Below are positions 1-64,000 of a stretch of DNA of 64,000 nucleotides, one piece after another. Origin of the DNA: Gordonia westfalica (GTDB lineage: Bacteria; Actinomycetota; Actinomycetes; Mycobacteriales; Mycobacteriaceae); assembly GCF_900105725.1 (NCBI RefSeq), contig NZ_FNLM01000034.1, positions 434,001 through 498,000 on the forward strand, given 5' to 3'. The position numbers and the translations under genes are program-made. Position 1 is the stretch's first letter. Each line of letters begins with the position of its first letter. Under the pieces are notes generated by a model, which did not search any database, was not told the DNA's origin, and saw nothing but the letters and a program-made list of their open reading frames with translations.

Positions 1-2867
1 CCCAGTTCGGCGAGATCGATGAGTTCGAGATCGACGACGCGGCGCGACATCTCGTCCCACACCGGCATGACGCCGAGCAACGCGAGGACCTCGGCGACGT
101 CGTCACCGGATGTGCGCATCGCGCTGGTCCCCCACACCGACAGGCCCACCGACGCGGGGTGATGACCGTGGTCGGCGACGTAGCGCTCGAGCAGCGAATC
201 GGCCATCGCGCGGCCGGTCTCCCATGCCAGTCGTGAGGGCACGGCCTTCGGGTCCACCGAGTAGAAGTTGCGGCCGGTCGGCAGCACGTTGATCAGGCCG
301 CGCAACGGGGACCCGCTGGGACCGGCGGGGATGAAGCCGCCGTCGAGGGCGTGCAACACCCTGGGCACCTCGCCGGTGGTCTGCCGCAGCCGAGGCACCA
401 CCTCGGTGGCCGCGAAGCGCAGGACGTCGCCGACCGCCTCGGGCAGTCCCGCGGTGGCCTCGGCGACCGCGGTCGGAGACCAGTCGTCCTTGGCGCAGGC
501 GGCGACCAGCTCTCGGGCCTGCGCCTCGACGGCGTCGACGGTCCCGCGTTCGGCGGTCCCGTCCTCGATCAGACCCAGTGCCTCGCGGAGTCCGGGAAGT
601 GCGGAGGTACCGCCCCACAGCTGGCGGGCCCGCAGCATCGCCAGCACGAGGTCGACCTCGGCGTCGTCGCGCGGCGGTTCGCCGAGAACGTGGAGACCGT
701 CGCGGATCTGGACGTCCTTGATCTCACACAGCCAGCCGTCGACGTGCAGCAGCATGTCGTCGAAGACCTCTTCGTCGGGGCGTTCGGTGAGCCCGAGGTC
801 GTGGTCCATCTTGGCCGCGGTGAGCAGTGTCCAGATCTGCTGGCGGATCGCCGGGAGTTTCGCGGGGTCGAGGGCGGTGATGTTCGCGTGTTCGTCGAGC
901 AGCTGCTCGAGGCGGGCGATGTCGCCGTAGGACTCCGCCCGCGCCATCGGCGGGATCAGATGGTCGACGAGCACCGCGTGGGCTCGACGCTTGGCCTGCG
1001 TCCCCTCCCCCGGGTCGTTGACGAGGAACGGGTAGATGAGCGGCAGATCGCCGAGGGCGGCGTCGGTTCCGCAGTTGGCGGACATGCCGAGGTTCTTGCC
1101 CGGTAGCCATTCGAGGTTGCCGTGTTTGCCGACGTGGACGATCGCGTCGGCGCCGAAACCGGCCTCCCCGCGGGCCTGCTGTGCCGCGATCCACCGGTAG
1201 GACGCCAGATAGTGGTGCGACGGCGGCAGATCCGGGTCGTGGTAGATGGCGACGGGGTTCTCGCCGAACCCGCGCGGCGGCTGCACCATGATCGCGATGT
1301 TGCCGAAAGTCAGTGCGGCGACGACGATGTCGCCGTCGGGGTTGGTCGACCGGTCGACGAACAGCTCGCCGGGCGCCTCACCCCAGTGTTCGACGACGCC
1401 GCTGCGCAGTTCCTCCGGCAGCGTCTCGAACCAGGCGCGGTACTCGGCGGCGGGTAGCCGGATCGGGTTGGCGGCGAGGGTCTCCTCGGTCAGCCAGTCC
1501 GGGTCCTGTCCACCGGTGGCGATGATCTCGTGGATCAGTGCATCCGAATCGTCCTCTGCCAGGCCGGGTATCGCATCCGGCCCCGATTCCGGGCCGAGGT
1601 CGTAGCCGGCCGCACGTAGCGCGGCGAGGAGGCGCAGAAGGCTGCGCGGGGTGTCGAGGCCGACGGCGTTGCCGATGCGGGCGTGCTTGGTCGGGTACGC
1701 CGACAACATGATGGCGATGCGCTTGTCGGCGGCCGGGATGCGGCGCAACCGTGCGTGCGACACCGCGATTCCCGCCACGCGGGCGCAGCGCTCCGGATCC
1801 GGCTGGTACCAGGGCAGGCCGTCGTCGTCGAACTCCTTGAAGGAGAACGGGACCGTGATGATGCGGCCGTCGAACTCCGGTACCGCCACCTGCGTCGCGA
1901 CGTCCAGCGGCGAGAGACCGTCGTCGCTCGCCTCCCAGTCCGCGCGGGAGCCGGTGAGGCACAGGCCCTGCAGGATCGGGATGTCGAGTGCGGCGAGCCG
2001 TTCGATGTTCCAGGCCTCGTCGTCGCCGCCGGCCGACGCGGTCGCGGGGGTCGCTCCCCCGGCGGCCAGCACGGTGACGACGAGGGCGTCGGCGGTGCCG
2101 AGCAAGTCGATCAGGTCGTCGGGGGCTGTGCGCAGCGATGCACAGAAGATCGGGAGCGCCCGGGCGCCGCGGTCCTCGATCGCGCGGCAGAGCGCGTCGA
2201 TGTAGCGGGTGTTGCCGGCGAGGTGCTGGGCTCGGTAATAGAGCACCGCGATGGTCGGCCCTTCGAGGCTCGTCGCTTGCGCTCCTCGCACCTCAGGGAT
2301 CGAGGAGGCCGTCGCTTGCGCTCCTCGCACCTCAGGGATCGAGGAGGCCGTCGCTTGCGCTCCTCGCACCTCAGGGATCGAGGAGGCCGCCGGCTGCGCT
2401 CCTCGCACCGAGGAACGCTCCAGGATCCCCCAGGCAGGCGTCTGCTGCGGCGGTTCGAAACCGTGCCCGGTGAACAGCACGGTGTCCGACAGGAAGTGGT
2501 GCAGGTTGACGATGTTCGCGACACCGCCCGCGGCCAGGTAGTCGTGGGCCTGCGCGGCGACTCCGGCCGGCACCGTCGAATGCGCCATCAGATCCGGGTC
2601 CGGCTGCTGTTCGCCGGAACAGACGACCAGCGGTTTCCCGGTCGCCTCGACCGCCGCGAGTCCCTCTTCCCAGGCCCGCGTGCCGCCCAGGATGCGGACC
2701 ACGATCAGGTCGGCATCGGCGGCCAGCGCCGGGATCTCGTCGACGAGGATCCTCGAGGGATTGGCGCCGCGGAACACGACGGTGCCATTCGAATCAGGGG
2801 TGTTCGCGTCGCTCGCGGCCGCTGCGGTCAGCAGATCGGTGTCCGAGGTCGAGAGCAGCAGGATCAT
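1..2867 (-). CDS. cobN: Cobaltochelatase subunit CobN (3' end beyond window)
   Basis: Large subunit of the ATP-dependent aerobic cobaltochelatase, which inserts cobalt into hydrogenobyrinic acid a,c-diamide together with a CobS/CobT-type ATPase. The first 955 codons are visible, of roughly 1,200 usual for the family; the frame is open to the window edge. The start is ATG at 2867, giving the typical N-terminus MILLLSTSDTDLL. Conserved CobN stretches are readable, such as IVHVGKHGNLEWLPGK and FLVNDPGEGTQAKRR. A cobalamin riboswitch precedes it on the same strand, so it is probably repressed by the end product. Oddity: residues about 153-200 are encoded by an in-frame tandem repeat (three perfect 13-residue copies, SSIPEVRGAQATA) that matches a dispersed noncoding repeat elsewhere in the window. 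Reading frame is kept on both sides, so the gene is probably functional. Confidence 0.95.
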   Translation of the reverse strand, partial: MILLLSTSDTDLLTAAAASDANTPDSNGTVVFRGANPSRILVDEIPALAADADLIVVRILGGTRAWEEGLAAVEATGKPLVVCSGEQQPDPDLMAHSTVPAGVAAQAHDYLAAGGVANIVNLHHFLSDTVLFTGHGFEPPQQTPAWGILERSSVRGAQPAASSIPEVRGAQATASSIPEVRGAQATASSIPEVRGAQATSLEGPTIAVLYYRAQHLAGNTRYIDALCRAIEDRGARALPIFCASLRTAPDDLIDLLGTADALVVTVLAAGGATPATASAGGDDEAWNIERLAALDIPILQGLCLTGSRADWEASDDGLSPLDVATQVAVPEFDGRIITVPFSFKEFDDDGLPWYQPDPERCARVAGIAVSHARLRRIPAADKRIAIMLSAYPTKHARIGNAVGLDTPRSLLRLLAALRAAGYDLGPESGPDAIPGLAEDDSDALIHEIIATGGQDPDWLTEETLAANPIRLPAAEYRAWFETLPEELRSGVVEHWGEAPGELFVDRSTNPDGDIVVAALTFGNIAIMVQPPRGFGENPVAIYHDPDLPPSHHYLASYRWIAAQQARGEAGFGADAIVHVGKHGNLEWLPGKNLGMSANCGTDAALGDLPLIYPFLVNDPGEGTQAKRRAHAVLVDHLIPPMARAESYGDIARLEQLLDEHANITALDPAKLPAIRQQIWTLLTAAKMDHDLGLTERPDEEVFDDMLLHVDGWLCEIKDVQIRDGLHVLGEPPRDDAEVDLVLAMLRARQLWGGTSALPGLREALGLIEDGTAERGTVDAVEAQARELVAACAKDDWSPTAVAEATAGLPEAVGDVLRFAATEVVPRLRQTTGEVPRVLHALDGGFIPAGPSGSPLRGLINVLPTGRNFYSVDPKAVPSRLAWETGRAMADSLLERYVADHGHHPASVGLSVWGTSAMRTSGDDVAEVLALLGVMPVWDEMSRRVVDLELIDLAEL
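2260..2409. repeat. 39-bp tandem repeat inside cobN
   Basis: Three perfect 39-bp copies (2271-2309, 2310-2348, 2349-2387) are followed by a diverged 22-bp partial copy to 2409. The 38 bases at 2260-2297 recur exactly at 46947-46984, outside any convincing gene. The period is a multiple of three, so the cobN frame is not broken. This looks like a dispersed GC-rich element that landed in cobN and then expanded. Confidence 0.9.
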
Positions 2868-2899
2868 CGTGTCTCCTCGCCGGGTTGTCGCGCCCGGAG

Positions 2900-3030
2900 T
2901 GTCGGGTGTGTGCGAGGGACTGGTCTGGCTGAGGCACCCGGTAGGACCCGGGAACCCATCACAGTGGCGCGACCGCGCCGGATTCTCACCGGCTTCAGCC
3001 CGCTCGCGGTTGGATCTCAGCCTACGGTGG
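2900..3030 (-). promoter_or_regulatory. Cobalamin riboswitch upstream of cobN
   Basis: On the minus strand the segment carries the conserved core GGTGAGAATCCGGC, then GCCACTGTGA (2968-2959), and a B12-box-like AGCCAGACCA (2930-2921) about 55 bases before the cobN ATG. These match the order and spacing of the adenosylcobalamin riboswitch. It probably lowers cobN expression when the cofactor is plentiful. Exact ends are estimated. The element fills the divergent gap with cobG and faces away from cobG. Confidence 0.9.
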
Positions 3031-3062
3031 GCCGTCGGCGACCCCCTCACCTGGGCCGGTCG

Positions 3063-3068
3063 TAGGCT
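3063..3068 (+). promoter_or_regulatory. -10 hexamer of cobG (leaderless)
   Basis: TAGGCT lies 6 bases before the ATG at 3075, so the transcript probably starts at or next to the start codon. Confidence 0.6.
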
Positions 3069-3074
3069 GGGGTG

Positions 3075-4256
3075 ATGACTGAGGCGGCCGACCACACCCC
3101 CGGTGCAGCGATCCGGGAATCCGCGGACCGCTGTCCCGGCGTGTTCAGCACACACGATGCGCAGGACGGTGCCCTCGCCCGGATCCGCCTTCCCGGTGGC
3201 AGGATTCGCGCTGATCAGCTCGCCGCGCTGGCCCAGGCCTCGGCCGCCCACGCCGACGGGTTCCTCGAACTGACCGCCCGCGGGAATCTCCAGTTGCGGG
3301 GGATCACCGACGTCGGCGCCGTGGCGGATGCCGTGGTCGGCGCCGGACTCGCGCCCAGCTCGTCTCACGACAAGGTGCGGAACATCGAGGTGAGCCCCCT
3401 GACCGGACGTATCGGCGGGGTCGTCGACGCCGGTCCGATCGCCGCCGCCCTCGACGACGCGTTGCGAGCCGATCCCGCGGCCACCTCGATCTCGGGACGC
3501 TTCCTGTTCGGCATCGACGACGGTCGCGGTGACATCCTGCGCCGCGGCGCCGACGCGTGTGCGGTGACGCGCTCGGCGGAACCCGTGGTCGCCGACATCG
3601 TCGTCGGCGGGATCGCGGTCGGGTCCGTCCACGGCGTCGACGGGATCGTCGAAGCGCTGATCGCGGTGGCAGCAGGACTGAACGACGTTGCTCCCGCCGC
3701 CTGGCGCATCCGTGACCTGGACGCCGAGGATCGGAGTCGTCTGCAGCGGCTCGTCGCAGATCGCCTGGCACCCGTCGTCGGGTCCGGTGACGACGATGTT
3801 CCGGACCCCGTCGAGCCGATCGTCGGCTGGTTCGACCAGGACGACGGGTCGGTGCTGCTCGGGTCGGTGGTGGAACTCGGACGGCTTCCCGCACGTCTCG
3901 CCGAGTTCATCGCCGCGGTCGAATCGCCGGTCGTGTTCACTCCGGACCGGGAGATCCTCATCTGCGACCTGGGCGAAGGAGTCGCCGAGACCGTGGTGCG
4001 GGTCCTCGCGCCGATGGGACTGATCTTCGACGCGAACTCACCGTGGGCAAGACTCAGCTGCTGCGTCGGAGCACCGGGCTGCGGATCGGCCCACGCCCCG
4101 GTGCGTCACGACCTGCTCGCCCACGTCGAGGCGGGCCTGCCCGTCGGCGATCGCGAGCACTGGGTGGGTTGCGAGCGACGGTGCGGCTCCCCTGCCGACG
4201 CGCACCTGTCGGTGCAGGCCACGCCCGACGGCGATTACGCCCGGCGTCGCCGCTAG
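3075..4256 (+). CDS. cobG: Precorrin-3B synthase CobG
   Basis: Oxygen-dependent monooxygenase of the aerobic B12 pathway that converts precorrin-3A to precorrin-3B. The 393-residue protein has the nitrite/sulfite reductase fold, including the ferredoxin-like half-domain (LTARGNLQLRGI, residues about 65-76). The C-terminal part holds the four cysteines expected to bind a 4Fe-4S cluster: SCCVGAPGCGSA, then VGCERRCGSP about 45 residues later. The start is ATG 3075, preceded by a TAGGCT hexamer at 6 bases; a GTG lies one codon upstream. It opens the cobG-cobH-cobIJ set and is divergent from cobN. Its presence indicates the aerobic route. Confidence 0.93.
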   Translation: MTEAADHTPGAAIRESADRCPGVFSTHDAQDGALARIRLPGGRIRADQLAALAQASAAHADGFLELTARGNLQLRGITDVGAVADAVVGAGLAPSSSHDKVRNIEVSPLTGRIGGVVDAGPIAAALDDALRADPAATSISGRFLFGIDDGRGDILRRGADACAVTRSAEPVVADIVVGGIAVGSVHGVDGIVEALIAVAAGLNDVAPAAWRIRDLDAEDRSRLQRLVADRLAPVVGSGDDDVPDPVEPIVGWFDQDDGSVLLGSVVELGRLPARLAEFIAAVESPVVFTPDREILICDLGEGVAETVVRVLAPMGLIFDANSPWARLSCCVGAPGCGSAHAPVRHDLLAHVEAGLPVGDREHWVGCERRCGSPADAHLSVQATPDGDYARRRR

Positions 4257-4269
4257 GCTCGTCCGCACC

Positions 4270-4893
4270 ATGACCGAGTACTTGCGCGACGGCGCCGAGA
4301 TCTATCGCCAGTCCTTTGCGACGATCCGATCAGAGTCCGATCTGTCCGCTTTCACCCCCGACGTGGCGACCGTGGTCGTCCGGATGATCCACGCCTGTGG
4401 CCAGACCGACCTCACCCGTGACGTCGTCGCGACACCCGGCGTCGTCCGGGCGGCACGCGGTGCGCTCGAGGCCGGGGCACCGATCCTCTGCGACGCATCG
4501 ATGGTGGCATCCGGCATCACCCGCAAACGCCTGCCCGCCGACAACGAGGTGCTCTGCCACCTCTCCGAACCCGGCCTCGCCGCGCTGGCGGAGGAGATGG
4601 GGACGACGAGAACCGCTGCGGCCCTGCAGTTCTGGTTGCCACGTCTCGAAGGTGCGGTCGTCGCGATCGGTAATGCCCCCACCGCCCTGTTCGCACTGCT
4701 CGACATGATCGACAAGGGCGCACCCCGCCCGGCGGCGATCGTCGGCGCACCAGTCGGTTTCATCGGCGCCGCCGAGTCCTGCGAGGCCCTGGCCGCCCGC
4801 ACCGACCTCGAGTTCATCACGGTCACCGGCCGCCGCGGCGGGTCGGCGATCACCGCCGCCGCCGTCAACGCGCTTGCCACCCCCCAGGAGTGA
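4270..4893 (+). CDS. cobH: Precorrin-8X methylmutase CobH
   Basis: Moves the C-11 methyl group to C-12, converting precorrin-8X to hydrogenobyrinic acid. The 207-residue length is normal. The catalytic histidine is in MIHACGQ (His41). The family blocks ILCDASMVASGI and the C-terminal VGAPVGFIGAAES are present. It begins 13 bases after the cobG stop. A TAGGCT hexamer overlaps that stop (4254-4259), so an internal promoter is possible. The 3' end touches the cobIJ start region (AGGAGTGAATGTG), consistent with translational coupling. Confidence 0.95.
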   Translation: MTEYLRDGAEIYRQSFATIRSESDLSAFTPDVATVVVRMIHACGQTDLTRDVVATPGVVRAARGALEAGAPILCDASMVASGITRKRLPADNEVLCHLSEPGLAALAEEMGTTRTAAALQFWLPRLEGAVVAIGNAPTALFALLDMIDKGAPRPAAIVGAPVGFIGAAESCEALAARTDLEFITVTGRRGGSAITAAAVNALATPQE

Positions 4894-4895
4894 AT

Positions 4896-6500
4896 GTGTC
4901 TGCAGTCGACAACGAAACAACCCGGCAGGAAACAGGTGGGGGCAAGCTCTGGGGAATCGGCCTGGGCCCCGGCGACAGCGAACTGATGACGGTCAAGGCC
5001 GCGCGGGTGATCAGCACCGCCGACGTGGTCGCGTATCACTGTGCGCGCCATGGCAACAGCATCGCGCGCTCGGTCGCCGAACCGTATCTGCGGGACGGGC
5101 AGACCGAAGAGCGGCTCATGTACCCGGTCACCACCGAGACCACCGACCATCCCGGGGGCTATCAGGGTGCGCTCGACGACTTCTACGCCGAGAGTGCGGA
5201 GCGGCTGGCCGTCCACCTGCGCGCCGGCCGGGACGTGGTCCTTCTCGCCGAGGGCGACCCGCTCTTCTACAGCTCCTACATGCACATGCACAAACGACTC
5301 TCGCCGCACTTCGACGCGGAGATCGTGCCCGGCGTGACCTCGGTGAGCGCGGCGTCGGCCGCCACCGGTGTGCCCCTCGTCGAGGGCGACGAGACGCTCA
5401 CGGTGGTGCCGGGCACGGCCGCGACCGAGGAGTTGCTGTTCCGGTTCCGTTCGGCCGACGCCGTCGTGGTGATGAAGCTGGGCCGCACCTTCGAACGGGT
5501 GCGAGAAGCATTGCGGGAAGCCGGCCGACTCGACGAGGCCTTCTATGTCGAACGGGCCTCGACCACCGTCGAACGGGTGCTGCCCGCCGCCGAGGTGAAT
5601 CCCGCTGAGGTGCCGTACTTCTCGATCCTCGTGGTTCCCGGTCGACGCAACAACCCACGCTTCGAGCCGAAGCCGGTACCGGGCGAGTTGGTGATCGTGG
5701 GCCTCGGACCGGGCCACGACAGTTGGACGACGCCCGAGGTGCGCGCCGAACTGGCCAGGGCCACCGATCTCGTCGGCTACACCACCTACCTCAAGCGGGT
5801 GACGCCGCGACCCGGTCAGCGCGTCCACGCGAGCGACAACCGGGTCGAGTCCGAGCGTGCCGAATTCGCACTCGATCTCGCCCGACGCGGTGCGCGCGTG
5901 GCGGTCGTGTCCTCCGGCGATCCCGGCGTGTTCGCGATGGCGGCCGCGGTGACCGAGGTGGCCGCCGAACCCCAGTGGCACGACGTACCGGTGCGCGTGG
6001 TCCCGGGTGTCACGGCTGCCACCGCGGTGGCGGCGGCGGTCGGTGCTCCCCTGGGACATGACTTCGCGGTCATCTCGCTGTCGGACCGGCTCAAGCCCTG
6101 GTCGGTGATCGAACGCCGTATCAAGGCCGCCCTGGCCGCCGACCTGGTCATCGCGATCTACAACCCGGGCTCGGCAAGCCGTTCGTGGCAGGTCGGAGCT
6201 CTCAAACACACACTGTTGCAGACGGTCTCACCCGATCGAGTCCTGGTACTCGGCCGCGATGTGGGCGGTCCGGAGCAGACACTCACCACGACCACCGTCG
6301 GCGAGTTCGATCCCGAGGTCGTCGACATGCGGACGTTGCTCATCATCGGTTCGTCGGCGACCCGGATGGTCCAGCGGGCTGCGGGGTCGCTGGTGTTCAC
6401 GCCTCGCCGGCACACCCCGGCCGAGGACGCGGAGCAGGTGACCGGGCAGGCGTCAGCCGAGCAGCCGCTCGAGCCAAGCCTCGGCGCCGGCGACGTCTGA
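4896..6500 (+). CDS. cobIJ: Fused precorrin-2 C20- and precorrin-3B C17-methyltransferase CobIJ
   Basis: Two SAM-dependent corrinoid methyltransferases joined in one chain of about 534 residues. The N-terminal half is CobI (GIGLGPGDSELMTVKAA near the start; LLAEGDPLFYSSYMH). The C-terminal half, from about residue 255, is CobJ (VIVGLGPGHDSWTTPE; VVSSGDPGVFAMA; YNPGSASRSWQ). The same fusion is known from mycobacteria. GTG 4896 is preferred because AGGAG lies 5 bases upstream; an in-frame GTG at 4890 overlaps the cobH stop. The last 48 bases overlap the convergent cobK 3' end, so the two genes share coding DNA on opposite strands. Confidence 0.93.
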   Translation: MSAVDNETTRQETGGGKLWGIGLGPGDSELMTVKAARVISTADVVAYHCARHGNSIARSVAEPYLRDGQTEERLMYPVTTETTDHPGGYQGALDDFYAESAERLAVHLRAGRDVVLLAEGDPLFYSSYMHMHKRLSPHFDAEIVPGVTSVSAASAATGVPLVEGDETLTVVPGTAATEELLFRFRSADAVVVMKLGRTFERVREALREAGRLDEAFYVERASTTVERVLPAAEVNPAEVPYFSILVVPGRRNNPRFEPKPVPGELVIVGLGPGHDSWTTPEVRAELARATDLVGYTTYLKRVTPRPGQRVHASDNRVESERAEFALDLARRGARVAVVSSGDPGVFAMAAAVTEVAAEPQWHDVPVRVVPGVTAATAVAAAVGAPLGHDFAVISLSDRLKPWSVIERRIKAALAADLVIAIYNPGSASRSWQVGALKHTLLQTVSPDRVLVLGRDVGGPEQTLTTTTVGEFDPEVVDMRTLLIIGSSATRMVQRAAGSLVFTPRRHTPAEDAEQVTGQASAEQPLEPSLGAGDV

Positions 6501-7211
6501 CACGGCCGGAACGTCGGGCTCGACCGGCCGGTCGACGACGATCACGTCGACGCCCAGCGTGGCGGCGGCATCGAGTTTGGCCTTCGTCAGCGATCCCCCG
6601 CTGTTCTTGGTGACGAGTAGATCGATCCGGTGCTCGCGCAGCAGCGCCAGTTCCGAGTCGTAGTCGTAGGGTCCGCGGGAACGCAGGATCTCATGGTGCG
6701 CGGGGAGGTCTGCGGTCGGCGGATCGACCACCCGGATCAGGAACCAGGCATCGTCGATTCCGGCGAACACACCGACATCCTGACGGCCGGTGGTCAGCAG
6801 AACCCGCTTGCCGCGGCGTCGTACCTCGTCCGCCGCCGCGGCGAGATCCGGTACGCACGTCCAGCGGTCGGATTCCGTCGGGGTCCACGGTTCACGGCGC
6901 AGGCGGAGCAGCGGCACCCCGGCTTCCGACGCGGCCCGGGCGGCGTTCCGGGTGATGGTGGCCGCGAAGGGATGCGTCGCATCGACGACAGCGTGAATCC
7001 TGTTGCTGCGCAGCCACTCCCGCAGACCTTCGGCCCCACCGAATCCGCCGATCCGGACCGGTCCCACCGGCAGTCGCGGATTGTCCACACGTCCGGCGAG
7101 TGAGCTGATGACGGACACCCCGGTCTCGGTCAGCGCAGCTGCCAGTGCGCGGGCCTCGCCGGTGCCGCCGAGGATGAGGATCTGCGGGTCGGGCCCGGCC
7201 TCGTCGGTCAT
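6453..7211 (-). CDS. cobK: Precorrin-6A reductase CobK
   Basis: NADPH-dependent reduction of precorrin-6A to precorrin-6B. The 252-residue protein has the expected N-terminal GGTGEARALAAAL nucleotide-binding motif, VVDATHPFAATIT, and the C-terminal TKNSGGSLTKAKLDAA. The start is ATG 7211, overlapping the cobM stop as ATGA; the open frame extends upstream, but that portion is out of context inside cobM. It is the last gene of the SDR-cobL-cobM-cobK operon. Its 3' end overlaps cobIJ tail to tail by 48 bases. Confidence 0.94.
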   Translation of the reverse strand: MTDEAGPDPQILILGGTGEARALAAALTETGVSVISSLAGRVDNPRLPVGPVRIGGFGGAEGLREWLRSNRIHAVVDATHPFAATITRNAARAASEAGVPLLRLRREPWTPTESDRWTCVPDLAAAADEVRRRGKRVLLTTGRQDVGVFAGIDDAWFLIRVVDPPTADLPAHHEILRSRGPYDYDSELALLREHRIDLLVTKNSGGSLTKAKLDAAATLGVDVIVVDRPVEPDVPAVSDVAGAEAWLERLLG

Positions 7212-7981
7212 GGGTGCGGTGTCTCGCGGAGTTTGGTCATGCGGGCGTGGGAATACAGGTAGCTGTCGGTGACCTCGGGATGCGCAGTCGCGTCGAGGAC
7301 CCGGCCGACGAAGATGATCGCGGTCTTGCGGATGTCGGCGGCCTCGAGGGTCTCCGCCAGGCGATTCAGCGGACAGCGCACCACCTGCTGGTTCGGCCGG
7401 CTCGCGAAAGCCACCGTCGCGGTGGGACATTCCGGCCCGTAGTACGGGATCAGCGCGTCGACGATCTGTTCGGCCCGGTGGGCGGCGAGATGCAGGGCGA
7501 GCGTCACGCCGGTGGCGGCGAGACTCGCGAGATCCTCGCCGGCGGGCATGTCGGTCGACAGCGTCGACACCCGGGTGATGAGGAGGCTCTGCCCCACTCC
7601 CGGGACGGTGAGTTCGGAGTCGAGCGCAGCCGCGGCGGCCGCGAAAGCGGGTACTCCGGGCACGATCTCGTACGGGATGCCTCGGCCGCGGAGTTCTCGC
7701 TGTTGCTCGGCGAGCGCCGAGTAGATCGAGAGATCACCCGAGTGCAGGCGGGCGACGTCGTGCCCGCGCTCGTGGGCGGCGACGATGTGATCGACGATGT
7801 CGGACAGCGGCATCCGCGCCGTGTCGACGAGGACGGCGTCGTCGGGACACAACTCGAGCAGCTCGTCGGGTACAAGTGACCCGGCGTAGAGACAGGTGCG
7901 GCACTCCCCCAGCATCCGCGCGCCGCGCAGCGTGATGAGGTCGGGGGCGCCGGGTCCGGCGCCGATGAAGTAGACAGTCAT
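7208..7981 (-). CDS. cobM: Precorrin-4 C11-methyltransferase CobM
   Basis: SAM-dependent methylation of precorrin-4 at C-11 in the B12 pathway. The 257-residue protein starts MTVYFIGAGPGAPDLITLRG, a clear CobM/CbiF signature. It carries ARLHSGDLSIYSAL and YEIVPGVPAFAAAAAAL. ATG 7981 overlaps the cobL stop (ATGA) and the stop overlaps the cobK ATG, so translation is probably coupled on both sides. Confidence 0.95.
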   Translation of the reverse strand: MTVYFIGAGPGAPDLITLRGARMLGECRTCLYAGSLVPDELLELCPDDAVLVDTARMPLSDIVDHIVAAHERGHDVARLHSGDLSIYSALAEQQRELRGRGIPYEIVPGVPAFAAAAAALDSELTVPGVGQSLLITRVSTLSTDMPAGEDLASLAATGVTLALHLAAHRAEQIVDALIPYYGPECPTATVAFASRPNQQVVRCPLNRLAETLEAADIRKTAIIFVGRVLDATAHPEVTDSYLYSHARMTKLRETPHP

Positions 7982-9216
7982 GTCGTCGGTTCCGCCTTCG
8001 ATGCTGATGCGTCTCTCGTTGCGGCCCACTGGATGATCGGCAGCGCCGGCCGCCAGGTCGTCATGGTCCCGAGTGGTGCGACGGTCTCCACGGACAGACG
8101 TCGCAGGGTTCCGCCGTGGGCGGCGTGCCATCGGACCAGGATCTCCTGGTTCTCCACGGTGACCGCGTTCACGACGATCCGTCCCGGCTGCCGAAGCGCG
8201 TTCCACGCGGCGGTGAGGACCTGTTCGTCGAGGCCGCCGCCGATGAACACCGCGTCGGGAGCCGGCGCCTCGGCGAGCGCTTCGGGAGCGGCACCCCGTA
8301 GCGATAGGCGATGCCCGACGCCGTGTCGGCGGGCGTTGGCGGTCAGCCGTTCGGCCCGGTCCGCGTTCTGCTCGAAGGCGACGACGCGGCCCCGGTCGTC
8401 GGCGCGGAGCCATTCGATGGAGACGCTCCCGGACCCGGCGCCGATGTCCCAGAGAAGCTGCGGCCCTGCGGGTTCGAGAGCCGCGACGGTCACCGACCGG
8501 ATCGTGGACTTGGTGATCTGGCCGTCGTGCGCGTAGATGTCGTCGTCGCGTCCGGGCATCCGACTGCGCCGCGGTCCGACACAGTCGACGGCCACGATGT
8601 TGAGCGGGTCGACGGGAGGATGCGCCCAGGCTTCGGCGGCCGAGGACCGGATCCGCTCGCCCGGTCCGCCGAGCTGTTCGAGCACGGTCATCGATGATCG
8701 ACCGAAACCGTTCTGCGAGAGCAGTTCTGCCACTGCTGCCGGGGTCGTCTCGTCCCGGCTGAGGACGAGGAGACGTCCACCGTCGGTGGCCTCGGTGAGA
8801 ACCACCTCGGGAGCCGCGGTCACGGCGCTCACGATCCGGGTCCGGGCGAGGTCCCATCCGAGGCGTGCGCATGCCAGGCTCGCGCTCGACACCGCCGGGA
8901 ACACCCGCACCCTCTCGGCCCCGACCCGTGCGACGATGCTGGCCCCGACGCCGTGGAACATCGGGTCACCGCTCGCCAGGATATGGATTCGGCCGGAGGC
9001 GGTTTCGAGGACGTCGGTGAGATGGTCCGACATCGGCGATCGCCAGGACTCCCGGATGCCGGCGAGCTCGCTCGCGGCGTCGTCGAGGAGCGCGAGTTGC
9101 CTTGGCGCGCCGTAGATCACCCGAGCATCGCGCAACTCATCGCGCGCGGCGTCGCCGAGTCCGCGCCAGCCGTCGGCGCCGATCCCGACGACCACGAACA
9201 TCGGTGCCGAACTCAT
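7978..9216 (-). CDS. cobL: Precorrin-6Y C5,15-methyltransferase (decarboxylating) CobL
   Basis: Bifunctional enzyme of 412 residues. The N-terminal CbiE domain (about 1-205) methylates C-5; the C-terminal CbiT domain (about 210-400) methylates C-15 and decarboxylates the acetate side chain. Visible motifs are VVGIGADGWRGL and ILASGDPMFHGVG in the first domain, and LLWDIGAGSGSVSIEWLRA (the SAM-binding glycine loop) in the second. Start and stop overlap neighbours by ATGA. Full-length and intact. Confidence 0.94.
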   Translation of the reverse strand: MSSAPMFVVVGIGADGWRGLGDAARDELRDARVIYGAPRQLALLDDAASELAGIRESWRSPMSDHLTDVLETASGRIHILASGDPMFHGVGASIVARVGAERVRVFPAVSSASLACARLGWDLARTRIVSAVTAAPEVVLTEATDGGRLLVLSRDETTPAAVAELLSQNGFGRSSMTVLEQLGGPGERIRSSAAEAWAHPPVDPLNIVAVDCVGPRRSRMPGRDDDIYAHDGQITKSTIRSVTVAALEPAGPQLLWDIGAGSGSVSIEWLRADDRGRVVAFEQNADRAERLTANARRHGVGHRLSLRGAAPEALAEAPAPDAVFIGGGLDEQVLTAAWNALRQPGRIVVNAVTVENQEILVRWHAAHGGTLRRLSVETVAPLGTMTTWRPALPIIQWAATRDASASKAEPTT

Positions 9217-9980
9217 CTGGGCAGTCTCCGCCAGACGGCGCGTGGGAGCAGCCGCATGCCGAAGAACATCGGGCGCAGCACCCCCGGGATCCAGACCTCG
9301 CCGCGGCCCTTGCGATACGCGCGGGCGACGGCGTCGGCCACCTGGTCTGCGGTCTTCGAGAACGGTGCGGGCTTCACCCCGGACTCCATCAGGTCTTTCG
9401 TCATCGCGCCGATCACGAAACCGGGCCGGGCGAGCAGCAGTCGTACTCCGGTGCCGTGCAACGAATCCGCCATGCCGCTCGCGAAGCCGTCGAGTCCGGC
9501 CTTGGTGGAGCCGTAGACGAAGTTGGCCCGACGCACCCGGATGCCGGCCACCGACGAGAAGACGATCATCGTGCCCGACCCCTGTTCGCGCAGGGCGGCG
9601 GCGAGCGGGATCAGCACACTGATGTGTGCGTAGTAGTCGGTGTGGGCGATCTGCAGGGCATGCGCGACATCGGCTTCCGCGCGCGCCTGATCACCGAGAA
9701 TCCCGAACGCGATGATCGCGATCCCGATCGGACCGAACTCGTCGACCAGAGAGGCGATGAGGCCGGGGTGGCTGTCGGTGTCGTCGGCGTCGAAGGCGAC
9801 GGCATGCACCGCGGTCGCGCCCGCGTCGAGCAGTGCGGCGGTCGGTGCGGCGAGGTCGTCGGGGCGGCGCGCCGCGAGCACGACCGTCCGGCCTTCGGCC
9901 AGGCGCTGCGCCGTGGCCACACCGATCTCGCTCCGTCCGCCGAACAGGACGAGCGAACCCGGAGGAGTGTCAGACGCCAT
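9213..9980 (-). CDS. SDR-family oxidoreductase at head of cobLMK operon
   Basis: Short-chain dehydrogenase/reductase of 255 residues with an N-terminal dinucleotide-binding region ([20 protein letters not shown]), the active-site serine region FSSVAGIR and catalytic YGSTK. A C-terminal hydrophobic segment ([17 protein letters not shown]) suggests membrane association. It resembles the DprE2-like SDR group. The M. tuberculosis neighbour of cobL, Rv2073c, is also an SDR. ATG 9980 was chosen; a longer frame exists but would run into the divergent gene. The stop overlaps the cobL start (ATGA), so it is cotranscribed with B12 genes, but its substrate is unknown. Confidence 0.85.
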
Positions 9981-10031
9981 GCACAGCAGTATCGCACCAG
10001 CCCCGACACCGCCCCGGCACCCCACCGACGC

Positions 10032-10037
10032 TAGCGT
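10032..10037 (+). promoter_or_regulatory. -10 hexamer of the PNPOx-like gene
   Basis: TAGCGT lies 7 bases before ATG 10045, fitting a leaderless transcript divergent from the SDR operon. Confidence 0.55.
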
Positions 10038-10044
10038 GGCAACC

Positions 10045-10446
10045 ATGTCTCGCACCGCTGCCGACGTCGGCCCCGCCGCCGTCGAGTTCCTCACCGAACG
10101 CCATCTCGGCACCCTCACGACGCTGCGCGCCGACGGGACACCGCATTCGGTTGCGGTGGGCTTCACCTGGGAACCCGAAGCCGGGCTGGCACGGGTGATC
10201 ACCTTCGACGGCAGCCAGAAGGTGCGCAACGTCGAGCGCGGCGGGTATGCGGCGGTGACCAACGTCGACGGCCCGCGCTGGCTGACCCTGGAGGGTCCGG
10301 CCACGGTGAGCCGCGAACCGGAACACGTCCGCGAGGCCGAGCAACGCTACGCGCAGCGATACCGGCAGCCCAAGCCCAACCCCCGACGCGTCGTCATCGA
10401 GATCAGCGTGAACCGGGTGCTCGGGTCGGCGTCGTTGCTGGGCTGA
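10045..10446 (+). CDS. F420-dependent biliverdin reductase-like PNPOx-fold protein
   Basis: 133-residue split-barrel flavin/F420-binding protein ([34 protein letters not shown]). By sequence style and position it corresponds to Rv2074, known to be an F420-dependent biliverdin reductase. It sits divergently beside the SDR-cobL operon, the same arrangement as in M. tuberculosis. Function is inferred from family and context; other F420/FMN reductase activity is possible. Confidence 0.85.
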
Positions 10447-10728
10447 CCTCGATACGCGGCGTCCTCGCTCCGCTCGGTCGTCGCTACTCGGCCGGCAGAA
10501 AGAACGCGGCGTCGCCAACCGGTCGGCGGATGCGCGCCGGACATCGCTGGTTGAGCCGGTAGCGAGCGAAGCGAGCCACCGCGTCGAAACCTCGCCTCCA
10601 TCCTCATCGCACCAGTCCGCAGCGCCTGCAGGCAGGCGGATTTCGACGCGACGCCTCGCTACGCTCGGTGTCGGCTCAACCCGCATGAAGCGACGCCTCG
10701 CTACGCTCGGTGTCGGCTCAACCCGCAT
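10447..10728. repeat. Cluster of dispersed GC-rich repeats
   Basis: This 309-bp gap between genes has no credible gene. It holds one element beginning CCTCGATACG and ending CAGAAAG (10447-10502). It also has a 43-bp element at 10549-10591 (starts GGTTGAGCCGG, ends CGTCGAAACC). An inverted copy lies at 10639-10681 and a further truncated one at 10690-10728. The last two share 39 identical bases at a 42-bp period. The inverted pair could form a large stem. Confidence 0.85.
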
Positions 10729-10755
10729 GGGGTTGCCTGGTCTCTGAGCCGGCGA

Positions 10756-11898
10756 CTACAGCTGCATCAGCTCGTGCGGGCGGTTGTTGAAGGATTCGCA
10801 GCCGTCGTCGGTGACGACGACGATGTCCTCGATGCGGGCGCCCCAGCGGCCGGAGAAGTACACCCCGGGTTCGACGCTGAACGCCATCCCGGGACGCAGC
10901 GTGATGTCGTTGCCGTCGACGATGTACGGCTCCTCGTGGACCGAGAGGCCGATGCCGTGTCCGGTGCGGTGGATGAACTGGTCGGCGAGACCACGCTCAC
11001 GCAACAGGTCGCGAGCGGCCGCGTCGATCGACGCCGCGGCGACCCCGGGTCGCACGGCGGCGACCGCGGCGCGCTGGGCCTCGTGCAGCGCGGCGTACGC
11101 GTCGGCGATGTCGGCGGCCGGCGGCTCGAAGCAGTAGGTGCGGGTGGAGTCGGAGTTGTAGCCGGGCTCCACCGGCCCGCCGATGTCGATGACCACGATG
11201 TCGGAGCGTTCGATGACGCGGTCGGAGAACTCGTGATGGGGATCGGCACCGTTGGGGCCGGAGCCGACGATGATGAACGCCGCCTCGGAGTGTCCCTCAC
11301 CGAGGATCGCGGCCCTGATGTCGTCGGAGACCTCACGCTCGGTGCGTCCGGGCTTGAGCCACTCGCCCATCCGGGCGTGGACGCGGTCGATGGCCGCGCC
11401 GGCGCGACGCAGCGCCTCGATCTCCGCGTCGTCCTTGATCATCCGGAGTTCGCGCAGCACCGCGGTTGCGAGTTGCGGTGTGGCGCCGGTGTGTTGCGCC
11501 AGCGGGATCACGTGCAGGGCAGGCATCGAATCCGACACCGCGATGGCCGGATTCGGCGACAGACCAGCCAGGGCCAAGCCGTGCGCATCGTCGCCGTCGA
11601 CCCAGTCGGCCACCTCGATGCCGAGATCGCCGACCGCGGAATCAGACAGCGACGGCACCTCGAGCCGAGCGATGACCAGCTTCGGGTCACCGGCGGCGGG
11701 GATGACGAGCGCGGTGAGACGTTCGAAGGTCTCGGCACGCGAGCCCACGAGGTAGCGCAGGTCGGGACCGGGAGCCACCACGAGTGCGTCGAGTCCGGCG
11801 TCGCGGGTGAGTTCCGCGGCGCGACGCATACGTTCGCGATACACGTCAGATCCGAACAGCGGGTCCGCCGAGCCGGCGGTGGTCGATGTGGCTGCCAT
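10756..11898 (-). CDS. pepE: M24-family Xaa-Pro dipeptidase/aminopeptidase
   Basis: Cytoplasmic metallopeptidase of 380 residues that probably removes N-terminal residues next to proline. An N-terminal creatinase-like domain (about 1-155) precedes the pita-bread catalytic domain. All five metal ligands are visible: Asp in VVIDIGG, Asp in NSDSTRTY, His in [15 protein letters not shown], Glu in SVEPGVYF and Glu in RIEDIVVV. The start is ATG 11898, with TAGTCT 6 bases upstream. It corresponds in position to Rv2089c of M. tuberculosis and is divergent from the exonuclease gene. Confidence 0.92.
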
Positions 11899-11904
11899 GG
11901 TCGA

Positions 11905-11910
11905 AGACTA
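11905..11910 (-). promoter_or_regulatory. -10 hexamer of the peptidase gene
   Basis: TAGTCT on the minus strand ends 6 bases before ATG 11898, consistent with a leaderless transcript. Confidence 0.55.
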
Positions 11911-11967
11911 CCGCCGGGTGCGCGGGTCGTGGTGACGCGGCGACACCGTCAATGCAAGAGTGTGGGG

Positions 11968-12930
11968 GTGACGGATTCGTTGATGCTGCTCGACGGTGCG
12001 AGCCTGTGGTTCCGGTCGTTCTACGCCCTCCCCGAGAAGATGACCAGCCCGGACGGGCGACCGGTCAACGCGGTACGGGGATTCATCGACACGATCGCCA
12101 ATCTCGTGACGCGCGAACATCCGAGCCGCCTCGTCGTGTGCCTCGACCTCGACTGGCGTCCCGAATTCCGCACCGCCCTCATACCGACCTACAAGGCTCA
12201 TCGGGTTGCGGTCGAGGACGGCGCACCCGACGCCACCGGAACGGGGACCGTCGACGTCGAAGAAGTACCCGACACCCTCACCCCGCAGGTCGACATGATC
12301 ATGGATGTCCTTGCCGCCGCGGGGATCGCGACCTCCGGCGCGGTCGGCTGCGAGGCCGACGACGTCATCGGAACGCTGGCCTGGGCGGAGGCGCAGGACC
12401 CGGTGATCGTCGTCAGCGGCGACCGCGACCTGCTGCAGGTGGTCTCCGACGACCCGGTGCCGGTGCGGGTCCTCTACGTGGGGCGCGGTCTGGCGAAGGC
12501 CGAGATGATGGGCCCGGTCGAGGTCGGCGAGAAGTACGGTGTGCCCGCTGATCGCGCCGGCATCGGCTACGCAGAGATGTCGATGCTGCGCGGCGACCCG
12601 TCCGACGGGCTCCCCGGGGTGCCGGGCATCGGTGACAAGACCGCAGCGAAACTGATCAGCGAGTTCGGCAACCTGGATGCGCTCGAGGCGGCCGCGCGGG
12701 ATTCGTCCTCGAGCGTTCCGACACGTGCGCGGAAGGCGCTGATCGCATCCGCCGACTACCTCGAGGCGGCACGCACCGTGGTCTCGGTGCGCACCGACGC
12801 CGAGACCATCGACAGCGGGCCCGACCTGCTGCCGTCGGCGCCCGCCGACCCCGAGGCGCTCGCCGCGCTCGTCGAAGAGCTGGGCATCGGCGCGTCCGTG
12901 GGCCGACTGGCGAAGGCGCTCGGCTGGTGA
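11968..12930 (+). CDS. 5'-3' exonuclease (PolA N-domain type)
   Basis: 320-residue stand-alone 5'-nuclease of the FEN/PolA-N family, for removal of RNA primers and flaps. Acidic metal-binding motifs are intact: [32 protein letters not shown] and [11 protein letters not shown]. The helix-hairpin-helix [17 protein letters not shown] binds DNA. It matches the position of Rv2090. GTG 11968 is chosen because [10 protein letters not shown] is the natural N-terminus; GTG 11962 is an in-frame alternative. Residues 75-95 form an acidic, glycine-rich insertion ([13 protein letters not shown]). Confidence 0.92.
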
Positions 12931-12941
12931 GCTGCACCGAT

Positions 12942-12998
12942 GGTGGCCTCGATACGGTCCTCGGCTGGCGCCTCGGACCTACTCGACCAGCAGAAAGT
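12942..12998. repeat. Dispersed CCTCGATACG...CAGAAAG element
   Basis: Starts GGTGGCCTCGATACGG and ends ACTCGACCAGCAGAAAG. It resembles 10447-10502 and, less closely, 63489-63543. It fills the gap between two convergent genes and ends at the stop of the DUF4333 gene. Confidence 0.75.
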
Positions 12999-13855
12999 CA
13001 GCTGGGACGCGAGACCTCGTAGCGTCCGTCGTTGTCGATGAAGGTGACGGTGACCTGCTGGTCCTGTCCGCCGACGGTCACCGAGCAGGTGAACGACGAG
13101 CCCTCCTTGACGCGCTGACCGGACGGGCACTTCACGTTGCTGACATCGCTGGCCTGGTAGTCCTCGGTCAGGATCTTCTGCACGCCGTCCTGGGCCGCCT
13201 GCTGGTCGAGGTTCTTCGGAGCCCAGCCCGGGGCGACGAATGCGGTGATGAGGACGATCGCGGCGATCACGATCAGCGCACCACCGCCCGCGAACAGCAG
13301 CGTCCGGAGCGTCTTGTTCGACTTCGGCGCGGCCATGCCGCTGAACTGGTCGGGCCCGCCGAACTGGTTCTGTCCGTAGGCGCCGGGGGGCTGCTGCGGC
13401 TGACCGTAGGGCAGCTGACCGTACTGGCCCGGGGCGCCGTACTGGCCGCCACCGTACTGCCCGGCGTCGGGCTGGCCGTAGGGCTGCTGGCCGTACTGCC
13501 CCGGGGCGCCGTAACCGGGCTGGCCGCCCGGCTGGCCGTACTGGCCCGGCTGGGCCCCCGGATACCCGACCTGCGTCGGCTGGTTCTGGGGCGGCTGCGC
13601 CGGCGTCTGTCCTGCGGGCCCATAGCCGGGCGCCTGCTGGTAGGGGTTCTGCTGGTACGGATTCGCCTGATAGGGATCCTGTGGGGGCTGACCGTAGCCC
13701 GGGTTCGGTGCCATCGTGGTCGGATCCGCCTGCGAACCGCCCTGCTGCGAGCCGCCCGTGTTCACGACCTCGGTCTTGTCACCCGGCTGGCCGGGGCCCG
13801 TGTTCGGCTGACCCTGCTGCGGTTGGGACGAATTCGGGTTGTACGGGTCGGTCAT
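12998..13855 (-). CDS. DUF4333 membrane protein with Pro/Gly/Gln/Tyr-rich N-terminus
   Basis: 285 residues. The first ~165 are low-complexity, made of repeated PGQYGQ/PYGQP/QGGSQ units and probably disordered and cytoplasmic. One transmembrane helix follows (TLLFAGGGALIVIAAIVLITAFV, about residues 180-202; the first 15 are the best core). The C-terminal ~80 residues form an extracytoplasmic DUF4333 domain with a paired cysteine pattern (VKCPSGQ ... FTCSV). ATG 13855 is preceded by a GGAGGGG ribosome site. It is in the position of Rv2091c. Function is unknown; an envelope role is inferred. Confidence 0.88.
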   Translation of the reverse strand: MTDPYNPNSSQPQQGQPNTGPGQPGDKTEVVNTGGSQQGGSQADPTTMAPNPGYGQPPQDPYQANPYQQNPYQQAPGYGPAGQTPAQPPQNQPTQVGYPGAQPGQYGQPGGQPGYGAPGQYGQQPYGQPDAGQYGGGQYGAPGQYGQLPYGQPQQPPGAYGQNQFGGPDQFSGMAAPKSNKTLRTLLFAGGGALIVIAAIVLITAFVAPGWAPKNLDQQAAQDGVQKILTEDYQASDVSNVKCPSGQRVKEGSSFTCSVTVGGQDQQVTVTFIDNDGRYEVSRPS

Positions 13856-13972
13856 GAGTCCCCTCCCACTCGGCCACCCACCTCGACGAGGTGTCGGCGA
13901 ACTGTGACGTCACGCAGCAGCGCCGGAGCATCCCACCCCGACACCGAATGCGGGATGAACGTTACCTCAGGC

Positions 13973-13992
13973 GTTGACGTCTATCAGTCAAC
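13973..13992. promoter_or_regulatory. 20-bp inverted repeat GTTGAC-N8-GTCAAC
   Basis: Perfect 6-base arms around an 8-base centre, in the 182-bp gap between helY and the downstream DUF4333 gene (both minus strand). It could be an operator for the DUF4333 gene or a weak helY terminator. No T-tract follows. The rest of the gap shows nothing clear. Confidence 0.35.
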
Positions 13993-14037
13993 CGTGCGCA
14001 GGGGCTCCGCGGTGCGTCGTCTGGTGAAACGACGGGC

Positions 14038-16860
14038 TCAGCCGAGTTCGGCGGCCACCACGCCACGCCGGATCGCCTTGACCGCGGACCGTGCGGTGCC
14101 GCCGAGTCGGGTGTCGGTGCCGACGCAGAGCCGGATCTGTTCGAGGAGATCGATGACCTGGCGATTCCATCGGACGAAGTCGCCCGGCGAGAGCAGCTGG
14201 CCGCGTTCGCCCGCGAGGAGCAGGGCTTCGCTCAGCGTGCGGCCGGACGCCCACGTCGCGACCGCGAGCGAGAAACCGGTGTCCGGTTCCCGCGTGGGGC
14301 TGACCCGGTGGCGCGACTCGGCTTCGGTCACCCTCGACCAGATCTCGACGGTCGCGGCCATCGCCGTGCGCAGCGAGGTGCTGCCCGGCAGGGCATCGAC
14401 CCCGCCGTAGCTGTCACGGCGGCTCTCGTAGACGAGTGCCGCGACGACCGCGGCCAGGTCGGCGGGTGACAGGTCGTCCCACACGCCGGCGCGGATGCAC
14501 TCGGTGACCACGAGATCGCTCTCGCTGTAGATGCGGGCCAGCACCTTGCCCGATTCGGTCACCCGCATGGTGTGGCCGGTCGACTCGGAGGCCTCGCGGA
14601 CGCGTTCGAGGTACCCCAGCTCGCTGAGGACACCGACGATGTGATCGAAGGTGACACCGAGTGTCGAGGTCCGCTCGCCGATGCTGCGTTCGGCGTTGAC
14701 GATGTCGCGGAGCAGACGGTTGCGCTTCTCGGCGAGACGGAACAGCTCGTCGCCGTTCGGGATCTGGTGTGCGGGATGGGCGCGGAGGGTCCGGCGCATC
14801 TGCGCCAGCTCGGTGTCGTCGGCGGCGTCGGCACGCTTCTTCGATCGTCCGCGGGGCATCTCGATCCCGGTGGAGCGCAACGCCGACGCGAGGTCGCGGC
14901 GTCCGCGTCCGGTCCGACGGTCGACGTTCTTCGGCAGCCGCATGTTGCCGAGGACCTCCGGCGGGTTGACGAAGTCGCGCAACCCGATCCGGCCGCACCA
15001 GGCGTCTTCGGTGACCACGAGCGGCTTGGGGTCCGCTGCTTGCGTGGCCGGCTCGACGATCACCGCGAGACCGCGGTGGCGCCCTACCGGTACGCCGATG
15101 ACATGGCCGCGTTTGAGTGCGGCGAGATCGCCGACTATCGCATCCTCGGTGTGAATCCGCTTGCGGTACTTCAAATCTCGCTCGCGACGCCGGATGTCCT
15201 CCCGGAGGGTGACATAGCCGAGGAAACCGGCGTAGGGCTCGGCGTCGGCGGTGTCACCGGTGGCATCCACGCCACCCGGTTCCAGACCACGTGCTTCCGC
15301 CGCCCGCGCCAGTTCGCCGTCGAGTTTGCGCAGTGCCCGCTGGGATTCGTGGAGCTTCCGGGCCTGGCCGACCACCGAGCGGTCGGCCTGGAACTGGGCG
15401 AACGACCGGTGCAGTAGTTCGCGAGCCCCGTCGAGTCCGAGACGGCCGAGCAGGTTGACCGCCATGTTGTACTCCGGCGAGAAGGAGCTGCGCAGCGGGA
15501 ACGTGCGGGCACCCGCCAGTCCGGCGACCTCCTCGGGCACGACCTCGGGTGTCCACACCACGACGGCATGGCCCTCGACGTCGATGCCGCGGCGTCCGGC
15601 TCGCCCGGTCAGCTGGGTGAACTCGCCGGGGGTGAGGTCGACGTGCGATTCCCCGTTGTATTTGACGAGCCGCTCGAGAACGACCGACCGGGCCGGCATG
15701 TTGATCCCGAGTGCCAGTGTCTCCGTGGCGAACACCATGCGCACGAGTCCGCGGACGAACAGCTCCTCGACGGCGTGCCGGAACGTCGGGAGCATGCCCG
15801 CGTGATGCGACGCGAGGCCGCGTCGAAGACCTTCGCGCCATTCCTGCACTCCCAGCACGTCGGCGTCGCTGGGTGAGAGTTCGGTGAGGCGCCGGTCGAC
15901 GACGGCGTCGACCTCGGCGACCTCCTCGGGTGTCAGCAGCGCGATACCCGACCGCAGACACTGTGCGAGGGCCGCGTCGCATCCCGCCCGGGAGAAGATG
16001 AACCCGATTGCCGGCAGCAGCCCCTCACGGTCGAGACGCGCGACGAGATTGGGGCGTGAGAGCAGCGGACCGCGACCGTCGCGCCGGCGCGGCGCTCCCC
16101 CGCCGCCGCGGCCTCCGCGACCCCGCGACGAACCACGTTCGTCCTCGGCCAGCAGGATGCGGTGGCGGATGTGCCTTTTGAGTTCGGGATTCACCCGGGG
16201 ACGCGATCCCTTGCGGTCCTCCGGATCGCGGTCCGCGGGGTCGAAGAGGTCGAACATCCGCTGGCCGACGAGCATGTGCTGGGACAACGGGACCGGCCGG
16301 TGCTCGTCGACGATCACCGAGGTGTCACCGCGAACCGTCTGAATCCAATCGCCGAACTCCTCGGCGTTGCTGACGGTCGCGGACAGGCTCACCACCCGCA
16401 CGGACGGTTCGAGGTGCAGGATCACCTCTTCCCAGACCGCTCCGCGGAAACGGTCGGCCAGGAAGTGCACCTCGTCCATGACCACGTGGGACAGGCCGTC
16501 GAGCGCACACGATTCCGCGTAGATCATGTTCCGCACGACCTCGGTCGTCATCACGACGATCGGCGCGTCGGGGTTGATCGAGCTGTCGCCGGTGAGCAGA
16601 CCCACCGACTCGTGGCCGTGCACGGCGGCGAGGTCGGCGTACTTCTGGTTGCTCAGCGCCTTGATCGGCGTCGTGTAGAAGCACTTCGTGCCACCCGCAA
16701 GCGCCAGATGGACCGCGAATTCGCCGACGATGGTCTTTCCGGCGCCGGTCGGTGCGCACACCAGGACACCGTGTCCGGCCTCCAGTGCCTCACAGGCACG
16801 GCGCTGAAAGGGGTCGAGCCCGAAGTCCAGCCGCGACGTGAACGCGTCGAGCTGGCTCAC
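14038..16860 (-). CDS. helY: Ski2-like DEAD/DEVH-box helicase HelY
   Basis: 940-residue superfamily 2 helicase of the Ski2/Mtr4 type, expected to unwind RNA or DNA. Motif I is [14 protein letters not shown], motif II is [15 protein letters not shown], motif III is [11 protein letters not shown] and motif VI is [15 protein letters not shown]. The C-terminal DSHCT-like region is present. GTG 16860 overlaps the tatC stop (GTGA), so the pair is translationally coupled; the open frame extends upstream, but only as an alternative frame of tatC. Unusual: an Arg/Gly-rich tract ([18 protein letters not shown]) at about residues 240-260, within the helicase core, could bind RNA. In the position of Rv2092c. 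Confidence 0.94.
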
Positions 16861-17831
16861 AGGACGTCGTCGAATGTCTCGTGTGCCCGCGTCGAGGTCC
16901 GGGTGGCGTTCGATGTGCCGGCGGCCGAGGTCGCCACCGGCGAGGGCGCCGAGACCGGGCGGGTCGGCGGCAGCGGGCTCGCCTCGTCGTCGGAGAGTCC
17001 GGCCCAGCTCGGTGCCCGCTTGCCGCGACGCTTGTCGGCGATGCGCGCGAACTGGATGGAGAACTCCAGCAGCACCGTCAGTGCGCAGGCCAGGGCCAGC
17101 ATGGTGAACGGATCCTGGCCCGGGGTGACGATGGCGGCGAAGACGAAGACCGCGAAGATCAGGCCGCGCCGCCACTTCTTGAGCCGATCGTAGGTCAGGA
17201 CCCCGACGAGATTGAGCGCGATGATCAGCAGGGGCAACTCGAAGCTGACACCGAAGATGACCAGCACGTTGATCATGAAGCCGAAGTACTGGTCGCCGGC
17301 GAGCGCGGTGACCTGGACCTCGTTGCCGACGGTCAACAGGAAGTCGAAGGCCTTGGCGACGACCAGGTAGGCCAGAACCGCGCCGGACACGAAGAGCGTC
17401 GTCGCGATCGTGACGAAGGCGATGCCGTAGCGGCGTTCGTTCTGGTGCAGGCCGGGGGTGATGAACTGCCAGATCTGGTAGATCCACACCGGGCACGCCA
17501 GCACGACACCGGCCGTGAGCCCGACCTTGAGCCGCAGCATGAACTGGTCGAACGGACCGGTCGCGAGCAGACGGCAGGAGTCGTCGGCGGTCAGCGTGGC
17601 CCGGGCCGACGGAGGCAGATCACAGTACGGGCCGCGCAACATGTCGCCGAGGGACGGGATGCCGAGGAAGCCATGGCTGTACCAGATGAACCCGAGGATC
17701 GTGGTGGCCACGATCGCCAGCAGCGAGATGACCATGCGGGTACGCAACTCATAGAGATGCTCGACCAACGACATGGTGCCGTCGGGGTTGAGTTTGCGTT
17801 TGCGGTGTCGGGGGTCGAAGGGGATGCGCAC
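16857..17831 (-). CDS. tatC: Sec-independent translocase subunit TatC
   Basis: Core subunit of the twin-arginine translocase, binding signal peptides of folded exported proteins. 324 residues with six predicted membrane segments and the conserved N-terminal [16 protein letters not shown]...PGL-type residues are seen in [13 protein letters not shown]. The C-terminal ~55 residues are a Ser/Pro/Thr-rich cytoplasmic tail ([19 protein letters not shown]) typical of actinobacteria and probably disordered. It lies 20 bases after tatA and overlaps helY. Confidence 0.95.
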
Positions 17832-17851
17832 TCGGATGCTCCGACGCGCCC

Positions 17852-18112
17852 CTAAGCCGACTTCTTGGTGTCGGCGTTCGACGACGTGTTCGGCGTGGCG
17901 TTGTCGGCCGGCGGAAGTTCACGCTGCGGCGCGTCGGTGGAGGCCGCCGTCTCGTCTGCCTTGTCGTCCTTCTGCATCTCCTTGACCTCGCTCTTGAAGA
18001 TGCGCAGCGACTGTCCGAGACCCCGGGCGGCATCCGGCAGCTTCTTCGAGCCGAACAGGATCAGCAGCACGATGGCGACAATCGCCCAGTGCCACCACGA
18101 TGTGAAGCCCAT
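17852..18112 (-). CDS. tatA: Sec-independent translocase subunit TatA
   Basis: 86-residue pore-forming Tat component. One N-terminal membrane helix ([20 protein letters not shown]) is followed by the [18 protein letters not shown] amphipathic helix and an acidic/Thr-rich tail. A GAAGGGTGA ribosome site precedes ATG 18112. It leads the tatA-tatC-helY operon and follows pafC by 72 bases. Confidence 0.96.
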
Positions 18113-18184
18113 GAGATCACCCTTCAGATCGGATCCAGACCGTGTCCAATGCTACCCGAGTTGTCCGGGAGCGGTGGGTTCGCG

Positions 18185-19156
18185 TCAGCGGTAGCGTTCG
18201 CGAGCCCTCGCCGCCGATTCGACGACCGCCGCCGCGACCTTCCGATCGTCGACGACGCGGACCGCTCCGCCGAAACCGAGCAGGAACCGGGTGAGCCACT
18301 CGGGCGAGCCGTAGACCATGCGGGCCCGGACCGGCTCCTGCGGGTCGCGGTCGGCGACAGACGTGAGCGGTTCGACCGGGTAGTAGTCGAGAATCCACAG
18401 GTGATCGGGGTCGATCTCGAGTCCGACCGCGGGCAGATCCGGGTTCTCGGGGACTAGTACGGACTGCGACGACGACTCGGCCTCGGCCGGCGGCGTGCTC
18501 GGTTCGTCGAGCTCGTCGGCGGTGTCGATGCGGTCGAAGCGGAACAGCCGCACCCCCTCGGCCATGCGGCACCAGGCCTCGAGGTAGGTGTGCTGGTCCA
18601 TCACCTGCAGCCGGATCGGGTCGACGACGCGGTCGGAGACGCTGTCCCGGCTCGCCGAGTAGTAGTCCAGGCGCAGCGCACGGCCTCGGCGCACGGCTTC
18701 GCGGACGGTCGTGAAGGTCGGGTTCTCCCCCGCCGACGCCCCGGCCTCCGTGCCCGCGCCGGACAGACCCGGCACTGCGGTCGCGCCGACCGCCTCCTCG
18801 ATCTTGGCGATCGCACGCCGGGCGGCGGTGACATCGACGACACCGGGAGTCTCCACGAGGGCGCGCAGTGCCACGAGCAGGGTGCTGGCCTCGACGGTGG
18901 TGAGACGCAACGGACGGTCCATACCCGCGGTGAACCCGACGTTCACGAAGCCCTCGCTGAACTCGAGCTCGATCAGGTCGTCGGGGAAATAACCCGGGAG
19001 ACCGCACACGAACAGCAGCTCGAGATCCTTGGTGAGCTGCGCCTGCGTGACCCCGAGTTCACGCGCCGCCTGCTCGATCGAGATGCCGCGTCGGGCCTGG
19101 AAATACGGGACCATCGCGAGCAACCGGTTGAGGCGCGAGGGTTGTGCACCGGCCAT
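18185..19156 (-). CDS. pafC: WYL-domain DNA-damage regulator PafC
   Basis: Partner of PafB in the heterodimeric activator that drives the LexA/RecA-independent DNA-damage response in mycobacteria. 323 residues: an N-terminal winged helix (SIEQAARELGVTQAQLTKDLELL), a middle WYL domain (LRLDYYSASRDSVSDRVVDP; TYLEAWCRMAEGVRLFRFDRI) and a C-terminal WCX domain. The Tyr-Leu-Glu-Ala-Trp-Cys segment corresponds to the WYL core. ATG 19156 shares one base with the pafB stop (TGATG), giving coupled translation. Confidence 0.92.
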   Translation of the reverse strand: MAGAQPSRLNRLLAMVPYFQARRGISIEQAARELGVTQAQLTKDLELLFVCGLPGYFPDDLIELEFSEGFVNVGFTAGMDRPLRLTTVEASTLLVALRALVETPGVVDVTAARRAIAKIEEAVGATAVPGLSGAGTEAGASAGENPTFTTVREAVRRGRALRLDYYSASRDSVSDRVVDPIRLQVMDQHTYLEAWCRMAEGVRLFRFDRIDTADELDEPSTPPAEAESSSQSVLVPENPDLPAVGLEIDPDHLWILDYYPVEPLTSVADRDPQEPVRARMVYGSPEWLTRFLLGFGGAVRVVDDRKVAAAVVESAARARERYR

Positions 19157-20148
19157 CAGACGCTCACCCCCACCAGTCGGTCCAGGCCGGCGATGACGAG
19201 GTCACGCAGTTCCGGCGGATCGAGGACGACCGCATCGCGGCCCACGCCCAGCACCATCCGCGCCACCGCCGACAGCGAGTGGATGTCGAGGGTCAGCACG
19301 TCGCCCGGCTCGCCGTCGAGGTCACCCGGTTCGGTGGTCGTCGCGGCCCGGCGGAGTCCGGCGGCGCGGTCGGCGGCCACCCAGATGCGGGCGCTACGAC
19401 CGTCGGTGCCTGCCGCGGAGTCGACCGCCGCGGACACGATCTGCTGAAGGTCGGTGCCGGCGGGCACGACGACGGCATCGGTGGGTCCGACCGGCGCCAC
19501 CGATGAGATCCTCGACAGCCGGAAAGTACGGGTGGCGGCGCGATCGAGATCGTGTCCGACGACGTACCAGCGCCCCCGATGCGACACGACACCCCACGGC
19601 TCCACCCGACGCGACGCCGGGGTCGCCGTCGCCGACGACCGGTGCGTGAACTCGACGGCCCGTTTGGCCTGGATCGCGGCCAGCAAGCCGGCGATGACCT
19701 GCTCGGAACCCATCGATCGCGTCGAGCCGCCCGCGGTGATGCCGAGGTCGTCCTCGGAGCGCACGTCGAGGCCCGCCGCGCGGAGTTTGAGGATCGCGGT
19801 CTGCGACAGCGTGGACACCTCGGGGGTGTCCCAGAGCGCGGCGGCCATCGCGATCGCGGCGGCCTCGTCGGAATCAAGGGAGACGTCGGGCAGCTCATAG
19901 GTGTCGCGGTCGATGCGATAGCCCTCAGCACCGGCGGCCATCGGCGAACGTCCGGTGACCAGCGGGATGCCGAGGTCGCGCAGTTCGTTCTTGTCGCGCT
20001 CGAACATCCGGTTGAACGCCTCGTCGGACTTGTCGCCGTCCTGATAACCGGCGACGTTGCGTCGAATGTAGTCCGCGGTGACGTACTGGCGCGTCCACAG
20101 CAGACAGATCACCAGATTGAGCAGTCGCTCGACTTTGGGAGTGGCCAC
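19156..20148 (-). CDS. pafB: WYL-domain DNA-damage regulator PafB
   Basis: 330-residue paralogue of PafC; the two act together as a transcription activator after DNA damage. N-terminal HTH (RLLNLVICLLWTRQYVTADYIRR), WYL domain (VEPWGVVSHRGRWYVVGHDLDR) and C-terminal WCX domain. The start is GTG 20148, with TAACCT 6 bases upstream (20155-20160). This promoter lies just after pafA, so pafBC can be transcribed independently of the proteasome genes. Confidence 0.92.
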   Translation of the reverse strand: MATPKVERLLNLVICLLWTRQYVTADYIRRNVAGYQDGDKSDEAFNRMFERDKNELRDLGIPLVTGRSPMAAGAEGYRIDRDTYELPDVSLDSDEAAAIAMAAALWDTPEVSTLSQTAILKLRAAGLDVRSEDDLGITAGGSTRSMGSEQVIAGLLAAIQAKRAVEFTHRSSATATPASRRVEPWGVVSHRGRWYVVGHDLDRAATRTFRLSRISSVAPVGPTDAVVVPAGTDLQQIVSAAVDSAAGTDGRSARIWVAADRAAGLRRAATTTEPGDLDGEPGDVLTLDIHSLSAVARMVLGVGRDAVVLDPPELRDLVIAGLDRLVGVSV

Positions 20149-20154
20149 TGCGTC

Positions 20155-20160
20155 AGGTTA
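20155..20160 (-). promoter_or_regulatory. -10 hexamer of pafBC
   Basis: TAACCT on the minus strand ends 6 bases before the GTG start of pafB, within the 45-bp pafA-pafB gap. Consistent with a leaderless transcript. Confidence 0.6.
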
Positions 20161-20193
20161 GATCGTGGCCGTTCGGCGCGTGCGGAGGCACGC

Positions 20194-21552
20194 TCACATG
20201 GATGCGATCAGCCGGTCGACCCGCTCGTCGACGCTGCGGAACGGGTCCTTGCACAACACGGTGCGCTGGGCCTGGTCGTTGAGCTTCAGGTGCACCCAGT
20301 CGACGGTGAAGTCGCGGCCGGCCTTCTGCGCCGCCGAGATGAAGTCACCGCGCAGTTTGGCGCGGGTGGTCTGCGGCGGCTCGTTGACGGCAGTCTTGAT
20401 CGCCTCGTCGGTGGTCGCCCGGGCCACGAGCCCCTTGCGCATGAGGACGTCGAACACGCCGCGTCCGCGCTTGATGTCGTGGAAGGCGAGGTCGAGCTGG
20501 GCGATCTTCGGATCCGACAGCTCCATCGAGTACTTGTCCTGATACCGCTGGAAGAGCTTGCGCTTGATGACCCAGTCGATCTCGGTGTCGACCTTGGCGA
20601 AGTCGTCGGCCTCGACGGCGTCGAGCATGCGGCCCCACAGGTCGACGACCATGTCCATCTCGGGATCGGGTCGGCGGTTGGTGAGGTGTTCGACGGCACG
20701 CGCGTGGTACTCGCGCTGGATGTCGAGGGCGCTGGCCTGACGTCCGCCGGCGAGGCGAACGGGTCGCCGGCCGGTGGGATCGTGGCTCACCTCGCGGATC
20801 GCGCGGATCGGGTTGTCCAGGGCGAAATCGCGGAACGCCACGCCGGCCTCGATCATCTCGAGCACCAGTGCCGCCGAGCCGACCTTGAGCATCGTCGTCA
20901 TCTCGGACATGTTCGAGTCGCCGACGATGACGTGCAGGCGCCGGTACTTCTCGGCGTCGGCGTGCGGCTCGTCGCGCGTGTTGATGATCGGGCGCGACCG
21001 GGTGGTCGCCGAGGAGACGCCCTCCCAGATGTGCTCGGCACGCTGCGACAGGCAGAAGGTCGCGGCCTTCGGGGTCTGCAGGACCTTGCCGGCGCCGCAG
21101 ATCAGCTGCCGGGTCACCAGGAACGGCAGGAGCACGTCGGAGATCCGGGAGAACTCGCCCGCCCGCACCACGAGGTAGTTCTCATGGCAGCCATAGGAGT
21201 TGCCCGCGGAGTCGGTGTTGTTCTTGAACAGGTAGATGTCGCCGCCGATGCCCTCGTCGGCGAGACGCTGCTCGGCGTCGACGAGCAGGTCCTCGAGGAC
21301 CAGTTCGCCGGCGCGGTCGTGGTTGATCAGCTGGATCAGGCTGTCGCACTCGGCGGTCGCGTACTCGGGATGCGATCCGACGTCGAGGTACAGGCGTGCG
21401 CCGTTCTGCAGGAAGACGTTCGACGAACGGCCCCACGACACGACGCGACGGAACAGGTACCGGGCGACCTCGTCGGGACTCAGCCGCCGATGGCCGTGGA
21501 AAGTACACGTGACACCGAACTCGGTCTCGATGCCCATGATTCGTCGCTGCAC
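20194..21552 (-). CDS. pafA: Pup--protein ligase PafA
   Basis: Glutamine-synthetase-fold ligase that joins the C-terminal glutamate of Pup to substrate lysines using ATP. 452 residues, normal length. The N-terminus carries [16 protein letters not shown] with the metal/ATP-binding glutamate, then [27 protein letters not shown] and [19 protein letters not shown] are shared with Dop. Unlike Dop it lacks the Dop loop that normally follows the first strand. GTG 21552 with TAGGGT 7 bases upstream suggests a leaderless transcript. Confidence 0.96.
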
Positions 21553-21559
21553 TTGACCA

Positions 21560-21565
21560 ACCCTA
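21560..21565 (-). promoter_or_regulatory. -10 hexamer of pafA
   Basis: TAGGGT on the minus strand ends 7 bases before GTG 21552 in the 72-bp prcA-pafA gap. It gives pafA its own promoter. Confidence 0.6.
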
Positions 21566-21624
21566 CTCGCGAGACCCGCGGTCGACCGGGCAGAAGAGCC
21601 AGGTCGACCGCGCGTCCCCGCGTC

Positions 21625-22419
21625 TCAATTCGATCCGTCGGAAGTGTCCCCGTCGGCGGTGGTGTCATCCGATGCGGCGTCCTGCGCCGTGTCGGCCGTG
21701 GGTGTGGCGGGCAGGAGCTCCTCGACCGTGGCCGGGGTCAGGCGCTTGAACGCCCGCCGCGGCCGGTTGCGGTCGAGGATCGCGACCTCCAGGTCGCCCG
21801 CGGTCAGCTCCCGCGGAGTCGACGGGGTGCCGTTGCCGGAGTCGGCCGGGGTCGCGAGCGCCTTGACCGCGACCCCGATCGCCTCGGCGAGCGCCATGTC
21901 GGGCGCATAGCTCTCCTTGAGAGCCGCCGCGATGGGTTCGGTCGCGCCGCCCATCACCAGGAACCGCGTCTCGTCGGCGATCGACCCGTCGTAGGAGATG
22001 CGGTACAGCTGAGACGGTTTCGACTTGCCCGGACGGGCCACCTCGGCCACACACAGCTCCACCTCGAACGGCTTGGCCTGCTCGGTGAAGACGCTGCCCA
22101 ACGCGTTCGCGTAGGTGTTCGCAAGCGACAGCCCGGACACATCCGCGCGGTCGTAGCTGTAGCCGCGCATGTCGGCGAGCTGGATACCCGCCTTGCGAAG
22201 GCTCTCGAACTCGTTGTACTTGCCCACCGCGGCGAAACCGATGCGGTCGTAGATCTCGCTGGTCTTCCGCAGTGTGTTCGACGGGTTCTCCGCGACGAAC
22301 AGCACACCGTCGGCGTAGGTCAGGATCACCACGGACCGACCCCGTGCGATGCCCTTGCGCGCGAGCTCCGAGCGATCGCGCATGATCTGCTCGGCACTGG
22401 CGTAATACGGGAAGGTCAT
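21625..22419 (-). CDS. prcA: Proteasome alpha subunit PrcA
   Basis: Forms the outer gating rings of the 20S proteasome and docks the Mpa ATPase. 264 residues; the N-terminal gate segment [22 protein letters not shown] is characteristic. There is no catalytic N-terminal threonine, as expected for alpha. The tail after residue ~230 is Asp/Thr/Ala-rich and variable. ATG overlaps the prcB stop (ATGA), helping 1:1 synthesis. Confidence 0.96.
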
Positions 22420-23312
22420 CGGGCACCTCCCTCGTGCTCGGCGGCACGGCGTTCGACTACGGCCCGCGCCGCACTCTCGATCTCGGCCGCGTCCACCTCC
22501 CGCGCACCTTGGGCGTCGACGACCGCGGCCATCGGGAAGATCTTGCGCACCAGGTCCGGTCCGCCGGTCGCCGAGTCGTCGTCGGCGGCGTCGTAGAGCG
22601 ACTCGACCGCGATGGCCAGTGCGTCGGCGGCGGTCAGGTCCGAGCGGTAGAGCTTCTTCAGCGACGACTTCGCGAACACCGATCCGGAACCGATGGCCGT
22701 GTATCCGCCGAACTCCTCGTGACGATCACCCGCGACGTCGAAGCTGAAGATCCGGCCGCGTTCGGTCGGGTCGTCGTGATCGATGTCGTACCCGACGAGC
22801 AGCGGGATCGCGGCGAGACCCTGCAGGGCCGCACCGAGGTTGCCGCGGACCATGCTCGCCAGCCGGCTGACCTTGCCGTCGAGCGTGAGCGGGACGCCCT
22901 CGATCTTCTCGTAGTGCTCGAGCTCGACGGTGAACAGCCGCACCATCTCGATCGCGATACCCGCGGTGCCGGCGATGCCGGCTGCCGAGTACTCGTCGGT
23001 GATGTAGACCTTCTTGACGTCTCGCGTCGCGATCAGGTTGCCCATCGTGGCCCGGCGGTCGCCGGCGAGCACGACGCCACCGGCGTACGACACGGCGACG
23101 ATCGTCGTGCCGTGCGGGATGTCTCCGGCGCCGTCGGCGCCCCCGGCGAACGAACCCACGCGATCAACCTGAGCCTGCGGAAGCTGCTCGGGTGCGTGCA
23201 TCCGGAGAAACTCGGTGAACGACGAGATGTCGGCGCTCAGAGAGGATCTGGGCGCAGCGGAACCGGTACGGAGTTGTGAGAGCGGGGGCAGTGATCCGAA
23301 CCTGTCGCTCAC
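22416..23312 (-). CDS. prcB: Proteasome beta subunit PrcB (proprotein)
   Basis: Catalytic subunit of the 20S core. 298 residues with a 68-residue propeptide. Autocleavage at [10 protein letters not shown] would expose Thr69 as the nucleophile. Active-site partners are visible: Asp in [12 protein letters not shown] and Lys in [18 protein letters not shown]. Start and stop overlap pup and prcA by ATGA, giving a coupled pup-prcB-prcA operon. Confidence 0.97.
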
Positions 23313-23500
23313 TGGCCGCCCTTCTGCACGTAGGCACGCACGAAGTCCTCGGCGTTCTCCTCGAGCACGTCATCGATCTCGTCGAGCAGGTCGTCGGTGT
23401 CCTCGGCCAGCTTCTCGCGACGTTCCTGTCCGGCACCGGAATCGGGGCCAACGCCCTCATCGTCGCCGCCGCCACCACGCTTGGTCTGTTCCTGCGCCAT
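23309..23500 (-). CDS. pup: Prokaryotic ubiquitin-like protein Pup
   Basis: 63-residue disordered tag for proteasomal degradation. It has a helix-forming, acidic centre ([20 protein letters not shown]) that binds the Mpa coiled coil, and ends GGQ. The terminal glutamine must be deamidated by Dop before PafA can use it. An excellent Shine-Dalgarno AAGGAGG lies 6 bases before the ATG, unlike its leaderless neighbours. Confidence 0.98.
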
Positions 23501-23506
23501 CTGCTG

Positions 23507-23513
23507 CCTCCTT
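23507..23513 (-). promoter_or_regulatory. Strong ribosome binding site of pup
   Basis: AAGGAGG on the minus strand, 6 bases before ATG 23500. It fixes the pup start. The 193-bp gap up to dop otherwise presumably contains the pup promoter, though no convincing -10/-35 pair was seen. Confidence 0.8.
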
Positions 23514-23693
23514 GAAACCGATCGCCCCTTGTCGGGCTACCCGCGACCGACCACCATCGGGTCTTTCGACCCCTGGGATCTCACCGGCTTCCGCCGGGCG
23601 GTGATCCCTGGTGAAGCGGCCTCGGAATCGTGTGGTCCCACACTACCTGTGGCGGCGACAACTGGGGCGGAACAAAGCACATGCCGCCGCGTG

Positions 23694-25193
23694 TCAGGTC
23701 GTCAGCTGATCGACCAATTCGGCGGCGGAGTTCACCGAATCGAGGAGCTTGCCCACGTGGGCCTGGGTGCCACGCAGCGGCTCCAGGGTCGGGATGCGGA
23801 CGAGGGAGTCCCCGCCGAGGTCGAAGATGACCGAATCCCAGCTGGCCGCGGCGACATCGGCGCCGAAACGCCGCAGGCACTCCCCGCGGAAGTAGGCGCG
23901 GGTGTTGCGCGGCGGTTCGTGGATCGCGGCGAGGACGTCGTTCTCGTCGACGAGGCGCTTCATCGAGCCACGCGCGACGAGGCGGTTGTAGAGCCCCTTG
24001 TCGAGACGGACGTCGGAGTACTGCAGGTCGATGAGGTGCAGGCGCGGCGCGGACCACGACAGGCCCTCACGCTGGCGGAAACCCTCCAGGATCCGCAGCT
24101 TGGCCGGCCAGTCGAGGATGTCGGCGCACTCCATCGGATCGCGTTCGAGTCGGTCGAGTACGTCCGCCCAGGTCTCGAGGACGTGCTTGGCGCGCTCGTC
24201 GTCGGAGTGCTCCTGCTCGTGGAACTTCATGCAGCGTTCCAGGTACTCGCGCTGCAGGGCGAGCGCGGTGAGCTCACGGCCGTCGGTGAGCGCGACGGTC
24301 GCGGTCAGCGTCGGGTCGTGGCTGATGGTGTGCACGGCCTGGACCGGCCGGGCGAGTTCGATGTCGGAGAAATCGACCCCCGCCTCGATGAGGTCGAGGA
24401 CCAGCGCGGTGGTCCCGACCTTGAGGTAGGTCGCGGTCTCGGCCAGGTTGGCGTCGCCGATGATGACGTGCAGCCGGCGGTAGCGCTCGGGGTCGGCGTG
24501 CGGCTCGTCCCGGGTGTTGATGATGCCGCGCTTGAGGGTGGTCTCGAGGCCGACCTCGACCTCGATGTAGTCGGCGCGCTGGGACAGCTGGTAGCCCGAC
24601 TCGTCGCCGGACTGGCCGATGCCGACGCGACCCGACCCGGTGATCACCTGACGGGAGGCGAAGAACGTCGTGAGGCCGGCGATGACCGCGGTGAACGGGG
24701 TCTCGCGGGGCATCAGGTAGTTCTCGTGGGTGCCGTAGGAGGCGCCCTTGCCGTCGATGTTGTTCTTGTAGAGCTGCAGCTTGGGGGCGCCCGGCACACT
24801 GGCCACGTGGCGTGCGGCGGCCTCCATGACACGTTCGCCCGCCTTGTCCCAGATCACCGCGTCGAGCGGATCGGTGACCTCGGGCGCGGAGTACTCGGGG
24901 TGGGCGTGGTCGACGTAGAGCCGGGCCCCGTTGGTGAGGATCATGTTGGCGGCGCCGATCTCGTCGGCGTCGATGATCGGGGCCGGTCCGGAGCCGCGGC
25001 CGAGGTCGAATCCGCGGGCGTCCCGGAGTGGGGACTCGACCTCGTAGTCCCAGCGTGTGCGCTTGGCCCGCGGCACGCCGGCGGCCGCCGCGTAGGCGAG
25101 AACTGCCTGGGTGGAGGTCATGATCGGATTCGCGGTCGGGTCGCCGGGAGCGGAGATTCCGTACTCGACCTCGGTACCGATGATTCGCTGCAT
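23694..25193 (-). CDS. dop: Deamidase/depupylase Dop
   Basis: Deamidates the C-terminal Gln of Pup and also removes Pup from substrates. 499 residues, a PafA paralogue. N-terminus [20 protein letters not shown], with the catalytic-metal glutamate and the Dop-specific loop following it. [30 protein letters not shown] and [19 protein letters not shown] match the family. ATG 25193 is preceded at 6 bases by TACCCT; the open frame continues upstream, but family alignment starts here. It is divergent from glgP. Confidence 0.96.
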
Positions 25194-25199
25194 GCTTCG

Positions 25200-25267
25200 A
25201 GGGTAGAGGGTGCGGCCGAGTCGCTCGCAGCGTCCCGCTCGCAGGGTGGGCCCGGCACCAGTACCGT
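25200..25267. promoter_or_regulatory. Divergent leaderless promoters for dop and glgP
   Basis: Within the 81-bp gap, TACCCT (25205-25200, minus) lies 6 bases before the dop ATG and TACCGT (25262-25267, plus) lies 7 bases before the glgP GTG. Confidence 0.6.
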
Positions 25268-25274
25268 CGTCGCC

Positions 25275-27821
25275 GTGAAAGCTTTCCGCCGGTTCACCGT
25301 TCGGGTGCCGCTGCCCACCGAACTCGCCGCCCTCGGTCCCCTGTCGCACAATCTGCGCTGGGTGTGGAATCCGCCGACCCAGGAGTTGTTCGCGACGATC
25401 GACGCCGAGCGGTGGGAGGCGACGGGCGACCCGCTGCGGGTACTCGCCGACGTGGACCCGGCGCGGCTGACCGAGCTGGCCGCCGACGAGGCCTTCCGCG
25501 CCCGGGTCTCGGCGGCCCACGTGGACCTCGAGGAGTACCTCGCCGCACCGCAGTGGTTCGGCGGGTATGCCGAGACGCATCCGGTGCCGCCGGGCATCGC
25601 CTACTTCTCGATGGAGTTCGGTGTCTCCGAGGTGCTCCCCATCTACTCCGGCGGACTCGGCATCCTGGCCGGCGACCACCTGAAAGCCGCCTCCGATCTC
25701 GGTCTCCCCCTGATCGGCGTCGGGCTGTTCTACCGGTCCGGCTACTTCCGCCAGGGCCTCGACCACGACGGCTGGCAGGTGGAGCGCTACCCGGTCAACG
25801 ACCCGCGCGACCTACCTCTGACGCTCCTCACCGATGGCGACTCACCCGTCGTCATCGAGATCGCGATGCCCGGCGGACGCACCCTGTTCGCACAGGTCTG
25901 GGTGGCGAGCATCGGCCGAATCCCGTTGTTGCTCCTGGACTCCGACATCGCCGCCAACACCGACGACGAGCTCCGCGGCGTCACCGACCGGTTGTACGGC
26001 GGCGACCAGGAGCACCGGATCCTGCAGGAGATCCTGCTCGGCATCGGCGGTGTGCGCGCGCTGCGCGCCTATGTGCGGGCCACCGGCCGCGACGAGCCCA
26101 CCGTCTTCCACATGAACGAGGGACACGCCGGATTCCTGGGCGTGGAACGGATCCGTGAATACGTGGCCGCCGGCCTCGACTTCGACACCGCGGAGGCCGT
26201 CGTCCGGGCGTCGAACATTTTCACCACGCACACCCCGGTGCCGGCCGGGATCGACCGCTTCCCCACCGATCTGGTGAGCCGCTACCTCGACGCCGACGAC
26301 GCCGGGACCTCGCGCCTGCTGCCCGGTCTGCCCGCGTCGACGATCACCGAACTCGGCGACGAATCCGACCCGGGCGTGTTCAACATGGCGCACATGGGTT
26401 TTCGGCTCGGTCAGCGCAGCAACGGCGTCTCGCAGCTGCACGGCGAGGTGAGCCGGGAGATGTTCGCCGACCTGTGGCCCGGATTCGACGCCGCGGATGT
26501 GCCGATCGGCGCGATCACCAACGGCGTCCACGGACCCACCTGGGTGTCGCGGGTGTGGCGCGATTTCGCCGCCGGAGACGAGGATTCGGCTCCGGAGGTC
26601 TACGCCGGACTCCCCGCGGAGACCATCTGGTCCACGCACGAGGCGCTCCGGGCCGAACTCGTCGACGAGGTCCGGCGACGCGCCCATGCCAGCGGACGCG
26701 AACGCGGCTTCACCGACGCCGAGCTCACCTGGGCCGCGGATCTCTTCGATCCCGGGGTGCTGACCATCGGCTTCGCCCGCCGCGCGGCCACGTACAAGCG
26801 GCTCACCCTGATGCTGCGCGACCCGGAACGGATGCGGCGCATCCTCACCGACCCCGACCGGCCGGTGCAGCTGGTGATCGCGGGCAAGGCGCATCCGGCC
26901 GACAACGGCGGCAAGTCGCTCATCCAGCAGGTGGTGCGATTCACCGAGGATCCGCAACTGCGCGACCGCATCGTGTTCCTGCCCGACTACGACATCTCGA
27001 TGGCCCGGTACATCTATGCCGGCTGCGACGTGTGGCTCAACAACCCGGTGCGGCCGATGGAGGCGTGCGGGACGTCGGGCATGAAGTCGGCGCTCAACGG
27101 CGGGCTCAACCTGTCCATCCTCGACGGCTGGTGGGACGAGATGGCCGACGAGGACAACGGCTGGGCCATTCCGTCGGCCGAGGGTGTCGACGACGAGAAC
27201 CGCCGCGACGACCTCGAGGCGGAGGCGCTCTACTCGCTCCTCGAGGACACGGTGATCCCGCTGTTCTACCAGCGAGATCAGAACGGCCTGCCGTCGCGGT
27301 GGGTGGAGAAGATGCGCCACACGCTCACCCGCCTGGGACCGCAGGTTCTCGCGTCCCGCATGGTGCGGGACTACACCACCGAGCTGTACTGTCCGGCCGC
27401 GGTCGCCTACGTCGCCGCGTGCGCCGACGACCATGCCGGTGCACGCGACCTCGCGGTGTATCGCCGTGAGCTGGAAGCGGGTTGGGGCTCGGTCGTCATC
27501 GCGGGCGTGGACGAGGAGAGCGTCGACGACGGACTACGCGTGTCCGCCCACGTGGCGGTCGGCGAGATCGGCCCCGAGAGTCTCCGCGTGCAACTCGTGC
27601 TGGGCCGCGTGACCGACGACGGCGACCTCGTCGAACCCGCGATCACCGACATGGTTCCAGCGGCCGACCGCGACGCGTCGGGCCGCGTGGTCTTCTCGGT
27701 TCTGGCGACACCGCCGGCGTCGGGTCATCTCGGCTACACGGTGCGGGTACTCCCCCGGCACGAACAGCTCTCGCACGACGCGGAGTTGGGGCTCGTGCGG
27801 TATCCGGTCACGGCCGGATAG
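25275..27821 (+). CDS. glgP: Alpha-glucan (maltodextrin/glycogen) phosphorylase
   Basis: Phosphorolyses alpha-1,4-glucans to glucose-1-phosphate, PLP-dependent. 848 residues, the GT35 type found in actinobacteria with an N-terminal DUF3417 domain ([20 protein letters not shown]). Glucan-phosphorylase motifs include [60 protein letters not shown] and [15 protein letters not shown] (PLP region). GTG 25275 was chosen because TACCGT lies 7 bases upstream; the long frame upstream is antisense to dop. It stands between dop and mpa, a position unusual compared with M. tuberculosis. Confidence 0.94.
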
Positions 27822-27834
27822 GAGTTCGCCGCAG

Positions 27835-27875
27835 AGTGCGGTCAGAGTGCCGGAAACCGATACCCAGACCGCACT
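27835..27875. terminator. Possible bidirectional terminator
   Basis: Perfect 9-bp arms AGTGCGGTC / GACCGCACT separated by 23 bases between convergent glgP and the FHA-ABC gene. The T-run is short, so efficiency is doubtful. Confidence 0.35.
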
Positions 27876-27890
27876 TTCGGATGGGGTGCG

Positions 27891-30425
27891 TCAGCGCTTC
27901 TTCAGGCGCAACCGTGAGTAGGTGAACGCCAGCAGCAGGATGCTGATGAACGCGAGCACCGCGTAGGCGATGGCACTGTGGGCGAGCGACGTCTCCCACA
28001 ACGTGATCCGCTGGGGTGCGGCAACGTTGATGTTGTACAGGTCGACGCTGCCGGCGGCCGTGACATATCCCCAGAACGACGGGAAGATCCACGACAGTTG
28101 CTGCAGACCGGCTCCGTCCAACTTGAACAGACCGCCGCAGAAGACCAGCTGCACCATCACCACGATGACCAGCGGCGGCATCACCTGCTCGTTGGACTTG
28201 ACCGCGGACGAGATGGCCAGTCCCACGAGCGTACTCACACAGGCCAGAACCGCGATGGCGACCACCAGTGCCAGCGTCGGCGGCAGGATCGGTCCGCCGA
28301 ACTCGGGTAGGCCGCGGCCGGCGAATGTGATGCCGACCATGATGATCGTCTGCAGGATCGCGGCGATGAAGAACACGACGATCTTCGCGAACAGGTATGC
28401 GCCCGGGCGCAATCCGACGGCTCTCTCCCGCTCGAAGATGTCACGTTCACCGACGAGGTCGCGGACCGTCAGTGCCGCACCCATGAATGCCGCACCGACG
28501 ACGAGCACCACCAGGATCTGGATCGCCTCCGCACCGTCCTTGGGTGGCGGCGCATTGGGGATCACCTCGAGCCGGGAGAATCCGCTGGACCCGGGTATCA
28601 CCAGCGTCAGCAGACCGAGGACCACCGGCAACAACACAAGGAACACCAGATAGCCGATGTCGGCGAAGATCAGCCGCACCTGCCGTCGGGCGATCGTCGA
28701 CGCCTGCCGCGTGAAGCTGGTGTGCGGTACCGGTATCGGAGGTCCGGGAGGACGCTGCGGGGGCGGCGGATTCGGTGCGCGCCGATGCCGTTCGAGGTAG
28801 CGCATGTGCGCGGTGTCCGGCTGGTCGGCGACGTAGGCGAAGATCTCCGCCCAGTCGGAGGTCCCCATCTCACCCTCGACCAGGGCGGGCGCACCGCAGA
28901 ACGACGTCTTGCCGCCCGGGGCGAGCAACAACACCTGGTCGCACATGGACAGGTATGTGAGCGAGTGCGTGACGACGAGCACCACACGTCCGGCGTCCGC
29001 GAGGCGTCGTAACGTCGCCATCACCTGGCGGTCGAGGGCGGGGTCGAGGCCCGACGTCGGCTCGTCGAGGATCAGCAGCGACGGACCGGTGAGGAGCTCC
29101 ATCGCCACCGATGCACGCTTCTGCTGGCCGCCGGAGAGCTTCTCGACGCGGGTGTCGACGTGCTCGGTCAGCTGCAGTTCGCTCAGCACGCCGTCGATGA
29201 CCTGATCGCGGTCCTCCTTCGACAGGTCGGGCGGCAGTCGCAGCTCGGCCGCGTAGCGCAGGGCCTGCCGCAGCGTGAGCTTGTGGTGGAGCACGTCCTT
29301 CTGCGGGACCATGCCGATTCGGGTGCGGAGCGCGTCGTACTCGGCGTGGACGTTGCGACTCTCGAAGGTGACGAGGCCGCTGGTCGGCGAGTTCAGGCCC
29401 GCGGCGATCTTCGACACGGTCGACTTGCCGGCGCCGGACGGGCCGATCACCGCGGTGAGTGTGCCGGGGCTGGCGCTGAAGTCGACGTCGGCGAGGAGCC
29501 GCTTGCCGCCGTCGACGACGAGGCTGACCCCGTGCACGTGGAGACCGTCGGCGACGGCCGCGCTCTCCTGGCCGCGCATGAGGGTGCCGCCCGACACCAC
29601 GAAGTCACTGTTGCCGATCGTGACGACATCGCCGTCGGACAGGGGCGCGTTGCTGACCCGCCGGCCGTTGACGAAGGTGCCGTTGACGCTGTTGAGGTCC
29701 TCGATGACCAGGACGCCACCGCGGCTCGACACCTGCGCGTGGTGGCGCGAGGCGAGGACGTCGCTGACGACGATGTCGTTGTCCGGAGTACGGCCGATGC
29801 GCTGCACGCCGCGCAGCGAGATCGATTCGCGCTCGGGCGGAGTCGGCGCGCCCGGAAGCCGGTAGACAGCGGACACGTTCTGCTGCAGGGCCTGTAGATG
29901 CGGCGCGTTGCGCAACTCGGCAGGCATCGGTTCCGGCGCACCGGGTCGCGACGGACCGCTCGGCGGTCGCGAGGGCACACGACCCGAGGGCGGCATGTTC
30001 GGTCCGGGATGACCGGGGGCGGCGAAGCCCGCCGATCGCGGCCCCGACGGGAAGGCACCGGGCCGGCCGGGCGCGGACGGCATCCGACCGCTGGCCGGCG
30101 GTGGGTACGCGGCCGGGTCGACCACCAGGTCGACAACCGGACCGGTGCTCACGTCCCCGAGTCGGACCTGGGTCGGTCCGGCGACCATGAGCTCGGACAT
30201 GCGTCGTCCGGCGACGAAGAAGCCGTTGGTGCTGCCGATGTCGACGAGGTACCACGCCACGCCGCGCCATTCGATGGCGAGATGCCGACGCGACACCATC
30301 GGGTGATTGATCACGATGTCGTTGTCGGGTTCTCGGCCCAGGGTGATACGCGGGGACTCGCCCAACGGATGAGGTGCCCCACCGTCGACGATCACACGGC
30401 CACGCGCCATCGATGTACTGTTCAT
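27891..30425 (-). CDS. FHA-domain ABC exporter (Rv1747-like)
   Basis: About 844 residues in one chain. Two forkhead-associated domains that bind phosphothreonine occupy about 10-95 (ITLGREPDNDIVINHPMVSR) and 200-280 (RIGRTPDNDIVVSDVLASRH). A Pro/Gly/Ser-rich linker joins them. The ATPase domain has Walker A GPSGAGKST, signature LSGGQQKR and Walker B LLILDEPTSGLD. A C-terminal ABC2-type membrane domain has about six helices. The architecture matches M. tuberculosis Rv1747, which is regulated by Ser/Thr kinase PknF. No kinase gene lies beside it here. ATG 30425 was chosen: TAAAGT ends 8 bases upstream, and the upstream TTG is inside that hexamer. Substrate unknown; envelope lipid export is an inference. 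Confidence 0.92.
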   Translation of the reverse strand: MNSTSMARGRVIVDGGAPHPLGESPRITLGREPDNDIVINHPMVSRRHLAIEWRGVAWYLVDIGSTNGFFVAGRRMSELMVAGPTQVRLGDVSTGPVVDLVVDPAAYPPPASGRMPSAPGRPGAFPSGPRSAGFAAPGHPGPNMPPSGRVPSRPPSGPSRPGAPEPMPAELRNAPHLQALQQNVSAVYRLPGAPTPPERESISLRGVQRIGRTPDNDIVVSDVLASRHHAQVSSRGGVLVIEDLNSVNGTFVNGRRVSNAPLSDGDVVTIGNSDFVVSGGTLMRGQESAAVADGLHVHGVSLVVDGGKRLLADVDFSASPGTLTAVIGPSGAGKSTVSKIAAGLNSPTSGLVTFESRNVHAEYDALRTRIGMVPQKDVLHHKLTLRQALRYAAELRLPPDLSKEDRDQVIDGVLSELQLTEHVDTRVEKLSGGQQKRASVAMELLTGPSLLILDEPTSGLDPALDRQVMATLRRLADAGRVVLVVTHSLTYLSMCDQVLLLAPGGKTSFCGAPALVEGEMGTSDWAEIFAYVADQPDTAHMRYLERHRRAPNPPPPQRPPGPPIPVPHTSFTRQASTIARRQVRLIFADIGYLVFLVLLPVVLGLLTLVIPGSSGFSRLEVIPNAPPPKDGAEAIQILVVLVVGAAFMGAALTVRDLVGERDIFERERAVGLRPGAYLFAKIVVFFIAAILQTIIMVGITFAGRGLPEFGGPILPPTLALVVAIAVLACVSTLVGLAISSAVKSNEQVMPPLVIVVMVQLVFCGGLFKLDGAGLQQLSWIFPSFWGYVTAAGSVDLYNINVAAPQRITLWETSLAHSAIAYAVLAFISILLLAFTYSRLRLKKR

Positions 30426-30474
30426 CGCCGCCAACTTTAGTGCTTGACGACGGTTTTCACGCCGTTCTGTCGAG

Positions 30475-30508
30475 CAGACGGCCGACCCCCGAGGGGGTCG
30501 GCCGTCTG
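30475..30508 (-). terminator. Strong hairpin downstream of mpa
   Basis: Near-perfect inverted repeat with 16-base arms CAGACGGCCGACCCCC / GGGGGTCGGCCGTCTG and a 2-base centre. It lies 16 bases past the mpa stop and before the FHA-ABC promoter. No T-tract, as is common in actinobacteria. Confidence 0.65.
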
Positions 30509-30524
30509 TCGGACACGTGTCGTG

Positions 30525-32312
30525 TTACAGGTACTGCCCGGTGTTCGTCTCGGTGTCGATGGCGCGGCTCGCCCCGGAGGACTTGCCGGTGACCAGGGTC
30601 CGGATGTAGACGATCCGCTCGCCCTTCTTGCCCGAGATGCGCGCCCAGTCGTCCGGGTTGGTGGTGTTGGGCAGGTCTTCGTTCTCCGCGAACTCGTCGA
30701 GGATCGAATCGAAGAGATGCTGCACCCGCAGACCCGGGGTACCGGAGTCGAGCTGCGACTTGATCGCGTACTTCTTCGCACGGTCGACGACGTTCTGGAT
30801 CATCGCGCCCGAGTTGAAGTCCTTGAAGTACATGATCTCCTTGTCGCCGTTGGCGTAGGTGACCTCCAGGAACCGGTTGTCCTCGCTCTCGGCGTACATA
30901 CGCTCGACGACCTTCTCGATCATCGCCTTGATGCATGCCGTGCGATCCCCGCCGAACTCGCCGATGTCGTCGGCGTGGATCGGCAGTTGCTCGGTGAGGT
31001 ACTTCGAGAAGATGTCGATCGCCGACTCGGCGTCGGGACGCTCGATCTTGATCTTCACGTCCAGGCGTCCGGGTCGCAGGATCGCGGGGTCGATCATGTC
31101 CTCGCGGTTCGACGCACCGATCACGATGACGTTCTCGAGGCCTTCCACACCGTCGATCTCGCTGAGGAGCTGCGGGACGACCGTCGTCTCGACGTCGGAC
31201 GAGACGCCCGAGCCGCGGGTACGGAAGATCGAGTCCATCTCGTCGAAGAACACGATCACCGGCGTGCCCTCGGACGCCTTCTCCCGGGCGCGCTGGAAGA
31301 TCAGCCGGATGTGACGCTCGGTCTCACCGACGAACTTGTTGAGCAGCTCGGGACCCTTGATGTTCAGGAAGTAGGACTTCGCCTCCTTGGCGTCGTCGCC
31401 ACGGGCCATCGCGATCTTCTTCGCCAGCGAGTTGGCGACGGCCTTGGCGATCAGGGTCTTACCGCAACCGGGCGGACCGTAGAGCAGCACGCCCTTCGGC
31501 GGACGCAGCTGGTAGTCGCGGAACAGGTCCTTGTGCAGGAACGGCAGCTCCACGGCGTCGCGGATCTGCTCGATCTGCCGGCCCAGACCGCCGATGTCCT
31601 CGTAGCCGACATCGGGCACCTCCTCGAGGACCAGGTCCTCGACCTCGGCCTTGGGGACCCGCTCGAACGCGAACCCGGCCTTGGTGTCGATGAGCAGCGA
31701 GTCGCCCGGACGGAGCTTGCGGCGCTTGCCGTCCTCGGCGTCGACCTCGCCCAGCAACGGCTCGGCCAGCCACACGACGCGCTCCTCGTCGGCATGACCG
31801 ACGACCAGCGCCCGCCTGCCGTCCCCGAGGACCTCGCGCAGAGTGCTGATCTCGCCGACCGTGTCGAATTCGCAGGCCTCGACGATGGTCAGGGCCTCGT
31901 TGAGACGCAGCGTCTGACCCTTGGTGAGGGTTTCGGTGTCGATGTTGGGCGAGCAGGTGAGCCGCATCTTGCGACCGGAGGTGAACACGTCCACCGTCGC
32001 GTCGGGGTACACCTCGAGCAGAACTCCGTAGCCGCTGGGTGGCTGACCCAGACGGTCCACCTCTTCGCGCAAGGCGACGAGTTGCTGGCGCGCTTCTTTG
32101 AGCGTGTCGAGCAGCTTCGCGTTGCGCGCTGTCAGGCTGTCGACGCGTTCCTGGAGGTCTGTGTTGTCTGCCTGCCGCCCGAACGAAGGACGTTCGGAAC
32201 CACTCCGCGCGAGAGGCGGGGTATAGGCAGGGGTGAAGCCCTCATCGGGTGCACTCACGCTCTCGGGGACCGCACGGTCCCCGGTGGCGTCATGGCGGTC
32301 AGATTCGGTCAT
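30525..32312 (-). CDS. mpa: Proteasome-associated AAA+ ATPase Mpa (ARC)
   Basis: Hexameric unfoldase that captures pupylated proteins and feeds them into PrcBA. 595 residues: a disordered N-terminus; a Pup-binding coiled coil (about 50-92, rich in heptad leucines); tandem OB folds (about 95-225); and an AAA+ domain with Walker A GPPGCGKT (279-286) and Walker [10 protein letters not shown] (ends 360). The C-terminus GQYL supplies the penultimate-tyrosine motif that docks on PrcA rings. Separated from dop by glgP and an ABC exporter. Upstream gap of 183 bp has a TAGCGT/TAGGGAT stretch near 32375 that may be the promoter. Confidence 0.97.
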
Positions 32313-32495
32313 TGCTGACTCCTCTCCCCGGCAATCACCCGATCCCTCGATCGGAATGCTCGCGCCGTATCCCTACGCTACCGGGACGGACGCAGAATCG
32401 CCCTTCACCCCGCGATCGTGGGTGTTGACGGTGTGTTAAATGTGCGCCTTCGCAACGTAATCGCGATGTTGACCACCGGTCGGGACGAGCGGAAC

Positions 32496-33467
<972 letters not shown>

Positions 33468-33468
33468 C

Positions 33469-33474
33469 TACCCT
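33469..33474 (+). promoter_or_regulatory. -10 hexamer of the RecB-like gene
   Basis: TACCCT ends 7 bases before GTG 33482, suggesting a leaderless transcript. Confidence 0.55.
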
Positions 33475-33481
33475 GCGAGAT

Positions 33482-34372
<891 letters not shown>

Positions 34373-34408
34373 ACCCCGCCCCGAGATGATCGACTATGTC
34401 GACACACA

Positions 34409-34414
34409 TAGGCT
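34409..34414 (+). promoter_or_regulatory. -10 hexamer of the thioesterase gene
   Basis: TAGGCT ends 7 bases before GTG 34422; leaderless arrangement. Confidence 0.55.
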
Positions 34415-34421
34415 GGTCTTC

Positions 34422-35282
34422 GTGGAGAGCTCGTACTACGTACCCGTCGACGCCCCGACGTCGGACGGCACCAGTCCGGCCGATGACTCGTCGGCGCGTC
34501 ATGAATACTTCAAGCCGACCGACGCCACCCTCAGCGTCTGGTCGCCGACCATGCAGCACGGCGGCCCGCCGTCGGCATTGATGATGCGCTCGCTGTTGCG
34601 TTGCGATCCGGACCCGACCCAGCACTTCACCCGGGTGACCACCGAGATCCTCGGCCCGATCGGGTTGGGCGTCAACCGGATTCACGCGCGGGTGACCCGG
34701 CCCGGCCGACAGATCAGCCTGGTCGAGACCGAACTCGAGGTGCAGCAGCCCGACGGGTCGTTCCGCACCGCAGCGAAGTCGGTGGGCTGGCGCATTCGCG
34801 GCGCGGACACCAGCGCGATCGCCAACGGTCCCGCCCCCCTGACCCCGCTGCCCGACGAACTCCCGAGTCAGATCGGGTTCCCCGACGACAGCGGCGAGGC
34901 GGTGGACTGGGGAACGCTCGGGTTCATCGGAACCGTCGAGTCGGCGCGGACCGAGGGCCGCTACGGCCAGACCCCGGCGGTGTGGCTGCGTGCGGCTCTC
35001 CCGCTGGTCGAGGGTGAGAAGACCTCGGACCTCGAGGCGATGTTCATCGTCATCGACGTCGCCAACGGCGTGGGTACGCGGCTGCGTCCGGACCGCTGGT
35101 CGTGGATGAACACCGACACCACCGTGCACCTGACCCGCATCCCGGGCGGACCGTGGGTCGGCATCGACGCCCACATGGTCGCCGGACCGGACGGCTTCGG
35201 CGCAACGCTCGCAGACCTCTACGACACGTCCGGATACATCGGCCGGTCGGCGCAGACGGTGCTGCTCAACGCGGTCGGCTAA
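34422..35282 (+). CDS. Thioesterase-like (4HBT_3/TesB-type) protein
   Basis: 286 residues with a double hot-dog layout: MQHGGPPSALMMRSLLRC is the typical start of an acyl-CoA thioesterase-like N-domain, and MNTDTTVHLTRIPGGPWVGI belongs to the second domain. Hydrolysis of acyl-CoA is inferred from the fold; substrate unknown. GTG 34422 is chosen from the TAGGCT hexamer 7 bases upstream; the frame is open further 5'. It is convergent with hisG across a strong terminator. No equivalent occurs at this place in the M. tuberculosis order that I recall. Confidence 0.82.
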   Translation: MESSYYVPVDAPTSDGTSPADDSSARHEYFKPTDATLSVWSPTMQHGGPPSALMMRSLLRCDPDPTQHFTRVTTEILGPIGLGVNRIHARVTRPGRQISLVETELEVQQPDGSFRTAAKSVGWRIRGADTSAIANGPAPLTPLPDELPSQIGFPDDSGEAVDWGTLGFIGTVESARTEGRYGQTPAVWLRAALPLVEGEKTSDLEAMFIVIDVANGVGTRLRPDRWSWMNTDTTVHLTRIPGGPWVGIDAHMVAGPDGFGATLADLYDTSGYIGRSAQTVLLNAVG

Positions 35283-35286
35283 TCGC

Positions 35287-35354
35287 AAACCCACCACAGA
35301 TGGACAGAATCACCACCTTCCGAGGTGGTGATTCTGTCCATAAAGGGTGGGTTT
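35287..35354. terminator. Nested bidirectional terminator
   Basis: An inner perfect 18-bp stem (35301-35318 with 35323-35340, loop TCCG) is nested in an outer 9-bp stem AAACCCACC / GGTGGGTTT (35287-35295 with 35346-35354). TTTTT follows on the plus strand. It separates convergent thioesterase and hisG transcripts. Confidence 0.9.
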
Positions 35355-35387
35355 TTCCGCTCCCTGAGGAGGCCGTCTCGAAGAGCG

Positions 35388-36233
35388 CTAGAACCGGCAG
35401 GAACGGATGTCGGTGGCCAGGATGGCCTTCGCACCGAGTTCGGAGAGCTCGTCCATCAGGTTCTGGTGGTCCTTGCGCGGGACCATCGCGCGGACGGCGA
35501 CCCAGTCGGGATCGGCCATCGGCGCCACCGTCGGGGACTCGAGGCCCGGGGTGATCGCCGTCGCCTTGTCGAGGAGCGACTTCGGGCAGTCGTAGTCGAT
35601 CATCACGTACTGCTGTCCGAACACGACGCCCTGGACGCGCGCGATGAACTGCTTCTCGGCCTTGCTGAGTTCGGCGTCGCGCCGGGAGATCAGCACGGCC
35701 TCGGAGTCGCACAGCGACTCACCGAAAGCGGCCAACCCGTGCTGGCGCAGGGTGCGACCCGATCCGACGACGTCGGCGATCGCGTCGGCCACACCGAGCT
35801 GGATGGAGATCTCGACGGCGCCGTCGAGCCGGATGATGTCCGCGGTGATGCCGCGGCCGGCGAGGTCGTCGCGCACCAGGTTCGGGTACGACGTGGCGAC
35901 CCGCTTGCCGGCGAGGTCGGCGACGTTCCACTCCTGGTCGGCAGGGGCCGCGTAGCGGAAGGTCGACGACCCGAAGCCCATCGCGAGCTGCTCGTGGACC
36001 TTGGCCCCCGAGTCGCCGGCGAGGTCGCGGCCGGTGATGCCGAGGTCGAGGCGTCCCGACCCGACGTAGATGGCGATGTCCTTGGGACGCAGGAAGAAGA
36101 ACTCGACGTCGTTGGCGTTGTCGAGAACCGTCAGGTCCTTGGAGTCACTTCGTTTGCGGTAGCCCGCCTCGGTGAGGATGGCCGACGCGGATTCGGAGAG
36201 CGCACCCTTGTTGGGTACGGCCACTCGCAGCAT
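35388..36233 (-). CDS. hisG: ATP phosphoribosyltransferase HisG (long form)
   Basis: First step of histidine synthesis: ATP plus PRPP to phosphoribosyl-ATP. 281 residues, so the long form with a C-terminal ACT-like regulatory domain (from about 210) that binds histidine for feedback inhibition. Catalytic-domain motifs: [26 protein letters not shown] and the PRPP-binding region [23 protein letters not shown] lies 7 bases before the ATG. It is 69 bases downstream of hisE. Confidence 0.96.
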
Positions 36234-36302
36234 CTCGATGTCCTTTACGTGGTTGCGCTCGGCTGAGCTGGAGGTGTGATGTCTGATGACCGGGGCTTCC
36301 GG

Positions 36303-36566
36303 TCACAGATGTCGGTACACGTCCTCGAGCTTCAGGCCCCGCTTGATCATCATCACCTGCAACCAGTAGACGAGCTGGGAGATCTCCTCACCCAGCGATT
36401 CGTCGGACTCGTGTTCGGCGGCGAGCCACACCTCGCCGGCTTCCTCGATGATCTTCTTGCCCAGGGTGTGCACACCCGAGTCGAGCGCGGCGACCGTGCC
36501 CGACCCCTCGGGGCGGTTCTCAGCCTTGTCGCTCAGTTCGGCGAACAGCTCCTCGAAGGTCTTCAC
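36303..36566 (-). CDS. hisE: Phosphoribosyl-ATP pyrophosphatase HisE
   Basis: Second histidine step: hydrolysis of phosphoribosyl-ATP. 87-residue all-helical MazG-like protein with metal-binding glutamates in [17 protein letters not shown] and [15 protein letters not shown]. The start is GTG 36566 ([14 protein letters not shown]); the longer frame upstream has no family similarity. Stand-alone, not fused to HisI. Heads the hisE-hisG pair and marks the left border of the accessory island. Confidence 0.94.
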
Positions 36567-36687
36567 CCCGACATTTTTGCACGTGAGCGGCACACCCCAA
36601 TCCGCTGGGTATTGATACGGCCATCGGAACTCGAGCTGGGTTAGTCTTGACTGCGCCACACCACGGGATCACGGGGGGGAACCGAGA

Positions 36688-37023
36688 ATGGCACCGAGAG
36701 ACGAAGTGAAGGTCGAACCTGCCGACCTCATCGACACCGGACAGACCTTTACGGAGGACGGGACAAACTTCGCCGCGCTGTCGCTACCAACCCTCGGAGC
36801 AACCGCCGCAGCGTGTGTCCCTGGATCGAAAGTCCAGGCCGCGCTCGCCGACGTCGACGAGCAGATGCTGGAAATGCGGCAGACCATCAGTGGACATTTG
36901 AAAAACCTTGGTGCATCGATCAGTGGTGCCGCGCACCTGTTCGTCGGGGCGGACGAAGCCGGGGTTGCCGCGATCACGTCGGTCAGTCCGCTCAACCAGC
37001 TTCCGCCGGATTGGCAGCCCTGA
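36688..37023 (+). CDS. EspC-like small protein, possible type VII secretion substrate
   Basis: 111 residues, predicted mostly helical, without signal peptide. It resembles the EspC/DUF2580 group of small ESX-associated proteins in length, N-terminal acidic start (VEPADLIDTGQTFTEDGTNF) and helical body. It has no WXG motif. A GGGGGG tract lies 8 bases before ATG 36688 and TAGTCT near 36645 could be the -10. The gene ends in a TGATG overlap with the next, so the two are probably made together, like secreted ESX pairs. Family assignment is moderate. Confidence 0.65.
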   Translation: MAPRDEVKVEPADLIDTGQTFTEDGTNFAALSLPTLGATAAACVPGSKVQAALADVDEQMLEMRQTISGHLKNLGASISGAAHLFVGADEAGVAAITSVSPLNQLPPDWQP

Positions 37024-37559
37024 TGGCAGTGCCCACACGAACGCAGGCACGACAGTGGAAATCAGCTTACGACCTGAATAACCAGGAATCGGTCTTGACG
37101 GCCATCGCCGACAAGCTCTTCGGGTTGGCGAAGTCCATCCCGCTGACCGTTGACAATCTCGCCTGGAGTGGCCACTCGCGGGGTGCCGCAGTCGGCGCCG
37201 CCGAAAGGCAGGGGGGCCAGGTGAGCCAGGCCGCGAGTGCAGTCGACGGATTACGTACCACGCTCGAGTCAACCGGTAGGACGATCGGCAACCTCGCCTC
37301 GACGTTGACCTCCGATGGCGACGGCCTCGTGACCGACGGGTTCTCCGTCTCCGAGACTTGGGAGGTCAAGGACACCTACGACTACGAGCTCATGAGATTG
37401 TTGGCCGGCGCCGCCGCCGAGGACTCCACCGTTTCGAACCAGATCGACACGATGCAGACCGAGCGTGCGAACACGGCGATCAGCGAGACGGTCCGGCTTC
37501 AGGCACTCGCGACGTCGTTGGGTGAAGCCGACACCAACGGGGCCGCTGCGCTGAACTAG
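37023..37559 (+). CDS. Helical partner protein in ESX-like island
   Basis: 178 residues, mainly alpha-helical with long Ala/Thr/Ser/Gln-rich stretches (AAVGAAERQGGQVSQAASAV). A near-WXG feature (NLAWSGHSRGAA) sits at the turn between the first two helices, at about residues 47-52. This is the size and layout of WXG100-like or DUF2563-like ESX partners, but I recognise no exact family. ATG 37023 overlaps the previous stop by one base. The next gene follows after 14 bases. Confidence 0.65.
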   Translation: MAVPTRTQARQWKSAYDLNNQESVLTAIADKLFGLAKSIPLTVDNLAWSGHSRGAAVGAAERQGGQVSQAASAVDGLRTTLESTGRTIGNLASTLTSDGDGLVTDGFSVSETWEVKDTYDYELMRLLAGAAAEDSTVSNQIDTMQTERANTAISETVRLQALATSLGEADTNGAAALN

Positions 37560-37573
37560 GAACGCTTGCAGAG

Positions 37574-39238
37574 ATGACACCGGTCACCGCAGGAATCTAT
37601 CCAGGTTCCGCGCGCGAAGACGCCGAGGCGATGGCGCGTGGCACGGCCACGACAGCCCAGATCGCACGCGCGAGAGCAGCGCTCGGGCTCACTAATGAGC
37701 AGGTCGCCGTCCTCAACAGCGGCGGGGAGATCACTCTCACCCCCGATCAAGCCACATACCTACGAGAGTTCTTGGGTTCGCAGAAGTCGGCATCGCTAGA
37801 GGACCTGCGGACGTTCGGAGACGCCCTCGCCCCAGAACTGAAAGGCGCAGCGAAGGGCATCCTCGCCGACGCACTGCAGGTCGGAACGAACCCAGGCGTG
37901 GTCGGACCGGGTTTCCAGGGCGGCTTGACCCAATCCCCCGACTCCGTGCGCGAACTGCTGAAGCGGAACCTTGCGAAGGAACTCCCCGGCGACACCGAGC
38001 CCTACAAGCGAATCAATCAGTTCAAGGCTCTGGTTGACGTACTCGAGCGAGGCGACGGCAGACTGCGCGCCGGCACCGACATCGACCGCGGGCTACTCAA
38101 ACAGGCTGCCGAGCTGCGGGGCGTCGGAGGATCAACGTGGGACCCCGACGTGGTTTCCGACATGCTGAAGATCGGGGGCGACGATCGCCCCGCAGTACAT
38201 TCATTCCTTACCGGCGCAGGTATGGAGGCAACGCTCGGCGACGGAGAGAAGTTCGAGAAGGATCACTACCTGGACCATCTCTTCGAGCACCGCTGGCGAG
38301 ACGATTCCGGATTCCGGAGCCTCCTCGACAACATCGGACAGGACGCCAAGGCAGACAACTTGGAGGTCCGCACGATGTCTGGGCAGGACAGCAGGGTCCT
38401 CACCCAGTACATGCTCGATCACAAAGAGCAGCTCATGTCGCTGGGGCAGCGAGATGGCGGGGTCGTGGACTCGCTGGGCAATGCGCTGGCTCCATTCATC
38501 CCGTCAATGGCCGGTGTTCCCGACGAGATCAGCGGCGCAGCGGGCTTCTTGCCGCTTTCCTCGGGCGACGACATGGAGACCGTCTTCGCGATCATCGACG
38601 GCAACGAGACCGCGGCAATTCATTTCAACGCAGCGGCTGCGGCTCAGATCGGCCAGCTGAACCAGCTCTATGCCACCGGGATTGTTCACGGCGAGGACGA
38701 CCCAGCACTGGCGACGTGGGCAGGTCGCATCGACCATGCGATGAGTACAGGTATGAACGCTCAGATCGAGCACCAATTCGAGGACGCGTCCGATCGCCAC
38801 AGTTACAAAGCCAAGGTGTACAGCGGGTTCGTCAACGCGACCGGCGGAGTTTTGGCAGCGGCACCCGGAGGCCCCGTTACGTATCCTGCGCTCATGGTCG
38901 CCGCACCATTCGCCCAGGACATGGTCATCGGCGGTGCACCGTCGCTCGACCAATTCGGCGCGTCCGAGCAGGACATCATCACCGCCAATCACGCGGGCAG
39001 CGAGAATCGACGCTATTACGACGTGTTCGAAGAATTGGTCAAGGCCGACAAAATCGATCCCGCCCATCCCGATTACGCCAGCCTGTTCCGAGACGGGAAA
39101 CTAATACCTTACGAGGAGCTCGCTCACTCAGGCGACGCCGCAACGACCCTTACCCAGATGTCCGGCAAGGTTATGCAACTCACACCCAGCGAGTTCGAGC
39201 AAGCTTGGGACAACGGACACAATTCGAACTGGAAATGA
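37574..39238 (+). CDS. 554-residue protein, mycobacterial TPR-region type, ESX-like island
   Basis: Largest gene of the island. The N-terminus (MTPVTAGIYPGSAREDAEAM) has no signal peptide. The body is helical; it is reminiscent of mycobacterial proteins annotated as TPR-repeat-region proteins near ESX small proteins, e.g. the block GGDDRPAVHSFLTG followed by DHYLDHLFEHRW. A Gly/Ala/Pro-rich hydrophobic stretch at about 417-455 (GGVLAAAPGGPVTYPALMVA) may insert into membrane. The C-terminal 80 residues could be an effector region but show no known toxin motif. Codon third positions look less GC-rich than in flanking genes. Role unknown; delivery by a type VII system is an inference. Confidence 0.6.
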   Translation: MTPVTAGIYPGSAREDAEAMARGTATTAQIARARAALGLTNEQVAVLNSGGEITLTPDQATYLREFLGSQKSASLEDLRTFGDALAPELKGAAKGILADALQVGTNPGVVGPGFQGGLTQSPDSVRELLKRNLAKELPGDTEPYKRINQFKALVDVLERGDGRLRAGTDIDRGLLKQAAELRGVGGSTWDPDVVSDMLKIGGDDRPAVHSFLTGAGMEATLGDGEKFEKDHYLDHLFEHRWRDDSGFRSLLDNIGQDAKADNLEVRTMSGQDSRVLTQYMLDHKEQLMSLGQRDGGVVDSLGNALAPFIPSMAGVPDEISGAAGFLPLSSGDDMETVFAIIDGNETAAIHFNAAAAAQIGQLNQLYATGIVHGEDDPALATWAGRIDHAMSTGMNAQIEHQFEDASDRHSYKAKVYSGFVNATGGVLAAAPGGPVTYPALMVAAPFAQDMVIGGAPSLDQFGASEQDIITANHAGSENRRYYDVFEELVKADKIDPAHPDYASLFRDGKLIPYEELAHSGDAATTLTQMSGKVMQLTPSEFEQAWDNGHNSNWK

Positions 39239-39247
39239 CTCGGGCGA

Positions 39248-40030
39248 ATGCGTAAGACACTATCGGCAATCCTTGTCGCGGCCTGCGTTGCATGCCTCGT
39301 CGCGTGTACCGACCCGACCACCACAGATGCCACCAGCAACTCCGACGCCGGCGTGTACAAGCCACCCCCGTTCGCCGCGTACTCGGCGCGATGGTCTGCA
39401 CCGCCGAATATCGACCTCACCTCGCAGCCAGCGGTTTCGGTGCGAGCTTTCTTCGAATCCGCCTACCTCGCAAGTTCATTGGCGCCACGGTACGGCTATC
39501 CAGGATTCGCCGAACAGGTCTCGCCGCCAACCCAATTCGGCGTGTTCAACATAGCGGGTTTGAAACCCGCGGACATTTCACTGCTCACCGGAACCCAGTA
39601 CATGCATATCGCGCGTCTGGATTTCGATCGCGTAGACGCGCATTGGAATGCGGTGGTGTGCACTTGGTCGAACGGCATGACCCAGCAGACGGACGATGAC
39701 CGCCAGAAGATCGGCGGACCTTGGCGATCTAACAAGGTAACCCCGGCGACGATCAGTCTACGTCCACCCGAGGGCGTCGCTGATGCCACGACCCGCCCTC
39801 ACAGCGCAGGCCGGGGTCCGTCTCGCTATCCGGTCACCGACGTCTTCGGCGACTGGAGGACCGTCGCCGCAACCTATTACGAAGGGGCAGAGATGGCGAC
39901 GTGCGATGCGTTGACCGACAGCGTCCTTCCGCCCGAGCTCCGCCATATCGATGCGGCCCACGAGTATCGGACGACTCCCCTCCCCACTCTCCCGCCGTAC
40001 CCCGGCTGGTCGATCGCGAACAAGGCCTGA
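39248..40030 (+). CDS. Lipoprotein of the ESX-like island
   Basis: 260 residues. The N-terminus is a lipoprotein signal: MRKTLSAILVAACVACLVAC with lipobox LVAC and lipidated Cys20. The mature part begins Thr/Ser/Asp-rich, then a folded domain with two further cysteines (VVCTW, MATCDAL). It starts 9 bases after the 554-residue gene, so same operon. No recognised family. As a surface protein encoded after putative secreted partners, it could protect the cell or help assembly, but that is speculation. Confidence 0.65.
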   Translation: MRKTLSAILVAACVACLVACTDPTTTDATSNSDAGVYKPPPFAAYSARWSAPPNIDLTSQPAVSVRAFFESAYLASSLAPRYGYPGFAEQVSPPTQFGVFNIAGLKPADISLLTGTQYMHIARLDFDRVDAHWNAVVCTWSNGMTQQTDDDRQKIGGPWRSNKVTPATISLRPPEGVADATTRPHSAGRGPSRYPVTDVFGDWRTVAATYYEGAEMATCDALTDSVLPPELRHIDAAHEYRTTPLPTLPPYPGWSIANKA

Positions 40031-40031
40031 C

Positions 40032-40433
40032 ATGAGCAGAGCTCAGCAGCGAATACCGCCGTACATTCTCGCCGCCGGACGCCGCGGCGCGCGTCCCGGC
40101 GAACTCGACGAACTACGTAGGCTGATCGCCGCACGGGCCGCACAGCACCCAGGACGGAACTCACCGGCTGCCATGCCCGGAACCTACGCGTCTGAGGCGT
40201 TTGATTCCCAGACCTGGGAACGAGACATGGAGCGATGGTGCACCGATCCCCGTGAGCGGGTGAACGAGTACACCCGGCGCGTGGATTTGCTGATCCACGA
40301 CCGCTACCGGCTCGGCGCTCCCATCGATGAGGACCACGTCGCGAAGCTACGTGAGTCGGTCAGGCGCGCTTATCTAGCGGAGTTGCAGAGCTTCCTCGAT
40401 AATCACCCGGACATCGCATACCGCAACGCCTGA
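40032..40433 (+). CDS. Small hypothetical protein ending the island
   Basis: 133 residues, basic and charged, no signal or membrane segment. The C-terminal half is helical and Arg/Glu/Asp-rich (ERVNEYTRRVDLLIHDRY; LRESVRRAYLAELQSFL). ATG 40032 is 1 base after the preceding TGA, so translation is probably coupled. I do not recognise it. It is convergent with the HAD gene 15 bases away, marking the right border of the island. Confidence 0.6.
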   Translation: MSRAQQRIPPYILAAGRRGARPGELDELRRLIAARAAQHPGRNSPAAMPGTYASEAFDSQTWERDMERWCTDPRERVNEYTRRVDLLIHDRYRLGAPIDEDHVAKLRESVRRAYLAELQSFLDNHPDIAYRNA

Positions 40434-40448
40434 CCGACCGTGCCCGGC

Positions 40449-41159
40449 TCACGCCGTCCTATCAGGCTGGAGTCGGCCGGTCCATGCCTCGGTGACGTCG
40501 TCGAGTCCCATTCCGACCAGAGAGCGTCGAAACACCCGTAACGGGCCACGCTGAACCGGTGCCGCGGATTCGACGACGAGGGTGGGACATCCGGCCGCCG
40601 TCGCGGCTTCGGCGCCGGTCGGAGAGTCCTCCACCGCCAGACAATCGGCGGTCGGCAGCCCGAGCAGTTCCGCGGCGCGCATGTACGGATCGGGAGCGGG
40701 TTTGCCGACGGCGACCTCGTCACCACAGACCGTGGTCGCAAAGCGATGACGGCCGATCGTTCCCAGCGCCACATCGGCCGCCTCACGCACCGTGTTGGTG
40801 ACCAGCGCCATCGGGATGCCGGCGCCGGCGATCAGTTCCAGCGCCTCGAGTGCGCCGGGTCGCCACGGGAGTCCCTCTTGGAAGAGCTCGGTCACCCGGT
40901 CCAGCGTCCGTCGTCCATCGGCGGCGGGATCCCGGTCCTCGGCCGGAATCCCGACTGCGTCGTGGAGTTTCGCCAGCGCGTCGGGAAGGGAGTTGCCGAG
41001 CGTCGATTCGCGCAGCTGCGGGGTCATCGCGATGCCGTGGTGTGCCGCCAGCTCGGTCATCGCGATCTCCCAAATCGGCTCGGAGTCGAGCAGGGTGCCG
41101 TCCATGTCCCAGAGGACGGCGGCGGGAAGACGGAACGCGGAATCAGGGGTGTCGGTCAC
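40449..41159 (-). CDS. HAD-superfamily phosphatase
   Basis: 236 residues, subfamily IA beta-phosphoglucomutase/phosphatase type. Motif I is VLWDMDGTLLDSEP with both catalytic aspartates; motif II is ALVTNTVRE; motif III/IV is GKPAPDPYMRAAELL and CLAVEDSPTGAEAA. The substrate cannot be told from sequence. GTG 41159 overlaps the XRE stop as GTGA, so it is translated with the regulator. Confidence 0.88.
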   Translation of the reverse strand: MTDTPDSAFRLPAAVLWDMDGTLLDSEPIWEIAMTELAAHHGIAMTPQLRESTLGNSLPDALAKLHDAVGIPAEDRDPAADGRRTLDRVTELFQEGLPWRPGALEALELIAGAGIPMALVTNTVREAADVALGTIGRHRFATTVCGDEVAVGKPAPDPYMRAAELLGLPTADCLAVEDSPTGAEAATAAGCPTLVVESAAPVQRGPLRVFRRSLVGMGLDDVTEAWTGRLQPDRTA

Positions 41160-41950
41160 CCCTGCATCATCGCAACCCACCGTTCGGTCGGCTCATCGGC
41201 CGGGTAGAACAGCTCGATCGTCAGTTCCTCGAGCGTGACGTCGCGGGGCGAGCCGAAGGTGGTCAGGGTGCTGAAGAAGGACAGGACCTGGTCGCCGAGC
41301 GAGAGTTCGAGCGGGACCAGCAGCGACCCCGCCTCTCCCGACCTGCTCGACACTCCCCCGCCGTCGAGGCCCGCGACGGTCGGATACGACGACACCTCGC
41401 GTTCGAGTGCCGCGAGACGTTCGTCACCGGTGATGCGCACCATCCGGCGGAGCAGGTCGAGCAGGTAGGCCGCCCACTCGTCGAAGTTGTGCGTCATCCG
41501 CGCGAAGCCGTCGGGATGCAATGACGCCCGGAACAGGTTGACCGGTCTCGCCTGCAGTTCCTCCGGGAGCAATGACAGGAGCCGCATCGCGGTGTCGTTG
41601 GCCAGCACGACGTTCCACGCGCGGTCCAGGGCCATGCCCATATTGGGATTGTGGGCGTCGAGCAGGCGTCCGACCTCGGCGCGCACGCGGGTCATGGTCT
41701 CCGAGTCGAGGGGCTCCTCGCTGTAGCGAGGGGCGTGTCCCGCTGCGAGGAGAAGCGAATTGCGCTCTCGCAGAGGAATGTCGAGACGTTCGGCCAGCGC
41801 ATGGAGCAATGTCGGACTCGGGCGCGACTTACCCGTCTCGACGAAGCTGAGGTGTCTCGGCGACACCCCGACCTCGTAGGCGAGGTCGAGCTGACTGATG
41901 GACCGCCGAGACCGCCACTGCTGCAGCAACGTTCCCACCTCGACGGTCAT
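41156..41950 (-). CDS. XRE-family regulator with MmyB-like ligand domain
   Basis: 264 residues: N-terminal helix-turn-helix (SQLDLAYEVGVSPRHLSFVETGKSRPSP, about 18-45; motif core SPRHLSFVETGK) and a C-terminal MmyB-type domain (NMGMALDRAWNVVLANDTAMRLL), a PAS-like fold that binds fatty-acid-like ligands in related proteins. ATG 41950 has TACGAT 6 bases upstream (41957-41962), overlapping the cinA-like stop. Probably regulates its own operon with the HAD phosphatase. Confidence 0.88.
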   Translation of the reverse strand: MTVEVGTLLQQWRSRRSISQLDLAYEVGVSPRHLSFVETGKSRPSPTLLHALAERLDIPLRERNSLLLAAGHAPRYSEEPLDSETMTRVRAEVGRLLDAHNPNMGMALDRAWNVVLANDTAMRLLSLLPEELQARPVNLFRASLHPDGFARMTHNFDEWAAYLLDLLRRMVRITGDERLAALEREVSSYPTVAGLDGGGVSSRSGEAGSLLVPLELSLGDQVLSFFSTLTTFGSPRDVTLEELTIELFYPADEPTERWVAMMQG

Positions 41951-41954
41951 GGGG

Positions 41955-42422
41955 TCATCGTAGACAGCTCTCGATCAGTTCGAGCGAGTACGCGATGGTC
42001 TGGGCGAGAACGTCTTCGGGCTCACCGTCGAACTCCTTGCGGGTCGCGGTGACCTTTCCACGGTGGTCGAGGCCGAACCAAACGGTTCCCGGTGGGGCCT
42101 CGTCCGGTTCGGGGCCCGCCTCGCCGGTCACCGCGACGACGATCTCGGCGTCGAAGAGCCGGGCGGTGGTGGCCGCCATGGCGCGTGCCGCCGTCTCGCT
42201 GACGACCGGCCCCTCGGGTACCTCGAGCAGGCCGTATTTGACCTCCTCGTGGTAGGCGATCACGCCTCCCCGGAACCAGTCCCCGGCCTTCGGGGCCTTG
42301 CTCAGCTCGGTGGCCAGGTTGCCGCCGGTCAGCGACTCCGCGACGGCGATGTGCACACCCTGCTCCATGATCGGGTCGGCCAGCCGCGCGCAGGTCTCGG
42401 AGAAATCGGTCACGTCGGACAT
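41955..42422 (-). CDS. CinA-family nicotinamide-nucleotide amidase
   Basis: 155-residue stand-alone CinA C-terminal domain (PncC type), which deamidates NMN in NAD salvage. Motifs AVAESLTGGNLATELSKAP, FRGGVIAYHEEVKYGLL, VSETAARAMA and VAVTGEAGPEPDE follow the family; the serine of AES is retained, while the usual GVAGP reads GEAGP. ATG 42422. Divergent from the alpha/beta hydrolase across a palindromic operator. Confidence 0.86.
   Translation of the reverse strand: MSDVTDFSETCARLADPIMEQGVHIAVAESLTGGNLATELSKAPKAGDWFRGGVIAYHEEVKYGLLEVPEGPVVSETAARAMAATTARLFDAEIVVAVTGEAGPEPDEAPPGTVWFGLDHRGKVTATRKEFDGEPEDVLAQTIAYSLELIESCLR
41957..41962 (-). promoter_or_regulatory. -10 hexamer of the XRE gene
   Basis: TACGAT ends 6 bases before ATG 41950 and overlaps the 3' end of the upstream gene; leaderless arrangement. 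Confidence 0.55.
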
Positions 42423-42494
42423 GGGTCGCTCGCCTTTCGGTCGTGGTCTTCGATCACCGCACCCCGGGCGATATCCCGATCGGGCGGAGATCAA

Positions 42495-42517
42495 ACCACT
42501 ACCTGGTAGGTAGTGGT
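42495..42517. promoter_or_regulatory. 23-bp palindromic operator
   Basis: Perfect 10-base arms ACCACTACCT / AGGTAGTGGT around a GGT centre, between divergent cinA-like and hydrolase genes. Size and symmetry fit a TetR-family binding site. No TetR gene lies beside it. Confidence 0.75.
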
Positions 42518-42548
42518 GCCGGCGTCGACGTGCCGTCACCCTTGACCC

Positions 42549-43358
42549 ATGACCCAGATCAGCACCGCTCGACCCACCACCGTCATGATCGCCCCGGCGA
42601 TGTCCGTGCCGGCGCGCGTGTACCGGCGTCTCGAGCAGGCGCTGACCGAATACGGCTTCGATGTCCGCATCATCGCCCGCAGAGGCGTCGAGGAAGGCTC
42701 GACACCGCCGTCCCGTACCGCCGACTGGTCCTACGAGGACGAGGCCGCAGACCTCGCCGACGCCATCGCAGGCGCGCGGACCGACGTCGCGGGCACGCGG
42801 GTAGTCGTGATCGGACACAGCCTCGGTGCCCAGCTGATCGCGACGGTCGCGCAGTCCGCCGATCACGCGCCCGACGGGATCGTCACGGTGGGCGCGTCGG
42901 TGCCGTCGTTCCGCCACTACGGGATCCGCGGTGCGGCCCTGGGTGCGATCGGTGCGGCCGTCATGCCGGTGACCGGCATCATCGGTCATTGGCCGCGAGA
43001 GGGTTTCGGCGGACCCACCCCACGCACGCTGATGCGGCAGTGGGCGCGGATGGTCCTGACCGGTCGAGCACCGTTAGCGCTCGACCGGTCGATCGAGACG
43101 CCGACGCTGTCGATTCGGCTCGACGCCGACGAGATCGTCACCGACGGTGCGGCAGCGGCATTCGACGCCGCGTTCTCCCCGGAAGCGATCACCCACTGGC
43201 GCTACGACGGCGCGCAGTGCCCGGCCGGCGGGAACACGACACACATCGGCTGGGTCCGCACGCCCGAGATCGTCGCTGCGCGGATCGCGGAGTGGTGGGG
43301 GTCGCTCACTTCCGCTGCGCCGGCTGCCACCGGGTCCGGGGCAAACCAGCCGGGCTAG
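42549..43358 (+). CDS. Alpha/beta hydrolase
   Basis: 269 residues. Nucleophile elbow GHSLGA (Ser about 92); probable acid in LDADEIVTDGA and histidine in TTHIGWVR near the C-terminus. The N-terminus APAMSVPARVYRRLEQAL resembles serine aminopeptidase/lysophospholipase-like hydrolases. The stop codon directly abuts that of the convergent MFS gene (TAGTCA at 43356-43361). The palindrome at 42495-42517 probably controls it. Confidence 0.86.
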   Translation: MTQISTARPTTVMIAPAMSVPARVYRRLEQALTEYGFDVRIIARRGVEEGSTPPSRTADWSYEDEAADLADAIAGARTDVAGTRVVVIGHSLGAQLIATVAQSADHAPDGIVTVGASVPSFRHYGIRGAALGAIGAAVMPVTGIIGHWPREGFGGPTPRTLMRQWARMVLTGRAPLALDRSIETPTLSIRLDADEIVTDGAAAAFDAAFSPEAITHWRYDGAQCPAGGNTTHIGWVRTPEIVAARIAEWWGSLTSAAPAATGSGANQPG

Positions 43359-44834
43359 TCACGGCATCCACGTCCCCGACGTGGACTCGATCCGTTCACG
43401 GGTGCGGACCGCGGTTCCACGTGCCCACGCACCGGTCGAGACGAACGCGAGAACGAGGATGGCCGCACCGCACAGCGCCATGATCAGCCACACCGGGCGT
43501 GCGGCGACGGCGAGCCCGTCGGCGACCGACCCGTCGATCCCGGCGAAGGCCACCGCACCGAACACCGCGACACCGAGTGCGGTGCCGACCTGACGACCGG
43601 TCGAGGCCATGGCCGACGCCAATCCCGCTTGTGTGCGCGGCATTCCGGACACCGCCCCGTTGGTGATGGGTGCGTTCATGAAGCCGAACCCCAGCCCGAA
43701 GACCAGGTACGCCGCGCCGACGTAGACGAGCGCGGTGTCGTTGCCCAGTCCGGTGAGCATCAGGGAGCCGGCCACCATCGCCACTCCCCCGATCGCCATC
43801 GGCGTGCGGGCACCCCGATCGCCGACGAGCCGACCGGCGATCGGCGCGCAGACCACCGAGGAAGCCGCCATCGGCAGGGTCATGAGTCCCGCGTTAAACG
43901 GCGACATCCCGCGCACCTCTTGCAGATACAGGGTGTTGAGGAACAGGAAACCACCGGTGGCGGCGAAGGCGATGACCGCACACGCCACCGCGCTCGAGAA
44001 CGGCACGCTCCGGAAGAACCGTGGGTCGAGAAGGGGCTCCACGCGGCGACTCTCGTACACGACCATCGCGACGAGCGCGCCGGCGGAAACGACGAAACAC
44101 GCGAGCACGGCAGGCGACGTCCAGCCCAGGGGGCGCCCCTCGATGATCGCGAAGGTGAGGGTTGCGAGGAAGGTCAGGATCAGCACCTGGCCGATCGGGT
44201 CGGCGCGTCGGGCACGCTCGGCCTTCGACTCCGGGACGAAACGCATCGTCAGCGCCAAGGCCAGCAGGCAGACCGGAACATTCAGCCAGAAGATCGCCTC
44301 CCAGCCGATTCCGGAGACCAGCGCGCCGCCGAGGACCGGACCGAACGCCAGGCTCATCCCGAACGCGGTGCCCCACAAACCGATTGCCTGGGCACGTTCC
44401 CGTGGATCGACGAAGACGTTGGTGACGATCGACAGAGCGACCGGGTTGAGCATGGCCCCGCCGACGGCCTGCAGCATGCGTGCCCCGATGAGGATCTCCG
44501 GTGTGGGCGCCAGCGAACACAGCACGGAGGCGAGACCGAAGGTCACCAATCCCACCTGGAAGATCCGCTTGCGGCCCAGACGATCTCCGAGTGATCCACC
44601 GAAGATCAGCAGACTGGCGATGACCAGCGCATAGGAGTCGAGAATCCACTGGAGTTGCGACGGCGTCGCTCCGAGGTCGGAGCTGATCGAGGGCAGGGCG
44701 ACGTTCACCGCCGATACGTCCAGCCCGACGATGAAGAGACTGAGACAGCAGGTCGCGAGGATGATGAGGCGGTCCCGGCGTGTGAGCGCGCCGTCGGCGG
44801 ACCGAGCATGTAGGGCCGCCCGGGCAGCGTTCAC
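43359..44834 (-). CDS. MFS drug-efflux transporter (DHA2 type)
   Basis: 491 residues with about 14 membrane helices. Signature motifs: LDVSAVNVALPSISSDLG (DHA2 motif D1), GGSLGDRLGRKRIF (motif A) and the antiporter motif region AFGPVLGGALVSGIGWEAIFW (motif C core GPVLGG). Proton-driven export of small toxic compounds is expected. GTG 44834 overlaps the marR stop (GTGA). Expression is probably released when the MarR protein binds a ligand. Confidence 0.93.
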   Translation of the reverse strand: MNAARAALHARSADGALTRRDRLIILATCCLSLFIVGLDVSAVNVALPSISSDLGATPSQLQWILDSYALVIASLLIFGGSLGDRLGRKRIFQVGLVTFGLASVLCSLAPTPEILIGARMLQAVGGAMLNPVALSIVTNVFVDPRERAQAIGLWGTAFGMSLAFGPVLGGALVSGIGWEAIFWLNVPVCLLALALTMRFVPESKAERARRADPIGQVLILTFLATLTFAIIEGRPLGWTSPAVLACFVVSAGALVAMVVYESRRVEPLLDPRFFRSVPFSSAVACAVIAFAATGGFLFLNTLYLQEVRGMSPFNAGLMTLPMAASSVVCAPIAGRLVGDRGARTPMAIGGVAMVAGSLMLTGLGNDTALVYVGAAYLVFGLGFGFMNAPITNGAVSGMPRTQAGLASAMASTGRQVGTALGVAVFGAVAFAGIDGSVADGLAVAARPVWLIMALCGAAILVLAFVSTGAWARGTAVRTRERIESTSGTWMP

Positions 44835-45283
44835 GATTCCTCCGCCTCACGCAGGAGGTCGAGCAGCCCCGCGAGCTGGCGGAGCTGCGACTCGTCGAGC
44901 GCGGCGAACATGTCGGGAGCGGTGGCCGGGTTCTCGGTCACCTCGTCGACCACCCGACGCCCGTCATCGGTGATCGTGACGCGTTTGCGGCGACCGTCGT
45001 CGGCGTCGGCCTCCCTGGTGACGAGGCCGCGGGCGACGAGATCGTCGACGATCCCGCTCATCGCCGACGCGTCGACGCCCATCCGCTCCGCGAGGTCCCG
45101 CTGGGTCATCGGCCGAACCGCGACGCGACGAAGTGCACGAAACCGGCTGAAGGGGATGTCGATGACCTCACTGATGCGGGTCCGAGACTGTTTGGCCTGA
45201 TCACGCACGAGGCTGTTCATCGTGAACCACACCTCGGTCGCGGTCTGCGAGTGGACGGGCGCCCCGGTATCAGTTGTCGGCAT
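44831..45283 (-). CDS. MarR-family repressor of the MFS exporter
   Basis: 150-residue winged-helix regulator: recognition region MTQRDLAERMGVDASAMSGI and wing TREADADDGRRKRVTITDDG. ATG 45283 is preceded at 6 bases by TACAAT. That -10 hexamer overlaps a TTGTA-N4-TACAA palindrome, so autorepression of the marR-MFS operon is very likely. Confidence 0.92.
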   Translation of the reverse strand: MPTTDTGAPVHSQTATEVWFTMNSLVRDQAKQSRTRISEVIDIPFSRFRALRRVAVRPMTQRDLAERMGVDASAMSGIVDDLVARGLVTREADADDGRRKRVTITDDGRRVVDEVTENPATAPDMFAALDESQLRQLAGLLDLLREAEES

Positions 45284-45289
45284 GAAACG

Positions 45290-45304
45290 ATTGTAGATTT
45301 ACAA
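45290..45304 (-). promoter_or_regulatory. MarR operator overlapping -10 hexamer
   Basis: TTGTAGATTTACAA (45291-45304) has perfect TTGTA/TACAA arms. The -10 TACAAT (45295-45290, minus strand) lies within it, 6 bases before the marR ATG. Confidence 0.75.
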
Positions 45305-45650
45305 CTATCTCTCGGCAATCGCCCGACGGCGAGCCCAGCAGGCGCTCACCCGAACCGCCGAGGCCTACCTCGACTTCGCCCGCACCGGCCACGCGGTCTA
45401 CGACGCGATGTTCAGCCGGTCGACCTCGCTGCACTTCGCCGCCGCCGACACCCCGCCCCAGCTGACCGCCGCTGTCGGCGAACTGCGCGAGGTCGTCGAA
45501 CTCCTCGACGACGGAGGCGACATCGACACGCTCACCGAGGTGGTCTTCGCCGCCCTGCACGGACTGGCGCCCCTCCGGCACGGCGGCCGGCTGCGGCTCG
45601 ACCATGATGCGGACCGGATCCGAATGTTCGTCCGGCAGTTCGCCGCTTGA
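45297..45650 (+). pseudogene. 5'-truncated TetR regulator remnant
   Basis: Frame opens just after a TAG at 45294. It reads as a TetR C-terminal (WHG-like) domain: QALTRTAEAYLDFARTGHAV, YDAMFSRSTSLHF, then FAALHGLAPLRHGGRL. The whole N-terminal helix-turn-helix is missing and no good start or ribosome site exists; the only ATG (45408) is internal. The marR promoter lies at the break point. Probably the relic of a TetR gene whose 5' half was lost. Confidence 0.7.
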
Positions 45651-45700
45651 GGTCACCGTAGGCTGGGACGAGAGCCACGTCGAGCGAAAGCTGAGTCGCC

Positions 45701-46624
45701 ATGCCGAAGATCCTGGTCATCGGACACCGCAATCCCGATACCGACGCGATCGGTGCCGCGATCGGACTGGCCCGCCTCGAGCAGGCGCTCGGCGTCGACG
45801 CCGAGGCCGTCGCCCTCGGCTCCCCCAGTCGGGAAACAGCTTTCGCCCTGGACCACTTCGGCCTCGACGCGCCGCGCGTCATCGAGCACGCGAGTCCCCA
45901 CGACGTGATGCTCGTCGACCACAACGAACGCCAGCAGAGTGTCGCCGACATCGCCGAGGTCACGGTCCGCAAGGTGATCGACCACCACCGCATCGCCAAC
46001 TTCGAGACCGCCGCTCCGTTGTACATGCGGGTGGAGCCGGTGGGCTGCACCTGTTCGATCCTCACCCGCTTGTACGCGGAGAGCGAGGTCGAGATACCCG
46101 CCGACACCGCCGGGACCATGCAGTCGGCGATCATCTCCGACACCCTGCTACTCAACTCCCCCACCACCACCGACTCCGACCGCATCGCCGCGGAGCAACT
46201 CGCGACCGTCGCCGGTGTCGACCTCGTTGACTACGGCAACCAATTACTCCGCGCGGGAACAGAATTGGGTGACCACTCGGCGTCGACGATCATCGGCCTC
46301 GACGCCAAGACCTTCACGATGGGCACCACGAGCGTGCGCGTCGCGCAGCTGACGACCGTCGACTCCGACGCCGTCCTCGCCCGCCGAGACGAGTTCCTCG
46401 AGGCGATGGCCACCGAGAAGGAGACCGCGGGTCACGACCTGTTCCTACTGTTGATCACCGACGTGATCGCCTGCGACTCCGACCTTCTCGTGGTCGGCGA
46501 GCCGGTCGGCGCGGTCGAGCGTGCACTGGGGGTCACGTTCGCCGACGGGCACACCTTCGGCGAGGGCATCGTGTCGCGGAAGAAACAGATCGTGCCGCGG
46601 TTGACAGAGGAGCTGGCCGGTTAG
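45701..46624 (+). CDS. ppaC: Manganese-dependent (family II) inorganic pyrophosphatase
   Basis: Hydrolyses pyrophosphate. 307 residues of the DHH/DHHA2 superfamily: VIGHRNPDTDAIGAAI, MLVDHNE, VIDHHRIANFET and the C-terminal VSRKKQIVPRL that binds substrate. TAGGCT about 35 bases before ATG 45701 may be the -10, so unlike many neighbours this gene has a leader. Mycobacteria usually rely on a family I enzyme; whether a family I gene exists elsewhere cannot be seen here. Confidence 0.94.
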   Translation: MPKILVIGHRNPDTDAIGAAIGLARLEQALGVDAEAVALGSPSRETAFALDHFGLDAPRVIEHASPHDVMLVDHNERQQSVADIAEVTVRKVIDHHRIANFETAAPLYMRVEPVGCTCSILTRLYAESEVEIPADTAGTMQSAIISDTLLLNSPTTTDSDRIAAEQLATVAGVDLVDYGNQLLRAGTELGDHSASTIIGLDAKTFTMGTTSVRVAQLTTVDSDAVLARRDEFLEAMATEKETAGHDLFLLLITDVIACDSDLLVVGEPVGAVERALGVTFADGHTFGEGIVSRKKQIVPRLTEELAG

Positions 46625-47104
46625 GCCCGCCAACGCATACCAACGCACACGACGAGCACCAGTGCGAATGTCGTCGCACGCGACATCGCTTCGGCTCGGC
46701 GACCTCGACCGACGTCGCTCACACGGATCGACGTCGCAGGCGCACTCAATCCGGTTGCCGCACAACGAACTCCGAGAGTGAACTACCCTCGTCGGGACTG
46801 GCGTGGCGAAGATCGCGTCCATTTCAGGACCCTCTAAGGGCGAAATGCCCTTCGCCCGTGCTCACATGGACGAGTTCTTTGACGCCTCCCCAGATCCCGT
46901 CGAAACGTATCGGTCCCTCAGCAGCGTCCGGAGACATCTCACCAGGCCTTCGAGGCTCGTCGCTTGCGCTCCTCGCACCTCAGGCAGCAGAGGTGTGTGG
47001 CGTCCTTCCGACCCGGGAGCGGGGGTTCTCGCGTCCTCGCGAATCAGACGGCGGGGTGTCGCGATCTCTCGGATCACACAGCGGGAGTTCCGGGTTGCCT
47101 CGGA
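46625..47104. other. 480-bp non-coding gap with hairpins and repeat
   Basis: No convincing gene. It contains overlapping hairpins at 46836-46857: AAGGGC/GCCCTT and GGGCGAA/TTCGCCC arms that cannot both form. It also holds the dispersed repeat at 46947-46984 and a GC-rich tail. A 110-codon frame (46803-47135) exists but reads through the repeat. Confidence 0.6.
46947..46984. repeat. Dispersed repeat matching the cobN tandem repeat
   Basis: 38 bases beginning CCTTCGAGGCTCGTCGC and ending CGCACCTCAGG, identical to 2260-2297 inside cobN. Single copy here. Confidence 0.9.
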
Positions 47105-47893
47105 TCAGGGAGCGAGCGGAGCCGCCTCGCCGTGACGGCCCTGCCCGCCGGCGAAACGTGCTGCGCCCGTGACGGTATCGGCTGCGAGAGACACCATGCC
47201 GTGCCGCAGTTCGTTGGCCAACGCCGCCTCGGTGTCGAGGCCGTCCTGTTCGAGGACGGACAGTCGGTCCTGACGCATACACGTCTGCGGGAACTGCGCG
47301 ATCTGCCCAGCCAGTTCGACGGCCGCGTCGAGAGCCGTTCCCGACGGCACGACACGGTTGGCGAGCCCGATCTGCAGCGCCTCGTCCGCGGCCACCGCCC
47401 GCCCGGTGAGGATCAGATCCATCGCACGACTCTCCCCGATCAACCGCGGAAGCCGCACCGTCCCACCGTCGATCAGCGGGACACCCCAGCGACGGCAGAA
47501 CACACCGAACACGGCATCCTCCTCGACGACGCGCATGTCGGCCCACAGCGCGAGTTCGAGGCCACCCGCGACCGCGTGGCCGGAGATCGCCGCGATCACC
47601 GGCTTGGACAGGCGCAGGCGGGTCGGCCCCATCGGACCGTCACCGTCGGCCTCCACGCGGTTGGGCGTGCCGTCGGCGATGGCCTTGAGATCGGCGCCCG
47701 CACAGAACGTCCCACCTTCGCCGTACAGCACGGCCACCGACACGGCATCGTCGCCGTCGAACCGCCGGAATGCGTCGGCCAGGGCGTCGGCGGTCGCGCG
47801 GTCGACGGCGTTACGACGATCGGGGCGAGCGATCCCGATGATCCGGACGGGCCCCTGCGACCGTTCGATCACTCCCGACTCGCCCATGACCAC
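47105..47893 (-). CDS. Enoyl-CoA hydratase/isomerase family protein
   Basis: 262-residue crotonase-fold protein. The oxyanion-hole segments are CAGADLKAIADG and SGHAVAGGLELALWADM, with the first catalytic-position glutamate in GGLELA. The second position falls in WGVPLIDGGTVRLPRLIG, where the usual glutamate is not obvious, so true hydratase activity is uncertain. It begins 7 bases after metH and is probably cotranscribed. Start GTG 47893 or ATG 47887. Confidence 0.86.
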   Translation of the reverse strand: MVMGESGVIERSQGPVRIIGIARPDRRNAVDRATADALADAFRRFDGDDAVSVAVLYGEGGTFCAGADLKAIADGTPNRVEADGDGPMGPTRLRLSKPVIAAISGHAVAGGLELALWADMRVVEEDAVFGVFCRRWGVPLIDGGTVRLPRLIGESRAMDLILTGRAVAADEALQIGLANRVVPSGTALDAAVELAGQIAQFPQTCMRQDRLSVLEQDGLDTEAALANELRHGMVSLAADTVTGAARFAGGQGRHGEAAPLAP

Positions 47894-47900
47894 CGTCCCG

Positions 47901-50900
47901 TCAGGTGTTGAAGTACTTGGCTTCCGGATGATGCAGCACGAACGCGTCGGTGGACTGCTCGGGATGGAGCTGCAGCTCCTCCGACAGCTGAACGCCGATC
48001 CGCTCCGGCTCGAGGAGTTCGATCATCTTCGCGCGGTCCTCGAGGTCCGGGCAGGCGCCGTAGCCGAAGGAGAAACGCGCACCGCGGTATTCGAGGTCGA
48101 AGAAGCCCTGAGCGTGCTCGGGATCTTCGCTGTCCATCGACCGGTCGCCGAACTTCAGCTCGCTACGGACGCGCTGATGCCAGTACTCGGCGAGCGCCTC
48201 GGTCAGCTGCACACCGATGCCGTGCACCTCGAGATAGTCGCGGTAGGCGTCCTCGGCGAACAGCTTGTTCGCGAAGTCGGCGATCGGCTGACCCATCGTG
48301 ACGAGCTGGAACGGCATGACGTCGACCCGGCCGGCCGCCTTCGCGGCCTCGCGCGACTGGATGAAGTCGGCGATGCACAGGAACCTCGACCGCTGCTGGC
48401 GCGGGAACGAGAAGCTGAACCGCACCGGCGCATCGGGATCCGGCTCGGTCAGCACGTGCACCGTGTCACCCTCGCTGACCGCCGGGTAGTACCCGTAGAC
48501 CACCGCGGCGTGCTGCAGGATGTTCTCGGTCGAGAGCCGGTCGATCCAGTACCGCAGACGCGGACGTCCCTCGGACTCCACGAGCTCCTCATACGACGGG
48601 CCGTCGCCACCGCGGGCGCCGCGCAGGCCCCACTGGCCGAGGAACAACGCACGCTCGTCGAGCAACTGCATGTAGTCGGCGATCGGCACGCCCTTGACGA
48701 TGCGCGAACCCCAGAACGGCGGGGTCGGGATCTCGTTGTCGGCGGCCACATCCGAGCGCGCCGGCACCTCGACCGGGGTCTCGGCGGCCTTGCGCTTCGC
48801 CGCGATCCGCTTGGACCGCTCGTGGCGGGCCTTGCGTTCGGCGGTCTTCGCCGCCTCCGCCTTGGCCTCCTCGCTGTCCGGATCGGGGCCGCCGCCGCGC
48901 TTGCGGGACATGATGTCGTCCATCAGCCGCAGGCCCTCGAAAGCGTCACGCGCATAGTGCACATCGCCCTCGTAGACCTCCGACAGGTCGTTCTCGACAT
49001 ACGAGCGCGTCAGCGCCGCACCACCGAGCAGAACCGGGTACTCGTCGGCGAGACCACGGGTGTTGATCTCTTCGAGGTTCTCCTTCATGACGACGGTCGA
49101 CTTCACGAGCAGACCGGACATGCCGATGACGTCGACTCTCTTGTCGGCGGCGACGTCGAGGATGGTCGTGATCGGCTGCTTGATGCCGATGTTGACGACC
49201 TCGTATCCGTTGTTGGACAGGATGATGTCGACGAGGTTCTTGCCGATGTCGTGCACGTCGCCCTTGACGGTCGCCAGCACGATGCGGCCCTTGCCGTCCT
49301 CGCCAGTCGACTCCATGTGCGGCTCGAGGTGCGCCACCGCGGCTTTCATGACCTCCGCGGATTGCAGCACGAACGGCAGCTGCATCTGGCCCGAGCCGAA
49401 CAGTTCGCCGACCGTCTTCATGCCCGACAGCAGGGTGTCGTTGATGATCGACAACGGCGGGACCTGTGTCATCGCCTCGTCGAGATCGTCGGTCAGTCCG
49501 TTGCGCTCGCCGTCGACGATGCGACGTTCGAGCCGCTCGAACAGCGGCAGCTTCGCGAGCTCCTGGGCGCGCGACTCGCGTGCCGACGCCGCCGAGACGC
49601 CCTCGAAGAGCTCCATCAGCTTCTGCAGCGGGTCGTAACCCTCGCGTCGGCGGTCGTAGACCAGATCCAGCGCGACCTGACGATGCTCCTCGGGGATCCG
49701 CGCCATCGGCAGGATCTTCGACGCGTGCACGATCGCGGTGTCGAGGCCGGCCTGCACGCACTCGTGCAGGAACACCGAGTTCAGCACCTGACGCGCGGCC
49801 GGGTTGAGGCCGAACGAGATGTTCGAGATACCCAGCGTGAAGTGGACGTCCGGGTGCGCCTCGTGCAGCCGGCGGATGGCTTCGATGGTCTCGATGCCGT
49901 CGCGCCGGACCTCCTCCTGACCCGTGGAGATCGGGAAGGTCAGGGCGTCGATGATGATGTCCTCTTCGGCGAGGCCCCAGTTGCCGGTGATGTCGGCGAT
50001 GAGTCGCTCGGCGACGCTGACCTTCCAGTCCGCGGTCCGCGCCTGCCCCTCCTCGTCGATGGTCAGGGCGACGACGGCGGCGCCGTGCTCGACGACGAGC
50101 CGCATGATCTTGTTGAACCGCGAATCCGGCCCGTCGCCGTCCTCGTAGTTCACCGAGTTCACCGCGCAGCGTCCGCCCAGCGCCTCGAGTCCGGCGCGGA
50201 TGACCTCCGGCTCGGTCGAGTCGAGCATGATCGGCAGCGTCGACGACGTCGCGAAGCGGCTCGCGAGGACAGCCATGTCCGCGGCGCCGTCGCGACCGAC
50301 GTAGTCGACGTTGAGGTCGAGCATGTGCGCGCCGTCGCGGGTCTGGTCCTTGGCGATGTCGAGGCACTTCTGGTAGTCCTCGGCGATCATCGCCTCGCGG
50401 AATGCCTTGGAGCCGTTGGTGTTCGTACGCTCGCCGATGACCAGGAAGCTCGCATCCTGGTCGAAGGGCACCGCGCTGTAGAGAGACGAGGTCTCCGACT
50501 CGTGCTCAGGCGTTCGGGTCGCCGGGGTGACCTCGGCGACGGCGGCGGCCACCTGGCGGATGTGCTCCGGCGTCGTGCCGCAGCAGCCGCCGACGAAGGA
50601 CAGGCCGAACTCTCCGACGAACTGGGCCATCGACTCGGCCAGCTCTTCGGGTGTCAGCGGGTACTCGGCACCGTTGGCGCCGAGCACGGGCAGACCGGCG
50701 TTCGGCATGACCGAGACCGGGATGCGCGCATGCTTCGACAAGTAGCGCAGGTGCTCACTCATCTCCGCCGGACCGGTGGCGCAGTTCAGGCCGATGAGGT
50801 CGACGCCGAGCGGCTCGATCGCCGCCAGCGCGGCACCGATCTCCGACCCGAGCAGCATCGTGCCGGTGGTCTCGACGGTGACGTGGCTGATGATCGGGAT

Positions 50901-51500
50901 GCGCCGGCCCACCCGGTCCATGGCGCGCTGCGCGGCGATCACCGCGGCCTTCACCTGCAGCAGATCCTGGGACGTCTCGATGAGCACCGCGTCGGCGCCG
51001 CCTTCGAGCATGCCGATGACGCATTCCTGGTAGGCGTCGCGGATCACCGCGAACGTGGTGTGCCCGAGACTCGGCAGCTTGGTTCCGGGCCCCATCGAGC
51101 CGAGCACGTACCGACCTGTGCCGTCTGCGGAGGGACCCATCTCGTCGGCGACGCCGCGCGCGATCGCGGTGCCCTTGTAGGCCAGCTCACGGATGCGGTC
51201 GGCGATGTCGTAGTCGCCGAGGTTCGACAGGTTGCAGCCGAAGGTGTTGGTCTCCACGGCGTCGGCGCCGGCCTCGAAATAGGCACGGTGGATGCCCTCG
51301 AGGACGTCGGGCCGGGTGTCGTTGAGGATCTCGTTGCAACCCTCGAGGTCGCGGAAGTCGTCCAGGGTGAGGTCCGCGGCCTGGAGCATCGTGCCCATCG
51401 CCCCGTCGCCGATCAGCACTCGCCGCGACATCGCCGACAGGAAGGTCGTGTCGAAGTCGCGCGGTTTGTGGCCGCGATCACCGGGATATTCGAAGGACAT
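47901..51500 (-). CDS. metH: Cobalamin-dependent methionine synthase MetH
   Basis: Transfers a methyl group from 5-methyltetrahydrofolate to homocysteine via B12. 1,199 residues, four modules in order: homocysteine domain (LIGDGAMGTMLQ; zinc cysteines in FGCN and GGCCGTTPEH), folate domain (FLVIGERTNTNGSKAFREA), cobalamin domain (VKGDVHDIGKN, lower axial His about 750; MSGLLVKSTVVMKENL) and activation domain (FGYGACPDLEDRAKM). A Lys/Arg/Ala-rich charged insert (about 865-905) separates the last two. ATG 51500 has TACGCT 7 bases upstream; longer frame rejected. User of the B12 made by the cob genes; no riboswitch is visible upstream. Confidence 0.96.
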   Translation of the reverse strand: MSFEYPGDRGHKPRDFDTTFLSAMSRRVLIGDGAMGTMLQAADLTLDDFRDLEGCNEILNDTRPDVLEGIHRAYFEAGADAVETNTFGCNLSNLGDYDIADRIRELAYKGTAIARGVADEMGPSADGTGRYVLGSMGPGTKLPSLGHTTFAVIRDAYQECVIGMLEGGADAVLIETSQDLLQVKAAVIAAQRAMDRVGRRIPIISHVTVETTGTMLLGSEIGAALAAIEPLGVDLIGLNCATGPAEMSEHLRYLSKHARIPVSVMPNAGLPVLGANGAEYPLTPEELAESMAQFVGEFGLSFVGGCCGTTPEHIRQVAAAVAEVTPATRTPEHESETSSLYSAVPFDQDASFLVIGERTNTNGSKAFREAMIAEDYQKCLDIAKDQTRDGAHMLDLNVDYVGRDGAADMAVLASRFATSSTLPIMLDSTEPEVIRAGLEALGGRCAVNSVNYEDGDGPDSRFNKIMRLVVEHGAAVVALTIDEEGQARTADWKVSVAERLIADITGNWGLAEEDIIIDALTFPISTGQEEVRRDGIETIEAIRRLHEAHPDVHFTLGISNISFGLNPAARQVLNSVFLHECVQAGLDTAIVHASKILPMARIPEEHRQVALDLVYDRRREGYDPLQKLMELFEGVSAASARESRAQELAKLPLFERLERRIVDGERNGLTDDLDEAMTQVPPLSIINDTLLSGMKTVGELFGSGQMQLPFVLQSAEVMKAAVAHLEPHMESTGEDGKGRIVLATVKGDVHDIGKNLVDIILSNNGYEVVNIGIKQPITTILDVAADKRVDVIGMSGLLVKSTVVMKENLEEINTRGLADEYPVLLGGAALTRSYVENDLSEVYEGDVHYARDAFEGLRLMDDIMSRKRGGGPDPDSEEAKAEAAKTAERKARHERSKRIAAKRKAAETPVEVPARSDVAADNEIPTPPFWGSRIVKGVPIADYMQLLDERALFLGQWGLRGARGGDGPSYEELVESEGRPRLRYWIDRLSTENILQHAAVVYGYYPAVSEGDTVHVLTEPDPDAPVRFSFSFPRQQRSRFLCIADFIQSREAAKAAGRVDVMPFQLVTMGQPIADFANKLFAEDAYRDYLEVHGIGVQLTEALAEYWHQRVRSELKFGDRSMDSEDPEHAQGFFDLEYRGARFSFGYGACPDLEDRAKMIELLEPERIGVQLSEELQLHPEQSTDAFVLHHPEAKYFNT

Positions 51501-51507
51501 GGTTGAC

Positions 51508-51545
51508 AGCGTAGTTCGCCCTCTCTGCGTGTTCGGTCGTAGGCT
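51508..51545. promoter_or_regulatory. Divergent leaderless promoters of metH and PAC2 gene
   Basis: TACGCT (51513-51508, minus) is 7 bases before the metH ATG; TAGGCT (51540-51545, plus) is 6 bases before the PAC2 GTG. The whole gap is 51 bp. Confidence 0.6.
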
Positions 51546-51551
51546 GGTTCG

Positions 51552-52430
51552 GTGAACGCTGAGCAGATGTCGAACCTTCCCCAGCTGCGCAGACCCATTC
51601 TGCTCGCGGCCTTCGAAGGCTGGAACGACGCCGGGGACGCCGCCAGCAGTGCCGTCGAGCATCTCGCTCTCGAGTGGGACGCTCGTCCGCTCGCCGACAT
51701 CGACTCTGACGAATACTACGACTTCCAGGTCAACCGCCCCACCGTCAAGCAGGTCGACGGCGTGACGCGGCGAATCGAATGGCCCACGACATCGATCTCC
51801 TGGTGCAGTCCGCGCGGCGCCGACCGTGACATCGTGCTCGTCCGGGGCATCGAACCGAACATGCGGTGGCGGGCCTTCTGCGCGGAGATCGTCGAGCTCG
51901 CCCAGGAGCTGGAGGTCGAGACCACCGTGATGCTGGGCGCACTTCTCGCCGACACCCCGCACACGCGACCGGTGCCCGTCACCGGAACGGCCTACAGCAG
52001 CGAGTCGGCGGCCCGGTACAACCTCACCGAGAGCCGTTACGAAGGCCCAACCGGCATCACCGGCGTGCTCCAGGACCTGTTCGTGCAGGCCGGTCTGCCC
52101 GCGGTGTCCTTCTGGGCCGCGGTGCCCCACTATGTGTCCACCCCGCCCAACCCGAAGGCCACGGTCGCACTGCTGACGCGGGTCGAGGAGGTCCTCGACA
52201 TCGAGGTCCCGCTCGGCACCCTGCCCGAGCAGGCCGAGGAATGGGAGCGCGCGGTCACCGAGATGACCGAGGACGACGAGGAGATCGCCGACTACGTACG
52301 CGGGCTCGAGGAGCGCGGCGACGCCGAGGTGGACCCCGACGAGGTGATGGCGAAGATCGACGGCGACGCGCTGGCCGCCGAGTTCGAACGGTATCTGAAG
52401 CGTCGCGGACAGGGTCCGTTCGGAGGGTGA
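51552..52430 (+). CDS. PAC2-family protein
   Basis: 292 residues, PAC2 (proteasome assembly chaperone 2) fold, corresponding to Rv2125. N-terminal block ILLAAFEGWNDAGDAASSAVEHL and LGALLADTPHTRPVPVTGTA are characteristic. Acidic C-terminus. Biochemical role in bacteria is unsettled; a link with the proteasome is suggested only by the family name. GTG 51552 with TAGGCT 6 bases upstream. Stop overlaps the next GTG (GTGA). Confidence 0.9.
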   Translation: MNAEQMSNLPQLRRPILLAAFEGWNDAGDAASSAVEHLALEWDARPLADIDSDEYYDFQVNRPTVKQVDGVTRRIEWPTTSISWCSPRGADRDIVLVRGIEPNMRWRAFCAEIVELAQELEVETTVMLGALLADTPHTRPVPVTGTAYSSESAARYNLTESRYEGPTGITGVLQDLFVQAGLPAVSFWAAVPHYVSTPPNPKATVALLTRVEEVLDIEVPLGTLPEQAEEWERAVTEMTEDDEEIADYVRGLEERGDAEVDPDEVMAKIDGDALAAEFERYLKRRGQGPFGG

Positions 52431-53533
52431 GCTCCCACCGATCGGCAGTCGCGCGTCGGGCCGGTGTCATGGGTGCGATCGGTCTGGGCATCGCGACCTC
52501 CGCGCTCGCCGGATATGTCACCCGCAACCTCACCTACGACCGTCGGGAGGCGTCCCTCCTCGCATCGAGCGGGGTGACGCAACGGTCGGCCACCATGCCC
52601 GACGGTGCGGTGATCAGCTACGGCGAGGGCCCACCGGGCGGCGACCCTCTGCTCCTGATCCCCGGCCAACAGGTCTCGTGGACCGACTACGCGTCCGTTC
52701 TGGGCGCGCTGTCCCAGGACTGGCACGTGTTCGCCGTGGACTGCTTCGGGCACGGCGGCTCCGCGAAGGACCCCGCTCTGTATCCCGCGCTCCGCCAGAC
52801 CGCCGCACTGGCCTGGTTCATCGACACGGTGATCGGTGCGCCCGCGGTGGTGGCCGGTCATTCGTCCGGCGGACTTCTCGCGGCGCGTCTTTCCGCCGAC
52901 TCCCCCGACCTCGTGCGGGCCGCCCTCATCGAGGACGCGCCGTTCTTCGCCACCGAATCCGACCGCGCACCGGGCACCTTCGCGTGGCGCGACGGCTTCC
53001 GGCCCATGCACGAGTTCCTGAGCACTCCCCACGACGCATCGATGACCTGGACGCGCCACTGGGTACGCCACAGCCATCTACGAACGCTGTTCGGCGACAA
53101 GGGCTGGGCGAAGCTGGTCCGCGGTCCGGTGGAGCGTCGGCTCGACCTCGATCCGCACCGCATCCCTCGGCTGTGGTGGCTGCCGCCGACGATGAACCGG
53201 GCCCTTGCGCTGACCGCGTGTCTGCAGGACGGCACCGGCGACTACGACCTCCGCTACGGCGAGATGTTCTACGACGGCACGTGGTTCGGAGGATTCGACC
53301 AGACCGAAACGCTGGCCCGGGTTCGCGTACCCGCGACCCTGCTGCACACCACCGTGCACGAACAGGACGGCGTGCTGCTCGGTGCGATGACCCACGACGA
53401 CGCGCGCCGGGCGCACGTGCTGATGCCGGACTGCCTACTCGTCGACCGGATCCCGTCGGGACATGACATCCACCGTCAGCGTCCGGCGTTGTTCGTCGAC
53501 GCGATCAACGCCCTGCGCGGGCGGATCGGATGA
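52427..53533 (+). CDS. Membrane-anchored alpha/beta hydrolase
   Basis: 368 residues. An N-terminal hydrophobic segment (MGAIGLGIATSALAGYV, about 14-30) after basic residues suggests a signal or anchor. The hydrolase fold has VFAVDCFGHGGSAKD, nucleophile AGHSSGGLLAAR and catalytic histidine in PSGHDIHRQRP. GTG 52427 overlaps the PAC2 stop, so the two are cotranscribed. Substrate unknown. Confidence 0.85.
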   Translation: MSSHRSAVARRAGVMGAIGLGIATSALAGYVTRNLTYDRREASLLASSGVTQRSATMPDGAVISYGEGPPGGDPLLLIPGQQVSWTDYASVLGALSQDWHVFAVDCFGHGGSAKDPALYPALRQTAALAWFIDTVIGAPAVVAGHSSGGLLAARLSADSPDLVRAALIEDAPFFATESDRAPGTFAWRDGFRPMHEFLSTPHDASMTWTRHWVRHSHLRTLFGDKGWAKLVRGPVERRLDLDPHRIPRLWWLPPTMNRALALTACLQDGTGDYDLRYGEMFYDGTWFGGFDQTETLARVRVPATLLHTTVHEQDGVLLGAMTHDDARRAHVLMPDCLLVDRIPSGHDIHRQRPALFVDAINALRGRIG

Positions 53534-53546
53534 GCGACGACCCGGG

Positions 53547-53855
53547 TCAGCCGATCTTCTCGATGGAGACGACAGGCGTGGTGATCCGCCACGTGCGGAC
53601 GTCGGGATCGTCGGCGGCGCGCACCCAGAACTGAGCCGATTCGCCGAGCCGGCAGGACTTCACCCCGAGCAACGGGATGTCCTCCGAGTCCCGGCGGAGA
53701 CGACTGACCGTCCAGTCCTCGCTGTCGGTGCCTCCGACGCCGGGAGCGCGCAGCAGCGTCATCTCCTGGAAGTCGAGCAGATACGTAGACGTCCGGGTGA
53801 CCACGGTGTACACCCCGGCGTCGGTGTCGGGTCGGATCTCTTGCACGCGCGCCAC
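53547..53855 (-). CDS. Conserved hypothetical, 102 residues
   Basis: Small beta-rich soluble protein (VYTVVTRTSTYLLDFQEMTL; LGVKSCRLGESAQFWVRA). No recognised family, no signal. GTG 53855 is supported by TACAGT 6 bases upstream (53862-53867); the longer frame overlaps mshC. Lies 13 bases from the convergent hydrolase and just downstream of mshC on the same strand. Confidence 0.7.
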   Translation of the reverse strand: MARVQEIRPDTDAGVYTVVTRTSTYLLDFQEMTLLRAPGVGGTDSEDWTVSRLRRDSEDIPLLGVKSCRLGESAQFWVRAADDPDVRTWRITTPVVSIEKIG

Positions 53856-53901
53856 GAGAGCACTGTACCCAGAGCGATCGGCTCCGTCCGGGCGAGGTCG
53901 G

Positions 53902-55164
53902 TCAGGGCGTCGTCGGGACCTGGGCCGAAGCCGGGATACCGAGCAGTGCGTCGACCGCGGCGGCGAGGTCGGCCGGCGCCTGTACCGACGATCCGATTCC
54001 GCTCCGCACATCGGCACACCAGGCATCCACTGCGGCAAGCGCTTTCGGCGTGTCGAGATCGTCGGCCAGGTGCTGGCGGACACGTGCGATCACCGGCGCC
54101 GCGTCGGGACCGGTGGGCGCGGCGAACGCCGTCCGCCACCGGTCGAGTCGTTCGAGGGCGGTGTCGAGGACCGATTGCGTCCACATGCGGTCACCGCGGT
54201 AGTGGTCGGCGAGCAGCGCGAGGCGGATCGCGGCCGGATCGACGCCCTCGCGGCGCAGCACCGACACGAACACCAGGTTCCCGCGGCTCTTGGACATCTT
54301 CTCGCCGTCGAGGCCGACCATGCCGGTGTGCACGTAGTGGCGGGCGAAGCGTCGTGAATCCGTCAGGGCCTCGCCGTGGGCGGCCGAGAACTCGTGGTGC
54401 GGGAAGATCAGGTCGTTGCCGCCGCCCTGGATGTCGAACTCGATACCGAGGCGATTGAGCGCGATCGCCGAGCACTCGATGTGCCAACCCGGACGTCCCG
54501 GACCGAAGGGCGAATCCCAGGATGGCTCGCCCTCCCGCTTCGCGCGCCACAGCAGGGCGTCGAGCGGGTCGCGCTTGCCTGCCCGATCCGGGTCGCCGCC
54601 GCGCTCGGCGAAGAACCGGGCCATCGTCTCGCGGTCGTAGCCGGACTCGTAGCCGAACTGTTCGGTGGCGTCGGTCCGGAAGTAGACGTCGGGGTACTCG
54701 GCGTCGTCGACGGTGTAGGCGGCACCAGAGGCCAGGAGCTTCTCGACGACCTCGATGACCTCGCCGATCGACTCGACGGCACCGATGTAGTCGCGCGGCG
54801 GCAGCACCCGCAACGCGGTCATGTCGTCGCGGAAGAGCTGGGTCTCGCGCGCACCGAGGTCGCGCCAGTCGACGCCGTCGCGGTCGGCACGTTCGAACAG
54901 CGGATCGTCGACGTCGGTCACGTTCTGCACGTAATGGACGTCGTGCCCCTGGTCCCGCAGGACACGGTTCACCTGATCGAACGTCAGGTACGTCGCGGCG
55001 TGCCCGAGGTGGGTGGCGTCGTACGGGGTGATCCCGCAGACGTACATGGTGGCGGTCTGTCCGGGGGTCACCGGACGGACGGCACGGTCGGCGGTGTCAT
55101 AGAGGCGAAGGGCTGGTCCCTCGCCGGGTACCGCCGGAAGTTCCACATCGGGCCACGACTGCAT
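53902..55164 (-). CDS. mshC: Mycothiol ligase MshC (cysteine:GlcN-Ins ligase)
   Basis: ATP-dependent joining of cysteine to GlcN-inositol in mycothiol synthesis. 420 residues, a cysteinyl-tRNA synthetase paralogue without the anticodon domain. Zinc cysteine in [16 protein letters not shown] with the HIGH-like HLGH; zinc ligands WHIECSA and [17 protein letters not shown] loop [15 protein letters not shown]. The start is ATG 55164 ([10 protein letters not shown]): TACAGT lies 7 bases upstream, and seven additional upstream codons are not conserved. Confidence 0.95.
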
Positions 55165-55171
55165 GGCGTCC

Positions 55172-55177
55172 ACTGTA
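55172..55177 (-). promoter_or_regulatory. -10 hexamer of mshC
   Basis: TACAGT on the minus strand ends 7 bases before ATG 55164 and decides the start. Confidence 0.6.
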
Positions 55178-55256
55178 TTGCCCACTCACCGCGAGGTGTT
55201 CACGGCCCGGCCCCGCCGGCGTCGGGGATCACACCTGTGCGATCAGAACGGGGCGA

Positions 55257-56132
55257 TCAGAACGGGGGCCAGGGAATGGGCCGATGCCCCGGCGGCATCG
55301 GCATGGTCTCACTCTCGGCGATGACGATCGCCCGGACGGTGAGCGCGTCGACCTCGTCGGCGGTGATGTGGCGCAGCAGATCGGCGCGGAGAGGCGAGCT
55401 GTCCGTCTCGAGGCGTTCGGCCAGTTCGGCGACGTCGGCGACCAGGTGTCCGGGGACCGGCTCCCCCGCCCAGCCCCACAGGACGGTCCGGAGTTTGTCG
55501 TCGGAGTGCAGGCAGATGCCGTGGTCGATGCCGTAGACGCCGCCGTCGAGGCCCTCGAGGACGTGGCCGCCCTTGCGGTCGGCGTTGTTGAGGACGACGT
55601 CGAGCACCGCGAGCCGCTGCAGGCGCGGGTCGTCGGCGTGGACGAGCACGACGGGCTCTCCGTACGGGTCGTACGCCTGCAGGACCGCGAAGAACCCCGT
55701 CGGCACCGCCTCGACCGGGCAGAGATCGACCAGGTCGATCCGCGGCTGTGTCTCCACCGGCGGATGCTCCGAGTTGTCCGGCGTCTCGATCCACAGCTGC
55801 ACCATGCCAGGCCCGACCGGTCCGTCCCGGTGGATCGTGATGGGGATGGCGCCCCAGCCGAGGGCCTCGGAGACGAGATACGACGCGACCTCGCGTCCGG
55901 CCAGGGTGCCGTCGGGGAAGTCCCACAACGGGACCTCGCCGCGGATCGGCTTGTACACGCATCTCACCGACTGCTCATCGAGCACGGCGTCGCACACCAG
56001 CGTGGCGTTGCTCGCCGACGGGATGCGGCCGAGGATCGTCAGTTCGCCGTCGCGGAGGATCTCGAGCGGCGACACATCACCCGGTGCGGACCCCGAGGAC
56101 TCCGGTTGTGGACTCGCGGCCGCCGGCGTCAA
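55257..56132 (-). CDS. SCO1664-family protein (PI3/4-kinase-like fold)
   Basis: 291 residues in the position of Rv2133c. Kinase-like features: ATP-lysine candidate in CVYKPIRGE, catalytic-loop NNADRKGGHVL and metal aspartate in GIDHGICLH. Partner of the downstream-numbered DUF3090 gene and histidine phosphatase in a cluster conserved across actinobacteria. Start uncertain: the longest frame uses TTG 56132; GTG 56075 is an alternative. The 14 bases GCGATCAGAACGGG are duplicated at the 3' end, across the stop codon. Confidence 0.85.
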   Translation of the reverse strand: MTPAAASPQPESSGSAPGDVSPLEILRDGELTILGRIPSASNATLVCDAVLDEQSVRCVYKPIRGEVPLWDFPDGTLAGREVASYLVSEALGWGAIPITIHRDGPVGPGMVQLWIETPDNSEHPPVETQPRIDLVDLCPVEAVPTGFFAVLQAYDPYGEPVVLVHADDPRLQRLAVLDVVLNNADRKGGHVLEGLDGGVYGIDHGICLHSDDKLRTVLWGWAGEPVPGHLVADVAELAERLETDSSPLRADLLRHITADEVDALTVRAIVIAESETMPMPPGHRPIPWPPF

Positions 56133-56168
56133 CGGGTACGCCCCCGGATCACATCCGCCCCCGGGGTC

Positions 56169-56879
56169 TCACGCCGGCGAGGAGGGTCCGGGAGTCTCCG
56201 GATCCTCGTCGTCGGGACCGTCCTGATCGTCGTCGTCCTCGTCGACGAGGAAGCTCGGATCTGTCTGCGCGGCAAGGCTGTTGAACACCTCGGGATCGAT
56301 GAAGTCGATCGACTTGCTCAACTGCGCATCACGTTTGTAGCCGTTGGTGCGCACGCACAGGTGGCCGTCCGGATCGAGCGGCTCGCTGCACAGCGGGCAC
56401 GGCTGGCGCCCGGCGGAGATGACCTTCGACGACCGGGCGGCGAACTCTCGCGCGGCCGCGGTGGTCAGGAACACGCGCACCGCATCGGGTCCCTCGTCGG
56501 TGTCGTCGAGCACGACGCTCTCGTCGAACTCCCCCTCGGTGACCGCCAGGAGCTCCACGACGACGGCCTCGGATTCGGCGTCCCAGCCCAGACCCATGGT
56601 GCCGACGCGGAACTCGGCGTCGACGGGCATCACGAGCGGACTCAGGTCGCCCACGCGATCGGTCTGCGGCGGTATCGGGGTGCCGAACCGGCGATGGATC
56701 TCGTCGAGGAGGGCACCGATTCGGTCGGCGAGGATCTGGACCTGCTGCTTCTCGAGCATCACGCTGATGATGCGTGTCTCGTGGACGGCCTGGAGGTAGA
56801 ACGTGCGGTCGCCGGGTTGCCCGATCGTGCCGGCAACGAACCGGTCCGGGCTGCGGAACACGTGGATCGCTCGGGACAT
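56169..56879 (-). CDS. DUF3090 family protein (SCO1665/Rv2134c type)
   Basis: 236 residues. N-terminus SRAIHVFRSPDRFVAGTIGQPGDR is the family signature. A zinc-ribbon-like cluster QPCPLCSEPLDPDGHLC lies at about 175-191. The tail is highly acidic. ATG 56879 is preceded by AGGAGG at 4 bases; the GTG three bases earlier is too close to it. Unknown function; always found with the SCO1664 and phosphatase genes. Confidence 0.9.
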   Translation of the reverse strand: MSRAIHVFRSPDRFVAGTIGQPGDRTFYLQAVHETRIISVMLEKQQVQILADRIGALLDEIHRRFGTPIPPQTDRVGDLSPLVMPVDAEFRVGTMGLGWDAESEAVVVELLAVTEGEFDESVVLDDTDEGPDAVRVFLTTAAAREFAARSSKVISAGRQPCPLCSEPLDPDGHLCVRTNGYKRDAQLSKSIDFIDPEVFNSLAAQTDPSFLVDEDDDDQDGPDDEDPETPGPSSPA

Positions 56880-56904
56880 CACACCTCCTCAGTTGTTCTG
56901 TTCA

Positions 56905-57642
56905 TTATCCCGATGTCGCCGGGATCGTCGCAGCGGCACCGGTCTCCCCGCCCACGACAGCGTCATCGGAGGCCTGCTGGGCGTCGTCGGTGGGCGGCCG
57001 GGGAGTCGGCACCGAGAGCTTCTGGGTGTTGTTCACGGTGTGCACATACGGGCGCGACGAGGAGTAGCGGATGACGCTGATCGACGCCGGCTCGACGACG
57101 ATCCGCTGGAATGCGTCGAGGTGGCTGCCCATGGCGTCGGCGATGATCGACTTGATGACATCGCCGTGCGAGCAGGCGACCCACACGTCGGAGCCGTCGG
57201 GTCCGCCGTAGACCCGGTCGAGTTCGCGGATGGCGCGAACCGCACGCGCCTGGACGTCGGCGAGACCCTCCCCGTCGGGGAAGACCGCGGCCGACGGCTG
57301 CTGCTGCACGACCTTCCAGAGCGGCTCGGCGAGCAGCTCCGAGATGGGACGGCCGGTCCAGCCGCCGTAGTCGACCTCGGCCAGGTCGTCAACGACGACC
57401 TCGGGCGGACGGTCGCCGTTGGTGCCGAGCGCGGCGAGTAGCGGCGCGACGGTCTCGGCACAACGATCGAGCGGCGAACGGACCACCGCCTTGATCCCGC
57501 CGAGATGATCGCCGAGGCGGCTCACGAGGTCGTCGGCCTGTGCGCGGCCCCGATCGTCGAGGTGGACTCCGGGGCTACGACCGGCGAGCACACCCGAGGT
57601 GTTCGCCGTCGAACGGCCGTGCCGGAGAAGGATCACGGTCAT
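56905..57642 (-). CDS. Histidine-phosphatase family protein (MSMEG_4193/Rv2135c type)
   Basis: 245 residues of the phosphoglycerate-mutase-like superfamily. The catalytic histidine is in TVILLRHGRSTANTSG, the second in ACSHGDVIKSI, with arginine in RSPLDRCAET. Acid phosphatase activity is more likely than mutase. ATG 57642 with TATGGT 6 bases upstream; the longer frame is rejected. Leads the three-gene minus-strand cluster with DUF3090 and SCO1664 genes. Confidence 0.9.
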   Translation of the reverse strand: MTVILLRHGRSTANTSGVLAGRSPGVHLDDRGRAQADDLVSRLGDHLGGIKAVVRSPLDRCAETVAPLLAALGTNGDRPPEVVVDDLAEVDYGGWTGRPISELLAEPLWKVVQQQPSAAVFPDGEGLADVQARAVRAIRELDRVYGGPDGSDVWVACSHGDVIKSIIADAMGSHLDAFQRIVVEPASISVIRYSSSRPYVHTVNNTQKLSVPTPRPPTDDAQQASDDAVVGGETGAAATIPATSG

Positions 57643-57697
57643 GCCACAACCATAGGCATGCACGCCCGTGACCCGCACACGGCGAGCAGGTCGGGCG

Positions 57698-58540
57698 TCA
57701 GGTCGCGGAGATCGTGCCGGTGGACAGCAGGATGATGAGGATGACACCCAGGATCACGCGATAGGCGCCGAACCAGTTCATCGAGTGATTGCTGACGAAC
57801 TTCAGCAGCCAGGCGATGGCCGCATATCCGACGATGAACGCCACGATCGTCGCGACCAGCAGCTGCGGCCCGGTGGCCTCCATGCCCTCGCCGCTGGGGT
57901 TGAACGCATCCGGCAGGCTGAACAGGCCCGATGCGGTCACCGCCGGGATGGCCAGCAGGAACGAGAACCGGAAGGCCGCCTCACGTTCGAGGCCGAGGAA
58001 CAGACCGGCGCTGGCGGTCGCACCCGAGCGGGAGACACCGGGGATCAATGCCAGACACTGTGCGCCACCCATGACCAGGCCGTCGCGCAGCGTCAGCTTC
58101 TCGAGCGGGCGCTGCTTGGTCCCGTAACGCTCGGCCAGCCAGAAGACGCCGGCGAAGACGATCAGCATGATCGCCACCAGCCACAGGTTTCGGCCGGTGG
58201 TGCGGATCTGGTCCTTGGCGAGGAAGCCGATGAGTCCGATCGGGATGGTCGCGAAGATCACATACCAGCCGATGCGGTAGTCGAGGTTGCGTTCCTCGGC
58301 GTGGAACAGGCCGCGGAACCAGGCCGCGATGATGCGGACGATGTCCTTGGCGAAGAACAGCAGCACGGCGGCCTCGGTGCCGAGCTGGGTGACCGCGGTG
58401 AACGACGCCCCGGCGTCCTCGCCGAACATGAGCTCCGATGCGATACGCAGATGCCCGGACGACGAGATCGGCAGGAACTCGGTGAGACCCTGTATCGCCC
58501 CGAGGACGATCGACTGGGTCCAGGTCATGGTGTCGGTCAC
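57698..58540 (-). CDS. uppP: Undecaprenyl-diphosphatase UppP
   Basis: Membrane enzyme recycling undecaprenyl pyrophosphate for peptidoglycan synthesis; linked to bacitracin resistance. 280 residues with about eight membrane helices. Both catalytic motifs are present: [19 protein letters not shown] and [17 protein letters not shown] 58540 has TAGCAT 8 bases upstream; ATG 58528 is a second in-frame start. In the position of Rv2136c. Confidence 0.95.
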
Positions 58541-58640
58541 GGCGCCCGATGCTACGCGGAGCCCCGCCCTCGGACCGGGCTCGGCGACACGCGTCGACCC
58601 GCCTGAGAGCCGGACTCGACCGGTCACGCAAGATGGGTTC

Positions 58641-59759
58641 ATGCACTCGTCTCGACGACCGAGCCCCCGTCACCAGCCCCCGAGAGGTCTCGCACGGTTG
58701 CGGCGCCCGGTCGCCGCGGCGGCGACGCTCGCCGTCGGTGTGGCGATGATCACGGCGTGCGGCTCCGACGACTCCGGCACCCCGGACGTCCCGACGGTCG
58801 CCCCGGCGACCGCGGTCGAGGCACCCGCGACCTCCGAGCCGGCCGGACTCACCGTTCCGGCACCCGTCGGTTCCCGGGCACTCGCGGCCTCCGGTCGCAC
58901 GGTCGCGGTCGTCTCGCCGGACGGCAGGCAACTCCTGCGATTCGACACCGCTGCCATGGCCACGCCGCCCACCCCGGTCGAGGTGCCCGGACTGACCGCG
59001 CTCGCGCCCGACACCGACGGCGGTTATCTCGGCGCCGGGCCGGGTGCGCTGGTCGTCGTCGACGCCGAGGGCGCCGCCCGCACCGCCGAACTCGACACCG
59101 ACTCGCCGACCGCGGTCGTACGCGCGGCGTCGGGCCAGATCCTGGTGGGCACGGCCGACGGCCGGGTACTGATCTACGACGGAGACATCGAGAACGGCGA
59201 GCTCCGGAAAAAGCACGATCTGCGCGAGTTCGTCCGCGTGGATTCGCTCACCGCGGCACCGGCCTCCGCCGAGGGCCTCGACGGCCAGGTCGTCGTCCTC
59301 GACCGCGCCCAGTCGTCGGTGACCCCGATCGACCCGGAATCCGGGGACACCGGTCCCGCGCTTCGTGCCGGCAACGGTGCCACGAACTCGACCGTCGACC
59401 GCTTCGGGCGCATCCTGGTCGCGAACACCCGCGACGGCGAGATCCTCGGGTTCTTCGGGTCTCCGCTGGTCATGCGGTTCCGCTACCCGGTGGCCGACGG
59501 CCCGTACGCCGTAGACTACGACGAGTCCCGCAACCTGCTCTGGGTGTCGACAACCGGGAACAACGAGGTGGTGGCGTATGACCTGGCCGACGGTGAACCG
59601 AAGGAGAAGCAGCGGTTCGCGTCTGTCGTCCAGCCCGACTCCATCGCCGTCGACGAGGCGGGCACCGTCTACGTCCTGTCGGCACGCGACGGCCGACTCC
59701 AGGCCGTACCGCCGCCCGGCACCCCTCTCGGTGTCACGGCGGTCGAGCCGGGCCGGTGA
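58641..59759 (+). CDS. lppL: Lipoprotein LppL-like, beta-propeller
   Basis: 372 residues. Basic N-terminus, hydrophobic core and lipobox MITAC give a lipidated Cys40. The mature region is a Thr/Pro/Ala linker, then repeated blades ([57 protein letters not shown]) of an NHL/YncE-type propeller. In the position of Rv2138 (lppL). Binding partner unknown. The stop overlaps the following GTG. Confidence 0.88.
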
Positions 59760-60112
59760 CCATGAGTTCTGACCGGCGACCCCACACCAGGCATTCACGG
59801 ACCTTCGCCCGCGTCGGCGCGAAATACCCGACCGGCTGGGAGGTCACCTCGGAGGACTTCGAGTGCCTGCTGCTGAAGCTGCCGCCGGATGTCACCCGTG
59901 TCACCGCGTCGATGCGACTCGCGATCGAGGCCGAGTTCGGCGGCTGGGAGCTGTCCCGGGTCCGCCTCTACTCCGACGGAACGCGCAAGGTCCTCCTCAA
60001 ACGCCGGCGTCCGCCCCGCGGTGCCCGATCACTCGGTGCGGACACCCCCCAGACAAACCACCGTCGCACCGATCACGACGGCCACGACCCCCGGAGCGCC
60101 CAGGCATGCTGA
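59756..60112 (+). CDS. DUF5703 family protein
   Basis: 118 residues. Core [19 protein letters not shown] and [19 protein letters not shown] match the DUF5703 pattern. Basic, cytoplasmic; function unknown. GTG 59756 overlaps the lppL stop (GTGA); ATG 59762 is an alternative. The 3' end overlaps pyrD by 7 bases. Confidence 0.82.
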
Positions 60113-61236
60113 CCGCCGACACCGCCACCAAGGTGCTGATCGCACTCAACCGGTGGTGCTATCCCCTGCTGCTCAAAGTGATGTTCCTGTTTCCGCCGGA
60201 ACGCATCCACCACATCGTCTTCGTGCTGCTGCGCGCGGTGGGCCGGTTCTCACCGCTGGCCTTCCCGGTGGCCAAGGTGCTCGCCCACCATGACCCGGTC
60301 CTCCGCAGCCGCGTGTTCGGCGTGGACTTCCCGGTCCCCATCGGGCTGGCGGCGGGCTTCGACAAGACCGCCGGAGCCGTGAACGCTTGGGGCCAAATCG
60401 GTTTCGGTTCCGCCGAGATCGGCACCATCACCGGTCAGGGGCAGCCCGGAAACCCGCAGCCGCGCCTGTTCCGACTGCCCGCCGACCGGGCGCTCATCAA
60501 CCGGATGGGCTTCAACAATCCCGGAGCGCACGTCGCCGCCGAACATCTCCGAGAGGTCCGGCGCGGACCGGTGTCGGTGCCGATCGGCGCCAACATCGGC
60601 AAGACCAAGGTCGTCCCCCTCGACGAGGCGATCGACGACTACCGGTTGTCGGCCGGCCTCCTGGGGCCGCTCGCCGACTTCGTCGTCGTCAACGTGAGCT
60701 CACCCAACACCCCCGGCCTGCGTGATCTGCAGGCCGTCGACTCGCTGCGTCCGATCCTCGCCGCGGTACAGGCCGAGGTCAATGTCCCGGTCCTGGTGAA
60801 GATCGCCCCCGATCTCGTCGACGACGACATAGACGCGGTCGCCGACCTCGCCGTCGAACTCGGTCTGGCCGGCATCGTGGCCACCAACACCTCCATCGGC
60901 CGCGAGGGCCTGCGGACACCCGACGCCGAGGTGCGCGAGATCGGCGCGGGCGGTCTGTCCGGGGCGCCGGTCGCCGATCGCTCGCTGGCCGTGCTGAAGC
61001 GGCTCTACAACCGCGTCGGCGGCAAGATCGCGATCGTGAGTGTCGGCGGCATCGAGACCGTCGATCAGGCGTGGGAGCGCATCTGCGCCGGCGCCGATCT
61101 GCTGCAGGTCTACACCGGATTCATCTACGGCGGACCGCTGTGGCTCTACGAACTCCACTCGGGTCTCGCCGAGCGCCTGCGCGCCGGTGGGTTCGCGTCG
61201 ATCTCCGACGCGGTGGGCTGCGCCGCGGCCGAGTAG
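60106..61236 (+). CDS. pyrD: Dihydroorotate dehydrogenase (quinone) PyrD
   Basis: Class 2, membrane-linked FMN enzyme oxidising dihydroorotate in pyrimidine synthesis. 376 residues. The N-terminal helical hydrophobic segment binds quinone ([19 protein letters not shown]). FMN and substrate motifs: [39 protein letters not shown] (catalytic serine) and [12 protein letters not shown] 60106 overlaps the DUF5703 gene. In the position of Rv2139. Confidence 0.95.
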
Positions 61237-61251
61237 CCATGGACAGTGCGC

Positions 61252-61292
61252 CGACAACGGCGTCCCGACCCTGGGTCGGGACGCCGTTGTCG
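61252..61292. terminator. Bidirectional terminator pyrD / PEBP gene
   Basis: 19-base arms (61252-61270 and 61274-61292) around CTG, core CAACGGCGTCCCGACC and its complement. Lies between convergent genes, 15 bases past the pyrD stop. Confidence 0.85.
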
Positions 61293-61303
61293 TCGTTGAC
61301 TTC

Positions 61304-61849
61304 TCAGACGTTCTCGCCGGGCTGTTCGTAGGTGCCCACGAGGGTCGCGCGGGCGATCGCATGCGAGAACAGATTGAAGCCGAGGTAGGCCGGAGTGGCC
61401 GCCTCGGGCAGATTCAGCGTCTCGGTGTCGACGGCGTGCACGACGACGAAGTAGCGGTGCGGTCCGTGTCCGGGCGGCGGGGCGGCGCCGATGTAGCGAC
61501 GCAGCGATGCGTCGTTGGTGAGCGTGACGGCCCCCTCGGGCAGACCCGAACCGTCCTCGTCACCGGCGCCCTCGGGCAGGCTGGTGACGGACACCGGGAT
61601 GTCGGCGACGGCCCAGTGCCAGAAGCCCGACGCGGTGGGTGCGTCGGGGTCGTAGACGGTGACCGCGAACGACTTGGTCTCCGAAGGGAATCCGGACCAG
61701 CTCAGCTGCGGCGACAGGTCTTCTCCACCCGCGCCCATGATTCCGCTGACCTGACCGTTGGCCAGGGGCGAGCCGTCGGTGAGGCTCTCCGAGGTCAGCG
61801 TGAAACCAGGCAGGCTCGGTAGCGGGGAGTACGGGTCGAAGGACGACAT
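61304..61849 (-). CDS. PEBP/YbhB-family protein
   Basis: 181 residues, phosphatidylethanolamine-binding-protein fold (Rv2140c position). Ligand-pocket motifs [19 protein letters not shown] and [18 protein letters not shown] are intact. No signal peptide, so cytoplasmic. AAGGTG lies 6 bases before ATG 61849. Confidence 0.93.
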
Positions 61850-61910
61850 GTGTTCACCTTTCGGACGTTTCGCGCATGGGAACGATCTGCCGACCACTCT
61901 ATGTGAGTGG

Positions 61911-63245
61911 TCAGCTGTGGAGCAGGAAGTGTTCCAACACCTCGGTACCGAACAGGACCGCGTCGACGGGCACACGCTCGTCGACGCCGTGGAAGAGCGC
62001 CGCGAAGTCGAGGTCGGGCGGCAGCTGCAGCGGCGCGAAACCGAAGCAGCGGATGCCCAGCTTGGCGAACGCCTTGGCGTCGGTGCCGCCGGAGAGCATG
62101 TAGGGCACCGTCTTTCCCTGCTCGTCGTGGGCGAGGACGGCGTTGTTCATGGCGTCGACGAGGTCGCCGTCGAACGTCGTCTCGTACGAGTCGAGGTGGG
62201 TGATCCATTCTCGGGTGACATTCGGCCCGATGAGCTCGTCGATCTCCTTCTCGAAGGCGGCCTGACGGCCCGGCAGCACGCGGCAGTCGATGACGGCCTC
62301 GGCCTTCTGCGGGATGACGTTGGCCTTGTAGCCGGCCTTGAGCATCGTCGGGTTGGCGGTGTCGCGCAGCGTCGCGCCGATGATGCGGGCGAGATTTCCG
62401 AGTTTGAACAGCGACGTCTCCAGATCGGGAGCGTCGGGGCTGAAGTCCAATCCGGTCTCGGCGCTGACCTCGGCGAGGAACTGACTCACCGACTCCGTCA
62501 TGACGAGCGGGAACGTGTGTCGGCCGATTCGTGCCACGGCCTCGGCCACCTCGGTGACCGCGTTGTCCGCGTGCAGGAACGAGCCGTGACCGGCACGCGC
62601 CTCCGCGGTGAGACGCATCCAGCCGAGGCCCTTCTCGGCCGTCTCGACGAGATACAGGCGTTTCTGGGTGCCGTCGGGGCGATCGACGGTCAGGGAGAAG
62701 CCACCGACCTCGCCGACCGCCTCGGTGATCCCCTCGAAGAGGTCGGGCCGGTTCTCGACGAGCCAGTGGGCACCCCAGGTGCCGCCGGCCTCTTCGTCGG
62801 CGAGGAAGGCGAACACGATCTCGCGCGGCGGGACGGTGCCGTCGCGTTTGAACTGGCGGGCCAGCGCGAGCGCCATCCCGGCCATGTCCTTCATGTCGAC
62901 CGCACCGCGTCCCCAGATGTACCCGTCCTTGACCGCGCCGGAGAACGGGTGGACGCTCCAGTCCGCCGGTTCGGCGGGAACCACGTCGAGATGGGCGTGG
63001 ATCAGCAGCGCCCCGCGGTCGGAGTCAGGCGGTCCGGCGAGGCGTGCGAAGACGTTCCCGCGGCCCGGGCGGCCCGACTCGACGTACTGTGTGGTGTATC
63101 CCACTTCCTCGAGCTGCTGCGCCACCCATTTGGCGCACTCTTCCTCGCCTTTTGTGGTTTCCGGCTCCCCGGTGTTGGAGGTGTCGAACCGGATCAACCG
63201 GCTGACGAGATCGACTACTTCAGTGGTCGCAGACTGTGAAGACAC
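61911..63245 (-). CDS. M20-family metallopeptidase
   Basis: 444 residues, M20/DapE-type zinc peptidase (Rv2141c position). Metal ligands: [31 protein letters not shown] and a C-terminal histidine in [10 protein letters not shown]. The dimerisation domain spans about 200-325. Substrate probably a dipeptide or acyl-amino acid; not assigned. GTG 63245. Confidence 0.92.
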
Positions 63246-63351
63246 CCCTCACTCCTACGGGATTTGGGATACACGGGCAACCTCGGTTAGTGTTATCCCG
63301 CTGCCGAGAACAGCGGAGAGAAATCCCCGCCGGAGCGACGCAGCAGAGCAA

Positions 63352-63437
63352 GTCCGAGTGGCGGAATGGCAGACGCGCTAGCTTGAGGTGCTAGTGTCCT
63401 ATTAACGGACGTGGGGGTTCAAGTCCCCCCTCGGACA
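63352..63437 (+). tRNA. tRNA-Leu (GAG anticodon)
   Basis: 86 nt. Acceptor arms GTCCGAG / CTCGGAC, D-arm with GGAATGGCAGACGCG, anticodon loop TTGAGGT with GAG flanked by CTAGC/GCTAG stems, long variable arm with GTCC/GGAC pairing, and T-arm GGGGGTTCAAGTCCCCC. The long variable arm is a class II (leucine) feature. CCA is not encoded: discriminator A is followed by CCG. Confidence 0.96.
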
Positions 63438-63449
63438 CCGCAGATACAA

Positions 63450-63485
63450 CGAGAAAACCCCCGGCTCCGGCCGGGGGTTTTCTCG
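63450..63485 (+). terminator. Intrinsic terminator of tRNA-Leu
   Basis: Perfect 16-base arms CGAGAAAACCCCCGGC / GCCGGGGGTTTTCTCG with TCCG loop and TTTT on the descending arm. Starts 12 bases after the tRNA. Confidence 0.93.
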
Positions 63486-63488
63486 TTC

Positions 63489-63543
63489 GACCTCGATACC
63501 GCGCGGACACGCTTCGTGTGCACGAGCGACTCGGCCGGCTGAT
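63489..63543. repeat. Dispersed repeat, CCTCGATAC type
   Basis: Starts GACCTCGATACC, with ACTCGGCCGGCTGAT near the end. Diverged relative of 10447-10502 and 12942-12998. Sits between a terminator and a convergent gene. Confidence 0.6.
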
Positions 63544-63547
63544 ACGG

Positions 63548-64000
63548 CTAGGTTCCGGCCGTCTCCATCATCGACCCCCAGACGCGCGAGTACGGCAGGT
63601 CGATGGAGTTCTCCACGAACGCCTGCAGGATGGCGCGTCGCAGCCGGCGCTGGACCGCCCACTGCCCGTTCGGCTTGGTCTTGACCGTGAGACGCAGGAC
63701 GACCTGATCCGAGGACACCTCCTGCACGCCGAGCATCTCGATGGCGCCGAGGATGTCGGTGTCGTCTTCCTCGATCGCTGCACGTGCCGCATCGGCGGCC
63801 ACCCGCTGTGCCTTGTCGATGTCGGCGCCCGGCGCCACCGGCACGTCGACGCGGGCGACCGCGAACTCCTGACTCATGTTGCCGACGCGGGCGATCTCGC
63901 CGTTGCGGACGTACCAGAGGGTGCCGTCGATGTCGCGCAGAGTGGTCACGCGCAGCCCCACGGTCTCCACCTCACCGATGGCCTCGCCCAGGTCGACGAT
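63548..64000 (-). CDS. MscS-family mechanosensitive channel (5' part beyond window)
   Basis: The last 150 residues are visible; the frame is open to the window edge. The beta-domain signature VGLRVTTLRDIDGTLWYVRNG followed by IARVGNMSQ identifies the small-conductance channel family. After it comes the mixed alpha/beta C-terminal domain (VKTKPNGQWAVQRRLRRAIL). The membrane helices are outside the window. It would release solutes at osmotic downshock. Confidence 0.9.
   Translation of the reverse strand: MVDLGEAIGEVETVGLRVTTLRDIDGTLWYVRNGEIARVGNMSQEFAVARVDVPVAPGADIDKAQRVAADAARAAIEEDDTDILGAIEMLGVQEVSSDQVVLRLTVKTKPNGQWAVQRRLRRAILQAFVENSIDLPYSRVWGSMMETAGT

What the first reader, a model, noticed from the sequence alone, without database searches (positions are those of the whole stretch)
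36688..40433. Five-gene ESX-linked-looking island with unassigned 554-residue protein and lipoprotein
Seen: two small helical proteins in TGATG overlap, then a 554-residue protein, a lipoprotein (lipobox LVAC, Cys20) and a small basic protein, all on one strand with gaps of 14 bases or less. Base and codon use look less GC-rich than in the surrounding housekeeping genes. Known: ESX (type VII) substrates are small helical pairs without signal peptides, and EspC-like proteins belong to that world. Inference: the operon may encode a secreted pair plus a large cargo or scaffold and a surface lipoprotein, a possible uncharacterised type VII-dependent module without core esx genes nearby. I could not assign the 554- and 133-residue proteins to a known activity.
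Basis: partly seen in the sequence, partly recalled or inferred. Interest (0 to 1): 0.7.

Follow-up and report, generated by a model that had tools for sequence, protein, structure and literature searches.

The report
Split secreted effector with matched lipoprotein
The five genes are an inserted copy of a widespread actinobacterial gene set that probably exports a protein together with a matching surface lipoprotein, but here the exported protein's gene is broken in two, which is why its pieces looked unfamiliar.

Summary
The five genes are real, but the inventory changes. Genes 2 (178 aa) and 3 (554 aa) are the two halves of one protein that 35 close relatives read in one frame: a WXG-type head followed by a TPR_23 "EspA-like" body. 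Gene 1 is the EspC-like partner, gene 4 the usual downstream lipoprotein, gene 5 a loosely linked small gene. The set is a 3.9-kb insertion between two genes that are adjacent in 43 of 58 other same-genus genomes; its body and lipoprotein group with Nocardia-type copies, and the genome has two unsplit paralogues.

The new result concerns the family. Lipoprotein identity follows the C-terminal part of the exported protein (partial r 0.66; 0 of 2000 permutations as high), not its N-part (0.02). In two orthologous pairs DNA identity falls at the C-part, stays low through the lipoprotein and recovers in the next gene. A headless C-part-plus-lipoprotein locus and extra lipoproteins also occur. This is the signature of effector-immunity (or ligand-receptor) pairs, probably exported by ESX-4. 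Toxicity is not shown and no toxin domain was recognised. Whether the split copy works is open; a retired effector that keeps its lipoprotein is the plainest reading.

The parts
36567..40469 (+). inserted stretch (3.9 kb) between hisE (left, - strand) and a HAD-family gene (right, - strand)
   Evidence: blastn edges against the three relatives L057-L059: left homology ends at 36566, right homology starts at 40470; with L060, L061 and L063 the left match runs 18-27 bases further. HAD and hisE within 120 bp in 43 of 58 other same-genus genomes.
36688..37023 (+). gene 1, EspC-like partner, 111 aa, FxxxD near the C-terminus (F85-D89)
   Evidence: aligned with the upstream genes of 12 other loci; 5 of the 13 members match PF10824 EspC at E<=0.1, best 4.1e-6, the window's own not among them
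37023..37559 (+). gene 2, N-terminal WXG-type head of the exported protein, 178 aa, W48-S-G50
   Evidence: matches residues about 1-180 of the single-frame relatives; found at 4e-34 by a head profile built without it
37574..39238 (+). gene 3, body of the same protein, 554 aa: TPR_23 region (residues 36-246) and the part that varies with the lipoprotein (I used residues 131-554 as C-part)
   Evidence: PF23275 141 bits; aligns from about residue 183 of relatives to their C-terminus
39248..40030 (+). gene 4, lipoprotein, 260 aa, lipobox LVAC with Cys20
   Evidence: family alignment with invariant W49, R66, E70, C138, FG-W (200-203), PGW (252-254); nearest lipoprotein within 400 bp in 31 of 35 close members; model of mean pLDDT 72.5, signal helix plus alpha/beta domain
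40032..40433 (+). gene 5, small protein, 133 aa, weakly linked to the unit
   Evidence: aligns by its N-terminal PPYILAA stretch with small genes after the lipoprotein in L016, L018, L019, L023 and L014; such genes found in 11 of 63 full-length loci by a profile that included the window; BLAST hit only in L032

Best explanation
A laterally acquired extra copy of a chromosomal type VII effector unit. In unsplit relatives an EspC-like protein pairs with the WXG head of a TPR_23 protein of about 730-850 residues (inferred from family likeness), the pair leaves through the only ESX system found, ESX-4 (inferred), and the C-terminal part acts at or beyond the cell envelope (inferred). The lipoprotein encoded next sits outside the membrane (lipobox shown) and recognises that C-terminal part (inferred from joint inheritance, which is shown), most likely as immunity protein for producer and kin. 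C-part and lipoprotein are exchanged together behind a conserved head (shown by alignment). In this window head and body lie in different frames at their boundary (shown); most likely the body is no longer exported as a fused effector while the intact lipoprotein still protects the cell (inferred).
For: One protein in two frames. Unit conserved: EspC-like gene upstream in 32 of 35 and lipoprotein downstream in 31 of 35 close members, 37 and 46 of all 63 full-length loci. Lipoprotein identity follows the C-part given head and N-part (partial r 0.656, 0 of 2000 permutations, maximum 0.273) and not the N-part given head and C-part (0.02), 28 loci. DNA identity of L029/L110: 0.87-0.95 over the head, 0.48-0.73 over most of C-part and lipoprotein, 0.93 in the next gene; L026/L030 alike. 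C-part plus lipoprotein without a head in L080; further lipoproteins in 9 loci. One EccC over cut-off in the genome, beside rpsI, phosphoglucomutase and LytB family genes. Nocardia-type relatives of body (99/99) and lipoprotein (100/99). Precedents: TslA with lipoprotein TilA (PMC10730906, abstract and passages); prophage WXG-100 toxins whose immunity protein follows the C-terminal variant, some lipoproteins (PMC8092301, passages).
Against: No toxin domain in any of the 20 aligned members; C-part alleles stay alignable rather than being unrelated domains. No hydrophobic segment typical of a pore in the bodies checked (highest 19-residue mean 1.40). Some pairs fit loosely: L028/L030 and L030/L109 have C-part 0.80 and 0.77 but lipoprotein 0.51. 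Four of 35 close members showed no lipoprotein within 400 bp, one of them at a contig end. Gene 1 and gene 5 have their best BLAST matches in same-genus genomes, not in the Nocardia-type ones. EccB, EccD and mycosin next to EccC were not identified: four of eight ORFs scanned there had no Pfam hit. Export and toxicity untested.
Confidence: 0.5

Rival explanations
1. Docking rather than immunity: the lipoprotein is the producer's own surface anchor or receptor for the exported TPR_23 protein (adhesin, envelope scaffold, uptake aid), and both vary together because phages, hosts or neighbours favour new surface types.
For: Joint inheritance and cassette exchange fit any specific pair; no toxin domain; alleles stay alignable.
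Against: Second and third lipoproteins beside one effector gene (9 loci) and a C-part-plus-lipoprotein locus without an export head (L080) are what immunity pairs are known for (PMC3482391 and PMC10730906, passages).
Confidence: 0.3
2. The split is functional: genes 2 and 3 are made from one message and assemble as a two-chain effector with gene 1, so that the window copy is exported and active.
For: The break lies at the boundary of head and body, gene 3 has its own ATG 14 bases after the stop of gene 2; both keep family residues: gene 2 10 of 10, gene 3 15 of 18, gene 4 12 of 12; gene 3 has no other interruption.
Against: No second locus with this same split was found among those fetched; 35 close members are in one frame, though that list was filtered for long frames. 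Gene 3 has a long branch in the tree (1.78).
Confidence: 0.2
3. Sequence or assembly error: the gene is unsplit in the living strain.
For: One other public protein, P0002, reads through the junction of genes 2 and 3 with otherwise the same residues.
Against: P0002 itself leaves the family's frame further on, so its record is not dependable; the 554-residue protein is listed with 7 member sequences, although what these are was not shown.
Confidence: 0.2

Closest known systems
PF23275 TPR_23 proteins ('TPR repeat region-containing protein' or 'hypothetical protein' in Gordonia)
   Same: Gene 3 is a member by sequence; relatives have the same neighbours
   Different: The window copy is split into head and body; nearest relatives are Nocardia-type, about 31% identical
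EspA/EspC pair of ESX-1 (recalled; EspC via PF10824)
   Same: EspC-like small protein next to an EspA-like helical substrate
   Different: EspC-like gene comes first, body much larger with TPR_23, lipoprotein partner, and a genome with a single EccC over cut-off
TslA-TlaA1-TlaA2-TilA of Staphylococcus aureus (PMC10730906, abstract and passages)
   Same: Type VII substrate with small helical partners and a lipoprotein partner that varies in copy number and sequence
   Different: TslA is a phospholipase with reversed domain order; here head first, no enzyme recognised, no sequence relation tested
WXG-100 polymorphic toxin-immunity cassettes of Mycobacterium abscessus prophages (PMC8092301, passages)
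   Same: WXG head, small partner, C-terminal variation matched by the immunity protein, some immunity proteins lipoproteins
   Different: Chromosomal set in this case, TPR_23 body, EspC-like partner, C-part alleles of one alignable kind; no prophage genes recognised in the five (one weak tape-measure match of gene 2)

Membership tests
TPR_23, EspA-like (PF23275) | Profile match over the curated cut-off | tested here: met
   gene 3, 141.2 bits against 27, profile positions 2-227 of 234
TPR_23, EspA-like (PF23275) | Head and body in one protein, as in relatives | tested here: not met
   two genes in different frames in the window; one frame in 35 close members
EspC family (PF10824) | Profile match | tested here: inconclusive
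   gene 1 itself has no match at E<=0.1 to PF10824, only DUF6317 below cut-off; 5 of 13 aligned relatives match EspC
ESX / type VII substrate | C-terminal YxxxD/E on one partner | tested here: inconclusive
   gene 1 has FxxxD; of 13 members 3 have Y and 5 have F at this place with D/E four on, 5 have I or V (read); none read in gene 2
ESX / type VII substrate | WXG turn in the partner | tested here: met
   W48-S-G50 in gene 2; W and G nearly invariant in the family; 4 of 20 members match WXG100 at E<=0.1, best 0.001
ESX / type VII substrate | ESX-dependent export | not testable with these tools
   needs secretome of an eccC mutant
Polymorphic toxin-immunity system | Constant N-terminus with variable C-terminus | tested here: met
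   in relatives: e.g. L014/L016 head 0.89, N-part 0.91, C-part 0.42; sliding and DNA profiles
Polymorphic toxin-immunity system | Neighbouring partner gene that varies with the C-terminus | tested here: met
   partial r 0.656 for lipoprotein with C-part, 0.02 with N-part, 28 loci
Polymorphic toxin-immunity system | Orphan cassettes or extra immunity genes | tested here: met
   L080 without head; further lipoproteins in L032, L076, L077, L104, L113, L114 and, in longer or broken frames, L073, L014, L024
Polymorphic toxin-immunity system | Recognisable toxin domain | tested here: not met
   no toxin family in Pfam scans of 20 members; weak unrelated hits only
Polymorphic toxin-immunity system | Toxicity neutralised by the cognate partner only | not testable with these tools
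   needs bench work

The most novel reading that the evidence does not exclude
A chromosomal ESX-4 self-recognition system of Gordonia, Williamsia and Nocardia: an EspC-like protein carries out a TPR_23 effector whose C-terminal part and envelope lipoprotein form matched alleles, swapped as a cassette behind a conserved export head, so that strains are told apart by their pairs. The window shows a third pair in one genome, from a Nocardia-type source, with the head cut off and the lipoprotein kept: immunity without the weapon.
Probability: 0.4. Interest if true: 0.72.

Novelty: new variant of a known kind. Interest (0 to 1): 0.55.

Why it matters
A review passage calls ESX-4 the most ancestral ESX system and the only one of non-mycobacterial members such as Nocardia and Gordonia (PMC11217815, two passages). 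What it exports there is, to my knowledge, little known. A common substrate with a co-varying lipoprotein gives a directly testable candidate and turns a family named only 'TPR repeat region-containing protein' into a proposed recognition or competition system. Searches of the held open-licence papers (I saw listings of 15, 0, 20, 2, 12, 2 and 10 papers, of 40, 0, 45, 2, 69, 2 and 10 found) showed no title or abstract start that describes this pair; subscription journals are mostly not held.

Tried and rejected
Considered and set aside. (1) A separate 554-residue cargo: genes 2 and 3 are one protein elsewhere. (2) Phage or defence origin: no PADLOC hit; one PHROGs hit, gene 2 to a tape-measure family at 1.1e-4, taken as helical likeness. 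(3) EspK-like chaperone: a paper passage ties Rv3899c, Rv0029 and Rv2082 to the fold of EspK (PMC9811218, one passage); I found no link to gene 3 and tested none by structure. (4) A mycobacterial counterpart (Rv2078-Rv2080) came to mind from memory; a search found no paper and I did not fetch or test it. (5) Solved structures by sequence: best E 0.053 (citrate synthase) for the body profile and 0.95 for the lipoprotein profile, taken as chance. (6) Promoter and terminator scans: none found. (7) NCBIfam: nothing near a cut-off.

Limits. The 35 close members (proteins; the genome's own two other copies are among them) passed E<1e-150 and a frame over 650 aa, so broken copies were filtered out by design. 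Broken, short or headless ones seen: L021, L078, L079, L080, L088, a G271 copy. The 28-locus test left out L017, L031, L033 and L071 (no lipoprotein within 400 bp; L031 has only 132 bases downstream) and L014, L025b and L101 (no EspC-like match within 300 bp). Pairs of loci are not independent; the permutation shuffles whole loci. The EspC, body, lipoprotein and gene 5 profiles included the window's sequences; the head profile did not. L014/L016 could not be aligned at the DNA level beyond the C-part.
Full report
What is there. The five ORFs lie as described, with a TGATG overlap, gaps of 14, 9 and 1 bases and an LVAC lipobox at Cys20 of gene 4. Pfam names only gene 3 over a cut-off: PF23275 TPR_23, 'ESX-1 secretion-associated protein EspA-like, TPR repeats', 141 bits. 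NCBIfam gives nothing near a cut-off and PADLOC nothing. In 101 genomes (the own one and 100 relatives) 26 have a match to gene 3; the best outside the genome is 31% identical, and the stronger matches lie in frames of 733-936 aa.

Two genes that are one. Against the ORFs of 20 fetched loci, gene 2 matches residues about 1-180 and gene 3 matches from about residue 183 onwards of one and the same protein. A head profile built without the window finds gene 2 at 4e-34. The 35 close members (E<1e-150, frame over 650 aa) are read in one frame. L021 is broken by an in-frame stop at another place. A public protein from another contig, P0002, reads through the junction of genes 2 and 3 but leaves the family's frame further on: another record of nearly the same sequence differs here, and it is not clear which is right. 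The gene 3 protein is listed with 7 member sequences. Of the residues invariant in the other members gene 2 keeps 10 of 10, gene 4 12 of 12 and gene 3 15 of 18; four unbroken members also miss 3 or 4.

The unit. An EspC-like gene stands within 300 bp upstream in 32 of the 35 close members and a lipoprotein of one family within 400 bp downstream in 31 of 35; over all 63 full-length proteins examined, distant ones included, the figures are 37 and 46. Gene 1 aligns with those upstream genes; 5 of 13, the window's not among them, match EspC PF10824 at E<=0.1. The heads carry a nearly invariant W-x-G; 4 of 20 match WXG100 at E<=0.1. The lipoproteins share invariant positions, including a cysteine (C138; C219 in at least 90%), FG-W and a PGW tail, and match no Pfam family beyond one chance hit. 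The gene 4 model (mean pLDDT 72.5) is a signal helix plus an alpha/beta domain. Gene 5 is the weakest link: an N-terminal likeness to small genes after the lipoprotein, found in 11 of 63 loci with a profile that included it. Named carriers are Gordonia, Williamsia, Nocardia and Speluncibacter, 12 loci. In an even draw from the order 41 of 397 genomes, in 10 of 85 genera, have PF23275.

An insertion. hisE and the HAD gene lie within 120 bp of each other in 43 of 58 other same-genus genomes; 15 have more between them, up to 2.1 kb. In the window 3.9 kb intervenes, with blastn edges at 36566 and 40470 against the closest relatives, and a left match 18-27 bases longer in three others. GC is about 5 points below the flanks. 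In trees the gene 3 protein joins Nocardia aurantiaca and three members of an unnamed genus of the same family (99/99), the gene 4 protein the same three (100/99). The unnamed genus is probably Nocardia: its L086 is 79-87% identical to the Nocardia locus L079 along head, N-part and the C-part piece. The gene 3 branch is long, so its exact place is unsure. Against a single source, the best BLAST matches of genes 1 and 5 are in same-genus genomes, weak though they are. The genome has two further, unsplit copies, which fall with Gordonia copies.

The cassette. L014 and L016 are 0.75-0.97 identical in sliding windows up to about residue 310 and 0.25-0.60 after it. I split each protein into head, N-part (gene 3 residues 1-130) and C-part and compared identities over the 28 loci with EspC-like gene, effector and lipoprotein. 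Lipoprotein identity follows the C-part with head and N-part held constant (partial r 0.656; 0 of 2000 permutations as high, maximum 0.273) and not the N-part with head and C-part held constant (0.02). The EspC-like gene follows the head given the C-part (0.71) more than the C-part given the head (0.30). Fourteen pairs have head >=0.80 and N-part >=0.70. By C-part they run from 0.90, 0.90, 0.89 with lipoprotein 0.73, 0.85, 0.76 down to 0.44, 0.44, 0.42 with lipoprotein 0.32, 0.34, 0.34; two pairs in between have C-part 0.80 and 0.77 but lipoprotein only 0.51. With pairs lacking an EspC match there are 21, Spearman 0.89, the pairs not being independent.

DNA profiles. L029/L110: 0.83-0.99 upstream, 0.87-0.95 over the head, 0.48-0.73 from about base 1050 of the gene through the lipoprotein, 0.93 in the next gene. 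L026/L030: 0.74-0.83 over the head, 0.37-0.66 over C-part and lipoprotein, 0.89 after it, though upstream of the EspC-like gene the two differ. L027/L110 shows a milder fall (0.57-0.83), L028/L030 a fall mainly at the gene's end and the lipoprotein, L015/L027 only a dip near the start of the lipoprotein. The first two look like replacement of a segment, not like a uniformly fast gene. Further signs: L080 has C-part plus lipoprotein and no head or N-part in its 2.4 kb upstream; L079 has head, N-part and a shortened C-part with no lipoprotein found; L078 is short too. Further lipoproteins stand in L032, L076, L077, L104, L113 and L114 and, in longer or broken frames, in L073, L014 and L024.

Mechanism. 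Shown: the anatomy, the lipobox, the joint inheritance. Inferred: pairing of EspC-like protein and WXG head, export, and the meeting of lipoprotein and C-part outside the membrane. The genome has one EccC over cut-off (971.6 bits; the other separate hit, 96.6 bits, is well below it), beside rpsI, phosphoglucomutase and LytB family genes, which is the ESX-4 place as I recall it; a review passage makes ESX-4 the only type VII system of Gordonia and Nocardia (PMC11217815). EccB, EccD and mycosin were not identified there. The content parallels TslA with helical partners and the immunity lipoprotein TilA (PMC10730906, abstract and passages) and the WXG-100 toxin cassettes of M. abscessus prophages, where the immunity protein follows the toxin's C-terminal variant and is sometimes a lipoprotein (PMC8092301, passages). 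A 2012 survey lists WXG export heads and tandem 'polyimmunity' loci (PMC3482391, passages). I therefore hold effector and immunity most likely, with a matched surface pair without killing as main rival. Against it: no recognised toxin domain in 20 members, and C-parts that stay alignable.

The window copy. With its head in another frame, the body probably no longer leaves as part of the same chain, while the lipoprotein is intact. A retired effector with a kept immunity gene is the plainest reading; a working two-chain form and a sequence error are not excluded.

Noticed in passing
window 36303-36659: The longest hisE ORF (118 aa) starts inside the inserted stretch; most same-genus matches cover only its last 87-90 residues, so the true start is probably at about 36566, and hisE/hisG now lie behind foreign upstream DNA.
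   Followed up: partly
L014 9174-10749 (own genome, beside the 826-aa paralogue): Behind the lipoprotein lies a 199-aa frame that joins a gene-5-like start to a near copy of the end of the neighbouring effector, then a lipoprotein in two broken frames and another gene-5-like gene: a duplicated, partly decayed cassette.
   Followed up: partly
L021 5419-7764: Another relative with its effector gene interrupted, by an in-frame TAG inside the body, in a genome given as one contig.
   Followed up: partly
L078 1985-4787 (Nocardia jejuensis): Here too an EspC-like/head/body unit, with a short body, sits beside a hisG-like ORF, on the other side of the his genes than in the window: the his neighbourhood may be a repeated landing place.
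   Followed up: no
L095 764-3186: Behind a distant 738-aa relative lie three frames of 327-348 aa that each match part of the body profile, perhaps an array of partial effectors.
   Followed up: no
L032 2326-4448: Three lipoproteins of the family in tandem behind one effector gene.
   Followed up: no
HAD-hisE gap in same-genus genomes: 15 of 58 genomes have 138-2065 bp between the two genes; what lies there was not read.
   Followed up: no
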